Assembly (NCBI GenBank): GCA_016933215.1
Contig: JAFGBH010000006.1
Coordinates: 1-56,664, forward strand
Direction: 5' to 3'
DNA length: 56,664 nt
Origin: Deltaproteobacteria bacterium
GTDB lineage: Bacteria; Desulfobacterota; Syntrophia; Syntrophales; UBA2210
Part shown: positions 1-56,664 of the stretch, one piece after another
Position numbering within the stretch: the first letter of the stretch is position 1
Layout: each line of letters begins with the position of its first letter
The notes under the pieces: model-generated
Database searches by the model: none
Told to the model about the DNA's origin: nothing
Seen by the model: only the letters and a program-made list of their open reading frames with translations
Position numbers and translations under genes: made by a program

Positions 1-168
1 GACGGCTCGGGAGCACTAAACAGCGTAGAACGTATCGCCCTGGGGTACCAGTTTAAAAAGGTCTATGATCCCGTCATTGCAAAGGGTGAGGTAACGGAGG
101 ATATCCTTGAACGGTGCAGGGAACTCGGTCAGACCCTGGCAGGGGGATGCGAGGCGGGGATTTACTGA
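1..168 (+). CDS. C-terminal part of an unidentified protein (truncated by window start)
   Basis: Frame 1 is open from base 1 to TGA at 166-168: DGSGALNSVERIALGYQFKKVYDPVIAKGEVTEDILERCRELGQTLAGGCEAGIY. Family not recognised. Confidence 0.55.
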   Translation, partial: DGSGALNSVERIALGYQFKKVYDPVIAKGEVTEDILERCRELGQTLAGGCEAGIY

Positions 169-213
169 GAAGGGGTGACGCTATTCCCCCATCGCGCGGC
201 ACGTTCCGATTTT

Positions 214-1422
214 TCAGGCCCCGAACTTTTTAAGCCGTCCCGCATGAGCGAGGGCGAGTGCCATCAGGTTGACCATCGGCATCCTGCCGATCCCGCCGGT
301 TATGCATTCCCTCTCGCCGAAACACTCCGTTCTGTCCGGTCTGCATGTGGGCGACGAGAGGAGTACCGGCACAGGATGCCAGCTGTGAGAGGCAAGTGCC
401 GCCGGTGTTGAGTGGTCTCCCGTGACAACCAGAACATCGGGCTGCAGGGCCGTAATGCGCGGAAGGAGTTTATCCACCGTTTCTATCGCAGCTACCTTGG
501 CCTCGAAATTGCCGTCTTCGCCGCGCGAATCGGTGTCTTTTATGTGGATGAAAAAGAAATCGTATCGATCGAAGTTTTCCTCCAATGCCTCAAATTCACC
601 CGCCACAGAGACGGTGGAGGGGTGGACGGTCATTCCCAGAAGACGCGCGATGCCCTGGTACATCGGATAATTTGCGATGGCGAGGGAATTAAGCTTAAAA
701 CGTTCCCGGAGTGACTTATATCTCCTGTAGTGCGCAAATCCTCTCAGGAGAATCATATTGGCCTTTTCTTCATCAGAGAGTGTTGCCCTCGCCTTTTCCC
801 GTACCTCCTCTATAATGGAAATCGTTTCCTCTGCCTCGGGAGTGAGTGCCCGGGGGGCGAGGGGAGGCATCCCCGTCGTTCCGGGATCTGTGTCGGCGAG
901 CTCTTCGTGAAGTTTGCCGCCTCGGAGGACCATGAGCGCCCGGTGTTCCCTTACCGGCTCGAAGAGGACCTCCACGTTTTTCTTGAGCGTGATATTTTCA
1001 TTCAGTTTACGGCATACCCTCCGGTTCGTTTCCGTATCGATCCGGCCGGCGCGCCTGTCAGTTATGATCCCTCTGTCGTCAAGGGTTGCAAAATTGACCC
1101 TGGCAAAGAGTTCGTTTCCCTTCATGGGAAAATCGATTCCCGCCGCGGCAAGAAGGCCCCTTCCCACATTATTCCTTAAGGGGTCGTAGCCGAAGAGAGA
1201 AAAATGGGCGGGTCCGCTTCCCGGGGTAATGCCGTAGCAGACAGGGTCCAAAAGACCGCAGATGGAACCCTTCGCAAGGGCGTCGAGATGTGGAGTCCTG
1301 GCCGCCTCGAGCTCTGTTTTATCCGCTCCGGGCAGGGGAAGACCCCCCAATCCGTCCAGGATCAGAAATACAATCTTCGTGTCATTTTCGATGACAAGTG
1401 TGTCAAGGAGATCTTTTTTCAT
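214..1422 (-). CDS. apgM: 2,3-bisphosphoglycerate-independent phosphoglycerate mutase (archaeal-type ApgM)
   Basis: 402-aa ORF; VFLILDGLGGLP, ITPGSGPAHFSLFGYDP and VVTGDHSTPA motifs of the alkaline-phosphatase-superfamily iPGM/ApgM family. Confidence 0.9.
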   Translation of the reverse strand: MKKDLLDTLVIENDTKIVFLILDGLGGLPLPGADKTELEAARTPHLDALAKGSICGLLDPVCYGITPGSGPAHFSLFGYDPLRNNVGRGLLAAAGIDFPMKGNELFARVNFATLDDRGIITDRRAGRIDTETNRRVCRKLNENITLKKNVEVLFEPVREHRALMVLRGGKLHEELADTDPGTTGMPPLAPRALTPEAEETISIIEEVREKARATLSDEEKANMILLRGFAHYRRYKSLRERFKLNSLAIANYPMYQGIARLLGMTVHPSTVSVAGEFEALEENFDRYDFFFIHIKDTDSRGEDGNFEAKVAAIETVDKLLPRITALQPDVLVVTGDHSTPAALASHSWHPVPVLLSSPTCRPDRTECFGERECITGGIGRMPMVNLMALALAHAGRLKKFGA

Positions 1423-1438
1423 GACTACACCCTTAGGA

Positions 1439-1473
1439 CCCTTTCGGGCGGGTATCAGGCCCGCCCGAAAGGG
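1439..1473. terminator. Strong hairpin between acyl-CoA dehydrogenase and apgM
   Basis: Perfect 14-bp inverted repeat CCCTTTCGGGCGGG (1439-1452) / CCCGCCCGAAAGGG (1460-1473) with 7-nt loop. No T-tract, so terminator function is uncertain. Confidence 0.5.
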
Positions 1474-1483
1474 GGGTTAATTA

Positions 1484-2632
1484 TTACCGTGCTCCCAGAA
1501 GTTTTCTCGCAATTACCACCCTCTGGATCTCGTTGGTGCCCTCGTAAATCTGGCATATTTTGGCGTCCCGCATATGGCGTTCTGCAGGATAATCCTTGCA
1601 GTATCCGTAGCCGCCGAATATCTGCACGCCTTCTACGGCGGCCTTCATGGCTACGTCCGACGCGTACATCTTTGCCATGGCCGATTCCTTCTCAAAATTG
1701 TAGCCCTTGTCTTCCATCCAAGCAGCCTTGAGCAAGAGCATCTCGGCGGCATCGAGTTCGGTCGCCATATCGGCAAGTTTCCACTGGATAGCCTGAAACG
1801 ACGTAATCGTCTGGCCAAACTGTACCCTGTCCTTCGCATATTCGAGAGAGTCTTCCAGGACGGCCCTGCCGATTCCGAGGGCCTGACAGCCAATTCCTAT
1901 CCTGCCCGCATTGAGACCCTCCATCATCTGCCGGAATCCTTCGCCCGGTTTTCCCAAGAGATTCTCGGCGGGGCCCTCGGCATCTTCGAAAACGAGTTCC
2001 GCCGTTCCCGACGCGAGAATGCCCATCTTTTCCTCGATGGTTCCCAGGCTGTATCCTGGAGTGTTTTCGAGGTCGACAATAAGGTTGATGATTCCCTTGT
2101 AGCCCTTCGAGGGGTCTTCATTGGCGGCGAGGACACAATATTTTGCAACATTCCCGTTGGTGATGAACTTCTTGACGCCGTTCACGATATATTTGTCGCC
2201 CTTCAGTTCGGCGCGACACCTGAGGGCAGCCGCGTCACAGCCGGCACCGGCCTCGGTGAGGGCGTAACATCCCTCCACTTCGCCCCCTGCCACGGGTGCG
2301 AGAAACTTCTTTTTCTGTTCATCCGTTCCGAAGGTCTTCACGGGGTGCCCGTAAAGCGAGTTGTTCACCGAGGTAATGACGCCGCAGCTCGCACAGCCAC
2401 GGGAAATTTCCGTGAGGGCCAGGACATAGGTGACATTGTCCATTCCGGCACCGTTGTAGTCGGTGGAAACGGAGACACCCATGAGTCCCATTTCACCCAG
2501 CTTTCTGCAAATTTCTTCGGGATGACGGTGTGTCTCATCCAGCTCGGCGGCAATCGGTTTTATCTCCTCGTCGACAAACCGCTTTACCATATCCTTTACC
2601 ATCTGTTGCTCTTCCGTAGGTGCAAAATTCAT
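1484..2632 (-). CDS. Short-chain acyl-CoA dehydrogenase (butyryl-CoA dehydrogenase-like)
   Basis: Starts MNFAPTEEQQMVKDMVKRFVDEEIKP; YALTEAGAGCDAAALRCRA, FGGYGYCKDYPAERHMRDAKICQIYEGTNEIQR signatures. Start moved from ORF-track 2728 to internal Met at 2632. Confidence 0.9.
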   Translation of the reverse strand: MNFAPTEEQQMVKDMVKRFVDEEIKPIAAELDETHRHPEEICRKLGEMGLMGVSVSTDYNGAGMDNVTYVLALTEISRGCASCGVITSVNNSLYGHPVKTFGTDEQKKKFLAPVAGGEVEGCYALTEAGAGCDAAALRCRAELKGDKYIVNGVKKFITNGNVAKYCVLAANEDPSKGYKGIINLIVDLENTPGYSLGTIEEKMGILASGTAELVFEDAEGPAENLLGKPGEGFRQMMEGLNAGRIGIGCQALGIGRAVLEDSLEYAKDRVQFGQTITSFQAIQWKLADMATELDAAEMLLLKAAWMEDKGYNFEKESAMAKMYASDVAMKAAVEGVQIFGGYGYCKDYPAERHMRDAKICQIYEGTNEIQRVVIARKLLGAR

Positions 2633-2693
2633 ATAGTTACTCCTTCTGTCGTTGTGTATTTTTTTGAGGCACCCTTCGTTCGACGGAAGATTA

Positions 2694-3476
2694 TTACCGA
2701 CCCTTATAGCCGGGCTTCCGTTTTTCAAGAAATGCCTTCATTCCCTCCTTCTGATCCTGTGTGCTGAAGCACTGGGCGCAGCATTCCACCTCGAGTCTCC
2801 CCGCGTTATCCAGGGGGAGGTCGTATCCGAAATTGATCGAGTGCTTTGCCATCTTGAGCTGAAACGGTGGGAGCCCGGAGAGCTTCCGTGCAAATTTCAT
2901 CGTCTCTTCCAGCAGTGTCTCGGGGGGATAGATCCTGTTGACAAGACCGATTTCATAGGCCCGCTGAGCGTCGATCTGTTCGCCGCTCATAACGAGTTCC
3001 TTCGCCCGTCCCATTCCGATGAGTCTCGGAAGCCGCTGTGTCCCTCCCCATCCGGGGATGAGACCGATGAGTATCTCAGGCTGGCCGAACCGTGCCTTCT
3101 CCGAGGCAAATCTCATGTCGCAGGCCATGGAGATCTCCGTACCCCCGCCAAGGGCAAAACCGTTGACCGCCGCGATTGATGGCTTCGATGCGGTTTCGAG
3201 AAGCCGTAGCGTTTCGTGACCCAGTTCCATAAATGCAAGTGCCTCTCGCGGTTCCAGATCCTGCATCTGGGCGATGTCGGCACCTGCCACAAAGGCCTTA
3301 TCGCCCGAGCCGGTCAGTATCATAACCCTGATATCGTCATTATCCCGGCAGAGGGTAACGGCATCCTTCAACTCCGACATCGTCTCTGAGTTCATCGCAT
3401 TCAGCGCCTTCGGCCTGTTAAAGGTGATGGTGGCGATACCTTCTTCCATACTGAAGATGATATTGTTATAGTCCAT
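2694..3476 (-). CDS. Enoyl-CoA hydratase / crotonase
   Basis: 260 aa; FNRPKALNAMN, AAVNGFALGGGTEISMACDMRFA, GWGGTQRLPRLIG crotonase motifs. Confidence 0.92.
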   Translation of the reverse strand: MDYNNIIFSMEEGIATITFNRPKALNAMNSETMSELKDAVTLCRDNDDIRVMILTGSGDKAFVAGADIAQMQDLEPREALAFMELGHETLRLLETASKPSIAAVNGFALGGGTEISMACDMRFASEKARFGQPEILIGLIPGWGGTQRLPRLIGMGRAKELVMSGEQIDAQRAYEIGLVNRIYPPETLLEETMKFARKLSGLPPFQLKMAKHSINFGYDLPLDNAGRLEVECCAQCFSTQDQKEGMKAFLEKRKPGYKGR

Positions 3477-3491
3477 TATCGCATCTCCTTG

Positions 3492-4352
3492 TTATTGTTC
3501 GCTGTAATCGTAAAATCCCCTTCCCGTCTTCCTCCCGAGGTATCCCGCGTCGACATACTTCTTGAGGAGCGGACAGGGCCGGTATTTCGAATCACCGAGG
3601 CCTTTATGGAGAACCTCCATGATAGCGAGACAGGTGTCAAGCCCGATAAGATCGGCCAGTTTCAGCGGTCCCATCGGATGGTTCATTCCCAGCGTCATGA
3701 TACTGTCGATCGCTTCCGCGGTGCCGACTCCTTCATAGAGGGCGTAGACCGCTTCGTTCAACATCGGTATCAGTATGCGATTTGCGATAAAACCGGGAAA
3801 GTCTTCGCAGGCAACGGGAGTCTTGCCGAACTTTGTTGAGAGACTTTCCGTGAGCGCAAAGGTCTCTTCCGACGTGGCGAGACCCTTGATCACTTCGACA
3901 AGTTTCATTACCGGCACGGGATTCATGAAATGCATGCCGATGACAAGCTCCGGCCTCTTCGTTGCAGCGGCAATCCTGGTGATCGGGATTGATGAGGTGT
4001 TTGAGGCGAGGACGACGCCCGGTTTGCAGGCTGCGTCAAGCTTTCTGAATATATCGAGCTTCAGGTCTTCACGCTCGACGGCTGCCTCGACGACAAAATC
4101 GGCGTCTTTCATATCTTCAAGGTTTGTGCTCTTCTTGATGCGGCCGAGAATTTTCCCCTTCTCGTCTTCCGTAAGCTTTTCCTTTTTGACCAGTCGGTCG
4201 AGGTTTTTCGAAATGGCATTGTAGCCTCTCTCGACGAATTCATCGGCAATATCGTTCATGATGACATTAAGACCGCCAAGGTGGGCGGCAACCTGTGCAA
4301 TGCCGTTTCCCATCTGACCGGCACCCACAACTCCAAATGTTTTTACTTCCAT
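3492..4352 (-). CDS. hbd: 3-hydroxybutyryl-CoA dehydrogenase
   Basis: 286 aa; [17 protein letters not shown] Rossmann motif, [45 protein letters not shown]. Confidence 0.93.
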
Positions 4353-4438
4353 TGTTGTTCTCCTTATCGTTCTTAACGTAATAATCGGGGTCGGAGCCGA
4401 TGGTGCAGCAGGCAGAAAGCATCACTTGTTTGACAGGG

Positions 4439-4466
4439 AGGCACGGGACACTTCTGCTCCGTGCCT
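4439..4466. other. Intergenic hairpin between hbd and thiolase
   Basis: AGGCACGG (4439-4446) / CCGTGCCT (4459-4466) inverted repeat. Confidence 0.4.
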
Positions 4467-4525
4467 TTCCCCTCTGCTTTTGCGGTTCCTTCTGTCCGAC
4501 CCTTTCTCAATATGTAAAGGGTTTC

Positions 4526-5821
4526 CTATACCCTTTCAAGGACCATGGCCATACCCTGGCCGCCGCCGATGCAGAGTGTGGCGAGTCCCAGATTGAGGTC
4601 TTTCTTTTTCATCTGCATTGCCAGGCTGTAGGTGATCCTGGCGCCGGTGCATCCAATCGGATGGCCGATGGAAATCCCGCTGCCGTTGAGGTTGCAATTA
4701 TCGAGGGAGATGTCCAACTCGCGCATGCAGGCAATCGCCTGGCAGGCAAAGGCCTCATTCAGTTCTATGTAATCCATGTCTTTTACTGTCAGCCCCAGTT
4801 GATGCATAACCTTTCGTGTGGCCGGAATGGGCCCCAGCCCCATATAGGCGGTATCCACGCCGCCCGAGGCGTATCCCTTTATCTTTGCTATGGGTTCGAG
4901 CCTCAGTTCCTTTGCCTTTTCGGCGCTCATCAACACAACGGCCGCAGCCGCGTCATTGATGCCTGATGCATTGCCGGCGGTTACGGTTCCTTTTCCGTCT
5001 TTTGTAAAGACGGGGCGGAGCTCTGCCATTTTTTCCAGCGTTGTGTCCATCGGGCGTTCATCGACGTCGAATATCTTGGGGTTACCCCTTCGTTGCGGCA
5101 TGACGACCGGCACAATTTCATCCTTGAATTCACCGCGGGCGATGGCCGCCAGCGCCCGCTGATGGCTGAGGAGCCCCAGTTCATCCTGTTCCTCTCTGGT
5201 AATTCCGTATTTTGCGGCGATATTTTCGGCGGTAAATCCCATGTGATACTTGTTGAAAATCTCATAGAGACCGTCATGGACCATGGTGTCGGTAATCTGA
5301 CCGAAGGGCATACTCATTCTGTATCCCCAGCGCGCATTGGGCAGGGCGAACGGTGCCGTGCTCATTGATTCCATACCGCCTGCAACAATCATGTCCGCGT
5401 CACCTGCCTTTATGGCCTGAGCGGCCAGGGCTATTGCCTTCATTCCCGACGCACAGATCTTGTTGACGGTAATCGTCGTGGTCTCTTCAGGTAAGCCCGC
5501 ATATATGGATGCCTGACGTCCCGGGTTCTGTCCCTGAGCCGCCTGGATAACGTTTCCCATAATACATTCGTCAAAATAAACGGGTGTCAGCGAGTCATCA
5601 TAATCGTAATACTTTTCGTTTATTTCCGTCTTGTCGAATTCACCAAAAACATCGGGACGGCATGATTTTATAAAATCACTGATGACGGGTCGTACTCCCG
5701 CTCTTTTTATGGCCTCTTTAATAACGAGCGCGCCAAGGTCAACGCACTTGACATCCTTGAGAGAACCGCCAAAGGTCCCGACGGCTGTCCTCGCTCCACT
5801 CACAATTACTACCTCTTTCAT
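4526..5821 (-). CDS. Acetyl-CoA acetyltransferase (thiolase) with an extra N-terminal-domain insertion
   Basis: 431 aa; ICASGMKAIALAAQAIKAGDADMIVAGGMESMS, NLNGSGISIGHPIGCTGARI, LCIGGGQGMAMVLERV thiolase signatures. Confidence 0.93.
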   Translation of the reverse strand: MKEVVIVSGARTAVGTFGGSLKDVKCVDLGALVIKEAIKRAGVRPVISDFIKSCRPDVFGEFDKTEINEKYYDYDDSLTPVYFDECIMGNVIQAAQGQNPGRQASIYAGLPEETTTITVNKICASGMKAIALAAQAIKAGDADMIVAGGMESMSTAPFALPNARWGYRMSMPFGQITDTMVHDGLYEIFNKYHMGFTAENIAAKYGITREEQDELGLLSHQRALAAIARGEFKDEIVPVVMPQRRGNPKIFDVDERPMDTTLEKMAELRPVFTKDGKGTVTAGNASGINDAAAAVVLMSAEKAKELRLEPIAKIKGYASGGVDTAYMGLGPIPATRKVMHQLGLTVKDMDYIELNEAFACQAIACMRELDISLDNCNLNGSGISIGHPIGCTGARITYSLAMQMKKKDLNLGLATLCIGGGQGMAMVLERV

Positions 5822-5899
5822 ATTGTATCTCCTTTACAAGAATTTATTCATGACAAGCATAATATATGCCATCTGACGTATAGTTTTTCGAATTTAAAT

Positions 5900-7363
5900 T
5901 CAAGGCATATTTTCGACGAACTCCACCTCCCTGGGACACTTATAAGGAGAGAGATACTGCCTGCAATGACGTATGATCTCTTTGTCGTTCATATCGGCAT
6001 TGTCCTCTTTGACGATCAGCGCCCTCACTATCTCTCCTCTCATTAAATCGGATTTTCCCGTGACCAGTGACGATTTCACCGCGGGATGGATAGCAAGGAT
6101 GTCCTCAACCTCCCGGGGATAGACGTTGTAACCGCTCGTGATAATCATCCGCTTCTTAAGGCCCGTAATAAAGATATAGCCGTCCTCATCAATCCTGGCA
6201 AGATCTCCCGTATAAAGCCAGCCCTCTTTAATGACCTCCTCCGTTGCGGCGTCGTCTTTGTAGTACCCCTTCATGACGTTGGGACCCCTGATTACGAGCT
6301 CTCCTATCTCGCCGGACGGCAATTCATTGCCGTCATCGTCGAATATCTTCGCCTCCACCTCGGGGATCGGAATGCCGATGGAACCCAGTTTCTGTTCCAT
6401 GTCTATCCTGTTGACGGAACAGACCGGCGAGGCCTCGGTGAGGCCGTATCCCTCCACCAAGAGTGTCCCGAAGCTTTCGGAAAAAGTGGAAATGTATTCG
6501 GGGGGCATTGTGGATCCGCCGGTAATACAGAATCTCAGAGAACTGAGATCATGGTTTTTTGCATCCTCATAGAGGAGCATGCCCAGAAAGAGTCTCGGCA
6601 CCGCCGCGATGTAGGTGACCTTCTCCCGCTCTATGGATTTGAAGATGCTCTCTATGTTGAAATGGTCCATCATGACGATGCTGGCACCGGCCTTAATGAT
6701 CATGAGCATATTGACGGAGGCACCGAAGGAGTGGAAAAGGGGGATCAGACAGAATCCCCTGTCTTCTTCAGTGCCGTGACAGATATCCTCAAGGAGCCGT
6801 GACTGTGTTGCAAGATTTCGGTGGGTAAGGACAGCCCCGCGAGGTTTCCCGGTAAGGCCCGAGGTATAGATCATTACCGCGGGATCATTGCCTGCTACCG
6901 GCGGCATATCGAGTTCGTAGGGGCCTGCTTTAATCGTTTCTTCTATGGAGACATCCCCCTCGTTGCCTTCAGTGACAATAAGGTGTCGCACGAGGGGAAG
7001 GTCGTCTCTGATTTCCTCAAATCTCCGTGCCGACGACGGGACCGTTATAAGGGCCTTTGAATCGCTGTTTTCGAGCAGATATTTCAGTTCGTAGGCCGTT
7101 GAAAGTGTGTTGATCGTGACGGCGACGGCACCCAATGTGAGTGCGGCATAATAGGATATAATGAACTCCGGGATGTTCGGGAGCATGATTGCCACCTTAT
7201 CGCCCTTTGTGATGCCCAGGCCTTTCAGTCTGTTTCCGAGGGCATTCACGGACCGTTCCAAAACATCGTAGGATATCCGTCTATCCTCGTAGATGATTGC
7301 TGTCCTTGAGGGGAATCTCCGGCAGGTACCGGCGAGCATTTCTCCCAGACTTATATCTTCCAT
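5900..7363 (-). CDS. AMP-forming acyl-CoA synthetase/ligase, apparently lacking the extreme C-terminus
   Basis: MIYTSGLTGKPRGAVLTHRN, EGYGLTEASPVCSVN, LYTGDLARIDEDGYIFITGLKKRMIITSGYNVYP. Starts MEDISLGEML with GGGAGGTTTGT upstream; ends FVENMP*. Confidence 0.88.
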   Translation of the reverse strand: MEDISLGEMLAGTCRRFPSRTAIIYEDRRISYDVLERSVNALGNRLKGLGITKGDKVAIMLPNIPEFIISYYAALTLGAVAVTINTLSTAYELKYLLENSDSKALITVPSSARRFEEIRDDLPLVRHLIVTEGNEGDVSIEETIKAGPYELDMPPVAGNDPAVMIYTSGLTGKPRGAVLTHRNLATQSRLLEDICHGTEEDRGFCLIPLFHSFGASVNMLMIIKAGASIVMMDHFNIESIFKSIEREKVTYIAAVPRLFLGMLLYEDAKNHDLSSLRFCITGGSTMPPEYISTFSESFGTLLVEGYGLTEASPVCSVNRIDMEQKLGSIGIPIPEVEAKIFDDDGNELPSGEIGELVIRGPNVMKGYYKDDAATEEVIKEGWLYTGDLARIDEDGYIFITGLKKRMIITSGYNVYPREVEDILAIHPAVKSSLVTGKSDLMRGEIVRALIVKEDNADMNDKEIIRHCRQYLSPYKCPREVEFVENMP

Positions 7364-7567
7364 ACAAACCTCCCGTAAAAAGCAAAAAACCATAACACAA
7401 GGAGTGCATTCTTTCAAGAGAGATATACAATGATTATAACTGATTGGTTTGCGTCGTCTGAACGCCGTTGCGATATCTTCTTATACCTGATTGTCTTGAC
7501 ATTTATAGGGTGTCTGGGATAGAAGTCCCCTATAAAAATTATCACAGAGGGGAGCATTCGGCGAGTC

Positions 7568-8410
7568 ATGGCTACTATCATCGACGGGAAGAAGATATCG
7601 AAATCTGTAAGGGATGAGATCAGGGAAACAACGCTCCGCATGAAAAATGAAAGGGGAATTGTTCCGGGTCTTGCCGTTGTGCTTGTGGGTGACGACCCCG
7701 CATCGAAAATCTATGTCAGGGGCAAAAAAAATGCCTGTGACGAGGTGGGATTTCTGTCGAAGGAATTCAAGCTTCCCGGCGATACGAGCGAGGCAGAGCT
7801 TCTCGATATTATTGACGGGTTAAATCGGGATAGTGAAATACACGGTTTCCTGGTTCAACTCCCCGTCCCGAAACATATCAGGGTCGATGCTATTATCGAG
7901 GCAATCGATCCGAAAAAGGATGTTGACGGTTTTCATCCCTACAATGTGGGGAGGCTGTTCTCTGGTAATCCCTACCACAGGTCCTGCACGCCGGCGGGTA
8001 TCCTCGAGCTCCTCGACAGATACGGAATCGAGATAGAGGGAAAAGAGGCGGTTATCGTGGGAAGGAGTATCCTCGTGGGGAAACCGCTTGCCCTGATGCT
8101 TCTTGAGAGAAACGCCACGGTTACGCTCTGCCATACAAGAACGAGGAACCTTTCAGAGGTTACGAAAAGGGCGGAAATCCTCGTTGCGGCGGCGGGGAAT
8201 GCCGAGATGATAAAGGCAGATATGGTGAAAGACGGTGCCGTCGTCATTGATGTGGGCACAAACAGGCTGGAGAACGGCAAGCTTCTGGGGGATGTGGCCT
8301 TTTCCGAGGTTTCCGAAAGGGTTTCCTATATCACCCCCGTTCCCGGGGGGGTTGGCCCGATGACCATAGCGATGCTGTTAAACAATACGTTGAATGCTTC
8401 ACGCATATAA
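7568..8410 (+). CDS. folD: Bifunctional methylenetetrahydrofolate dehydrogenase/cyclohydrolase
   Basis: 280 aa; VGDDPASKIYVRGKKNACDEVG, FLVQLPVPKHI, VGRSILVGKPLALML, TPVPGGVGPMTIAMLLNNT. Confidence 0.96.
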   Translation: MATIIDGKKISKSVRDEIRETTLRMKNERGIVPGLAVVLVGDDPASKIYVRGKKNACDEVGFLSKEFKLPGDTSEAELLDIIDGLNRDSEIHGFLVQLPVPKHIRVDAIIEAIDPKKDVDGFHPYNVGRLFSGNPYHRSCTPAGILELLDRYGIEIEGKEAVIVGRSILVGKPLALMLLERNATVTLCHTRTRNLSEVTKRAEILVAAAGNAEMIKADMVKDGAVVIDVGTNRLENGKLLGDVAFSEVSERVSYITPVPGGVGPMTIAMLLNNTLNASRI

Positions 8411-8446
8411 CTCAAAACAACAGAACGTCGATCGGATAGTAGCTGT

Positions 8447-10054
8447 ATGGATTTCAGAATTATTTTAGGGGTAATGGGGGGGGTGGGGTTATTTATCTAC
8501 GGGATGTATCTCGTCAGTGATTCCTTGAAGAAGTTGTCGCTCTCGCTCCTCAAGATAATGCTCGAAAAGCTCACCTCCAACAGGATAAAATCAGCACTTG
8601 TGGGAATTTTTGTTACCGCCGTCATACAGAGTTCGAGTGCGACGTCGGTAATTCTCATAGGATTTTTAAATTCGAGTCTCATTCAGCTGGGAGCGGCACT
8701 GTCCATCATGATAGGGGCAAATGTGGGGACCACGGTGACCGCCCAGTTGATTGCCTTTAAATTTACGACCATCGCCCCCGTTTTTGTATTTGCCGGGGCC
8801 ATGGTCTTCTTCTTTGCCAAGAAAGATAAAAATAAAAACAAGGGATTGGCACTTCTCGGTTTCGGTTTGCTCTTTCTGGGGCTTGCAATAATGAGCTCTG
8901 CCGTCAAACCCCTGGCGAACGATGAAAATATCCGAGCCATGTTTATCACCTTTGGCCGTCAGCCGCTCTACGGCATTCTGGCCGGGTTGCTCGTGACGGC
9001 AATTTTGCAGAGCAGCAGCACAACGACCGGCATGATTATCGCCTTTGCCCTGGCGGGATTACTTGATCTCCCATCGTCGATCTATCTGATATTCGGGACG
9101 AACATTGGTACGTGCATCACCGCGATTATTGCCAGTATCGGGGGAAATTTATCGAGTAAGAGGCTCGCTCTGGGCAACACCCTTTTTAATATTATAGGGA
9201 CCTTTATTGCTCTTGGATTTGCGCCGCTCTATCTCGCCTATATTCCTCTGACGACACATGATATTGCACGGCAGATTGCCAATACACACACGATCTTCAA
9301 TCTCGTGAACACCGTAGTATTTCTCCCCGTCATCCCATTATTTGCACGACTTATGAACAGAATAATTCCGGGGGAAGATTATGAGAAAAAGGGGGTGCGG
9401 TATCTCGACAGGAACTTGTTGCCGACGCCCAATCTGGCAATTGGAGCGGTGATAAAAGAGCTTTCCGCCATGCTCGGCATCTGCCAGGAAATGCTTGAAA
9501 AGGCAAGAAAATGTGTTATTTCTTACAATCACAAACTGAAGAACGAGATAACCTTTGACGAAGATTCAGTCGATGAAATGCAGAAGAACATCACGGATTA
9601 TCTGGTTGAAATTACGAAAAAAGAACTGACCGATAAGCAGAGAAGACTGGTGCCGGCGATACTCCATAGCGTGAATGATCTTGAAAAGGTTGGGGACTAC
9701 TGTGAGGACATCGTCACCCTGGCACAGAGGGTATTTGAGGATGATCTTACCTTCTCTGGTAATGCGAGGGTTGAACTTGAAAAGCTCTTTGATAAGACCA
9801 GCACCTTAATGCGGCACACGAAAAAGGCGATAGAAAATGACGACCACAAGGCGGCAAGCATAACCTTGAATATTGAGGGCGAGTTAGACGAACTGATAGG
9901 TCAGTATAAACTCAACCACATTTTACGGCTCGAAAAAGGCACCTGTATCAGTGAGTCCGGCCTTGTCTATTCCGATATACTGACCGATATTGAAAGGATG
10001 AACGATCACCTGTGCAATATTACAAAGGGTATATTGCATATCGGAAAGAGGTGA
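8447..10054 (+). CDS. Na+/phosphate cotransporter family protein with C-terminal PhoU-like domain
   Basis: 535 aa; repeated QSSSATSVILIGFLN / QSSSTTTGMIIAFA motifs, GANVGTTVTAQ / GTNIGTCITA, C-terminal PhoU-like helices. Confidence 0.9.
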   Translation: MDFRIILGVMGGVGLFIYGMYLVSDSLKKLSLSLLKIMLEKLTSNRIKSALVGIFVTAVIQSSSATSVILIGFLNSSLIQLGAALSIMIGANVGTTVTAQLIAFKFTTIAPVFVFAGAMVFFFAKKDKNKNKGLALLGFGLLFLGLAIMSSAVKPLANDENIRAMFITFGRQPLYGILAGLLVTAILQSSSTTTGMIIAFALAGLLDLPSSIYLIFGTNIGTCITAIIASIGGNLSSKRLALGNTLFNIIGTFIALGFAPLYLAYIPLTTHDIARQIANTHTIFNLVNTVVFLPVIPLFARLMNRIIPGEDYEKKGVRYLDRNLLPTPNLAIGAVIKELSAMLGICQEMLEKARKCVISYNHKLKNEITFDEDSVDEMQKNITDYLVEITKKELTDKQRRLVPAILHSVNDLEKVGDYCEDIVTLAQRVFEDDLTFSGNARVELEKLFDKTSTLMRHTKKAIENDDHKAASITLNIEGELDELIGQYKLNHILRLEKGTCISESGLVYSDILTDIERMNDHLCNITKGILHIGKR

Positions 10055-10073
10055 TAAAAAAAGGGGGTTGAAA

Positions 10074-10688
10074 ATGCTGGACAGGATATTCTGGCTCGGT
10101 CATTCGAGCATAAAAATCGAGGGTGAAAGGGTCCTCTATATTGATCCCTGGAAAATCGAGGGGGGAGAAAAGGCTGATATAATCCTTATCAGCCATTCCC
10201 ATTATGATCATCTGTCCCCCGATGACGTGAAAAAGATACAGACAGAAGAAACGGTAATCGTCACGACGGAAGACTGTGCGCAGAGTCTTTCCGGGGATGT
10301 ACGGGTTGTCAAACCGGGGGATAAAGAGGTTATTCATGACATAACGGTTGAGGCGGTTCCATCCTATAACCTGAACAAGGACTTTCATCCCGAGTCAGAG
10401 AAATGGATCGGATTTGTCGTCACCATGAAGGGAAAGCGCATCTACTATTGCGGTGACACCGATTTCATACCGGAGATGAGGAATATACGGGCCGATATCG
10501 TCATCGCACCCGTGGGGGGAACCTACACGATGACGGCCGAGGAAGCGGCCCGTGCCGTCAATGTCATAAAGCCGGAGACGGCCATACCGATTCATTTCGG
10601 TGATATCGTCGGGTCTCGTAAGGATGCGGAGAGATTCAGCGATCTCTGTGAATGCTCAGTGGAAATAAAACCCGTTGTAAGCGTATAA
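10074..10688 (+). CDS. Metallo-beta-lactamase-fold metal-dependent hydrolase (UlaG-like)
   Basis: WLGHSSIKIEG, ISHSHYDHLSPDD, YYCGDTDFIPEM, AIPIHFG. ATG at 10074 has AAGGGGG at a better distance than TTG at 10068. Confidence 0.85.
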   Translation: MLDRIFWLGHSSIKIEGERVLYIDPWKIEGGEKADIILISHSHYDHLSPDDVKKIQTEETVIVTTEDCAQSLSGDVRVVKPGDKEVIHDITVEAVPSYNLNKDFHPESEKWIGFVVTMKGKRIYYCGDTDFIPEMRNIRADIVIAPVGGTYTMTAEEAARAVNVIKPETAIPIHFGDIVGSRKDAERFSDLCECSVEIKPVVSV

Positions 10689-10797
10689 ACCCCCGAATTA
10701 TTCAACATATAGCCTTTAATGTGGCTTCTTTTCTCGAGCCACGTATTTCTATGCAATATGATCACCCTGAAAAATAATATGATATGCTTTCATGTAC

Positions 10798-10825
10798 TTG
10801 ACAGGGTGAAATTAGTGTTTATTTT
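10798..10825 (+). promoter_or_regulatory. Candidate sigma70-type promoter for groESL
   Basis: TTGACA (10798-10803) - N16 - TATTTT (10820-10825), upstream of groES. No CIRCE inverted repeat seen. Confidence 0.4.
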
Positions 10826-10889
10826 AATCGTGTTTAATGGAATAAGTTAATAAAACCTTAAATAAATTCATGAAAGGAGATTTTGAAGG

Positions 10890-11180
10890 ATGAAGATTAG
10901 GCCATTGAATGACAGGATTCTTGTGAAGCGTCTGGAGGAAGAGGAAAAAACAAAGGGTGGAATCATTATCCCCGACAGCGCCAAGGAAAAACCGATGGAA
11001 GGTAAAATCATCGCTGTAGGGAAGGGTAAGAAGACGGAAGATGGGAAGGTTGTCAAGCTTGATGTTAAGGCAGGGGACAGGATTCTCTTCAGCAAATATG
11101 CCGGGACTGAGGTTAATATCGATGGTGTCGAGCACCTGATCATGAGAGAAGATGATATCTTGGGAATTATTGAAAAGTAA
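10890..11180 (+). CDS. groES: Co-chaperonin GroES
   Basis: [35 protein letters not shown]; 96 aa; AGGAG upstream. Confidence 0.98.
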
Positions 11181-11218
11181 AAATTTTAAAATAGGAAAAC
11201 AGAAGGAGGAAGGTTTGA

Positions 11219-12856
<1,638 letters not shown>

Positions 12857-12890
12857 GTCCTTTATCAAAAAATGAATCCTTAAAAGGGAA

Positions 12891-12921
12891 AGCCCCCTGC
12901 CGGAAGGCAGGGGGCTTTTTT
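12891..12921 (+). terminator. Rho-independent terminator after groEL
   Basis: AGCCCCCTGCC-GGAA-GGCAGGGGGCT stem-loop followed by TTTTTT. Confidence 0.92.
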
Positions 12922-12998
12922 GTATATGATGAAAGATATTGCCAATCTGCGACGAATTGTGTTATTAAACTCCGCTAATGAAAATGTAGGAGAATCAA

Positions 12999-15791
12999 AT
13001 GGACTATAAGGACACTTTAAATCTACCCAAAACCAATTTTTCCATGAAAGCCAATCTGTCCAGGAAGGAACCGGAGATGCTCGATTGGTGGGGGGGTATC
13101 AATATCTATCAAAAGATGCGGGAGGTATCGAAGGGGAGGAAAAAATACATCCTTCATGACGGCCCGCCCTATGCGAACGGGGATATTCATCTTGGCACGG
13201 CACTGAATAAGATCATCAAGGATATCGTGGTCAAATCCAAGAACATGTCCGGCCTCGACAGTATCTATGTTCCGGGATGGGATTGTCACGGTCTGCCTAT
13301 AGAACATCAGGTCGATCAGACTCTCGGTGAGGAAAGATACACGATGCCGCAGGCCGAAAAGAGGAGGCTCTGCCGCACCTATGCAGAGAAATATGTTACG
13401 ATACAGCGCGAGCAGTTCAAGAGATTTGGTGTCTTCGGTGAGTGGGACAATCCCTATATAACGATGGATTATGATTATGAGGCCACGACGGTCGAGGAAT
13501 TCGGAAAGCTTCTCTTGAGGGGAGATATCTACAAGGGAAAGAAACCTGTTTACTGGTGTGCCTCATGTAAAACGGCACTCGCCGAGGCCGAGGTAGAGTA
13601 TGCCGATCATTCGACACCCTCCATTTATGTAAAATTTCCCGTGATCTCCGATATTGCAGCGGTCCTTCCCTCGCTCAAAGGCGAGAAGGTGAGCGTCGTT
13701 ATCTGGACAACCACCCCCTGGACAATTCCGGCCAATCTTGCCATTGCCTTTCATAAGGACTTTGACTATGTGGCATGCAAGGTGAAAGGTGAGGTGCTGA
13801 TCTTTGCAAAGGAACTGACCGATTACTGCCTTGACGCCTTTGACTATCGGGGTGAGGAGCATGAAATTGTCGAAGAGTTCAAAGGTTCTCTGGTGGAGGG
13901 CCAGAAATGCAGGCACCCCTTCATAGAGAGGGAAAGCGTTATCATTCTTGCCCCCTTTGTCACACTCGATGCGGGAACGGGCTGTGTTCATATTGCTCCC
14001 GGCCACGGGCAGGAAGACTATGAGATAGGGCTCGAATATGGTTTGGATGTCTATGCCCCCGTCGACGATGATGGAAATTTCACGAAAGAGGTGGAGTTTT
14101 TTGCGGGACAATATGTCTTTGACGCGAACGGTGCCGTCAATGAAAAATTGAGAGAAGTTGGCGCGCTTCTGGGTGAGATGGATATGGAACATCAGTATCC
14201 TCACTGCTGGAGATGCAAGAATCCTATTATCTTCAGGTCCACGGAACAGTGGTTTATCTCCATGGACGAAAAGGGCTTGAGACAAAAGGCGCTTGAGGCA
14301 ATCGATAATGTGACCTGGGTTCCTTCCTGGGGAAGGGACAGGATATACGGCATGATAGAGAACAGGCCCGACTGGTGTATTTCACGACAACGCCTCTGGG
14401 GTGTTCCGCTGACCATTTTCTACTGCAGTTCCTGCGGAAATTATCTGGCGACGAAGGAAATTCTTGATCATGTCGTCAGCCTGGTAAAGGATCATGGTGC
14501 CGATGTCTGGTTTGAAAGGGATGCGAATGACCTCCTGCCCGAGGGAGTGGTGTGCCCCCACTGTCAAGGCACTGATTTCAAAAAGGAATCGAATATCCTC
14601 GATGTCTGGTTTGATTCGGGAGTGAGTCATGCGGCGGTACTCGAGAATTCTGATAGATGGAAAGATCTCAGATCTCCCGCCGATATGTATCTTGAGGGAA
14701 GCGATCAACACAGAGGCTGGTTTCATTCATCACTTCTTGAGTCGGTGGGAACCAGGGGGCGGGCGCCCTATAAAACGGTTCTTACCCACGGTTTCGTTGT
14801 GGACGGGGAAGGGAAAAAGATGTCCAAATCGATGGGCAATTTTGTGGACCCGCAGGAGATGGTTGATCAGTATGGCGCCGAAATATTGAGATTATGGGTC
14901 GCTGCCGAAGATTATACCGTCGATATCAGAATATCAGACGAGATCCTTAAACGCCTCGTTGAGGCCTACAGAAGAATTCGTAATACGAGCAGGTACATAT
15001 TGGGAAATCTCTATGATTTTGACTGTGTGAAGGATATGGTGCCCTATGAAGAGATGGAAGAGATCGACCGGTGGGCCCTTCACCGGCTGCAGGAGATAGT
15101 CCGGCGCGTCAGAAATGCCTACGACAACTTCCAGTTTCACGTGGTATACTATACCCTTCATAATTTCTGCACTGTTGACCTGAGTTCCCTCTACCTGGAC
15201 GTTCTCAAGGACAGGCTCTATACTTCGAAAAGCGAATCGAAGGAGCGCAGGTCAGCACAGAGCGCAATGTATATCATCCTCGATGCAATGGCGCGACTCC
15301 TTGCCCCCGTACTTGTCTTTACTGCGGAAGAGATATGGGCAAGCCTCCCCGACTATGAGGGGAAGGCCGAGAGTGTTCACATGACGGAATTTCCCGCCCT
15401 CGATTCCCTGTATCTCAATGAGGACCTCGGGGAGAGGTGGAAGACGCTCATCGACGTAAAAGGTGAAATATCGAAGGCTATCGAAATCGCCAGGCAGAAA
15501 AAAACAGTAGGCCATTCACTGGACAGTCGTGTGGATATCGCTGCCCCCGAAAAGCTTAAGGATGTTTTAGAAGCGCATCGTGCCGATATGAAGTCGCTTT
15601 TGATCGTATCCCAGGTCAATATGGTGGATGATATCGAGAATCCTTACCAGAGCGAGGAGATTACAGGTCTCAAGGTAGGGGTTCGTAAGGCCGAGGGCAT
15701 AAAATGTGAAAGATGCTGGAATTACAGCACGACCGTGGGTGATAATTCCGATCATCCGACTATTTGCGAGAGATGTCTCGGCAATCTGTGA
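12999..15791 (+). CDS. ileS: Isoleucyl-tRNA synthetase
   Basis: 930 aa; [45 protein letters not shown]-terminal CERCW...CERCL zinc site. Confidence 0.97.
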
Positions 15792-15865
15792 GGTTTTCGA
15801 AGCGATCGTCTGCCAACCATACATACATTGCATGTTTGCCTTAACTGCGTGAGGGGAGAAGGGGT

Positions 15866-16342
15866 GTGAAGACTAAATATATAATCTTTTTCGTAACACT
15901 TGCCGCTGTCGTTTTACTTGATCAGTTTTTAAAGGCCTATATCGGCGGGTCGATGAATCTTCACGAATCCATTCCCGTCATCGAAGGGTACTTTAATATC
16001 ACCTATGTAAAAAATCCGGGAGCCGCCTTTGGATTTCTTGCCAATTCCGCTCCTGAATTTCGTTCACTTTTCCTGATAAGCGTCACGGTGATTGCCATCG
16101 TGCTGATTTTATATTTTATCTCAAAGAGTACGGAGAAGGAAGTATTCCTTACCTTTTCCCTTTCCCTGATACTCGGTGGTGCCGTCGGGAATCTTATCGA
16201 CCGTATCCGTTTCGGTGAAGTGACGGATTACCTCGATTTTTATATTTCCTCCTATCACTGGCCCGCCTTTAATGTGGCCGATTCGGCCATTTCTCTCGGG
16301 GCCCTTGTCCTTGTCGTCGAGATATTCAGGAGAAGGACGTAA
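15866..16342 (+). CDS. lspA: Lipoprotein signal peptidase
   Basis: 158 aa, GTG start with GGGGAGAAGGGG upstream; KNPGAAFGFLA, GGAVGNLIDRIRFGEVTDYLDF, FNVADSAI. Confidence 0.95.
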   Translation: MKTKYIIFFVTLAAVVLLDQFLKAYIGGSMNLHESIPVIEGYFNITYVKNPGAAFGFLANSAPEFRSLFLISVTVIAIVLILYFISKSTEKEVFLTFSLSLILGGAVGNLIDRIRFGEVTDYLDFYISSYHWPAFNVADSAISLGALVLVVEIFRRRT

Positions 16343-16357
16343 GAACGACGGCAGTTC

Positions 16358-16822
16358 TCATTGCCGTCTGAGAATGATAACCTTCAGGTATTTTTTCCCC
16401 CATTTCATAGCATCTTTGTGGCTGGGGAAGAAGACATCGATGTGATCTCCCTTGATGGCGCTTCCCACGTCGTGGACCTCTCCCCACCCGTAGCCCGGCA
16501 CATACATCTTGGTGCCGAAGGGGTACTTTCGAATATCCGCGGCGATGGTTCCCTTTTTTGCCTTTGTCCCGTCGGCCGTAATTCCCACCAGTTTTCTCTT
16601 TCCTTTCAGCGGTCCGTAGGCGTAAACGGGTGGGCCAATGCAGCCGTATTTTCTCTTCCAGCCGCATGATTCCTTGCCCGCATCGTAGGCGGTGACAAGC
16701 ATTGTTCGGACCTCCCTTTGATAGGGACGCTCTCTGGGGAAGAGGCAGCATCCGTTAAGCAGGGAAAGCCCCATTACGAAAATGAGCAGGGAGATAAAGG
16801 TCTTCGCTGTAAGTCTGGACAT
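16358..16822 (-). CDS. 3D-domain (double-psi beta-barrel) lipoprotein
   Basis: Lipobox-like LSLLNGC; VTAYDAG...GITADGTKAKKGTIAADIRKYPFGTKMYVPGYGWGEVHDVGSAIKGDHIDVFF. Confidence 0.8.
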   Translation of the reverse strand: MSRLTAKTFISLLIFVMGLSLLNGCCLFPRERPYQREVRTMLVTAYDAGKESCGWKRKYGCIGPPVYAYGPLKGKRKLVGITADGTKAKKGTIAADIRKYPFGTKMYVPGYGWGEVHDVGSAIKGDHIDVFFPSHKDAMKWGKKYLKVIILRRQ

Positions 16823-16926
16823 AGTGGCTTACATTCATCGGGAAAGTTGCCTTACGCTACCACAGCAACCCGCCCTCTTTCAAGACAAAACGGGAGTTCC
16901 CGCTTGACTCACTGGCGACGGTCCTC

Positions 16927-18225
16927 TCACATGAGACCGGGTAAAAAGAGTGCGATCTGGGGAAAGGGAATCAGAAGGAGCGTTCCTATGATGAGGGCCA
17001 GAAGGAGCGGTAGAACCCCCTTGAAAATGGTCTCAAGAGGAACGTCCCTCGCCACACCGCTTACGACGTACACATTGATACCCATCGGTGGTGTGATAAC
17101 TCCGATCTGGGTTATAAGAACGATCACGACCCCGAACCAGATAGGATCGTAGCCGATAAAGGTAATCACGGGATAAAAAATGGGAACGGTGAGCATTATG
17201 AGCGCGAGTGAATCGATAAAACACCCCCCGATAAGATAGATAAAGATGATGAAGAGCATGATGACATAATCGGGAAAGTCAAAGGTCGATATCCAGTTTG
17301 CGATGTCGAAGGGGATTCTCGATACGGCGAGGAAATGCCCGAAAATCGTTGCCCCGGCCACAATGACAAGGATCATGCAGGAGAGTCTCGTTGTTTCGAC
17401 GAGGGAAGTAATAAATCCTTTCCAACTCAGGTTTCGTCTGGCCACTGCCAAAATGAGTGTGCCTAAGGCGCCGACGGCCCCCGCTTCCGTAGGTGTGAAA
17501 AATCCGACAAAAAGGCCTCCCATGATAATTATAAAGAGGATAAGTGTTTCGACGAGGCCGGAGAGCGATTCAATTTTTTCCCTGAAGGGGGCCTTCGGCC
17601 CCCGGGGACCGAGTTCGGGTCGGAGCGATGTCCAGATGACGATCGTCAATACGAAAAGGGCGGTGAGCAGGATGCCCGGCAAAACTCCTGCAACGAAGAG
17701 CTTTCCGATCGATTGTTCAGTCATGATACCGTATACAATAAATATTACACTCGGCGGGATGAGAATGCCGAGACTTCCCCCCGCTGCCACCACACCGGTA
17801 GCAAGTTCCGGCTTGTAGTTATATCTTTTCATCTCTGGGAGGGTTACCGCTGCCATGGTAGCAGCCGTTGCATTGGTGGAACCGCAGATTGCGGCGAATC
17901 CGGCGCATGCTCCTATGGTGGCGATGGCGAGTCCTCCCGGCCAGTGGCCGATGAACTTGTATGCCGCGTCAAAGAGGCGTTTGCTGATTCCCGAATGGTA
18001 GGCAAGTTGTCCCATGAGCACGAAAAGTGGTATAACCGTTAGACTGTAGGAACCAAAGATGGAGTAAATATCTTTGGCGATGAGATTCATCGATGCGTCG
18101 AAGGAAACGAGGGTGCCGAAGCCGACAAATCCGATGATTGCCATCACAAAGCCGACGGGCATGCGCGAAAAGATGAAGAGGAAGAGGGCTATGATCCCGA
18201 TGATACCCGTGACGGTTGGACTCAT
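16927..18225 (-). CDS. TRAP transporter large permease (DctM)
   Basis: 432 aa; ATIGACAGFAAICGSTNATAATMAAVTLPEM, GGSLGILIPPSVIFIVYGIMTEQSIGKLFVAGVLPG. Confidence 0.95.
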   Translation of the reverse strand: MSPTVTGIIGIIALFLFIFSRMPVGFVMAIIGFVGFGTLVSFDASMNLIAKDIYSIFGSYSLTVIPLFVLMGQLAYHSGISKRLFDAAYKFIGHWPGGLAIATIGACAGFAAICGSTNATAATMAAVTLPEMKRYNYKPELATGVVAAGGSLGILIPPSVIFIVYGIMTEQSIGKLFVAGVLPGILLTALFVLTIVIWTSLRPELGPRGPKAPFREKIESLSGLVETLILFIIIMGGLFVGFFTPTEAGAVGALGTLILAVARRNLSWKGFITSLVETTRLSCMILVIVAGATIFGHFLAVSRIPFDIANWISTFDFPDYVIMLFIIFIYLIGGCFIDSLALIMLTVPIFYPVITFIGYDPIWFGVVIVLITQIGVITPPMGINVYVVSGVARDVPLETIFKGVLPLLLALIIGTLLLIPFPQIALFLPGLM

Positions 18226-18707
18226 ATTGTATGTAACCTTCGTATCGATTTGTAGAGGTCAAGCGCGAGGACGAAACAGACCAGGCCGCATCCCAAGGAG
18301 ATGCCGAAGACAAAGGGATGAATCGGTATCTGAACCGTCAGCGACACTTCTTTTGACGCTCTCAGGTCTAATGCATAGAGTGCACTCTGCCATGAGATGA
18401 CTGCAAAGAGTATGAGTGACAGAAAATCGTTGACGGCATCAATGCTGTTTTGTGCCTTTCTGCTGAATCTCGAGACGATAAATTCAACGGCGATATGTCC
18501 CTTTTTTGCTGTCGTGTAGGCAAGAGAAAAAGAGATGACCACCGTGCCTAAAAGCCCCACGATTTCGTAGGTGCCTGGTATGGGGTGTCGAAAAAAACGA
18601 AGCACCACATCGCAGCAGGTAAGGGCCATCATAATGACAATGGCGCCGGCAGCCACCCAGTTGAAAAGATCGGCTGTGGAGAGTATGTGCTTTTCTGGAC
18701 TGACCAT
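18222..18707 (-). CDS. TRAP transporter small permease (DctQ)
   Basis: 161 aa, four predicted TM segments; overlaps DctM start by 4 nt; typical DctQ layout. Confidence 0.85.
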   Translation of the reverse strand: MVSPEKHILSTADLFNWVAAGAIVIMMALTCCDVVLRFFRHPIPGTYEIVGLLGTVVISFSLAYTTAKKGHIAVEFIVSRFSRKAQNSIDAVNDFLSLILFAVISWQSALYALDLRASKEVSLTVQIPIHPFVFGISLGCGLVCFVLALDLYKSIRRLHTI

Positions 18708-18726
18708 TGTTCCTCACCTTATGTAA

Positions 18727-18775
18727 GGCGCAAAGGCACACAATACGATTGATGCTTTTGTTGTGCCTCTGCGCC
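18727..18775. repeat. Intergenic inverted repeat and GC[A]AAAG-type degenerate repeats in the TRAP operon
   Basis: GGCGCAAAGGCACA (18727-18740) / TGTGCCTCTGCGCC (18762-18775), 13 of 14 positions complementary; followed by GCCTTTGTTGCTTTGCTACTTTGTGCC. Confidence 0.55.
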
Positions 18776-18856
18776 TTTGTTGCTTTGCTACTTTGTGCCT
18801 GTTCTATGTCTGCGAAATCAATATGTTCGTGTCAGGCTCATTCAAACTCAATGAAA

Positions 18857-19882
18857 CTATTTGCAGCTCTTCTCGATAAGTGCTTTTACCGTTGCCACTG
18901 CCTTCTTTCCCGGAAGACCCTTTCCCTCGGCGGTCGTAATGTACTCGTCAATAATCGGTTTTACGCTGTCTACCCATCGTTTGTTTTCCTCATCGGTGAG
19001 TGGAATGATTTTGTTGCCCAGGCTGAGCGTGAAATCGAGGCCCTCTTTGTCACTTGAGTCCCAGACCTCTCCGTGAACTGGTACCCACTCGTTGCTCACG
19101 TCTTCGATAATCGTCTTGATGTCGTCCGGAAGGGCATTCCATCTGTCGAGGTTCATCACCACAAACATCGCAGTCGTATATCCCACACCCTTGCAATCGG
19201 TCGTGAATTTTACAACTTCGGCCTGTTTCCACCCCTTCAGTGTTTCTATAGGCGTGAAGGTCCCCTCGACGACCCCCTTCTGAAGGGCCTCATACGTTGC
19301 AGGCTGAGGCATAGCGACGGGAACGGCGCCCAGCGCTTTGGTGACCTTCGCGCTCAATCCCGTTGATCGTATCTTCATGCCCTTCAGGTCTTCCAGGGTG
19401 GCGACGGGCTTTTTGGTATGGAGAAGCCCCGGTCCATGGGCATGGATATAGAGTACCTTTACATCGTCGAGTTCCTTTGGCCTCATTACTTTATAAAACT
19501 CGGTTGCCACCTGTGTGGCTACTTTTCCGCTCGGGTACCCATGGGGAAGATCGATCGCCTCCATGACGGGAAACCGTCCCCTCGTGTAGGCAAAGCATGA
19601 CATTCCTATGTCTGAAATGCCCTTTACCACCCCGTCGTAACACTGGTTTGCATTTGTCAGAGTGCCTCCCGGGAAAACGGTGATTTTGACCCGGCCCTCG
19701 GTGCGTTTTTCAACTTCCTCGGCCCAGGATACTCCTGCCTTGCATTGGCCGTGGGTGGGCGGGAAAAATATGCTGTACGTGAGAGATGTTGTTTCCCCCT
19801 CTGCAGCGGCCACATTCAGGGGCATGCAGAGAGCGATTGAAATTATTCCTATTAGAGTCATCAACAATAAATTCCTCTTCAT
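18857..19882 (-). CDS. TRAP transporter substrate-binding protein (DctP family)
   Basis: 341 aa with signal peptide; W.EEVEKRTEGRVKITVFPGGTL, VVKGISDIGMSCFAYTRGRFPVMEAIDLPHG, MKIRSTGLSAKVTKALGAVPVAMPQPATYEALQKGVVEGTFTPIETLKGWK. Confidence 0.95.
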   Translation of the reverse strand: MKRNLLLMTLIGIISIALCMPLNVAAAEGETTSLTYSIFFPPTHGQCKAGVSWAEEVEKRTEGRVKITVFPGGTLTNANQCYDGVVKGISDIGMSCFAYTRGRFPVMEAIDLPHGYPSGKVATQVATEFYKVMRPKELDDVKVLYIHAHGPGLLHTKKPVATLEDLKGMKIRSTGLSAKVTKALGAVPVAMPQPATYEALQKGVVEGTFTPIETLKGWKQAEVVKFTTDCKGVGYTTAMFVVMNLDRWNALPDDIKTIIEDVSNEWVPVHGEVWDSSDKEGLDFTLSLGNKIIPLTDEENKRWVDSVKPIIDEYITTAEGKGLPGKKAVATVKALIEKSCK

Positions 19883-19995
19883 GGTTTCCTCCTTTACGCT
19901 ATTTATAGTAGGGGGCTCTTTCTCGCTTATTCTAAAAACCCACCTTTTATTGTGTAATTCAAAAAGCTAAACGGGAAATAAAAAAAGATTGGAAA

Positions 19996-20030
19996 GCCTG
20001 CATGACCGTCCTGAAGGACGGACTGCAGGC
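19996..20030. repeat. Two-arm hairpin upstream of the TRAP operon
   Basis: GCCTGCA-TGA-CCGTCC-TGAA-GGACGG-AC-TGCAGGC. Confidence 0.5.
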
Positions 20031-20351
20031 ATCAATACATGTAGATGAAATAATAGGAAGGGTTTGAAAAAAAGTTTGTAAGAAGTTTTTTCATATACCT
20101 GACGTGTCCGATCAATGGAACTTAGTGATAACATTTATTTTATTTTTTTCACTCTGTCAAGCAAAATTTTTCCCGCACCAGGGCACTTCGTTCATCCCCG
20201 GATATTTTTCTCGGGCACTGTCCTGTCCGGCAGTACAATATTCCCGGTCCCTTGCTTTCTTTCGCCCGATAGTGCGTGTGCAACAATTTCCCATTGCACA
20301 TGACGGAGATCTTGGCCAATCACCTTTCTTCACCGGCATTGTAATGGAAAA

Positions 20352-20657
20352 TTATTCCTTTTTCTTCGATTTTTTGATCTCTGATTTTAATTTGTCCGCC
20401 TCGGCCTTTGCTTTTTCCAGCTCTGCCTTGGCCTTATCGAGTTCTTCCTGTTTCTGCTGCTGATCTTTCTGAAGGTCTTTCTTCTCCTGCATCTGATCCT
20501 TCATTTCATCAACGCCCACATAGATTGCAAGTGCGCCTCCGAGCAGCAGGATTATGGGGATTCCGCCCTTCAGTATCGTCAGAAACTCCGATCCCCAGGC
20601 GATAAGCCCGATAAAACCCAATACTGCCGCGATGACACCGCCAATTAGTACCTGCAT
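20352..20657 (-). CDS. Small membrane protein with C-terminal charged coiled coil
   Basis: 101 aa; two hydrophobic N-terminal segments then KKDLQKDQQQKQEELDKAKAELEKAKAEADKLKSEIKKSKKKE; GGAGG upstream. Confidence 0.7.
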   Translation of the reverse strand: MQVLIGGVIAAVLGFIGLIAWGSEFLTILKGGIPIILLLGGALAIYVGVDEMKDQMQEKKDLQKDQQQKQEELDKAKAELEKAKAEADKLKSEIKKSKKKE

Positions 20658-20913
20658 AATTCAACCTCCTTCTCTAATAATAGCTATTCTGAAGTTACTA
20701 TGATGTATTCAACATATATTGTATCTGCAACTGAAGCACATTTGCTAACATAAAAAGAATCCATAGGCAAGTTGAAAATGAGAAAAAATACTTGCTTAAA
20801 AATAAATATTACATTAGTTTACAATTCCTTTCCTGCACATTTATGTGTGGAAAATATGGCGGCCCTGTTGAGATTATTGCGGCTGTCCAATACGGCGTGG
20901 AAGGATATGGTTA

Positions 20914-21291
20914 ATGGGAGAACTTAATTTTGAAAAAGGTGGGGGACTATTGCCCGCCATTGTTCAGGACTATGAGACAAATGAGGTGTTGATGCTTGCC
21001 TACGTGAATCGGGAATCCTTTGATAAAACGGTGGAAACCGGCAAGGCGACCTACTGGAGCAGATCGAGAAATACCCTCTGGGTCAAGGGTGAAACCTCGG
21101 GTAACCTTCAGTTGGTGAGGGAGATACGTATAGACTGTGATTCAGACACGGTGCTCTTCAAGGTGGAACAAAAAGGGGGGGCGGCCTGTCATAAAGGATA
21201 CAGGTCATGCTTCTACCGATCCGTGAAAGACGGAAAGACTGAGATAGTGGGTGAGAAAATATTCGATCCGGAGGAAGTATACGGAAAATGA
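20914..21291 (+). CDS. hisI: Phosphoribosyl-AMP cyclohydrolase
   Basis: 125 aa; [68 protein letters not shown]. Confidence 0.95.
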
Positions 21292-22160
21292 AACAGTTGA
21301 AACTGGGAATACCGAAGGGAAGCCTTGAGACAAATACAATCGAGCTTTTCAAGAGAGCAGGATGGCAGATCAGGTACGATAAGAGAAGCTATTTCCCCGA
21401 TATCGATGACGAAGAGATTGTCTGCTCTCTCGTGAGGGCACAGGAGATGTCGAGATATGTGGAAAATGGCACCCTCGATCTGGGGCTTACGGGGAAGGAT
21501 TGGATCCTGGAGAACGAATCCGATGTCGCTGTTGTTAGGGATCTCTTGTACTCAAAGGCCTCCACCAGGCAGGCGCGGTGGGTGCTTGTAGTTCGAGAAG
21601 ACTCCCCCGTAAAGACAATCGAGGATATGAAAGACAAGAAGATCTCGACAGAACTGGTAAACTTTACGAGAACCTACTTCGAGAAGCTGGGGATCAATGT
21701 TCACCTGGAATTCTCCTGGGGCGCAACCGAGGCGAAGGTGGTTGAGGGACTTGTTGACGGAATCGTTGAGGTGACAGAGACGGGAAGTACCCTGAGGGCA
21801 AACAAGCTCCGGATTGTCCATGAGCTTATGGAAACAAATACACAACTCATCGCAAACAAGGGGGCATTGGAAGATTCCTGGAAGAAGAGGAAGATAGAGC
21901 AGATCGATATGCTTCTCAAGGGCTCTCTTATGGCCGTGGGGAAGGTTGCCCTCAAGATGAATGTCTCCAAGGAGAATCTCGGAAGGGTGGTGCTTCTCCT
22001 CCCCTCGCTCAAGGCTCCTACCACATCGGAACTCTATCATGAGGAATGGTTCGCCGTGGAGGCGGTTGTTGACAGGGAAATCGTCAGGGAATTAATTCCT
22101 CTGCTTCGCGAAGCAGGTGCAGAAGGGATTATAGAGTATCCCCTTAACAAAGTTTTATAA
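21288..22160 (+). CDS. hisG: ATP phosphoribosyltransferase (long form)
   Basis: 290 aa; [50 protein letters not shown]-terminal regulatory-type domain. Confidence 0.95.
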
Positions 22161-22168
22161 AAGGAGAG

Positions 22169-22762
22169 ATGGTTATGGCACGGAAAGGGAAAGTCTCGAG
22201 AAAGACAAAGGAAACGGATGTCCATGTCGAGGTAAACATTGACGGTAGCGGTAAGGCGGAAATTGCAACGACAATACCTTTTCTTGACCATATGCTTGAA
22301 CTCCTGGCGAAACACGGGTTCATGGATTGTACGATACGGGCGAAGGGTGATACCTCGGTGGACTACCATCATCTCGTCGAGGATGTCGGTATATCCTTGG
22401 GAGAGGCACTGAAAAAGGCCCTCGGTGACAAGGAAGGTATCAGGCGTTACGGTACCGCCTCGGTACCCATGGATGAAAGTCTCTGTCGTGTTTCCATGGA
22501 TATTTCAGGGAGGCCCTACCTTGTTTTTAATGCAGACTTTGGCAGTAAAAAAATCAGGGATTTTGATCCCAATCTGTTTTTCGATTTTTTCAAGTCGCTC
22601 TCTGACTGTATGGGAATAACCTTGCATATCAACGTCATTTATGGTAAGAATCCTCACCACATAGTTGAATCGGTCTTTAAGGCCTTTGCCCGTGCCCTTG
22701 ATGTTGCCGCATCCTTCGATGGTAGAATCAAGGGGGTCATGTCGACAAAGGGAAGCCTCTGA
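22169..22762 (+). CDS. hisB: Imidazoleglycerol-phosphate dehydratase
   Basis: 197 aa; TTIPFLDHMLELLAKHGFMDCTIRAKGDTSVDYHHLVEDVGISLGEAL. Start at 22169 or 22175. Confidence 0.96.
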   Translation: MVMARKGKVSRKTKETDVHVEVNIDGSGKAEIATTIPFLDHMLELLAKHGFMDCTIRAKGDTSVDYHHLVEDVGISLGEALKKALGDKEGIRRYGTASVPMDESLCRVSMDISGRPYLVFNADFGSKKIRDFDPNLFFDFFKSLSDCMGITLHINVIYGKNPHHIVESVFKAFARALDVAASFDGRIKGVMSTKGSL

Positions 22763-22820
22763 GTGAAGTCACAAAGTGGCCGGTGATCGGGTATTCGTTT
22801 CCGCCCAGAGTAATAAAATT

Positions 22821-22838
22821 TCCATACTGCAGTATGGA
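22821..22838. repeat. 18-bp perfect palindrome between hisB and a lipoprotein gene
   Basis: TCCATACTG|CAGTATGGA is self-complementary; a second palindrome CCTTTTAAAAGG lies at 22844-22855. Confidence 0.55.
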
Positions 22839-22864
22839 GCGATCCTTTTAAAAGGGTATAGTCA

Positions 22865-23575
22865 ATGAGGATACACTCCAAGGTAATCAATAGAACAACT
22901 CTTTTTGCCCGAATGACCCTTCTCCTCTGCCTTTCAGTGTTTATTGCCGGCTGCGCCTCAAGCAGGGGCGTGGTGACAAAGTCTTTTTACCGCGAGGGTG
23001 ACCTGAATATAAAAAAGATTGGAATAATCCCTTTTCAGAAAGTTGTATCAGACGACCCGTCGCAGAAATTCATGAGGTGCCCACTCTGTGGCACTATACT
23101 GAGGACCTGCGAACTCAAGAACAACCCTGAAGTAACTATTGAGGAATTCTTCACGAACGGGCTCAGGTCCCGCGGCAGATATATCATTCTGTCGTCGGAG
23201 AGGACACATGGCATATACACAAGGATATCGTCCAGCTCCTTTAATGCTCTGCCTCAAAAGGTATTTCAGGAGGTAGGCAGAGAACTCGATGTCGATGGGA
23301 TTATTGCGGGGTATGTCTTCTGTTACAGGGAGAGGAAAGGGTATCCCTGGTCGGTGGAAAAACCGGCATCGGTGACCTTCAGTGTCCATCTTGTCAGGGT
23401 TGATGACGGGGCCCTGGTATGGAGAGGAACATTTGACAAGACCCAGCGTTCGCTCATGGAAGACCTCCTTGATATAGGTTCCTTCATACGCCAGGGCGGG
23501 AAATGGGTAACGGCACAGAAACTATCTGAAGAGGGAGTGGAGGGAATAATCGAAACCTTCCCCGGCCTCGACTGA
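22865..23575 (+). CDS. Putative outer-membrane lipoprotein of unknown function with CPLCG motif
   Basis: 236 aa; signal peptide with lipobox LSVFIAGCASS; RCPLCGTILRTC; GVEGIIETFPGLD C-terminus. Confidence 0.75.
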   Translation: MRIHSKVINRTTLFARMTLLLCLSVFIAGCASSRGVVTKSFYREGDLNIKKIGIIPFQKVVSDDPSQKFMRCPLCGTILRTCELKNNPEVTIEEFFTNGLRSRGRYIILSSERTHGIYTRISSSSFNALPQKVFQEVGRELDVDGIIAGYVFCYRERKGYPWSVEKPASVTFSVHLVRVDDGALVWRGTFDKTQRSLMEDLLDIGSFIRQGGKWVTAQKLSEEGVEGIIETFPGLD

Positions 23576-23774
23576 AACTACCGTGAATTTTCACGGTAAC
23601 ACTCTGTCGACGTAGTTGTATCCCACCGTTTTAAACATTTCATTTTAAATAATTACGTTTAGACCATAGACACAGAAATTGTTGAAACCACCCGGAGCGC
23701 AGCCTCGGGGATCGCACTCGCAATTTAATTCACCTGTTCACTTGAATAATAGACGACTGTGTTGTATAAGCGGG

Positions 23775-23792
23775 GTAATGAATCTTCATTAC
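23775..23792 (+). promoter_or_regulatory. Candidate TetR operator upstream of the reductase-cluster regulator
   Basis: GTAATGAA-TC-TTCATTAC, perfect 8-bp inverted repeat 21 nt upstream of the predicted start codon. Confidence 0.45.
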
Positions 23793-23812
23793 TCATAAAT
23801 GGAGGGCAAAAG

Positions 23813-24460
23813 ATGTCGAAAATTTCCGAGAGGAAAAGAGAGGAGACCAGGGAAAAGATCGTTGATGCCGCGTGCCAGCTTTTCAGTCAGAACGGCTATC
23901 ATAATACACAGGTTATGGATATTGTAAAGGCGGTGGGTATGTCGGCCGGCACCTTTTACAACTACTTCATAGACAAGCGAGACCTCTTCGAACAGATTAC
24001 CATGGATGGGCTAACAACACTCCGGGTCCATGTGAAGATGCTGAGAAAACCCGTCGACATCTGGGATAGAGAAGAGCGGAGGGAAGCAATGGAGGAGACC
24101 TTTGCGGCCATCTATGATTATGTCGACAGCAATCCACAGCAGTTGCTTATGCTGTTGCGTGGGAGTTTCGGTGTCGACAAGGAATTGAATATTAATGTCT
24201 GGAATTCCTTTCGGGGCTTTGCCGAGGACGTGGCGGAGGATATCCAGGGGTGGATCGACGAGGGTGTGGTTGAGGAGGTCAACCCGGTACTCTTCGGTCA
24301 TGCCGTCGTGGGCCTCTGTCTTCAGTTGATACACAGCTACCTTGTTGAACGAATTATCACCCGTCGGGAAGTCATCGACAGTTCAATAAAACTGATCCTC
24401 GCAATGTTCGAGTCCTATCTCACGGAGGAAGGCAGAAAGGCTCTGGAAGATCAGAAGTAG
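23813..24460 (+). CDS. TetR/AcrR family transcriptional regulator
   Basis: MSKISERKREETREKIVDAACQLFSQNGYHNTQVMDIVKAVGMSAGTFYNYFIDKRDLFEQI; GGAGGG upstream of ATG 23813. Confidence 0.93.
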   Translation: MSKISERKREETREKIVDAACQLFSQNGYHNTQVMDIVKAVGMSAGTFYNYFIDKRDLFEQITMDGLTTLRVHVKMLRKPVDIWDREERREAMEETFAAIYDYVDSNPQQLLMLLRGSFGVDKELNINVWNSFRGFAEDVAEDIQGWIDEGVVEEVNPVLFGHAVVGLCLQLIHSYLVERIITRREVIDSSIKLILAMFESYLTEEGRKALEDQK

Positions 24461-24481
24461 ATGAATCGGAGGTTATGAAGA

Positions 24482-25768
24482 ATGAACACCACTGAAAGCC
24501 GAGACCAGATCTCTCAGATATCGGCGAGAGTAATCGCAGATGTCATACGGTCGGCCGGTACGAAGACCCTCCTCGTTGAGGTGGCAGATAACCTCATCAG
24601 TTCCTGGGGACAAAGGGGTGGGATCAGGGCCAGACTTGCACCATCAATCCGGCGAATCGTCTCTAAATACCTGCGGCCGGGGAGACATGGTTCGAAGGGG
24701 AACATGTCGGCCGATGTGGGAAGACTCCTGACCGAATGGGCTCGGAAGGTGAATGCCGATCATGCCGGTGATCAGGTTTGCCATGCCCAAACCAGGGGAG
24801 AGATTATTCACACTTTCCTCGCAAATACCGACTTCGGCGAAATCAGGGAGATGGTGGAAAATTCAGAGGAATGCGCCCTGAAAACGGTGGAGGTGTTCAA
24901 TGAGAGTCTGTGGAAATACCCCGCTAAGGTGGGAAGTATTCTAGGAACACTCCTTGCCGCGGCGAATACGGGCGTGCGATCGACCAGGGAGGTCCTGAGA
25001 CCCATAGAGAAAAACGTGAGTCCCGATCTCCTGGCTGATCTTCTCCTGTCACTCCTGAAAGGACTGAATGCGAAAGAGGTGGCAAATCTGGTAACCTCGC
25101 TCTGCGAATTGACGAGGCGACTCCACACCGGAAGTGCCCTCCTGTCACGGGGAGGGAAGCCGCTGTTTCAGATTTACCTCACCGAGCTTCTCGAAGAGGC
25201 ACTGCCGGCCGTCGATCCGGTGCTCCTCGGAAAGGCGAAGATCGCCCTGGCAGAAGATCGAGCTGCCGTTGCCAGCGCCCTGGCAGATGCCCTTTCCCGT
25301 AATCCCGACTTTATATTGGAAATAGTTTCCTCCTACGGCGCGGTAACGACCCCGCTCATCACGGGGGCATCCCGAAAGGTTCGTCTCCTTGAGGAGGTTG
25401 ATCAGGGACGTCTTGCTGACGCTGTTTCACGAGGGCTATCCGATCTCGATACCTATGAAATTGCTGAGCTTATCAATACCGCCATCAGAATCATCAATAC
25501 GGTTCATGAGGAACGACCCGATATTATTCCAAGCCTCGTCACTTCCGTCGTGAATTCCATCGATACGGAGGAGCTTAAGACTGCCTCCCAATGGATAATT
25601 CCCGAAGCTGTCGAAGCCCTCAGGCCGGTGACCGCGGAGGTGGCCCCGGCTGTCATTCGGGGCCTCTGCGAGATACTCGCTCCCGAAGGCGGATTTGAAA
25701 GTGACGAGCACGAAGAGGCCTTTAAAACGCTGCAGGCACGGCTCGGTGTAACGGGGGGTATACAATGA
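24482..25768 (+). CDS. Uncharacterised, predominantly alpha-helical protein, first gene after the TetR regulator
   Basis: 428-aa ORF; stop overlaps next start (ATGA at 25765-25768); no family recognised. Confidence 0.75.
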   Translation: MNTTESRDQISQISARVIADVIRSAGTKTLLVEVADNLISSWGQRGGIRARLAPSIRRIVSKYLRPGRHGSKGNMSADVGRLLTEWARKVNADHAGDQVCHAQTRGEIIHTFLANTDFGEIREMVENSEECALKTVEVFNESLWKYPAKVGSILGTLLAAANTGVRSTREVLRPIEKNVSPDLLADLLLSLLKGLNAKEVANLVTSLCELTRRLHTGSALLSRGGKPLFQIYLTELLEEALPAVDPVLLGKAKIALAEDRAAVASALADALSRNPDFILEIVSSYGAVTTPLITGASRKVRLLEEVDQGRLADAVSRGLSDLDTYEIAELINTAIRIINTVHEERPDIIPSLVTSVVNSIDTEELKTASQWIIPEAVEALRPVTAEVAPAVIRGLCEILAPEGGFESDEHEEAFKTLQARLGVTGGIQ

Positions 25769-26898
25769 TTGCTGAAATACGGGACATAGCGTACTCGGTC
25801 AATAACCGATATGTTGAAACGTGGAAGAACGGGGGAAATAAGGTCGTCGGCTTTCCCTGCACCTTCGTGCCGGAGGAAATTCTTCATGCCGCTGGAATAC
25901 TGCCCTTCAGGCTCCGCGGTGTGGGCACGAAAACGCTTTCGATCGGTGACACTTACTACGGTCCGGTCATCTGCAGTTTTCCAAAATGCATCCTTCAACT
26001 CGCAGGCCAGGGGGACTATTCATTTCTTGATGGTACGATCATCACCAATGGGTGCGACTCCATGCGCCGTCTTGACGAGTGCTGGAGAAAGGCGGGAGAA
26101 GACATCGAGGGAATTCTCCCGGGATTCTTCTATTATTTCGGTGTGCCGCACAAGGTGACCGACTACAGCATCAGGTGGTTTGTCGATGAGATCAGAGAAC
26201 TTCTCAGTGCACTGGAGGGGCACTTTGAGACAGAAATAACGGAGCAGGCCCTGAAACAATCGATCGAGATTTATAATACCGGGAGAAAACTCCTTCGGAA
26301 ACTCGATGGTATCAGAGCCTCCGATGACGTTGTAATAAATGGTGAAGATGCCATGGCCATTATCATCGCAAGTTCTTCCATGCCGCGGGAAGACTTTAAT
26401 ACACTGCTCGAGGCGACTCTTTCGGAAGTCAAAAAAAGTGGTGCTGGAATGGCTGGTAAAAAACGTCTGATGATCGTGGGGAGTGCAAATGACGATCTGG
26501 ATTTCATCAGGCTTATCGAGGATTCAGGCGCGGTGGTTGTTGCTGATACGATGTGTTTTGGCTCGAAGTCCTATGTCGACCTCGTTGATGAAACGACCGA
26601 TCCGGTCGATGCGCTTGCCCGCCGCTATCTCAGCCACAGTTACTGTCCTCGAATGTTCGGCTATTACAAAGAACGGCTCGACTATATACGAAAGAAGGCA
26701 GCGGCGGCCAGGATAGATGGGATTATTCTCCAAAACATACGGTTCTGTGATCTTCACGGCTCTGAAAACGGTATATTTGAGCGTGATCTCGAGGCAGAGG
26801 GCATACCCTGTATGCGGATGGAACGGGAGTACGGACCTCTCGTGGAGACCGGCAGAATCAAGATGCGCGTCGATGCATTCATGGAGAGGATATCCTGA
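25765..26898 (+). CDS. BCR/2-hydroxyacyl-CoA dehydratase family subunit (BcrC/HgdB-like)
   Basis: 377 aa; VVGFPCTFVPEEILHAAGILPFRLRG, GPVICSFPKCILQLAGQGDYSFLDGTIITNGCDSMRRLDECW; C-terminal HGSENGIFERDLEAEGIPCMRMEREYGPLVETGRIKMRVDAFME. Confidence 0.88.
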   Translation: MIAEIRDIAYSVNNRYVETWKNGGNKVVGFPCTFVPEEILHAAGILPFRLRGVGTKTLSIGDTYYGPVICSFPKCILQLAGQGDYSFLDGTIITNGCDSMRRLDECWRKAGEDIEGILPGFFYYFGVPHKVTDYSIRWFVDEIRELLSALEGHFETEITEQALKQSIEIYNTGRKLLRKLDGIRASDDVVINGEDAMAIIIASSSMPREDFNTLLEATLSEVKKSGAGMAGKKRLMIVGSANDDLDFIRLIEDSGAVVVADTMCFGSKSYVDLVDETTDPVDALARRYLSHSYCPRMFGYYKERLDYIRKKAAAARIDGIILQNIRFCDLHGSENGIFERDLEAEGIPCMRMEREYGPLVETGRIKMRVDAFMERIS

Positions 26899-26984
26899 AG
26901 ATATATGCAATAAAGAGATACTAATCTTTTTTATCATATGTCCTGAACGTTGAAAAGCACGGGGCAGTCGTCAAGGATCGAAGG

Positions 26985-28394
26985 ATGAGAAAGGAAACAA
27001 AAGAATATAACTACGACTGGATGCTCTGGAGCATTATTGACAATGCTGCCAAGACCTGTGACGGGTCTCGCAAGGAATACGAGAGCCTTCTCGGGCTTAT
27101 TCCCCATTTGCGGGATCTCCTCCATACCATTATAAGCCAGGGTGAGCCGGGGATCCTCCTCTTGAAGCTGCTGGCCGGGTATCTCAAGAAGATCCTTACC
27201 GCGCACGACGAAGGGAAGAAAATCGCGATGACCACCTTCTGCTTCGCGCCACCCATTCTGTACGCGTTTGATGTGGTACCGCTCCTTCTCGAGCCGATTA
27301 CCGGCCTCGGGACGTTCATTCTCCGACGCGGCACCGCGGAATATCTTGACTACTGTTGTGAAGTCGGGTTTACGGAGACATCCTGCTCAAGCCAGAGGGG
27401 GTCTCTTGGTGCCTATCTTGCAGGACTTGCAACACGCCCCGATCTTATCGTCTGCGATTCACCGGGGATCTGCGATACGAATGCCAACTCCTATGCCTTT
27501 GCCTCTGCATACCTCGGTATCCCCTTTTATCAGTTGAACCACCCCCCTTCCCTTACCGATGAACGATCACGGCGCTACCATACTGAAGATTTCAGGAACA
27601 TGATAGCCTTCATCGAAGAGCAGACGGGCAACAAACTGGATCAGGACCGTCTGCGAGAGGTCATCGAAGAGATCAAGATCCAGGACAAACTGATTTGCGA
27701 GCTTACCGATCTCCAGCAGCTCATCCCGTCCCCGATGCCGAGCATCTACAACCTCTTTCTCTATTCAGGAGTCTTCCTCTTTAACGGAACAAAGGGATTT
27801 ACAAGGCTTTTAAGGTCTATGCTGAAGAAGGTACGGACGAACGCCGAAAAGGGGATTGCAGGAACAAGGTCAACCGGCGAGCGGGCGCGGGGTTTCTTCT
27901 CCTATATCGACCACTACACGACCGACTTGCGTTTCTGGCAATGGCTGGATGCAAACGATATATCCCACCTCGGGTGCATCCTCAGCTCGTTCTGGCAGGA
28001 GGGTGCCGCCTATGCCGTCGATCGCGAGGATGCGACCTACCGCATGAGCACCGACAGCATGGAGAGCATGATCGATTCACTGGCCGCGCAGATGTCGCGC
28101 ATGCCGATGGTGAAATCGATCAGGGGACCCTATGATGCACCCAATATGTGGCTCGACGATACACTGAACATGGCCCGCCTCTTCAAGGCCGATTTTGTGT
28201 CCTATTTCGGTACGATCGGCTGCAGAAACACCTGGGGAATGGTGAAATCCTATGCCAGGGATCTTGAACGGCATGGAATACCCACCCTTATCCTCTACTC
28301 AGATTCATTCGACGACCGGGTGCAGTCATGGGAGGCGGTAACGGATAAAATGAGTGAATTCATTCATCTGCGAGGGATAGGAAAGAGGCTGTAG
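26985..28394 (+). CDS. BCR/2-hydroxyacyl-CoA dehydratase family subunit (BcrB-like), paralog 1
   Basis: 469 aa; KKIAMTTFCFAPPILYAFDVVPLLLEPI, LDYCCEVGFTETSCSSQRGSLGAYLAGLATRPDLIVCDSPGICDTNANSYAFASAYLGIPFYQLNHP. Confidence 0.83.
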   Translation: MRKETKEYNYDWMLWSIIDNAAKTCDGSRKEYESLLGLIPHLRDLLHTIISQGEPGILLLKLLAGYLKKILTAHDEGKKIAMTTFCFAPPILYAFDVVPLLLEPITGLGTFILRRGTAEYLDYCCEVGFTETSCSSQRGSLGAYLAGLATRPDLIVCDSPGICDTNANSYAFASAYLGIPFYQLNHPPSLTDERSRRYHTEDFRNMIAFIEEQTGNKLDQDRLREVIEEIKIQDKLICELTDLQQLIPSPMPSIYNLFLYSGVFLFNGTKGFTRLLRSMLKKVRTNAEKGIAGTRSTGERARGFFSYIDHYTTDLRFWQWLDANDISHLGCILSSFWQEGAAYAVDREDATYRMSTDSMESMIDSLAAQMSRMPMVKSIRGPYDAPNMWLDDTLNMARLFKADFVSYFGTIGCRNTWGMVKSYARDLERHGIPTLILYSDSFDDRVQSWEAVTDKMSEFIHLRGIGKRL

Positions 28395-28445
28395 GTGCAG
28401 GGATTTATATACTGTATGAAAGAGGTCCTCAGCCTGACGACCTGT

Positions 28446-28461
28446 ACCTCCCCGTGGAGGT
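28446..28461 (+). promoter_or_regulatory. Shine-Dalgarno-sequestering hairpin
   Basis: ACCTCC-CCGT-GGAGGT; the 3' arm GGAGGT is the ribosome-binding site of the small ORF starting at ATG 28466. Confidence 0.45.
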
Positions 28462-28465
28462 GAGT

Positions 28466-28696
28466 ATGGATAAGGAAAAGATCGCAATGATCGTTCTCGA
28501 AGGTATTGCTCTCGATGGCTCCCGTGTTCTTGTAGAGCGGCAGCGGGCAATTGACGCCCTGACCCTTTTTCACAACTCCGCAATCCCGTTCTTGATGAAC
28601 GTAGAGAGGAAGACAGACATGGTCGTACTAAAAGAGCGGTCACGTCTTTATATCCAGCGAATACAAGAGGGTGCGAGTACCAGCATGACGCTCTAG
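28466..28696 (+). CDS. Small uncharacterised protein between the two paralogous reductase subunits
   Basis: 76 aa MDKEKIAMIVLEGIALDGSRVLVERQRAIDALTLFHNSAIPFLMNVERKTDMVVLKERSRLYIQRIQEGASTSMTL; GGAGGTGAGT upstream. Confidence 0.6.
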   Translation: MDKEKIAMIVLEGIALDGSRVLVERQRAIDALTLFHNSAIPFLMNVERKTDMVVLKERSRLYIQRIQEGASTSMTL

Positions 28697-28706
28697 GACC
28701 GTTGCC

Positions 28707-30110
28707 ATGAGAAGGGAATCACGGGAATACAACTACGACTGGATGCTCTGGAGTATCCTCGACCATGCGGCGAAAAGCTGTGACGGTACGAAAAAAGAAT
28801 ACGAAAACCTCTGCACCCTCATTCCTCACTTTCGCGACGTTCTTGACGCACTCGTACGGCACGGCGAACCGGGCAGACTCTTCCTCAATCTGCTTTCCGA
28901 CTATTGCCAGAGGTGTATTTCGGCGCACGATAACGGCAAAAAAGTGGCACTCACCTCGTTTTGTGTCGCAACCCCCATACTTTATGCCTTTGATATGGTG
29001 CCTGTCTGCCTGGAGGCCATGACGGTCCTCGGCACCATTGTGCTGAAACGGGGAACAGCAGAGTACCTGGACTATTGCTGCGAGGTTGGTTTTACCGAGA
29101 CATCCTGCTCTGCCCAGAGAGGTGCCCTCGGGGCGTTTCTCGCAGGACTGGCTGTGCGCCCGGACATCATCGTCTGCGATTCTCCGGGTATCTGCGACAC
29201 CAATGCCAACTCCTTTGCCTTTGCATCTTCCTATCTCGATATACCCTTCTATCAGCTCAACTACCCGCCGTCGCTCACCGACGAGCGGGCAACGAGGTAC
29301 CACCGGGAAGACTTCAAAAACCTGATCGTATTCATTCAAGAGCAGACGGGTAATACCCTCGATGAAGATGTCCTGAGAACAGTCGTAGAGGAAACAAAAA
29401 AACAGGACAATCTTGCAAGTGAACTCCTCGAACTGCAACGGATCGTTCCATCCCCTGTGCCGGGCATATACGATCTTCTGCTCTATGGCGGAAAATTCAT
29501 GACGGGCGGTTTGAAAATCTACACAACGTTGCTTGAATCGATGCTGGAGACGGTAAAGAGAAATGCCGAGAGGGGCGTATCGGGAACAACATCCTCGAGA
29601 GAAAAGGCACGCGGGCTCTTCTGTTATATCGATCACTACACGACGAATATGCGATTCTGGGACTGGATGGATTATAATGAAATTGCCCATCTGGGATCAC
29701 TCCTCTTTACCTTCTGGCAGGAGGGGGCGGTCTATGCGGAAGATCATGAAAATGAGACCTATAGGATAGAGACTGACACCATGGATACAATGATCGATTC
29801 CCTCGCCGATCAGATGTCGAGAATGCCCATGGTGAAGCAGATACGGGGGCCCTATGATGCCCCGGGCATGTGGCTGGATGATTCCCTCGGAGCTGCGCGT
29901 CTCCTGCATGCGGATTTCGTCGCCTACATCGGGACGATGGGGTGCAGGAATACCTGGGGTATGGTGAAACTCCTTGCACGGGACCTGGAAAACCGGGGCA
30001 TACCCACGATGGTACTCTACGTTGATGCCTTTGACGATCGAATTGCCTCGTGGGAGGCAATGACTGATAAGATGGATGAATTTATAGCGCTAAGGAGAAT
30101 AGGTTTATGA
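28707..30110 (+). CDS. BCR/2-hydroxyacyl-CoA dehydratase family subunit (BcrB-like), paralog 2
   Basis: 467 aa; collinear with the product of 26985-28394 along its length (EYNYDWMLWSI, LDYCCEVGFTETSCSAQRG, IVCDSPGICDTNANSFAFAS, GCRNTWGMVK). Confidence 0.83.
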   Translation: MRRESREYNYDWMLWSILDHAAKSCDGTKKEYENLCTLIPHFRDVLDALVRHGEPGRLFLNLLSDYCQRCISAHDNGKKVALTSFCVATPILYAFDMVPVCLEAMTVLGTIVLKRGTAEYLDYCCEVGFTETSCSAQRGALGAFLAGLAVRPDIIVCDSPGICDTNANSFAFASSYLDIPFYQLNYPPSLTDERATRYHREDFKNLIVFIQEQTGNTLDEDVLRTVVEETKKQDNLASELLELQRIVPSPVPGIYDLLLYGGKFMTGGLKIYTTLLESMLETVKRNAERGVSGTTSSREKARGLFCYIDHYTTNMRFWDWMDYNEIAHLGSLLFTFWQEGAVYAEDHENETYRIETDTMDTMIDSLADQMSRMPMVKQIRGPYDAPGMWLDDSLGAARLLHADFVAYIGTMGCRNTWGMVKLLARDLENRGIPTMVLYVDAFDDRIASWEAMTDKMDEFIALRRIGL

Positions 30111-30910
30111 TAGTTGCAGGCTGTGATGTGGGGTCGCTCACGACGAAGGCAGTAATCCTTAATGAGAAAAGGGTGCTGGGACATGCCATTATCAAATCCT
30201 CATTCAAACCCGAGGAATCAGCTGAAGAGGTAATGAAAAAGGCCCTTGTCGCCGCAGGGCTCTCCATGAATGATATCGGTTTCTGTGTCGGTACCGGCTA
30301 TGGCAGGGATAGAATACCCTTTGTCGGCAGGGTCTTCTCTGAAATTGCCTGTCATGCGAAAGGGGCTCTGTGGCTTATGCCGCAGGTGAGGACCGTAATC
30401 GACATCGGCGGGCAGGACTGCAAGGCAATCAAGGTCGATAGAGATGGTACCATTCTAAAATTCATTACCAATGATAAATGTGCTGCCGGAACGGGGCGAT
30501 TCCTCGAGGTCATGGCAGGATTACTGGACATTGATCTGGACGAACTGGGAAGACTTTCGGCAGCAGCGAAAAACCCGCTTTCGCTTGCCGCTACCTGCAC
30601 GGTATGGGCCCAGGCAGAGGTTATCCACCATCTCAATGACGAGAAACCGATCCCCGATATTGCCTCTGCAATCAACCAAGCAATGGCGGTACGGGTTGCT
30701 ATACTTGCAAGGAATGTAGGGGTGGAAAGGGAGGTGTGCATGACCGGCGGGGTTGCAAAGAATGTGGCGGTAGTTGCGAACCTTGAGAAACTGCTCGATG
30801 TGAAGGTACGCAGACTGAGAGTTGATCCCCAGATGGTGGGGGCACTCGGGGCAGCGCTCTTGGCGCGGGAGAAGATGGAGGGCACGAAGGATGATCGTCG
30901 CGGGATGTGA
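30107..30910 (+). CDS. BcrA/BadF/HgdC-type ATPase (reductase/dehydratase activase) 1
   Basis: 267 aa; AGCDVGSLTTKAVIL, GTGYGRDRIPF, DIGGQDCKAIK, NDKCAAGTGRFLEVMA, ATCTVWAQAEVI, CMTGGVAKN. Confidence 0.94.
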   Translation: MIVAGCDVGSLTTKAVILNEKRVLGHAIIKSSFKPEESAEEVMKKALVAAGLSMNDIGFCVGTGYGRDRIPFVGRVFSEIACHAKGALWLMPQVRTVIDIGGQDCKAIKVDRDGTILKFITNDKCAAGTGRFLEVMAGLLDIDLDELGRLSAAAKNPLSLAATCTVWAQAEVIHHLNDEKPIPDIASAINQAMAVRVAILARNVGVEREVCMTGGVAKNVAVVANLEKLLDVKVRRLRVDPQMVGALGAALLAREKMEGTKDDRRGM

Positions 30911-31670
30911 TATAGGCTCTCTCAGTGCGAAGGCCGTGATCCTGAAAGATGGGGGAATCCTTGCATATCAGGTGATACGAGCGAAATCAAGACCCGAGGA
31001 GTCGGCACGGGAAGTTATGGAAGATGTCATGGAACAATCTGATATTTCGATCGATTCCATCGATTACTGCGTCGGGACCGGCTACGGGAGAAACCAGATA
31101 CCCTTTGCCGATGCAGTCGAATCGGAGATCGCCTGCCATGGCAGGGGTGCCCAATGGCTCGTGCCGTCCATTCGCATGGTACTTGACATCGGCGGGCAGG
31201 ATGCAAAGGCGATACGTCTCGATGGGGCCGGTAATGTTATCAGGTATGTCTATAATGATAAATGTGCCTCCGGCACCGGCAGATTTATTGAGATCATGGC
31301 GGAGGCCCTGGGTGTTGCACTGGAGGATATGGGGGAGATATCTGCTCAGGCCGAAGAACCGGTTACCATCTCGAACCAGTGCGTGGTCTTCGCTGAAACC
31401 GAGATCATCTCTCTTATCAATGACGGCAGAAAGCTTCCCGATATCGTGGGAGGACTCCACCGCGCCATGGCACACCGGGTGGTATCACTGGCAAAGGGCA
31501 TCGAACTTGAAGAGGATATCGCCTTTACCGGCGGGGTTGCAAAAAACAGGGGAATGTTCTCGGCCCTCGAGGAGGCACTCGGTGTCACGATAAAAGGCAC
31601 GGGTGTTGATCCGCAGATAACGGGTGCTTTGGGAGCGGCCCTCTTCGCATCAGAGGCTGTAACTCTGTAA
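30891..31670 (+). CDS. BcrA/BadF/HgdC-type ATPase (reductase/dehydratase activase) 2
   Basis: 259 aa; AGCDIGSLSAKAVIL, GTGYGRNQIPF, DIGGQDAKAIR, NDKCASGTGRFIEIMA, SNQCVVFAETEIIS, FTGGVAKN. Start moved from 30822 to ATG 30891. Confidence 0.94.
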   Translation: MIVAGCDIGSLSAKAVILKDGGILAYQVIRAKSRPEESAREVMEDVMEQSDISIDSIDYCVGTGYGRNQIPFADAVESEIACHGRGAQWLVPSIRMVLDIGGQDAKAIRLDGAGNVIRYVYNDKCASGTGRFIEIMAEALGVALEDMGEISAQAEEPVTISNQCVVFAETEIISLINDGRKLPDIVGGLHRAMAHRVVSLAKGIELEEDIAFTGGVAKNRGMFSALEEALGVTIKGTGVDPQITGALGAALFASEAVTL

Positions 31671-31671
31671 T

Positions 31672-32397
31672 ATGGGACTTTTTGAAGAAACCTTCAACGA
31701 AATAGAACATTTTCTCGACGGGCGACAACCACTGAGATCATGGAGGATATTGGATGGTAGCGTATGGCCGGCAGGGGGTAGGAGGAACATCGTCCTTGGT
31801 GACGATGTGGGCGTTGAACTGGGAAATCCGGAAAAAGGATCGGTATCCTCTATCATATGGACCGGCCGGAGAAAGAGGGTAAAGGACGAAACCGTTATAC
31901 TCATAGGTCCCGATATATCCGAGAGCATGGGGGAAAGCCTTCCCTACGGAAAGATTGTTTCTGTAGAGGTCGACGGTTTCAACGATGAAAATACCTACGA
32001 TCGCTACAGGGAGATGGAATCGATCAAGTACGACCTTGACCTGAGAGGCTATATGCTTCGGGCCGTCTCGCAATATCAGCGAGAGTGGTGCAGGATCAGC
32101 AGGGAGGCCGTCAGGGAGGGGTTCACCTTTCAGGCCCTGGGGAAGGCCTTGATCGAGAGACTCAAGGAACTCGAATACGTAAGGGGAGTGGAGATGTTAT
32201 TCGTCACGTCCAGTGAATCCGACGTGGCGTATTTAGGGGAGATTACTAAAGGGGTAACGCGGATTGTCGGTGCCATGCACAAGATGGCTGAGGAATTTTC
32301 TCTTGATTGTGACACCTGTGAATACCAGGACGTCTGCAATGAAGTCGGCGAACTACAAGGAATGAGGAAGGCCTTACAGAAAAAAGATGGGGATTGA
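31672..32397 (+). CDS. Stand-alone protein resembling part of acetyl-CoA synthase beta subunit (CdhC/AcsB), with terminal CX2CX4C motif
   Basis: 241 aa; ETVILIGPDISESMGESLPYGKIVSVEV... REWCRISREAVREGFTFQALGKALIERLKELEYVRGVEMLFVTSSESDV resembles the GPD/E... W-RISK-A-KGF...HIG--L--K------VDKVQVTIYTD region of AcsB/CdhC; C-terminal CDTCEYQDVC. Resemblance recalled from memory, not searched. Confidence 0.62.
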   Translation: MGLFEETFNEIEHFLDGRQPLRSWRILDGSVWPAGGRRNIVLGDDVGVELGNPEKGSVSSIIWTGRRKRVKDETVILIGPDISESMGESLPYGKIVSVEVDGFNDENTYDRYREMESIKYDLDLRGYMLRAVSQYQREWCRISREAVREGFTFQALGKALIERLKELEYVRGVEMLFVTSSESDVAYLGEITKGVTRIVGAMHKMAEEFSLDCDTCEYQDVCNEVGELQGMRKALQKKDGD

Positions 32398-33166
32398 GAG
32401 GGTAATGAAAACAAAGACCATAGCCGTATTCGGCAAGGGTGGTGTCGGGAAAACCACGATATCGGCCATCATGCTGAACATTCTCGCCGAACGATGCGAC
32501 GGAAGTATACTCGCCATTGATGCAGACCCCTCGTATGGACTCGCCTTCGCGATGGGATTTGGGGTGAAAAAGACCGTTGACGATATACGAAAGGATATCA
32601 TCAAGAGTATAAAAAAGGGGATCAGACGTGATAAGGAAGATACACTGCGGATGCTTGACTATGAAGTCTTCGATGCCCTGACGCAGGGTACAAAGATTGC
32701 CTTTCTTGCAATAGGACGACCTGAAGACGAAGGGTGCTACTGCAAGGTCAACTATCTTTTGAAGGATATTATTGCCGACCTCGCCGGTAATTTTGATATT
32801 GTTCTCATCGATGGGGAGGCCGGAGTGGAGCAGATAAACAGAAGGGTAATGAAAACAGTTGATTCCCTGGTGCTCGTATCTGACACCTCTGCGAAGGGGA
32901 TAAATGTGGTGGAAACAATACGACATGTCGCCCATGACAACAGGGCCGTGGATTATCAAAAGATCGGACTCGTCATCAATCGGGCACGGAGTGAGGAAGA
33001 GGCTGAGCGCATACACCGGAATACGTCACTCGATCTTTTGGGCTGGATGCCCGATGATGACCTCATACGTGAATATGACTTTGAGGGAAGACCCCTGACG
33101 GACTTACCCCCCTCATCGACGACCAGGCAGATGGTGATCGGCGTTCTGGAAAAGCTGGGATTCTAA
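32387..33166 (+). CDS. CooC/AcsF-type MinD-family ATPase (Ni insertion accessory protein-like)
   Basis: 259 aa; AVFGKGGVGKTTISAIML P-loop, LAIDADPSYGLAFAMG, GCYCKVNYLLKDI (CxC encoded at 32735-32743), LVSDTSAKGINVVETI. Alternative start ATG 32405. Confidence 0.87.
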   Translation: MGIERVMKTKTIAVFGKGGVGKTTISAIMLNILAERCDGSILAIDADPSYGLAFAMGFGVKKTVDDIRKDIIKSIKKGIRRDKEDTLRMLDYEVFDALTQGTKIAFLAIGRPEDEGCYCKVNYLLKDIIADLAGNFDIVLIDGEAGVEQINRRVMKTVDSLVLVSDTSAKGINVVETIRHVAHDNRAVDYQKIGLVINRARSEEEAERIHRNTSLDLLGWMPDDDLIREYDFEGRPLTDLPPSSTTRQMVIGVLEKLGF

Positions 33167-33178
33167 GATATTGAACCT

Positions 33179-33198
33179 CCCCGCAACACGTTGCGGGG
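33179..33198. terminator. Hairpin closing the reductase/CooC cluster
   Basis: CCCCGCAAC-AC-GTTGCGGGG immediately after the CooC-like stop; no strong T-tract. Confidence 0.45.
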
Positions 33199-33222
33199 AC
33201 CCTTCGATTGTTTAGTAAGTTA

Positions 33223-33260
33223 GAAATTATTTTCTGTGTTTTCCGGCAGAAAATAATTTC
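33223..33260. repeat. Long inverted repeat upstream of hisA
   Basis: GAAATTATTTTCTG (33223-33236) / CAGAAAATAATTTC (33247-33260), 14-bp perfect arms. Confidence 0.6.
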
Positions 33261-33525
33261 GCTAACGCCCTTATCCCGTTTATCGGGATTAAGGAAAATA
33301 TTATTTTATATTCTCGCTTCCCCCTCTGCAAGTAGCGGGGAATGCGCTCGCTGTTCAATTCACTTTCAAGAATTTTTACGAGAAGAGGTTGACAAGAACG
33401 GGATTTATCGGATAGAAAAAACCGTTTATAATCCCCTTCGGTGCCTCGTGAATGAGGGCATGAGTTGGAGAGTATCGTCTTTCCCGCCGAAGCGGGATCG
33501 TTTTGTTTCAAGGGAGAATCATCCG

Positions 33526-34260
33526 GTGATTGTAATACCCGCTATAGACATAAGGGATGGAAAATGTGTCCGCCTCCTTCAGGGTGATTTTGAGCGTACA
33601 ACCGTCTATTCGGACGACCCCGTAGATATGGCAAAGAAATGGCAGGAAAAAGGGGCCGCGCGCATCCACCTGGTCGATCTCGATGGCTCTCGCACCGGTC
33701 GTCCTCAAAACAGGGCGGTAATCGAGAGAATTGCCCGCGAGATAGACGTTCCCCTTCAGGTGGGTGGGGGAATCCGGGATATAAAAACCGTGAGAGACTA
33801 TATCGAAATGGGGGTCGGATATTGTATCGTGGGGACTGTTGCCCTGAAAGACAGAGATTTTGTGATTGAGGCATGTCAACGGTTCAACGATTCGATTATC
33901 CTTGGAATCGATGCACACGACGGAAAAATTTCCGTTGAGGGATGGACGGAACGTACAATCCTTACCCCCCTTGAGATTGCACAAAGTTATGAGGGATGCG
34001 GACTTGCGGCGATAGTCTATACCGACATAGCACGGGACGGTATGGAAACGGGAGTGAACATAGAAGCGACGAAAGAACTTGCTGAATCGGTGACGATTCC
34101 GATTATTGCCTCTGGCGGCGTGTCCGGTATTGATGATATACAAAAGCTCATCGATGTTGAGAAATCGGGAATCATAGGGGTCATCACGGGGAAGGCCCTC
34201 TATGAAGGAACCTTAACCCTGGAAGAGGCAGTGACGATGACTCGAATGACGGGTCGCTGA
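33526..34260 (+). CDS. hisA: Phosphoribosylformimino-5-aminoimidazole carboxamide ribotide isomerase
   Basis: GTG start 33526 with AAGGGAGA upstream: VIVIPAIDIRDGKCVRLLQGDFERTTVYSDDP, LQVGGGIRDI, YTDIARDGMETGVN, IIASGGVSGIDD. ORF-track start 33208 includes noncoding sequence. Confidence 0.94.
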   Translation: MIVIPAIDIRDGKCVRLLQGDFERTTVYSDDPVDMAKKWQEKGAARIHLVDLDGSRTGRPQNRAVIERIAREIDVPLQVGGGIRDIKTVRDYIEMGVGYCIVGTVALKDRDFVIEACQRFNDSIILGIDAHDGKISVEGWTERTILTPLEIAQSYEGCGLAAIVYTDIARDGMETGVNIEATKELAESVTIPIIASGGVSGIDDIQKLIDVEKSGIIGVITGKALYEGTLTLEEAVTMTRMTGR

Positions 34261-34292
34261 TCTTCAGGGCTTGAGCGAGAGGGGCATAGGAT

Positions 34293-34637
34293 ATGGAAGA
34301 CTGCATATTTTGCAAGATTGTACGGGGGGAGATACCGAGTACCGTCGTCTATGAAAACGACGATGTTCTGGCCTTCGAGGACATTAATCCGATGGCCCCC
34401 GTTCATGTGGTGGTGATTCCAAAGAAACACATCGCAACCCTTATGGATGTAAAGGGGGATGAGATGGGCACAATGGGAAGTATCGTCTCCGCAGTCCAGG
34501 AGGTAGCGAAGATAAAGGGAATCGATGAGAAAGGGTTCAGGATGGTGGTAAACTGCAACGAGGAAGGTGGACAGCTTGTTTTTCACCTCCATATTCATGT
34601 TCTGGGCGGAAAGAGGTTACGGGACGAACTGGATTAG
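34293..34637 (+). CDS. HIT family protein (HinT-like)
   Basis: MEDCIFCKIVRGEIPSTVVYENDDVLAFEDINPMAPVHVVVIPKKHI; GGQLVFHLHIHVLGGK histidine triad. Confidence 0.95.
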   Translation: MEDCIFCKIVRGEIPSTVVYENDDVLAFEDINPMAPVHVVVIPKKHIATLMDVKGDEMGTMGSIVSAVQEVAKIKGIDEKGFRMVVNCNEEGGQLVFHLHIHVLGGKRLRDELD

Positions 34638-34701
34638 AAAATTTGACAATTCGATAAAAGCAATTAAATTAAAGTGGTGTCGCATATAACCGAATATTGA
34701 A

Positions 34702-35178
34702 GTGAGCGAGAAAAGCAGGGTGAGTGAAGCTATGGATATGATAGTAAAAGTTGAAAATGAAATGAAAGATGCTGCCAAGGCGAGAGACAAGATACGATTG
34801 TCCGCGCTTCGCATGATGAAGGCCGCTCTCCATAACAGGGAAATAGACTCGAAAGACGGATTAACCGACCAGGATGCACTACAGGTACTATCTTCTCTTG
34901 CAAAACAGAGGAAGGATTCGATTGAACAGTTCAAAAATGGTGGAAGGCTGGAACTGGCTGAACGGGAAGAACAGGAACTCCATATAATCCAGGAATTTAT
35001 GCCCGATCAGATCTCCGAGGAGGAGATAGGGGCAATAATCGAAAAGGCCATCGAAGAGGTGGGGGCTGCCAGTGTCAGGGATATGGGCAAGGTCATGAAG
35101 GCCCTTATGCCTGAGATTACGGGACGGGCAGATGGCAAAGTCGTCAGTGAATTGGTAAAGGAAAGATTATCTTCTTGA
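34702..35178 (+). CDS. GatB/YqeY domain protein
   Basis: KDAAKARDKIRLSALRMMKAALHNREID...SSLAKQRKDSIEQFKNGGR...EQELHIIQEFMPDQISEEEI. Start ambiguous (34702 or 34720). Confidence 0.9.
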   Translation: MSEKSRVSEAMDMIVKVENEMKDAAKARDKIRLSALRMMKAALHNREIDSKDGLTDQDALQVLSSLAKQRKDSIEQFKNGGRLELAEREEQELHIIQEFMPDQISEEEIGAIIEKAIEEVGAASVRDMGKVMKALMPEITGRADGKVVSELVKERLSS

Positions 35179-35336
35179 TCTAAAGAGCCGGGGCAACAGA
35201 AATTTTCTACCGATCTATAGACTGTTAATCTTTCTTTTTCGTAAAGAGATTTCCGCAATTCCAGAATATGGCTATTCTGGTGTCCTAAGCATAAGAAGTT
35301 CTGTCCATACAAATTTGCCCGAAGAGGAAGAGAGAT

Positions 35337-37115
35337 TTGAAGGGGCATATTCCTGAAGAGATTATAGAAGATATAAAAACAAGGGCGAATATCGTCGATA
35401 TCGTCTCCGAATATGTTTCACTGAAGAAGACAGGGAGAAACTTTGTGGGTCTCTGTCCCTTCCACAAGGAAAAATCGCCCTCTTTTACGGTCAACCCGGA
35501 AAAACAGATTTTTTACTGTTTCGGCTGCGGGGAGGGTGGAAACGCCGTTACCTTCATAATGAAAACAAATGAGATGACCTATCCCGAGGCGATCAGGCAC
35601 TTGGCGGCAAGGCTGGGTATTGTCATCCCGGCGATGAGAGTGACGACGTCGGAAAAGAGGAGTGCAAGCGAGAGAGAGAAACTTAACCGTATCAACACCA
35701 TGGCCGCTGAACATTTTTCAAAGAATTTTACTTCCGCACGGGGAAAAGTGGCACGGGATTATATGACAAAGAGGGGAATGGATGAAACCATTATAAAAGA
35801 ATTCCGTGTGGGCTATTCCCCCGATGAGTGGAGAAATCTGAAGGACTATTATGACAGGAATGGCGTTCCCTTGGCACTCGTTGAAAAGGCGGGGCTCATC
35901 ATTGGAAAGGACAACGGGCAATTCTATGACCGGTTCAGGGGAAGGCTGATTTTTCCCATTGTCGATCTCGCCGGTAATGTGATCGCCTTCGGGGGAAGGG
36001 TGCTTGGCGAAGGAGAGCCAAAATATCTTAATTCTCCCGAATCACCGGTGTATTCAAAGGGTAAGACACTTTATGGCCTCTATCAGACAAAAGATGATAT
36101 TCGCACAAGAGACTGTGCCATCATTGTCGAGGGTTATTTTGACCTTCTTTCACTCTGGGGGAGCGGTGTCAAAAATGTTATCGCAACCCTCGGGACGGCC
36201 CTCACAAAAAGCCAGATTGAACTCATACGGAGATTCACCCGGAATATCGTGATACTATTCGATCCCGACGAAGGTGGAAGGAGTGCCGTGGAGCGAAGCC
36301 TCCAGTTATTTCTCGAGGAGAAAATACATGCAAAGGTGGTGGTGCTCCCCGACAATAACGATCCCGCCGACTTTGTGATGAAATACGGGAGGGAGGCCCT
36401 GGAGGATAGGATCGTGAATGCCTCTTCCATGGTAGATTATTACATTGAGCGTATCATCGGAGGCAGGGGAACCCTCGAGGAAAACATTGATTCCATCGGC
36501 GATTCCATCTCCTTTATCGGACATATAGCCGATCCGATAGAGCGGAATCTCTTTATAAAAAGGGTGTCCGAGAAATTGGGTGCTGATCAGGGATTACTAA
36601 AAACGGAAGTGGCCAGGGTCCTCAAAAAGTCGGGGAGGGATTCGAAGGCCAAAGAACCCGAAAGGCGGGGCACAAAGAGTGTTGATGCAATAGAGCTGAG
36701 TCTCATTTATATGATGTGTGAATATCCTGAAAAGATACCCCGTGTCATCGGTGAAAAGACGATCGATTATTTTGTAAGTTCCGAACTCAGAACTCTGGGG
36801 CAGGCGCTTATCGGGTCCTTTGAGAAGGGCAACGGACGGGACATCTCGGATCTCGTCAATGAGATGGAGCATGATACCGTTAAAGAGAAACTGATGAAGA
36901 TGATGGTGGAGAAGCAACCCTTTGACGAAGGAGTTATCGACAGAGTTTTTGAGGATACCCTGAAAAAGATCAGGGTGAAGTGGTATAAGAACAGGCATAA
37001 AATCATAAAAAGGGAGCTTGCACGGGCACAGGAAATGGGTGATAAGGATCTGAGTGCGAGGCTTTTGATGGAAAAGGGAAAACTGCTGAAAGAGGAAAAA
37101 GGGTCCTATCAGTAA
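35337..37115 (+). CDS. dnaG: DNA primase
   Basis: 592 aa; GLCPFHKEKSPSFTVNPEKQIFYCFGCGEGGNAVTFIMK zinc finger; YLNSPESPVYSKGKTLYGL; VEGYFDLLSLW TOPRIM; TTG start. Confidence 0.96.
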   Translation: MKGHIPEEIIEDIKTRANIVDIVSEYVSLKKTGRNFVGLCPFHKEKSPSFTVNPEKQIFYCFGCGEGGNAVTFIMKTNEMTYPEAIRHLAARLGIVIPAMRVTTSEKRSASEREKLNRINTMAAEHFSKNFTSARGKVARDYMTKRGMDETIIKEFRVGYSPDEWRNLKDYYDRNGVPLALVEKAGLIIGKDNGQFYDRFRGRLIFPIVDLAGNVIAFGGRVLGEGEPKYLNSPESPVYSKGKTLYGLYQTKDDIRTRDCAIIVEGYFDLLSLWGSGVKNVIATLGTALTKSQIELIRRFTRNIVILFDPDEGGRSAVERSLQLFLEEKIHAKVVVLPDNNDPADFVMKYGREALEDRIVNASSMVDYYIERIIGGRGTLEENIDSIGDSISFIGHIADPIERNLFIKRVSEKLGADQGLLKTEVARVLKKSGRDSKAKEPERRGTKSVDAIELSLIYMMCEYPEKIPRVIGEKTIDYFVSSELRTLGQALIGSFEKGNGRDISDLVNEMEHDTVKEKLMKMMVEKQPFDEGVIDRVFEDTLKKIRVKWYKNRHKIIKRELARAQEMGDKDLSARLLMEKGKLLKEEKGSYQ

Positions 37116-37130
37116 ATATTTCAGGGAGAA

Positions 37131-38897
37131 GTGAAAATGAAGAAGATAATGAACTCGGATGAGGTAAAAAAACTAATTTCAATGGGTGAAGAGAAGGGTT
37201 TTCTTACCTATGACGATTTCAATGACATATTGCCCTCCGAGGTAGTTTCATCTTCCAAGATAGACGACATAATCGTGCTCTTCGGTGAGAAGAATATCGA
37301 TATCATCGATGTCGATAGTGACGATAAAGAGGGTCTGAAAAAGACGGAAGAGGAACTTGAAAAAAAGAGTGAAATCGCCAAGGCAAGTGCATCGTCTCTC
37401 TCGCAGACACTTGCAAAGACTGGTGATCCCGTCAAGATGTATCTCCGCGAGATGGGGCTTGTCTCTCTTCTCTCCCGTGAGGAGGAGGTGGAAATCGCAA
37501 AGAAGATTGAGGCAGGAGAGGAAAAGATCATGGGAACCCTCTTCAGCATGCGAGTTTTTGTGAAGGAAGTGATTGATATAGGGGCAAAGCTTCGAAGCGG
37601 GGAGATAAAGATAAAGGCCGTTATCGGAAATCTCGAAGACGAAGGTGGTTTTGTTGAGGAAGATATCCATATGGAACGGGTGCAGAATCTCATAGACAGG
37701 GTAACCGTCCTGGATGCAAGAAATGCGGTCCTTCAGGAGAAGCTGAAAGATGAGACGCTGAGCGATCTGAGCCGAAAAAGGGCTGAAAATGAATGTGCGA
37801 AAAATTCAAAGGAGATAGCTGATCTCTGCAAGGAAGTGAATTTCAGTAAGAAACGTATCAATGCTATGGTGTCGAGGCTGAAAGATTCCGTAAGCCGCAT
37901 TAGAAGAATTGAGAAAAGGATGAAAACCTGCAGGGACCAGACAGGCGCACCGATAAAAACGTTGGAAAAGGCCTTCATCCGGATGAGGAACGATAAGGAC
38001 AAAGGGAAGGCGGCCGCGAAAGAGATAGGGGTAAAACTTGACAAGCTGAGAGATTACGAACGCATTGTTAGAGAGTCGCGACGAGAGAGAAAACGGGTAA
38101 CCTCTGAGATAAGTGTGACCTCGGACAACCTCAAAAAGGTGGTGGAGTCGATAGTCAGGGCGGAGAGCGAGGCCAACGAGGCAAAACAGAAACTGATTAA
38201 GGCCAACCTCAGGCTGGTGGTAAGCATTGCCAAGAAATATACGAATCGTGGATTACAATTTCTGGATCTCATTCAGGAAGGTAATATAGGATTGATGAAG
38301 GCCGTTGAAAAATTCGAATATCAGAGGGGATATAAGTTTTCTACCTATGCCACATGGTGGATCAGGCAGGCCATAACACGGGCAATAGCGGACCAGGCAC
38401 GGACGATACGAATTCCCGTGCATATGATCGAGACGATCAACAAGCTGATCAGGACGTCGCGGTATCTTGTTCAGGAACTGGGAAGGGAGCCGAACCCATC
38501 GGAGATCGCAGAAAAGATGGAGTTCCCACTTGAAAAGGTCAGGAAGGTGCTGAAAATCGCCAAAGAGCCCATATCACTGGAAACCCCCATAGGCGAGGAG
38601 GAGGATAGTTCTCTGGGAGATTTCATCGAAGATAAAAAGATCATGTCTCCCTCGGATGCCACGATGAGAATGGATCTGGCCACACAGACCAGAAAGATTC
38701 TTTCCACCCTGACGCCGAGAGAGGAGAAGGTTCTCAGGATGCGTTTCGGAATCAGCGAAAAGACCGATTTTGACATGGAGAAGGAACGCGGTGATCTCTC
38801 CGATACCATAGAGCGTGCGCGCCAGATCGAAGACAACGTTTTGAAGAAGATGCGGGTGTCATCGAGGAGACGGGAAATAAAAAGCGGGAATAAATAA
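37131..38897 (+). CDS. rpoD: RNA polymerase sigma factor RpoD (sigma70)
   Basis: 588 aa; [80 protein letters not shown]; region 4 [14 protein letters not shown]. Confidence 0.98.
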
Positions 38898-38935
38898 GGA
38901 AATCGGTAGTGTTGTGGAAAGTGAGGGATGCCATT

Positions 38936-39217
38936 ATGCCGGAAAAACCATATATTTCGGGGACCTTTTGCAGGGATATCGGGTGTGCGCACCATAGGGC
39001 GCTGGAAAGTTTAACGGGTGAGGAATATATTCAGAAAAAGACCGTCTACTGCAGAGATTGCTTCGCCTGGCAATTCTACAACTGGCTGAAGGAAAACAAC
39101 TGGAGGGTAGTCAAGACGGCCCCGGAGATGTCGGCGAAGGAACTTGCGGCTCATATTAAGGGGATTGATCCCGTCAAGGTGGAAGACCTCACCATGGACG
39201 AGATACTCTGTCTGTAA
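38936..39217 (+). CDS. Small Cys-rich protein of unknown function
   Basis: 93 aa from ATG 38936: [56 protein letters not shown]...; CX4C and CX2C motifs. Confidence 0.6.
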
Positions 39218-39358
39218 AAAAAGAATGTAATAAAGGGGAGGTATACCCCTCGTTTTGTAATGCGCTGAAAAGCGGGTGCATACGCTCAAAGATTTCCCGA
39301 GGCACGACTTCGGAGACCTTCAAGAGTGTGATGAAAGATCAGTTTCGGTCCTTCGCAG

Positions 39359-39748
39359 TTACTCGCCGCAATATGCCACGGCCTCGATTTCGATATGAAC
39401 GTCTTTCGGCAGGCGACTCACCTCCACGCAGGCCCTTGCGGGAAGCGATTTTCCGAAGTATTCCCCGTAGATTTCATTAAATTCGGCAAAGTTGTTCATG
39501 TCGTTCAAATAGATTGTGACCTTTACCGTGTCATCGAGATTCGATCCCCCGGCTTCGATAATCGCCTTGAGATTTTCCAGCACCATCCGTGTCTCATTTC
39601 CGAAGGATTCCTGAACAAGCTCTCCCGTTTGGGGATTAATGGCGATTTGTCCCGACACGTAGAGAAAGCCCCCGATCTTGATTGCCTGCGAATAGGGGCC
39701 GACCGGCGCCGGAGCGCCTCCGGTAATTATACTCTGTTTTTTCATCAT
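39359..39748 (-). CDS. RidA family protein (enamine/imine deaminase)
   Basis: [42 protein letters not shown]...[31 protein letters not shown] upstream of internal Met; ORF-track start 39871 is probably too long. Confidence 0.93.
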
Positions 39749-39966
39749 TCTCCTCCCACCATTCCCTCTCTTACTAATGAGCAAGCGCGGTGATGTCAAC
39801 AACAAAGTATGTGGCTTCTCTTCCCTGACGGCAAATGATCGCCTCGGGGGTTTAAAAGACTGCTTCGTCATTTAATCCTATTATGATATAAGGGTTGCAA
39901 CACGGTCAGGCCTTTGTTAAAGGTTTAAAATATTTTGATATAAAGCGATAAAATACAGATCTCGCT

Positions 39967-41295
39967 ATGGAAAACATCCTTACTGTCACGGAATTGACGG
40001 CCAATATTAAGGCCCTTCTGGAAACGAGCTTTGGGCTCCTCTGGGTAACGGGTGAGGTTTCAAACCTGAGGCGTCCCGCCTCGGGTCATGTATATTTTAC
40101 CCTGAAGGATGAGACGAGCCAGATACGTGCCGTTATCTTTCGGCCGACCTTTGCCAAAATAGGCTTTGCCCTTGAGGACGGAATGGAGATAGTCTGCCGC
40201 GGGAGGCTGAATGTATATCACCTTCGCGGGGAGTATCAGATCGTGATCGATGCCGCCGAACCGAGGGGCGTCGGGGCGCTTCAGATGGCCTTTGAACAGC
40301 TCAAAAGGCGTCTCGATGAGGAAGGCCTTTTTGATCCGTCCCGCAAGAAGAGGATTCCCTTTCTCCCGAAAAGAATCGGTGTCGTCACCTCATCCACCGG
40401 AGCGGCCATACGGGATATCCTGAATATTACGGGGAGAAGGTTTCCTTCAGTTAATATCCTGATTGCGCCCGTAAGGGTCCAGGGTGTGGAGGCACCCCCG
40501 GAGATATGCGATGCTATTGCTCGTCTCAATGCGATCCCCGATATCGACGTGATCATCCTGACCCGCGGAGGGGGCTCACTTGAAGATCTCTTTCCCTTCA
40601 ATGATGAGCGGGTTGCCCGGGCGATTGTTTCCTCCGAAATTCCCGTCATATCGGCAGTGGGCCATGAAATAGATTTTACCATTTCCGATTTTGTGGCCGA
40701 TCTCAGGGCGCCAACCCCCTCAGCTGCGGCAGAGTTGGTTGTTCCCGAGAGAAGAGAACTGGCAGGAATGTTGGGGAGTCTCGATACGAGGTTGACGAAC
40801 GGTTGGAAGAAAAAAACCGAACGGTCGCGGGAGGCCGTCTCAGCTCTTCGCGAACGATTGAGGGATCCTAGAAAAAAGATTGCCGACCTCAGGATCAGAA
40901 TCGACGATCAAACCTTTCGAATTGCCGAAGACATGAAAAGAATCCTCGCCAGGAGAAGGGATCTCGTTCTCTATGCGGGAAGACTCCTGATGCTTGTCAA
41001 TCCTGCGGGAGAGGTGCGTGACTACCGTTTAGCCGTTGAAAATCTCAAAAAAAGTGTTATAGCGGGAACCACATTTTACCTGAAGAACACGAAAAACAGG
41101 TTTCAGAGAGAATGTGTCATGCTGGAGAGCCTGAACCCCCTTTCCGTTTTGAAACGGGGGTACGGGATAGTGAAACAATTACCCGAGGGGAACATCGTCA
41201 GGGATGCGACTACCCTTGCCGTGGGAAGCCGGATCGATGTCAGGTTGTTCTCCGGAAGCCTCTCGGCAGAAGTGACCAAGGTTTCCGAGGAGTAA
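39967..41295 (+). CDS. xseA: Exodeoxyribonuclease VII large subunit
   Basis: 442 aa; VTGEVSNLRRPASGHVYFTLKDETSQIRAVIFR, KRIGVVTSSTGAAIRDI, LTRGGGSLEDLFPFNDERVARAI, SAVGHEIDFTISDFVAD. Confidence 0.97.
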   Translation: MENILTVTELTANIKALLETSFGLLWVTGEVSNLRRPASGHVYFTLKDETSQIRAVIFRPTFAKIGFALEDGMEIVCRGRLNVYHLRGEYQIVIDAAEPRGVGALQMAFEQLKRRLDEEGLFDPSRKKRIPFLPKRIGVVTSSTGAAIRDILNITGRRFPSVNILIAPVRVQGVEAPPEICDAIARLNAIPDIDVIILTRGGGSLEDLFPFNDERVARAIVSSEIPVISAVGHEIDFTISDFVADLRAPTPSAAAELVVPERRELAGMLGSLDTRLTNGWKKKTERSREAVSALRERLRDPRKKIADLRIRIDDQTFRIAEDMKRILARRRDLVLYAGRLLMLVNPAGEVRDYRLAVENLKKSVIAGTTFYLKNTKNRFQRECVMLESLNPLSVLKRGYGIVKQLPEGNIVRDATTLAVGSRIDVRLFSGSLSAEVTKVSEE

Positions 41296-41300
41296 GAAGG

Positions 41301-41537
41301 ATGGCGGAAAAAAAATTCGAAAAGGCATTGGAAAAGCTGGAGGAAATTGTCAGGAAGATGGAGGAGGGAGAATTGACCCTGGAAGAATCTCTCAAGGCCT
41401 TTGAAGAGGGAATCAAGCTCTCCCGTTTTTGTCTTACAAAGTTGGAAGAAGCTGAAAGGAAGGTCGAGGTCCTCCTCGCCGATGAGGAAGATTTTGATAC
41501 TAAGCCCTTTTCAGGAGACGGGAATAATGGAGAGTAG
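41301..41537 (+). CDS. xseB: Exodeoxyribonuclease VII small subunit
   Basis: MAEKKFEKALEKLEEIVRKMEEGELTLEESLKAFEEGIKLSRFC; start moved from 41112 to ATG 41301. Confidence 0.95.
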   Translation: MAEKKFEKALEKLEEIVRKMEEGELTLEESLKAFEEGIKLSRFCLTKLEEAERKVEVLLADEEDFDTKPFSGDGNNGE

Positions 41538-42435
41538 ACAGGGGATGTCCCTCAAGGAATATCTGGAAGCGAAAAAGGGGATGGTGGATGAGGCCCTCGA
41601 TCGTTTCCTTCCCGAGGAAAGCGGGATTTCTCCGGAGATCTTCAAATCAGCTCGATACAGTGTTTTTGCCGGCGGGAAAAGGATCAGGCCGATACTCTGC
41701 ATGGCCGCGGCGGAGACCCTGGGTCAGGATGGTGCAATAACACTTCCCGTCGCCTGCGCTCTCGAGATGATACACACCTATTCTCTTATTCATGATGATC
41801 TTCCCGCAATGGATGACGATGATTACAGGAGGGGAATGCCGACAAATCATAAGGTCTTCGGCGAAGATATCGCGATCCTGGCGGGTGATGCCCTCCTCAC
41901 AGAGGCCTTTCACCTCATGTCGGGAAGCAATGTAACTATCGGCATTTCCCCGGAGAGACTTCTCAGGATCATGCATGAGATATCGGAGGCAGCAGGATTC
42001 TTCGGAAAGATCGGTGGTCAGGTGATTGACCTGAAATCCGAAGGCCGGGATGTTACCATGGAGACGCTTCACCACATCCATACCCTGAAGACCGAGGCCC
42101 TGATCACGGTTTCTATCAGGGCGGGTGCCATCATCGCCGGGGCCGATGAAGACGAGCTCCGGAAACTGTCTATATTCGGCAGTAAGATAGGACTTGCCTT
42201 TCAGATAGCAGACGATATTCTTGATATAGAAGGCGATCAGGAGATCCTCGGAAAGGACACGGGGAGTGACAGGGAAAAGAAGAAGGTGACATTTCCCGCC
42301 CTCATCGGCATTGAATCGTCGAAAGAAAAGGCCACAAGCCTCATCGAAGAGGCGCTCACCGCTCTTGCATCCTTTGATGAAAGGGCAGAACCCCTGAGGA
42401 TGATTGCAAAATTTATCGTGGAGAGAAAATCCTGA
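41527..42435 (+). CDS. ispA: Polyprenyl (farnesyl/geranylgeranyl) diphosphate synthase
   Basis: SARYSVFAGGKRIRPILCMAAAE, LIHDDLPAMDDDDYRRGMPTNHKVFGEDIAILAGDALL, FQIADDILDIEGD. Confidence 0.94.
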   Translation: MESRQGMSLKEYLEAKKGMVDEALDRFLPEESGISPEIFKSARYSVFAGGKRIRPILCMAAAETLGQDGAITLPVACALEMIHTYSLIHDDLPAMDDDDYRRGMPTNHKVFGEDIAILAGDALLTEAFHLMSGSNVTIGISPERLLRIMHEISEAAGFFGKIGGQVIDLKSEGRDVTMETLHHIHTLKTEALITVSIRAGAIIAGADEDELRKLSIFGSKIGLAFQIADDILDIEGDQEILGKDTGSDREKKKVTFPALIGIESSKEKATSLIEEALTALASFDERAEPLRMIAKFIVERKS

Positions 42436-42457
42436 GAGGCGCGAGGAAGACTGCTGT

Positions 42458-44350
42458 ATGGATGGAAAAAAGACAGGGATACTCGAGAAGGTAGAATTTC
42501 CGGAAGATATACGGAAACTCGATATCGGCCAGTTGAATGTCCTGGCTGCTGAGATCAGGACGAAGATTATAGAAACGGTAGCACGAAACGGAGGCCACCT
42601 TGCCCCCTCGTTAGGGGCTGTTGAGCTTTCCCTCGCCATTCACTATGTATTCGATACGCCGAGGGATAAGATTATCTGGGATGTGGGGCACCAGGCCTAT
42701 GCCCATAAGATTATTACGGGGAGACAGAAGGTGTTTCATACGCTCAGAAAGATGGGTGGAATAAGCGGTTTCCCCAAGCGGGCTGAAAGCGTCTATGATG
42801 TGTTTGATGTGGGGCACAGCAGCACCTCGATTTCTGCCGCTTCCGGTATTGCTGAGGCCCGATGTCTGAAGGGTGAGTCCTTTAAGGTTATTGCCGTCAT
42901 CGGAGACGGGTCTATGACGGCGGGTCTCTCATTTGAGGGGTTGAATTGGGCCGGTGACAGGAAGAAGGATATTATCGTCATTCTGAATGATAACGAGATG
43001 TCGATATCTCCAAACGTGGGGGCTATGTCCTCCTATCTTAACAAGATTATGACGGGGCAGCAGGTTACCAAACTGAGGGCGAGAATTCAGGGCTTTTTGA
43101 GGACGATTCCCGGAATCGGTGAACAGATGGTTAAATTCACCAAGCAGGTGGAGGAATCGTTGAAGGCCTTTATTGTGCCGGGGATGCTCTTTGAAGAGAT
43201 GGGATTTATGTATGTAGGCCCCCTGGAGGGACACAGGATTGATCGCCTGATAAAGACCTTCCAGAATATTAAGGAGCTTGAAAGGCCCGTCCTCGTTCAT
43301 GTAATCACGAAAAAGGGGAAGGGATACAAATTCGCCGAGGATGAGCCGTCGAGGTTTCACGGCATCGGCGCCTTCGATATCGAGACGGGGAAACCCCGTG
43401 CAGCGGTGGAGGCAAAACCTTCCTATACGGAAATTTTTGGAAGAACCATGGTCAGTCTGGCACGCGAGAATCCGAGGATTGTGGCAATCACCGCGGCCAT
43501 GACGCACGGGACGGGTCTCGATAAATTCGCCGATGAAATGCCGGAGCGATTTTACGATGTCGGCATTGCCGAGCAACATGGCGTTACCTTTGCCGCGGGT
43601 CTTGCGACGGAGGGGTACATCCCCGTCGTGGCCATATATTCAACCTTCCTTCAGAGGGCCTACGACCAGGTGCTCCACGATGTATGCCTCCAGAAATTAC
43701 CGGTCATTTTCGCCCTCGACCGGGGAGGTATCGTGGGCGATGACGGTCCCACGCACCACGGGCTTTTCGATTACTCTTATCTGAGGTCCATTCCCAATAT
43801 CATCGTTATGGCCCCGAAGGATGAAAACGAGCTGCAGCACATGCTGAAGACGGCCGTTGAGTGCAGGCGTCCCGCCTCCGTAAGATATCCGAGGGGAGGG
43901 GGCAGGGGGGTTACGATCGACGAAACTCCAAAGGCACTTGAGGTCGGCAAAGGAGAGGTTATGAGAGAGGGCGAAGATGTTGCGATTTTCGCCATCGGTT
44001 CCACCGTCTATCCCGCCCTTGCCGCTGCCGAAAGGCTGGAGAGAGACGATATAACAGCAGCGGTCGTCAACAGCCGTTTTGTAAAACCCCTTGATAAAGA
44101 CCTGCTGTGTAAGCTGGCCTTGTCGACAAAGAAGGTCCTGATCGTTGAGGAAAATGTCCTCATGGGTGGTTTCGGGAGTGCCGTCCTCGAACTGTTTGGG
44201 GAGGAGGGCATTTCGGGGGTCGCCGTAAAGAGGGTGGGAATCAGCGATGAATTTGTCGAGCATGGGACCCAGGGCGAGCTGAAACTAAAATACGGCCTTG
44301 ATGAGGAAGGCATTGCCAGGGCGGCCCGGAGATTGGTCAGGATTCAGTAG
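42458..44350 (+). CDS. dxs: 1-deoxy-D-xylulose-5-phosphate synthase
   Basis: DVGHQAYAHKIITGR, DVGHSSTSISAASGIAEA, GDGSMTAGLSFEGLNWAG, DVGIAEQHGVTFAAGLA, RGGIVGDDGPTHHGLFDYSYLRSIPN. Confidence 0.97.
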   Translation: MDGKKTGILEKVEFPEDIRKLDIGQLNVLAAEIRTKIIETVARNGGHLAPSLGAVELSLAIHYVFDTPRDKIIWDVGHQAYAHKIITGRQKVFHTLRKMGGISGFPKRAESVYDVFDVGHSSTSISAASGIAEARCLKGESFKVIAVIGDGSMTAGLSFEGLNWAGDRKKDIIVILNDNEMSISPNVGAMSSYLNKIMTGQQVTKLRARIQGFLRTIPGIGEQMVKFTKQVEESLKAFIVPGMLFEEMGFMYVGPLEGHRIDRLIKTFQNIKELERPVLVHVITKKGKGYKFAEDEPSRFHGIGAFDIETGKPRAAVEAKPSYTEIFGRTMVSLARENPRIVAITAAMTHGTGLDKFADEMPERFYDVGIAEQHGVTFAAGLATEGYIPVVAIYSTFLQRAYDQVLHDVCLQKLPVIFALDRGGIVGDDGPTHHGLFDYSYLRSIPNIIVMAPKDENELQHMLKTAVECRRPASVRYPRGGGRGVTIDETPKALEVGKGEVMREGEDVAIFAIGSTVYPALAAAERLERDDITAAVVNSRFVKPLDKDLLCKLALSTKKVLIVEENVLMGGFGSAVLELFGEEGISGVAVKRVGISDEFVEHGTQGELKLKYGLDEEGIARAARRLVRIQ

Positions 44351-44389
44351 TGAAGATTCTCGAAGCGGATGCCCGGTTGATAGTCACCT

Positions 44390-45190
44390 ATGAACTCCAA
44401 AAAACAGAAGATACGGCTGGACAGACTCCTCGTTGAACGGGGGCTTTCACCGGCCCGTGAAAGGGCACGGTCCCTTATCATGTCGGGAGTCGTCCTCGTG
44501 AATGAGGCGGTTGTCGATAAGGCGGGTACCCAGGTATCAACTGATTCGGAGATACGGATAAAGGGTGAAGACAATCCCTATGTAAGCAGGGGCGGACTGA
44601 AGATGAAGGGGGCTCTTGAGGAATTCGGGATTGACGCGAGGGGTTCGGTTGTCCTTGACGTGGGTGTTTCTACCGGTGGTTTTACCGACTGCCTCCTTCA
44701 GGAGGGGGCAAAAAAGGTCTATGCCGTTGACGTCGGATACGGTCAGCTTGCCTGGAAACTGAGGACCGACGAGAGGGTGGTTCTTTTCGAACGGGAGAAT
44801 ATCCGCTACTTTTCAGGTGACGGCATCGACGATGAAATCGACCTGGTAACGATCGACGTTTCCTTTATTTCTCTGAAACTGGTCATCCCCGCCGTGGTAA
44901 AACTTATCAGGAAAGGGGCGGTCATCCTCGCCCTCATAAAGCCGCAGTTTGAGGCGGGTAAGGCTGATGTTGGGAAAAAGGGAGTTGTCAGGGACCCGGT
45001 GGTGCATAAAAGAGTTGTCGAAGATGTGGTAGCCTTTTCTGAAGAGATCGGGTGCAGGGTTAAGGGAACCTGTGAATCGCCCATAACAGGACCGGCGGGA
45101 AACAGGGAATTTTTCCTCTATGCAAGATACGAAGGCTCCGGCTCGGTGGCTGTCGAGTCATCGAGAGAAGTGAAAGAAGATAAGCGGTAG
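44390..45190 (+). CDS. TlyA family RNA methyltransferase (S4 domain + FtsJ-like)
   Basis: RLDRLLVERGLSPARERARSLIMSGVVLVN; YVSRGGLKMKGALEEFGIDARGSVVLDVGVSTGGFTDCLLQEGAKKVYAVDVGYGQL. Confidence 0.95.
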   Translation: MNSKKQKIRLDRLLVERGLSPARERARSLIMSGVVLVNEAVVDKAGTQVSTDSEIRIKGEDNPYVSRGGLKMKGALEEFGIDARGSVVLDVGVSTGGFTDCLLQEGAKKVYAVDVGYGQLAWKLRTDERVVLFERENIRYFSGDGIDDEIDLVTIDVSFISLKLVIPAVVKLIRKGAVILALIKPQFEAGKADVGKKGVVRDPVVHKRVVEDVVAFSEEIGCRVKGTCESPITGPAGNREFFLYARYEGSGSVAVESSREVKEDKR

Positions 45191-45199
45191 AATAAACCG

Positions 45200-46936
45200 A
45201 TGGGAATAAAACTGGCAAAAACAGCAGGATTCTGCATGGGCGTAAAAAGGGCGGTCGACATCGTCCTCGATATCGCCCAGAGCAAAGGGGATGAAAAGGT
45301 CTATACCTACGGTCCCCTTATCCATAATCCCCAGACCGTTGAACTTCTGAAGGGGCGGGGGATCGTCCCCATCTTTGATATCGACGAGGTTGATGAGGGG
45401 ACGATCGTCGTGAGGGCGCACGGAATATCACCCCAGGAGAGGGAAAAGATCAATAAAAAGGGGTTAAAGATATTTGATGCAACCTGTCCCCGGGTGGCGC
45501 GGGTCCAGTCCATCATAAAAAAACATGCGTCTCTCGGCTATACGATCATTATTGCCGGTGACAGGGAACATCCCGAGGTCGCGGGGCTTCTCGGATACTC
45601 CTACGGAAATGGCGTTGCCGTGGGCACGAAGGATGAGGTCGATGAACTTCCGCTCTTTGACAAGGTATGTGTCGTTGCCCAGACCACACAGAATACCGAT
45701 CAGTACGAAAAGATCGTGGAAAAGATACGGGAAAAATACAGCCAGGTGGTGGTCTTTAATACCATCTGCGATTCGACGGAGAAGCGGCAGGAGGAGATCA
45801 GTGATCTCTCACGTGAGATGGACGGAATCATTATCGTCGGCGGCAAAAACAGCGCGAATACGAAGCGGCTGGCAATGACGGCACGACAGTTTGGGACCCC
45901 CACCTTTCACGTCGAAACGGCAGATGAACTGAGGGAAATCGATTTAAACGGCTATGAAAAGATAGGCGTTTCGGCCGGTGCTTCGACACCCAACTGGATC
46001 ACCGACGGTGTTATTGACCATCTGACCCATTATCAGGATGAGCAGGATCACAAAAAACTGAAGTTTCTCTACAGCCTCTGGATATTTCTGGTCAGAACGG
46101 ACATCTATACGGCAATCGGTGCGGGATTTCTGTCCTTCGCAAGCATGCTTCTTCAGGGATTGAGGCCGAGCGCATTCAATATCCTTATTGCCGCCACCTA
46201 TGTCTATGCGATGCATATCATCAACAGGGTGCAGTTCAGCAATTCCGCGAGAGTCGCGGGGAGTTTCAGGGGGAAATCCTATGACAGGCATAAAAAGACC
46301 TATCTCGCCATTGCCGTTTTGTGCCTGGTTGTTTCGATCATGCTCTCCTCCTTCACGGGCGCGGCACCCTTTGTGCTCCTCCTTTCTATCTCCTGTCTTG
46401 GGCTGCTCTACAATATCAACATATTTCCTTCAGGATGGGGCCCGGGAAAACTGGGGGACCTGCCCGGTTCGAAGGAAATATTCACCGCCACCGCGTGGGC
46501 CGCGGTGATCGCTGTCCTCCCGCAGATCGGTATCGGTCTCACCATAACCCCCGATATGGCGGTGACCTTTCTTGTTGTCTTTACGATTGTCTTTTCCAAG
46601 ACTGCGCTTTCCGATATGATGGATATCCAGAGCGACAGGCTTGTGGGACGCGAAACGATACCCGTTATCATCGGGGAGGAGGGTACGGGCAGATTGCTGC
46701 GGATTATTTCTCTCCTTACGGGGGCCATTCTCCTCGCACTTACCCTTGCCGGGTACTCGTCATTCATGAACCTTGCCCTCCTGGCATCCCTATTTTATAT
46801 ATGGATTTGTTTGGAACTTTGTGTTAGAAAGGCTCGTTTTTACAGCATTGTTCTTGAGGGGCTCCTGGAGACGAACTATATCATCGCAGGTCTTTGTGTG
46901 TCTCTCTGGTATTGTATAAGTGCCTATGTTTTGTAG
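45200..46936 (+). CDS. ispH: 4-hydroxy-3-methylbut-2-enyl diphosphate reductase (IspH) fused to a UbiA-like membrane prenyltransferase domain
   Basis: N-term AKTAGFCMGVKRAVD, VVRAHGISPQ, DATCPRVARVQ, GDREHPEV, VVAQTTQNT, SAGASTPNWITDGVI; continuous ORF into multi-TM domain with DMMDIQSDRLVGRETIPVIIG. Confidence 0.92.
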   Translation: MGIKLAKTAGFCMGVKRAVDIVLDIAQSKGDEKVYTYGPLIHNPQTVELLKGRGIVPIFDIDEVDEGTIVVRAHGISPQEREKINKKGLKIFDATCPRVARVQSIIKKHASLGYTIIIAGDREHPEVAGLLGYSYGNGVAVGTKDEVDELPLFDKVCVVAQTTQNTDQYEKIVEKIREKYSQVVVFNTICDSTEKRQEEISDLSREMDGIIIVGGKNSANTKRLAMTARQFGTPTFHVETADELREIDLNGYEKIGVSAGASTPNWITDGVIDHLTHYQDEQDHKKLKFLYSLWIFLVRTDIYTAIGAGFLSFASMLLQGLRPSAFNILIAATYVYAMHIINRVQFSNSARVAGSFRGKSYDRHKKTYLAIAVLCLVVSIMLSSFTGAAPFVLLLSISCLGLLYNINIFPSGWGPGKLGDLPGSKEIFTATAWAAVIAVLPQIGIGLTITPDMAVTFLVVFTIVFSKTALSDMMDIQSDRLVGRETIPVIIGEEGTGRLLRIISLLTGAILLALTLAGYSSFMNLALLASLFYIWICLELCVRKARFYSIVLEGLLETNYIIAGLCVSLWYCISAYVL

Positions 46937-46958
46937 TTCCCCGAGGTGGCGTGTGCCG

Positions 46959-47832
<874 letters not shown>

Positions 47833-47925
47833 TAGAACTTTTAAGTTTTGCCGGTACAGTGTCGGTGATCGAAAAGGGATATTCATTTATTCTTAGTGCC
47901 CCCGTGAAAGAATCAGGGAAACTAA

Positions 47926-48588
47926 ATGGGTTTATTTATAACGTTTGAGGGAATTGAAGGTTCCGGAAAGACTACCCAGATAGGAATAACAGGGGATTAT
48001 TTAGAGAAGCAAAAAATTCCTTTCATCATCACTGAGGAGCCGGGAGGAACCGGACTCGGCAGCGAGCTCAGGCAGATTCTCCTAGACAAGACATCTCTCG
48101 CTATAACCGAAAAGGCGGAACTTCTCCTCTTTGCGGCAGACAGGGCACAGCATATCGAAGAAGTAATCCTTCCGGCGATGAGCGAGGGAAAGGTGGTCCT
48201 TTGCGACCGCTTCTCCGATGCCACCATCGCCTACCAGGGTTTCGGACGGGGTGTGGACGTCGATTTTATCAGGACGGTCAACAGTTTTTCATCACAATCC
48301 CTGAAACCCGACCTGACACTTCTTTTTGATATCCCCGTTGCAGCAGGACTGAAAAGGATAACGGACCGGATATCCCCGACGGGCAAGGCATCGCTGGAGG
48401 ACCGTTTCGAAAGGGAGAAAGCGGAGTTTCACCAGAGGGTTCGAGAGGGGTACCTCTCCCTTTTGAGAGATGAGCCTGACAGGATCAGACTGATCGACGG
48501 TTCACGAAAGGTGGATGAGGTAGCGAAAGAGGTCTGTCACTTTGTGACTAATCTCATAGAAGGGTCGTGCGAGGGAGATGTCTTTTAG
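47926..48588 (+). CDS. tmk: Thymidylate kinase
   Basis: LFITFEGIEGSGKTTQIG, LCDRFSDATIAYQGFGRG, DLTLLFDIPVAAGLKR. Confidence 0.96.
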   Translation: MGLFITFEGIEGSGKTTQIGITGDYLEKQKIPFIITEEPGGTGLGSELRQILLDKTSLAITEKAELLLFAADRAQHIEEVILPAMSEGKVVLCDRFSDATIAYQGFGRGVDVDFIRTVNSFSSQSLKPDLTLLFDIPVAAGLKRITDRISPTGKASLEDRFEREKAEFHQRVREGYLSLLRDEPDRIRLIDGSRKVDEVAKEVCHFVTNLIEGSCEGDVF

Positions 48589-49600
48589 CGACATATACGG
48601 TCAGGAACGGCAGAAGGCGGTGTTACAAAGTGCCATGGAGCGGGGACGGGTTTCCCATGCCTATCTTTTCCATGGAATGAAGGGGGTAGGGAAAAAAACC
48701 ACCGCCGGGATCTTTGCCCGGGCGCTGAACTGCAGCGAGAAAGGATTCGATTCCTGCGACAGCTGTTCTTCCTGCGTCAAGATGGATCACGGTAATCACC
48801 CCAATTTTATTCTAATAGAACCGGAAGGATTTTTTATCAAGATAGAGGCCGTGCGGGGTCTCCAGGGCCAGATAAAATTCAGGCCCTTTGAGGGACAAAA
48901 AAGGGTGTTTGTCATCGCTGATGCCGAGCGAATGAACAGTCCCGCTGCCAATGCCCTTCTCAAGACCCTGGAAGAACCCACGTCGTCAAATATCCTCATA
49001 CTGATTTCATCGCGCCCCCATGAACTTCCGAGAACGGTCGTCTCCCGGTGTCAGAGACTCAGGTTCAATCCACTCGCGAGGGATGTGATTTCCGCCTTTC
49101 TCATGGAAAGGTATTCGGTGGATGAACGGTCAGCCCGTTTAATCGCCGCATCATCGGGGGGGAGTATAGGAAGGGCGCTGGAGATGAAGGAAGAATCCTA
49201 TCTCTCGTTCAAGAACGGGGTCATAGAACGGATTTCCGATTCGAAGGCATCGAAAGATCCCCTGGAGTTTCTCTCCTTCGTTGATTATCTGGGTGATGAC
49301 AGGAAGAAGGTCCTTGAAAAGCTCGATATAATGAAGAGCTGGTACAGGGATATTCTGGTATATAAGGAAACGGATGATGTTGACGGCCTGATCCACCGTG
49401 ATATAGTCGATAGGACGAGGAAAAATTCCCGGAAAATGTCGGGGGCGGATATCCTGCAGAATATAAGGGTGATTAAAGAGGCATACAGCGCGATTGAGCA
49501 AAACGCAAACAGGCAGTTGACTCTGGAGGCAATGATGTTTAAGCTTCGGGGAACTGCGTATGATATGGGGGGAGACTCCCCCCGATTTGGTCTGAAATGA
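48578..49600 (+). CDS. holB: DNA polymerase III subunit delta'
   Basis: SDIYGQERQKAVLQSAMERGRVSHAYLFHGMKGVGKKTTAGIFARALNC, DSCSSCVKMDHGNHPNF, NALLKTLEEPTSSNILILISSRP. Confidence 0.93.
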   Translation: MSFSDIYGQERQKAVLQSAMERGRVSHAYLFHGMKGVGKKTTAGIFARALNCSEKGFDSCDSCSSCVKMDHGNHPNFILIEPEGFFIKIEAVRGLQGQIKFRPFEGQKRVFVIADAERMNSPAANALLKTLEEPTSSNILILISSRPHELPRTVVSRCQRLRFNPLARDVISAFLMERYSVDERSARLIAASSGGSIGRALEMKEESYLSFKNGVIERISDSKASKDPLEFLSFVDYLGDDRKKVLEKLDIMKSWYRDILVYKETDDVDGLIHRDIVDRTRKNSRKMSGADILQNIRVIKEAYSAIEQNANRQLTLEAMMFKLRGTAYDMGGDSPRFGLK

Positions 49601-50421
49601 TGGAACAGGAAAAGGTATTGAAAAACATTGTCGGCGTCAGATTCAAGGAAAAGGGGAAGACCTATACCTTTGACGCCACCAATGTGGAGCTTAATAAGGG
49701 CGATAAAACAATCGTGAACACCGAAAACGGTTGTGCCATCGGTGTGGTCATGACGGAAGTCATGCGCCTGCCTGAGGACAAACTGCCCGATGATCTGAAA
49801 AAGGTGATAAGGAAGGCCACCGGCGATGACCTGAAAGTCGAGGAGGAGAACATCGGGGTCGAAAAAGAGGCCTTTGCGTTCTGTGCGGAAAGGATAAAGG
49901 AACGGGAACTCCCGATGAAACTCGTCGACGTGGAGCGGCTCTTTGATAAGACCAAGATGATTTTTTACTTTATTGCCGAAAACCGGGTTGATTTCAGGGA
50001 ACTCGTTAAGGATCTCGTACAGAAATTCAGGACACGAATCGAACTCAGACAGATCTGGGTCAGGAGCGAGGCCCGTATAACCGGCGGTATGGGTATATGC
50101 GGGAGGGAACTCTGCTGTTCCAGTTTTCTTAATAACTTTGCTCCCGTATCCATCAAGATGGCCAAAGAGCAGAGCATGCTCCTCAACCCGGAAAAGATAT
50201 CCGGTCTGTGCGGGAGACTCATGTGCTGTCTCGCCTTTGAATATGACGATTATGCGAGCGTAAAGAAAAACATACCGAAGTGCGGCAAAACCGTCTATAC
50301 GCCCGAGGGGCGGGGAAAGGTGATACGGCAAAACGTGCTTGAAGAGAAGGTCGTCGTCAGGTTGGAAGAGGAAAGAGAAATAGAAGTTTCGGTCCATGAT
50401 ATTATGGAGAAGAAACTCTGA
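49597..50421 (+). CDS. PSP1/RicT (YaaT)-like stage 0 sporulation family protein
   Basis: PSP1 domain; VDFRELVKDLVQKFRTRIELRQIWVRSEARITGGMGICGRELCCSSFLNNFAPVSIKMAKEQ, LCGRLMCCLAFE. Confidence 0.93.
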   Translation: MMEQEKVLKNIVGVRFKEKGKTYTFDATNVELNKGDKTIVNTENGCAIGVVMTEVMRLPEDKLPDDLKKVIRKATGDDLKVEEENIGVEKEAFAFCAERIKERELPMKLVDVERLFDKTKMIFYFIAENRVDFRELVKDLVQKFRTRIELRQIWVRSEARITGGMGICGRELCCSSFLNNFAPVSIKMAKEQSMLLNPEKISGLCGRLMCCLAFEYDDYASVKKNIPKCGKTVYTPEGRGKVIRQNVLEEKVVVRLEEEREIEVSVHDIMEKKL

Positions 50422-50449
50422 GCTATCACTATATCTGGAGAACACAAAA

Positions 50450-52348
50450 ATGAAGGAAGCGTTTTACGTAACAACACCAATTTACTATGTCAATGCCTCG
50501 CCCCATATCGGCCATGCCTATACGACGATAGTGGCCGACGTGATGGCGAGATATTACCGTATGGCCGGTCGTGACACCTATTTTCTCACCGGTACCGACG
50601 AGCACGGGGACAAGGTGGCCGAGGCGGCAGAAGCGTCGGGAGAGACCCCGCAGCAGTATACCGATAAAATCAGCGCCCAGTTCAGAGATCTCTGGCCGGA
50701 GCTGAAGATAACAAATGACTATTTTATCAGGACCACCGACGAGAATCATAAAGAAGTGGTCAGGTCCATCCTGCAGAAGGTCTATGATTCCGGCGACATC
50801 TATTTCGGCGAATACGAAGGGTTTTATTGCGTGGGCTGCGAGCGGTTCTACCGGGAATCGGAACTGGTGGACGGAAAATGTCCCGATCACCAGACGGAGC
50901 CGGAGCACAGAAAGGAAAGCAACTACTTCTTCAAGATGAGCAAGTATCAGGACTGGCTCATCAACTATATCAAGGAAAATCCCGATTTTATCAGGCCCGA
51001 TAGGTACAAAAACGAAGCCCTCGCCTTTTTGAGAGAACCCCTCGAGGACCTCTGCATATCGAGGCCCAAGACCAGGCTCACCTGGGGGATTACCCTCCCC
51101 TTCGATGAGAATTACGTCACCTACGTCTGGTTTGACGCCCTCATCAATTACCTGACCGGTGTCGGCTATCCCGACAGCGATAATTATAAGACATACTGGC
51201 CCGTCGTGGAGCATCTTATCGCGAAGGATATACTGAAACCACACGGGATTTACTGGCCCACTATGCTGCAGGCGGCCGGTATCACCCCCTATCATAACCT
51301 GAACGTTCACGGTTACTGGAATATCGAAGAGAGCAAGATGTCGAAGAGCCGCGGTACCGTGGTAAAACCGCTTGACCTGAAAGACAAGTATGGTCTCGAT
51401 TCCTTCAGGTATTTTCTCCTGAGGGACATGGTCTTTGGCCTCGACTCCAACTTCAGCGAAGAGGGCTTTGTCCAGAGGATAAACTCGGACCTTGCCAATG
51501 ACCTGGGAAACCTGGTGAGCAGGTCACTTTCGATGGCCGTCAAATACTGTAACGGAAAGGTCCCCGAAGGGGGAGAACCCTCCGGCGAAGACGGTATACT
51601 GATCGAAAAGGGAGAGGGGCTTTTTACGGAGGTTGATTCATCTTTCAGGGCCCTGCAGTTTCATAAATCACTCATCTCCATATGGGATTTTATCAATGTG
51701 ACGAACAAATATATCGTGGAGCGGGAACCCTGGGCCCTGGCAAAAGACCCATCAGCCGCGCCGCGTCTGAATACAATCATGTACAATATTCTCGAGGCAC
51801 TCAGGATTGTGGCGGTCTTTATCATGCCCTTTATGCCCGAGACAGCTGAAGAAATTCTGAAAAGGCTTGGCATCGAGAATCAGAAATCGCAGGATTTTGA
51901 GGGCGTAAAAAAGTGGGGCGAACTTGCGGCGGGTAATTCCCTTACGAGGGGTGAATCCCTCTTCCCGCGTGTCACCTATGAGAAGGAGGAAGCTCCCGTG
52001 GAGAAGAAACTGACCGACGTAAAGGAAGAGGTATCCTTCGACGACTTTATGAAACTGGATGTCAGGGTTGCCGAGATTTTAGAGGCCGAAATGGTGCCGA
52101 AATCGAGCAAACTCATAAAGATGAAGGTCGATGTCGGTGAAGAGCGTACCATTGTTGCCGGTATGGGGAAAGACTATACTCCCGAGGAACTGGTCGGGAA
52201 AAAGATAGCCGTGGTCGTCAACCTGAAACCGACGAAGATCATGGGCGTGGAATCTTACGGGATGCTCCTTGCCGCCGATAAAGAGGGGAAGGGCTACACG
52301 CTGGTGAGCTATGACGGCGACGCGAAGGTGGGAGGAAAAATTCAGTAG
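50450..52348 (+). CDS. metG: Methionyl-tRNA synthetase with C-terminal EMAP/Trbp111-like domain
   Basis: FYVTTPIYYVNASPHIGHAYTTIVADVMARYYRM, KMSKSRGTVVKP; C-terminal DFMKLDVRVAEILEAEMVPKSSKLIKMKVDVG. Start ATG 50450. Confidence 0.97.
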   Translation: MKEAFYVTTPIYYVNASPHIGHAYTTIVADVMARYYRMAGRDTYFLTGTDEHGDKVAEAAEASGETPQQYTDKISAQFRDLWPELKITNDYFIRTTDENHKEVVRSILQKVYDSGDIYFGEYEGFYCVGCERFYRESELVDGKCPDHQTEPEHRKESNYFFKMSKYQDWLINYIKENPDFIRPDRYKNEALAFLREPLEDLCISRPKTRLTWGITLPFDENYVTYVWFDALINYLTGVGYPDSDNYKTYWPVVEHLIAKDILKPHGIYWPTMLQAAGITPYHNLNVHGYWNIEESKMSKSRGTVVKPLDLKDKYGLDSFRYFLLRDMVFGLDSNFSEEGFVQRINSDLANDLGNLVSRSLSMAVKYCNGKVPEGGEPSGEDGILIEKGEGLFTEVDSSFRALQFHKSLISIWDFINVTNKYIVEREPWALAKDPSAAPRLNTIMYNILEALRIVAVFIMPFMPETAEEILKRLGIENQKSQDFEGVKKWGELAAGNSLTRGESLFPRVTYEKEEAPVEKKLTDVKEEVSFDDFMKLDVRVAEILEAEMVPKSSKLIKMKVDVGEERTIVAGMGKDYTPEELVGKKIAVVVNLKPTKIMGVESYGMLLAADKEGKGYTLVSYDGDAKVGGKIQ

Positions 52349-52357
52349 ATTACATAC

Positions 52358-53026
52358 TCACGTCTCGTCTTGCGAAAAGAGGTTGCTCACGCCTCCTAAC
52401 ATAAAGGACGACGTTTCCCCGGCGATGTCCATCATATCTTCCGAGCGGTCCTGCCAGAGGAGATAGTGACAGGCGATACGCTCGTATATTCCGACAATGC
52501 AAACGGCGATCAACTCCGGTGAAGACTCGGTCACAAAGCGCTTGCCCAGGCCTTCGCTTATTTTCAGGACTGCATCCCTGATTTCGGATGTCAGCTTTAT
52601 AAAGAGCTCCTTTCGCTGATCCTCAACCTCGGCGCTCTGACCCACCGATTCCCGGAAAAAAATCGTGATCTTCTCTGGGTGGTTAAGACAGAAATCGCGC
52701 AAAAAGGCGAAGGCGATATGCTGTAGACTATTGAGAGAAAAATCGGTTTTTCGCAGTTCTTCTCCCAGGAGTTTCCTTAAATAGTATCCTATCTCCTGCA
52801 TCAATTTAATGAGAAGATCTTCCTTGTTCTTGAAATAAAAATAGACGGAGCCCGTCGACACCTCTGCCATGTCTGCGATTTCTTCGATACTCGTCTGATT
52901 GTATCCCTTCCGGGCAAAGAGAGTCTCTGCCGCGCTGAGGATGGTCTTGAATCGCTGTTCCTTTTCCCGAATCCTCCGTAGCGCGCTCCGTGACATTTTC
53001 GTATCATTTTCTTTTGCTGTGACCAT
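52358..53026 (-). CDS. TetR/AcrR family transcriptional regulator
   Basis: RFKTILSAAETLFARKGYNQTSIEEIADMAEVSTGSVYFYFKNKEDLLIKLM; start taken at internal Met (MVTAKENDTKM) rather than 53143. Confidence 0.9.
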   Translation of the reverse strand: MVTAKENDTKMSRSALRRIREKEQRFKTILSAAETLFARKGYNQTSIEEIADMAEVSTGSVYFYFKNKEDLLIKLMQEIGYYLRKLLGEELRKTDFSLNSLQHIAFAFLRDFCLNHPEKITIFFRESVGQSAEVEDQRKELFIKLTSEIRDAVLKISEGLGKRFVTESSPELIAVCIVGIYERIACHYLLWQDRSEDMMDIAGETSSFMLGGVSNLFSQDET

Positions 53027-53093
53027 CAATATTCCTGTTTCCTGCTTGGTTGTCCTGTCAGGAGAGAAGTCCCCCGGCAGGGATGATTCAATG

Positions 53094-53128
53094 GGCTGGT
53101 CTTTAAGGCCGTACCTGGAAGACCAGCC
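53094..53128. other. Inverted repeat between acyl-CoA dehydrogenase and TetR genes
   Basis: GGCTGGTCTT (53094-53103) / AAGACCAGCC (53119-53128), extended by a bulged ATT/AAT. Confidence 0.45.
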
Positions 53129-53190
53129 ATTCATAATGTTCACGCGGACGTAGCATACATCCTACAAAACTTCAACGGCTCCATCGGATG

Positions 53191-54327
53191 TTAAAATCCC
53201 TCTACCCGTGCAATTATCTCGCTCATGACCTCATCGGCCCCGGCCCCGATCGACATGATACGGGCATCCCTGAAATATCGTGAAATCAGCGTTTCGGTCA
53301 TAAACCCTATACCACCGAACATCTGGAGGCACCCTGAGGCAACCTCGGAGATGAGCTGTCCCGCATAGAGCTTTCCCATTGATATTTCGCGAGTCACATC
53401 GAGACCTTCCATCTTCATTCGCACGATATGATAGGTCAGTTGTTTCAGGCACTCATTTTTCATCAGATAATCGGCCAGCCGGTGTCGAAGAACCTGTTTC
53501 GTGATGAGGGGTTTACCGAAAACGACTCGCTGCCGCAGATAATCAACGGTCATGTCAACCATATCTCTGATGGCCACATGGGTTCCCGGAAGTATGGCAA
53601 ATCGCTCATGCTGAAACTGCTGCATCTGATAGATAAACCCTTCCCGCTCATCGCCGATCAAGTTTTTCGCAGGCACCTTCACATTGTCGAAAAAGAGCTC
53701 TGCCGTGTCACTGCTTCGCAATCCCAGTTTGTCCAGTTTCTTGTTGACATGAAATCCGCGAAGATCGGTGGGAACCACAAAAAGGCCGAAGGAATGATAA
53801 CCCTTATCATCGCTTGTCCGTGCGAGAAGTGTCAGAAAGTCTGCCTGGGTCCCATTGGTGATATAGGTCTTGGACCCGTTGAGAACATAGTGATCTCCTT
53901 CCTTGACCGCCCGTGTTTTTATGGCAAAGACATCTGATCCGGCATCCGGTTCAGTCACGGCGATCGCCGCGACCATATCGCCGGCGATGGCCCCCATCAA
54001 ATATGTCTCTTTCAGATACTCGCTTCCGAACGCGGCAATTGCAGGCGTGGCCATATTCGTCTGGACGGCAATCGCCGTTGCTACCCCCATTCCGTGAATA
54101 TGACCGATCTCTTCGAGGAGTACCGTCTCAAACCAGTAGTCGAGTCCCTGCCCCCCGTATTTGGGATCATAGCGCACCCCGAGGAATCCGAGATCCCCCA
54201 TCTTTTTAAAAAGATCATGGAGGGGGGCCACCGTCTCCTCCCATTCATCCATGTGGGGGTTAATCTCCTTGTCGATAAATCTTTTTATCGAGTCTCTGAA
54301 AGCGATGTGTGTTTCATTGAAATACAT
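53191..54327 (-). CDS. Acyl-CoA dehydrogenase family protein
   Basis: 378 aa; AIAVTEPDAGSDVFAIKTRAVKEGDHYVLNGSKTYITNGTQAD, CLQMFGGIGFMTETLISRYFRDARIMSIGAGADEVM. Confidence 0.94.
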   Translation of the reverse strand: MYFNETHIAFRDSIKRFIDKEINPHMDEWEETVAPLHDLFKKMGDLGFLGVRYDPKYGGQGLDYWFETVLLEEIGHIHGMGVATAIAVQTNMATPAIAAFGSEYLKETYLMGAIAGDMVAAIAVTEPDAGSDVFAIKTRAVKEGDHYVLNGSKTYITNGTQADFLTLLARTSDDKGYHSFGLFVVPTDLRGFHVNKKLDKLGLRSSDTAELFFDNVKVPAKNLIGDEREGFIYQMQQFQHERFAILPGTHVAIRDMVDMTVDYLRQRVVFGKPLITKQVLRHRLADYLMKNECLKQLTYHIVRMKMEGLDVTREISMGKLYAGQLISEVASGCLQMFGGIGFMTETLISRYFRDARIMSIGAGADEVMSEIIARVEGF

Positions 54328-54373
54328 TCCAGCCTCCTTTTGGTTTTTCCGGAAAATGTTCCTGAGCCTTTAA

Positions 54374-54448
54374 TTATCGAAGGGCTTTTTTATCAACCTT
54401 TCCTACGGCAGTAAGGGGTATCGCATCGTACAGGGCCTTCCTTATCAA
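54374..54448 (-). pseudogene. C-terminal remnant of an AMP-forming acyl-CoA synthetase
   Basis: Minus-strand frame reads LIRKALYDAIPLTAVGKVDKKALR*, the terminal catalytic-Lys (A10) motif of adenylate-forming ligases, with an in-frame stop a few codons upstream and no adjoining ligase body. Confidence 0.55.
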
Positions 54449-54509
54449 GGAATACAATTATTCGACGACGTGCTTCGCAACCGGACCCCAGGAATCTCCG
54501 GTCTGCCTT

Positions 54510-56291
54510 TCAGGGAGCCGGAACAATCGCCTCCGGTATGTCAATTACCTTTGCTCTCAGGTATTCGCCCAGTGTCTTTGCCTGGGGATCACTTCTTATC
54601 GATGCCGCCACCCCTTCGCCGAGGACACCTTTTATATAGAAATTTATGGCCAGGAGATTGGGGAATTCGTATCGTTCCATCTCGAAGCCGCTAATATCCT
54701 TGAGCAATGCCTTCAGCCGTTCCGTGGTGAGAAATTCCCTCAGAAAGGCATATGCCTCGGGAGTTTTTGCCCACACTCCCAGGTTGGCATTGCCTCCCTT
54801 ATCGCCCGAGCGTGTGGCAAAAAGGCGGCCCAGGGGCATTCTGACCGTTTTTCCCGTCGGCGCGGGTGGAATCTCCACGTCCTTGATTTGGGGAAGGGGC
54901 GCATCGGGATCGGGTGCAACGGATTCGACAATAAATTCCTCATCCCCTATTACTACCTTCTGATGTACATGCTTGCCCGAAAGGAGCGCGGGCCAGTGCA
55001 TGATGGCAGGGGTGCCCTTGGTGGGCGGAGCCGTTGCCGTGAAACCGGGGATATTAGCGAGTCCCAGCTCGACGATCTTGGCCGAGAATAAACCTACCTT
55101 CTTTGGGTCGGGGTCCATCACCGACACCCGGAGGTAGGCAAATGCCTCGTCATTCGTGGCAGGGTCTTCCTTGTCCGACCTGATAAGCTGCACATCCTCC
55201 ACTTCATATTGCCCCCTGCCGCCTATGGCGTCAAAGAGGGCGTCTTCAAATATCTTAGCCTTCTTTTCTATATCGAGACCGGTCAGGACGATGGTCATCG
55301 AATTGCGATAGGCCCCGAGATTGTTGATGCAGACCTTGGTGGTTTCGGGAGGCGGCTCTCCCAGCACACCGGTAATTTTTACACGGTTTTCCGCTTCCTG
55401 GGATATCTCTATGGTATCAAATCGTGCCGCCACATCGGGCGTCAGATATTTCGGATCTCTCACCTCGTAAAGGAGCTGCGCCTTCACCGTATCCACCGAC
55501 ACGAGGCCGCCTGTGCCCGGGTGTTTGGTGATGACGAAGGAGCCGTCTTCATAAACCTCGGCAATGGGGTATCCCACCTTGAGAAAGGAAGGCACTTCAT
55601 CGATAAATGAATAATTGCCCCCCGTTGCCTGTGCCCCGCACTCAACGATGTGTCCCGCTACGGATGCGCCGGCAAGCCTGTCCCAGTCTTTCCGTGTCCA
55701 TCCGAACCACCATGCCGCAGGACCGACAACAACCGAGGCATCGGCGATCCTTCCGCCGACGACAATATCGGCATCTTTTTTCAAGGCCTCTGCGATACCC
55801 CAGCATCCCAGATAGGCATTTGCCGTAATTGGCGATCCTTTAGCGTCCTTCAAGTCGATTCCCTTATCCAGATGGGTGAATGGTTCCCCCTTTTCCTGCA
55901 GTTCCCCGAGACGTTCCATAAGATCGTCCCCCTCGATATAGGCGATCTTCGGATGCAGCCCCAGCGTCTCGGCAATCTTTTCGAGTTCCGCTGCCAGTGC
56001 CCGGGGGTTCAACCCTCCGGCGTTCGAAACAACCCGGATTCCCTTGTCGAGGCATTCTCCCATGATCTCTTCCATCTGCTTGAGAAAGGTGGGCACGTAT
56101 CCGGCATCGGGTTTTTTGAGACGCTGTCGGAAGAGAAGCGCCATGGTAAGCTCTGCCAGATAATCCCCGGTGAGAATGTCGATGGGGCCTCCTTGGACCA
56201 TTTCTCTGGCAGCGGCCCGCCGATCACCGAAATAACCGCTGCAGTTGGCTATGATAACCTTCTCCTTTTTTTGCTGATTGTTCGCGTTCAT
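54510..56291 (-). CDS. AtuA/DUF1446 family protein (acyclic terpene utilisation-like)
   Basis: 593 aa; ANCSGYFGDRRAAAREMVQGGPIDILTGDYLAELTMALL, VVSNAGGLNPRALAAEL, VVGGRIADASVVVGPAAWWFGW, RSGDKGGNANLGVWAKT. Confidence 0.9.
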   Translation of the reverse strand: MNANNQQKKEKVIIANCSGYFGDRRAAAREMVQGGPIDILTGDYLAELTMALLFRQRLKKPDAGYVPTFLKQMEEIMGECLDKGIRVVSNAGGLNPRALAAELEKIAETLGLHPKIAYIEGDDLMERLGELQEKGEPFTHLDKGIDLKDAKGSPITANAYLGCWGIAEALKKDADIVVGGRIADASVVVGPAAWWFGWTRKDWDRLAGASVAGHIVECGAQATGGNYSFIDEVPSFLKVGYPIAEVYEDGSFVITKHPGTGGLVSVDTVKAQLLYEVRDPKYLTPDVAARFDTIEISQEAENRVKITGVLGEPPPETTKVCINNLGAYRNSMTIVLTGLDIEKKAKIFEDALFDAIGGRGQYEVEDVQLIRSDKEDPATNDEAFAYLRVSVMDPDPKKVGLFSAKIVELGLANIPGFTATAPPTKGTPAIMHWPALLSGKHVHQKVVIGDEEFIVESVAPDPDAPLPQIKDVEIPPAPTGKTVRMPLGRLFATRSGDKGGNANLGVWAKTPEAYAFLREFLTTERLKALLKDISGFEMERYEFPNLLAINFYIKGVLGEGVAASIRSDPQAKTLGEYLRAKVIDIPEAIVPAP

Positions 56292-56319
56292 GGATAGTCT
56301 CCCCCTCTAGAATGTATGG

Positions 56320-56664
56320 TTACCTGCCCTTAAAAGCGGGTTGCCGTTTCTCGATAAAGGCCGTAATGCCTTCCATGGCATCTTCCGTGCTCACCACTTC
56401 CTTCAGCTTTTCCGAAAGATAATGGAGCGCCTCCTCAAGGGGCATATTCGCCATTTCGTAGAAGGCCTCCTTGCCGATTTTCATGCCTATGGGGCTTTTT
56501 GAAGCCAGTTTTTTGAGGACCTCTTCCACTTCCTCGTCGAGTTCGGCAGCGGGAACGACCCGGGTGATGAGCCCCATGGCCAATGCCTCCTGGGCAGTCA
56601 TCCGTTCCCCGAGAAGGATCATTTCCATGGCCTTTTTCTGGAGGACATTCCGAAAGATCAGCGC
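56320..56664 (-). CDS. Enoyl-CoA hydratase/isomerase, C-terminal part (truncated by window end)
   Basis: Open frame runs through the window edge: ALIFRNVLQKKAMEMILLGERMTAQEALAMGLITRVVPAAEL...EDAMEGITAFIEKRQPAFKGR. Confidence 0.9.
   Translation of the reverse strand, partial: ALIFRNVLQKKAMEMILLGERMTAQEALAMGLITRVVPAAELDEEVEEVLKKLASKSPIGMKIGKEAFYEMANMPLEEALHYLSEKLKEVVSTEDAMEGITAFIEKRQPAFKGR

Follow-up and report, generated by a model that had tools for sequence, protein, structure and literature searches.

We propose that an operon in a draft genome of an uncultured deltaproteobacterium of the order Syntrophales probably encodes an ATP-dependent reductase of the benzoyl-CoA reductase/2-hydroxyacyl-CoA dehydratase (BCR/HAD) superfamily, in which a predicted double-cubane subunit, N, has two alternative catalytic partners, A and B. 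The stretch of DNA analysed (hereafter the window; 56,664 nucleotides) constitutes a complete contig (C56) from a draft genome (G000) of 2.69 Mb and 97.8% completeness. The genes form a tight operon on the + strand (23759-33166), with neighbouring genes overlapping by a few bases in several cases, in the order TetR, P428, N377, A469, s76, B467, act1, act2, CdhC-like, CooC-like:

23759..24460, + strand: TetR-family regulator at the head of the operon (Pfam TetR_N, 4.7e-17; likely ATG start at 23813)
24482..25768, + strand: P428, first structural gene of the operon (all-alpha, 428 aa; 35-row alignment)
25765..26898, + strand: N377, BzdN/DCCP-type partner subunit with a predicted [8Fe-9S] double cubane (HGD-D, 4.7e-89)
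26985..28394, + strand: A469, catalytic-type ([4Fe-4S], BzdO/HadB-like) subunit, paralogue A (Pfam HGD-D, 2e-49)
28466..28696, + strand: s76, small conserved operon protein (homologous ORFs in the operons of many relatives)
28707..30110, + strand: B467, catalytic-type subunit, paralogue B (Pfam HGD-D, 5e-46)
30107..30910, + strand: act1, ASKHA-type acyl-CoA dehydratase activase/BCR ATPase subunit (TIGR00241, 2.5e-70, over cut-off)
30891..31670, + strand: act2, second activase subunit, overlapping act1 (TIGR00241, 1.9e-73, over cut-off)
31672..32397, + strand: CdhC-like protein (241 aa), homologue of the ACS middle domain (PF03598, 4.8e-12)
32387..33166, + strand: CooC-like SIMIBI ATPase (259 aa) with a CxC motif (CooC1 3kje, 1.2e-16)

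The TetR gene lies upstream of the operon in many relatives too, and P428 is found in nearly all of their operons. P428 has no Pfam match, and its AlphaFold model, which consists entirely of helices (pLDDT 83.8, pTM 0.66), retrieved nothing significant among PDB folds with Foldseek. None of the structural subunits of the operon scores above the cut-off of a curated NCBIfam equivalog. Around the operon (window 20914-34260), HisI-, HisG- and HisB-like ORFs are located upstream and a HisA-like ORF downstream, these names being our reading of the translations; a gene cluster for the biosynthesis of histidine thus seems to be interrupted by the operon, which suggests a later insertion.

The two large subunits are paralogues that, as the first-pass annotation had noticed, align end to end: in BLASTP, 317 of 466 positions of A469 and B467 are identical (68%), without gaps and with a score of 704 bits. 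The segments quoted in that annotation as Cys-rich occur in both copies but hold only the first two cluster ligands (C134 and C163), and their other cysteines (C124, C125 and C157) are variable. The invariant cysteines of the large subunit are C134, C163 and C413 only (41-66 family members), and these three are kept throughout in 64-66 copies. In the family profile they coincide with Cys95, Cys128 and Cys380 of BzdO, that is, with the complete three-cysteine set of an O subunit with a [4Fe-4S] cluster; in BzdO, these three residues coordinate the catalytic [4Fe-4S]-OH2 cluster (PMC11971306). Glu103 is likewise invariant across the family and aligns with HadB Glu55, as a putative equivalent of the catalytic Glu65 of BzdO, and the position of BzdO His131 is occupied by an invariant Asn166, so that the bzd-type combination of Glu65 and His131 is lacking. 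The corresponding codons of the window are:

27291..27293, + strand: Glu103 of A469, aligned to HadB Glu55
27384..27386, + strand: Cys134 of A469, aligned to BzdO Cys95
27471..27473, + strand: Cys163 of A469, aligned to BzdO Cys128
28221..28223, + strand: Cys413 of A469, aligned to BzdO Cys380
29013..29015, + strand: Glu103 of B467, from the family alignment
29106..29108, + strand: Cys134 of B467, from the family alignment and the profile against BzdO
29193..29195, + strand: Cys163 of B467, from the family alignment and the profile against BzdO
29943..29945, + strand: Cys413 of B467, from the family alignment and the profile against BzdO

The AlphaFold model of B467 (pLDDT 81.3, pTM 0.87) has HadB (3o3m) and BzdO (8s02) as its best Foldseek matches, with E-values from 2e-14 to 1e-8 against HadBC, BzdNO, MbdON and DCCP. 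Given the ligand cysteines, Glu103 and these fold matches, A and B are both of the catalytic rather than the electron-storage type. Moreover, the Pfam HGD-D family, which marks the BCR/HAD fold, scores over its cut-off for N377, A469 and B467, which bears out the earlier count of three subunits with this fold in one operon.

Neither of the signs that the first-pass annotation had named as speaking against its reading was seen: no cluster-ligand cysteine is lost in 66 copies, and there is no frameshift decay in the relatives, where a single TGA at G003:C57 is a natural stop at which the ORF of L024 terminates. The pairwise dN/dS ratios are 0.06-0.16 for A and 0.08-0.22 for B, the most distant comparisons being near synonymous saturation. 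Decay of one copy is thus ruled out by the open frames, the low pairwise dN/dS and the retention of all ligands. Twenty alignment columns discriminate A from B, mostly by conservative differences, and only 4 of the 20 are 7 residues or fewer away from a cluster cysteine, barely more than expected by chance, so that this proximity gives no clear sign of different substrate pockets.

The partner subunit and BzdN can be aligned along the entire length of N377 (3.6e-41). Its C32, C70, C97, C264, C294 and C328 each match a cysteine in BzdN and DCCP; these alignments show HadC without two and MbdN without three of the six. None of the 48 orthologues (48/48) deviates at any of these positions, so that at the sequence level the six-cysteine set of a bzd-type N subunit is complete. 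BzdN and DCCP carry an [8Fe-9S] double cubane, and HadC carries a [4Fe-5S] remnant (PMC11971306). By this cysteine test N377 is a predicted double-cubane subunit, and such a partner would favour a multi-electron reductase. A seventh cysteine of N377, C106 (window 25765-26898), is also invariant (48/48). As for the activases, both score over the TIGR00241 cut-off and have the two cluster cysteines of an ASKHA activase, which are invariant in act1 (C125 and C164, 46/46) and in act2 (42/42). The presence of both genes beside a single large subunit in other operons rules out one activase per large subunit; therefore, A and B share act1 and act2.

Taken together, these features suggest the following mechanism for what would be an ATP-dependent member of the BCR/HAD superfamily. 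With the expenditure of ATP, act1 and act2 would drive low-potential electrons into the putative double-cubane cluster of N, which would store them and hand them to the [4Fe-4S]-OH2 catalytic cluster of a large subunit, where the (presumably CoA-linked) substrate would be reduced. A and B are anciently diverged proteins, each with the full set of catalytic ligands, and the N-A and N-B pairs probably prefer different substrates. Dedicated accessory roles, in maturation or in electron/CoA handling, are probable for the CooC-like and ACS-middle-domain-like proteins.

A search through 84,980 species genomes yielded 45 loci, in records labelled as Desulfobacterota or deltaproteobacterial, or in unassigned MAGs and SAR324. 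In an even sample of Desulfobacterota, 23 of 395 genomes carry the operon, two of them as weak matches. The operon is present in Smithella-type syntrophs and in lineages of sulphate reducers, and contig C4 of one genome (G363), which belongs to the same taxonomic order as the genome of the window, also bears it. The gene order P428-N-[large subunit(s), s76]-act1-act2-CdhC-CooC is strongly conserved. The interval between N and act1, in a count that includes a few redundant loci (close strains or overlapping copies), takes these forms (BIG, a large subunit):

N-BIG-act1: 23 loci, three with a second large subunit after act2
N-s76-BIG-act1: 7 loci
N-BIG-s76-BIG-act1: 7 loci and the window
N-s76-BIG-BIG-act1: 4 loci
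N-BIG-BIG-act1: 2 loci
N-BIG-s76-act1: 1 locus
no large subunit between N and act1: 1 locus

Operons with two large subunits all have a single N gene; within the operon, duplication of the large subunit never extends to N.

In maximum-likelihood trees, A469 of the window groups with the A copies of other families (support 100/99), and B467 falls among the B copies, together with the s76-B operons that have one large subunit (L020-L022, L107). Since A and B form separate clades, the split is old and a recent duplication is ruled out. Further pairs stand apart from A and B in the trees, namely C1/C2 in the Smithella-type loci, E1/E2 in Desulfobacterales and a tandem pair in family f56, and at L011/L019 the copy in the A position is of a different origin; two-copy arrangements therefore arose at least four times. 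The catalytic residues are kept in every copy inspected. In family f56 (L098, L099), the members of the tandem pair are only 53-54% identical, and the second copy has a very long branch with all catalytic residues retained. At L022 (15375-21014; = L105), another HGD-D cluster, of distant relationship, follows downstream of the operon and likewise has one N-type and two large-type subunits; the doubling of the large subunit may thus recur in another subfamily.

With respect to the complex, the first-pass annotation had left the choice between a heterotrimer and two alternative heterodimers that share one partner, and gene content argues for the latter. One A-only operon (L106) occupies a central position on a 300-kb contig of a genome that is 98% complete and has one match (G126), the operon being otherwise complete without s76 and B. 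Conversely, the B-only operons of two genomes that are 99% (G188; L022/L105) and 97% (G400; L107) complete contain a single B-type copy behind s76, and at L015/L108 A and s76 are present and B is absent. Given these A-only and B-only operons in nearly complete genomes, each large subunit can apparently work with N alone, which argues against an obligate heterotrimer. A complex that unites N, A and B and contains two catalytic clusters would fit the occurrence of A beside B with one N gene in several families of Desulfobacterota, as expected from a fixed stoichiometry; however, it is at odds with the operons just described, and the relatives that have been characterized are heterodimers (BzdNO, HAD) or homodimers (DCCP) (PMC11971306), so that we consider such a complex very improbable. 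Most likely, two alternative heterodimers, N-A and N-B, share N and the activases, although an organism that retains both copies might build a mixed complex. A and B could also be interchangeable isoforms that serve the level or the regulation of expression, still in alternative heterodimers with N. The identical ligand sets, the mostly conservative nature of the discriminating residues and the repeated independent duplications are compatible with such redundancy, but A and B have long been distinct in different genera, and residues specific to each are conserved (the 20 columns); we regard mere dosage as unlikely.

The chemistry of the N-A and N-B heterodimers can be weighed along the same lines. 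Conceivably, the enzyme is a 2-hydroxyacyl-CoA dehydratase of the HAD type, which recycles one catalytic electron, rather than a reductase. By fold as well as by profile, the large subunit has its best match in HadB, a HAD needs little ATP, with one ATP per electron being hard for strict anaerobes to afford, and the Asn at the position of BzdO His131 casts doubt on a reductase. Nevertheless, N377 has the six double-cubane cysteines and not the HadC set, two activase genes are present as in class I BCR, and the NCBIfam HadB and HadC scores are far below the cut-off (NF052455/NF052456 for HadBC: A469, 44 vs 750 bits; N377, 157 vs 700 bits). A dehydratase is therefore possible but doubtful, and we tentatively favour reductive chemistry. 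Nor is the preferred reductase a benzoyl-CoA reductase as judged by its residues, given the invariant Asn at the His131 position.

Neighbouring genes offer several hints as to the substrate. A pair of dissimilar acyl-CoA dehydrogenases is encoded upstream of the operon at L010, L016 and L022, and a GMC oxidoreductase at L021, L029 and L044. In the genome of the window, a small contig (C100) encodes orthologues of the dehydrogenase pair (78% and 47% identity) with a short P428-like protein behind them; contig C90 has additional dehydrogenase copies, next to which lie an activase, a second pair of HGD-D subunits and one more P428-like protein. Among curated families, the dehydrogenase comes closest to enzymes of alicyclic acids, with scores far under the cut-off. 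As to the type of substrate, a bulky and hydrophobic CoA ester would be plausible. The C90 locus (L127, 537-9416) comprises a different HGD-D pair, one activase, three acyl-CoA dehydrogenases, a P428-like protein of 215 aa and an SCP2-like protein; the latter is below the Pfam cut-off, and a sterol-like substrate is not claimed. Other neighbours of the operon encode an aldehyde:ferredoxin oxidoreductase and a flavodoxin/ferredoxin fusion (L031, 19702-21387; L022, 14484-15362), which are possible electron donors.

The small ORF that had been placed between the large subunits in the initial reading is present as an 80-aa ORF at 28454-28696. The sequence and the start of its homologues indicate a probable ATG start at 28466 (76 aa), with a GGAGGTGAG ribosome-binding site upstream. 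Sixteen residues of s76 are near-invariant in 19 sequences, and the comparison of L006 with L010 gives a dN of 0.024 and a dS of 0.20. Furthermore, s76 occurs also in operons with one large subunit and is therefore independent of the large-subunit duplication. A chance spacer is ruled out by the homologues, the low dN, the conserved residues and the single-copy operons.

The CooC-like protein has a deviant Walker A motif and an invariant CxC pair (C117 and C119, 35/35), the counterpart of which in CooC-1 is Cys112/Cys114 (PMC6006190). Its position 15, just before the Walker A glycine (window 32387-33166), is Cys in 34 of 35 orthologues and Phe in the window. The CdhC-like protein covers the ACS middle domain only (residues 336-466 of M. 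thermoacetica ACS), without the A-cluster domain, and has a C-terminal CxxCx5C motif (C213, C216 and C222) invariant in 36 of 36 sequences. In the genome of the window we detected no CODH/prismane protein (PF03063), and PF03598 only in the 241-aa protein of the operon itself; a prismane/CODH protein is also absent from two genomes of the same family (G003, G005), and a full-length ACS-type match was found in only 5 of 23 operon-bearing genomes. A role of the two genes as servants of CODH/ACS is thus rejected for the genome of the window, which has neither, and, given also the scarcity of full-length ACS among the carriers, both proteins most likely serve the enzyme of the operon. The literature searched, which took in only a minor part of the subscription journals, contained no operon that joins HGD-D subunits with CooC or CdhC; these genes point to a maturation or electron-transfer step of which the papers found give no description for the superfamily. 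More speculatively, and with little probability in our estimation, the system could constitute a separate class of ATP-dependent double-cubane reductases of syntrophic and sulphate-reducing bacteria, with interchangeable catalytic subunits, their own CooC-type metallochaperone and ACS-derived CoA/Fe-S protein, possibly a nickel-containing or modified cluster, and as substrate a CoA ester linked to acyl-CoA dehydrogenase chemistry.

Comparison with known systems places the operon among several described enzymes. With the class I benzoyl-CoA reductase of Aromatoleum (BzdNO/BzdPQ) it shares the fold, the six-cysteine N, the three-cysteine O and two activase subunits, but identity in O is only 15-16%, the His131 position is Asn, the large subunit has an N-terminal extension, there are two large subunits, and the P428, s76, CdhC-like and CooC-like genes are additional; the respective models, TIGR03190/TIGR03191, score below cut-off (N377, 148.6 vs 453.8 bits; A469, 24 vs 448.6 bits). 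The (R)-2-hydroxyisocaproyl-CoA dehydratase HadBC resembles it in that the large subunit is closest in fold to HadB, with HadB Glu55 corresponding to Glu103, and differs in that HadC has two cluster cysteines fewer than N377 and in that the operon has two activase genes. The six-cysteine double-cubane set of DCCP/DCCP-R of Carboxydothermus aligns with N377 but, unlike the homodimeric DCCP, N has catalytic [4Fe-4S]-type subunits beside it, and the double-cubane reductase model (NF040772) gives 176 bits against a cut-off of 350. With the CODH/ACS system the operon has in common a CooC-like ATPase with CxC and a CdhC-like protein that resembles the ACS middle domain; in contrast, it encodes no A-cluster domain, and the genome of the window has neither ACS nor CODH. 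Described BCR/HAD enzymes combine one catalytic with one partner subunit, whereas here a second catalytic subunit for the one predicted double-cubane partner has been acquired in several lineages, and such a system would offer a direct test of how substrate choice is kept apart from electron delivery.
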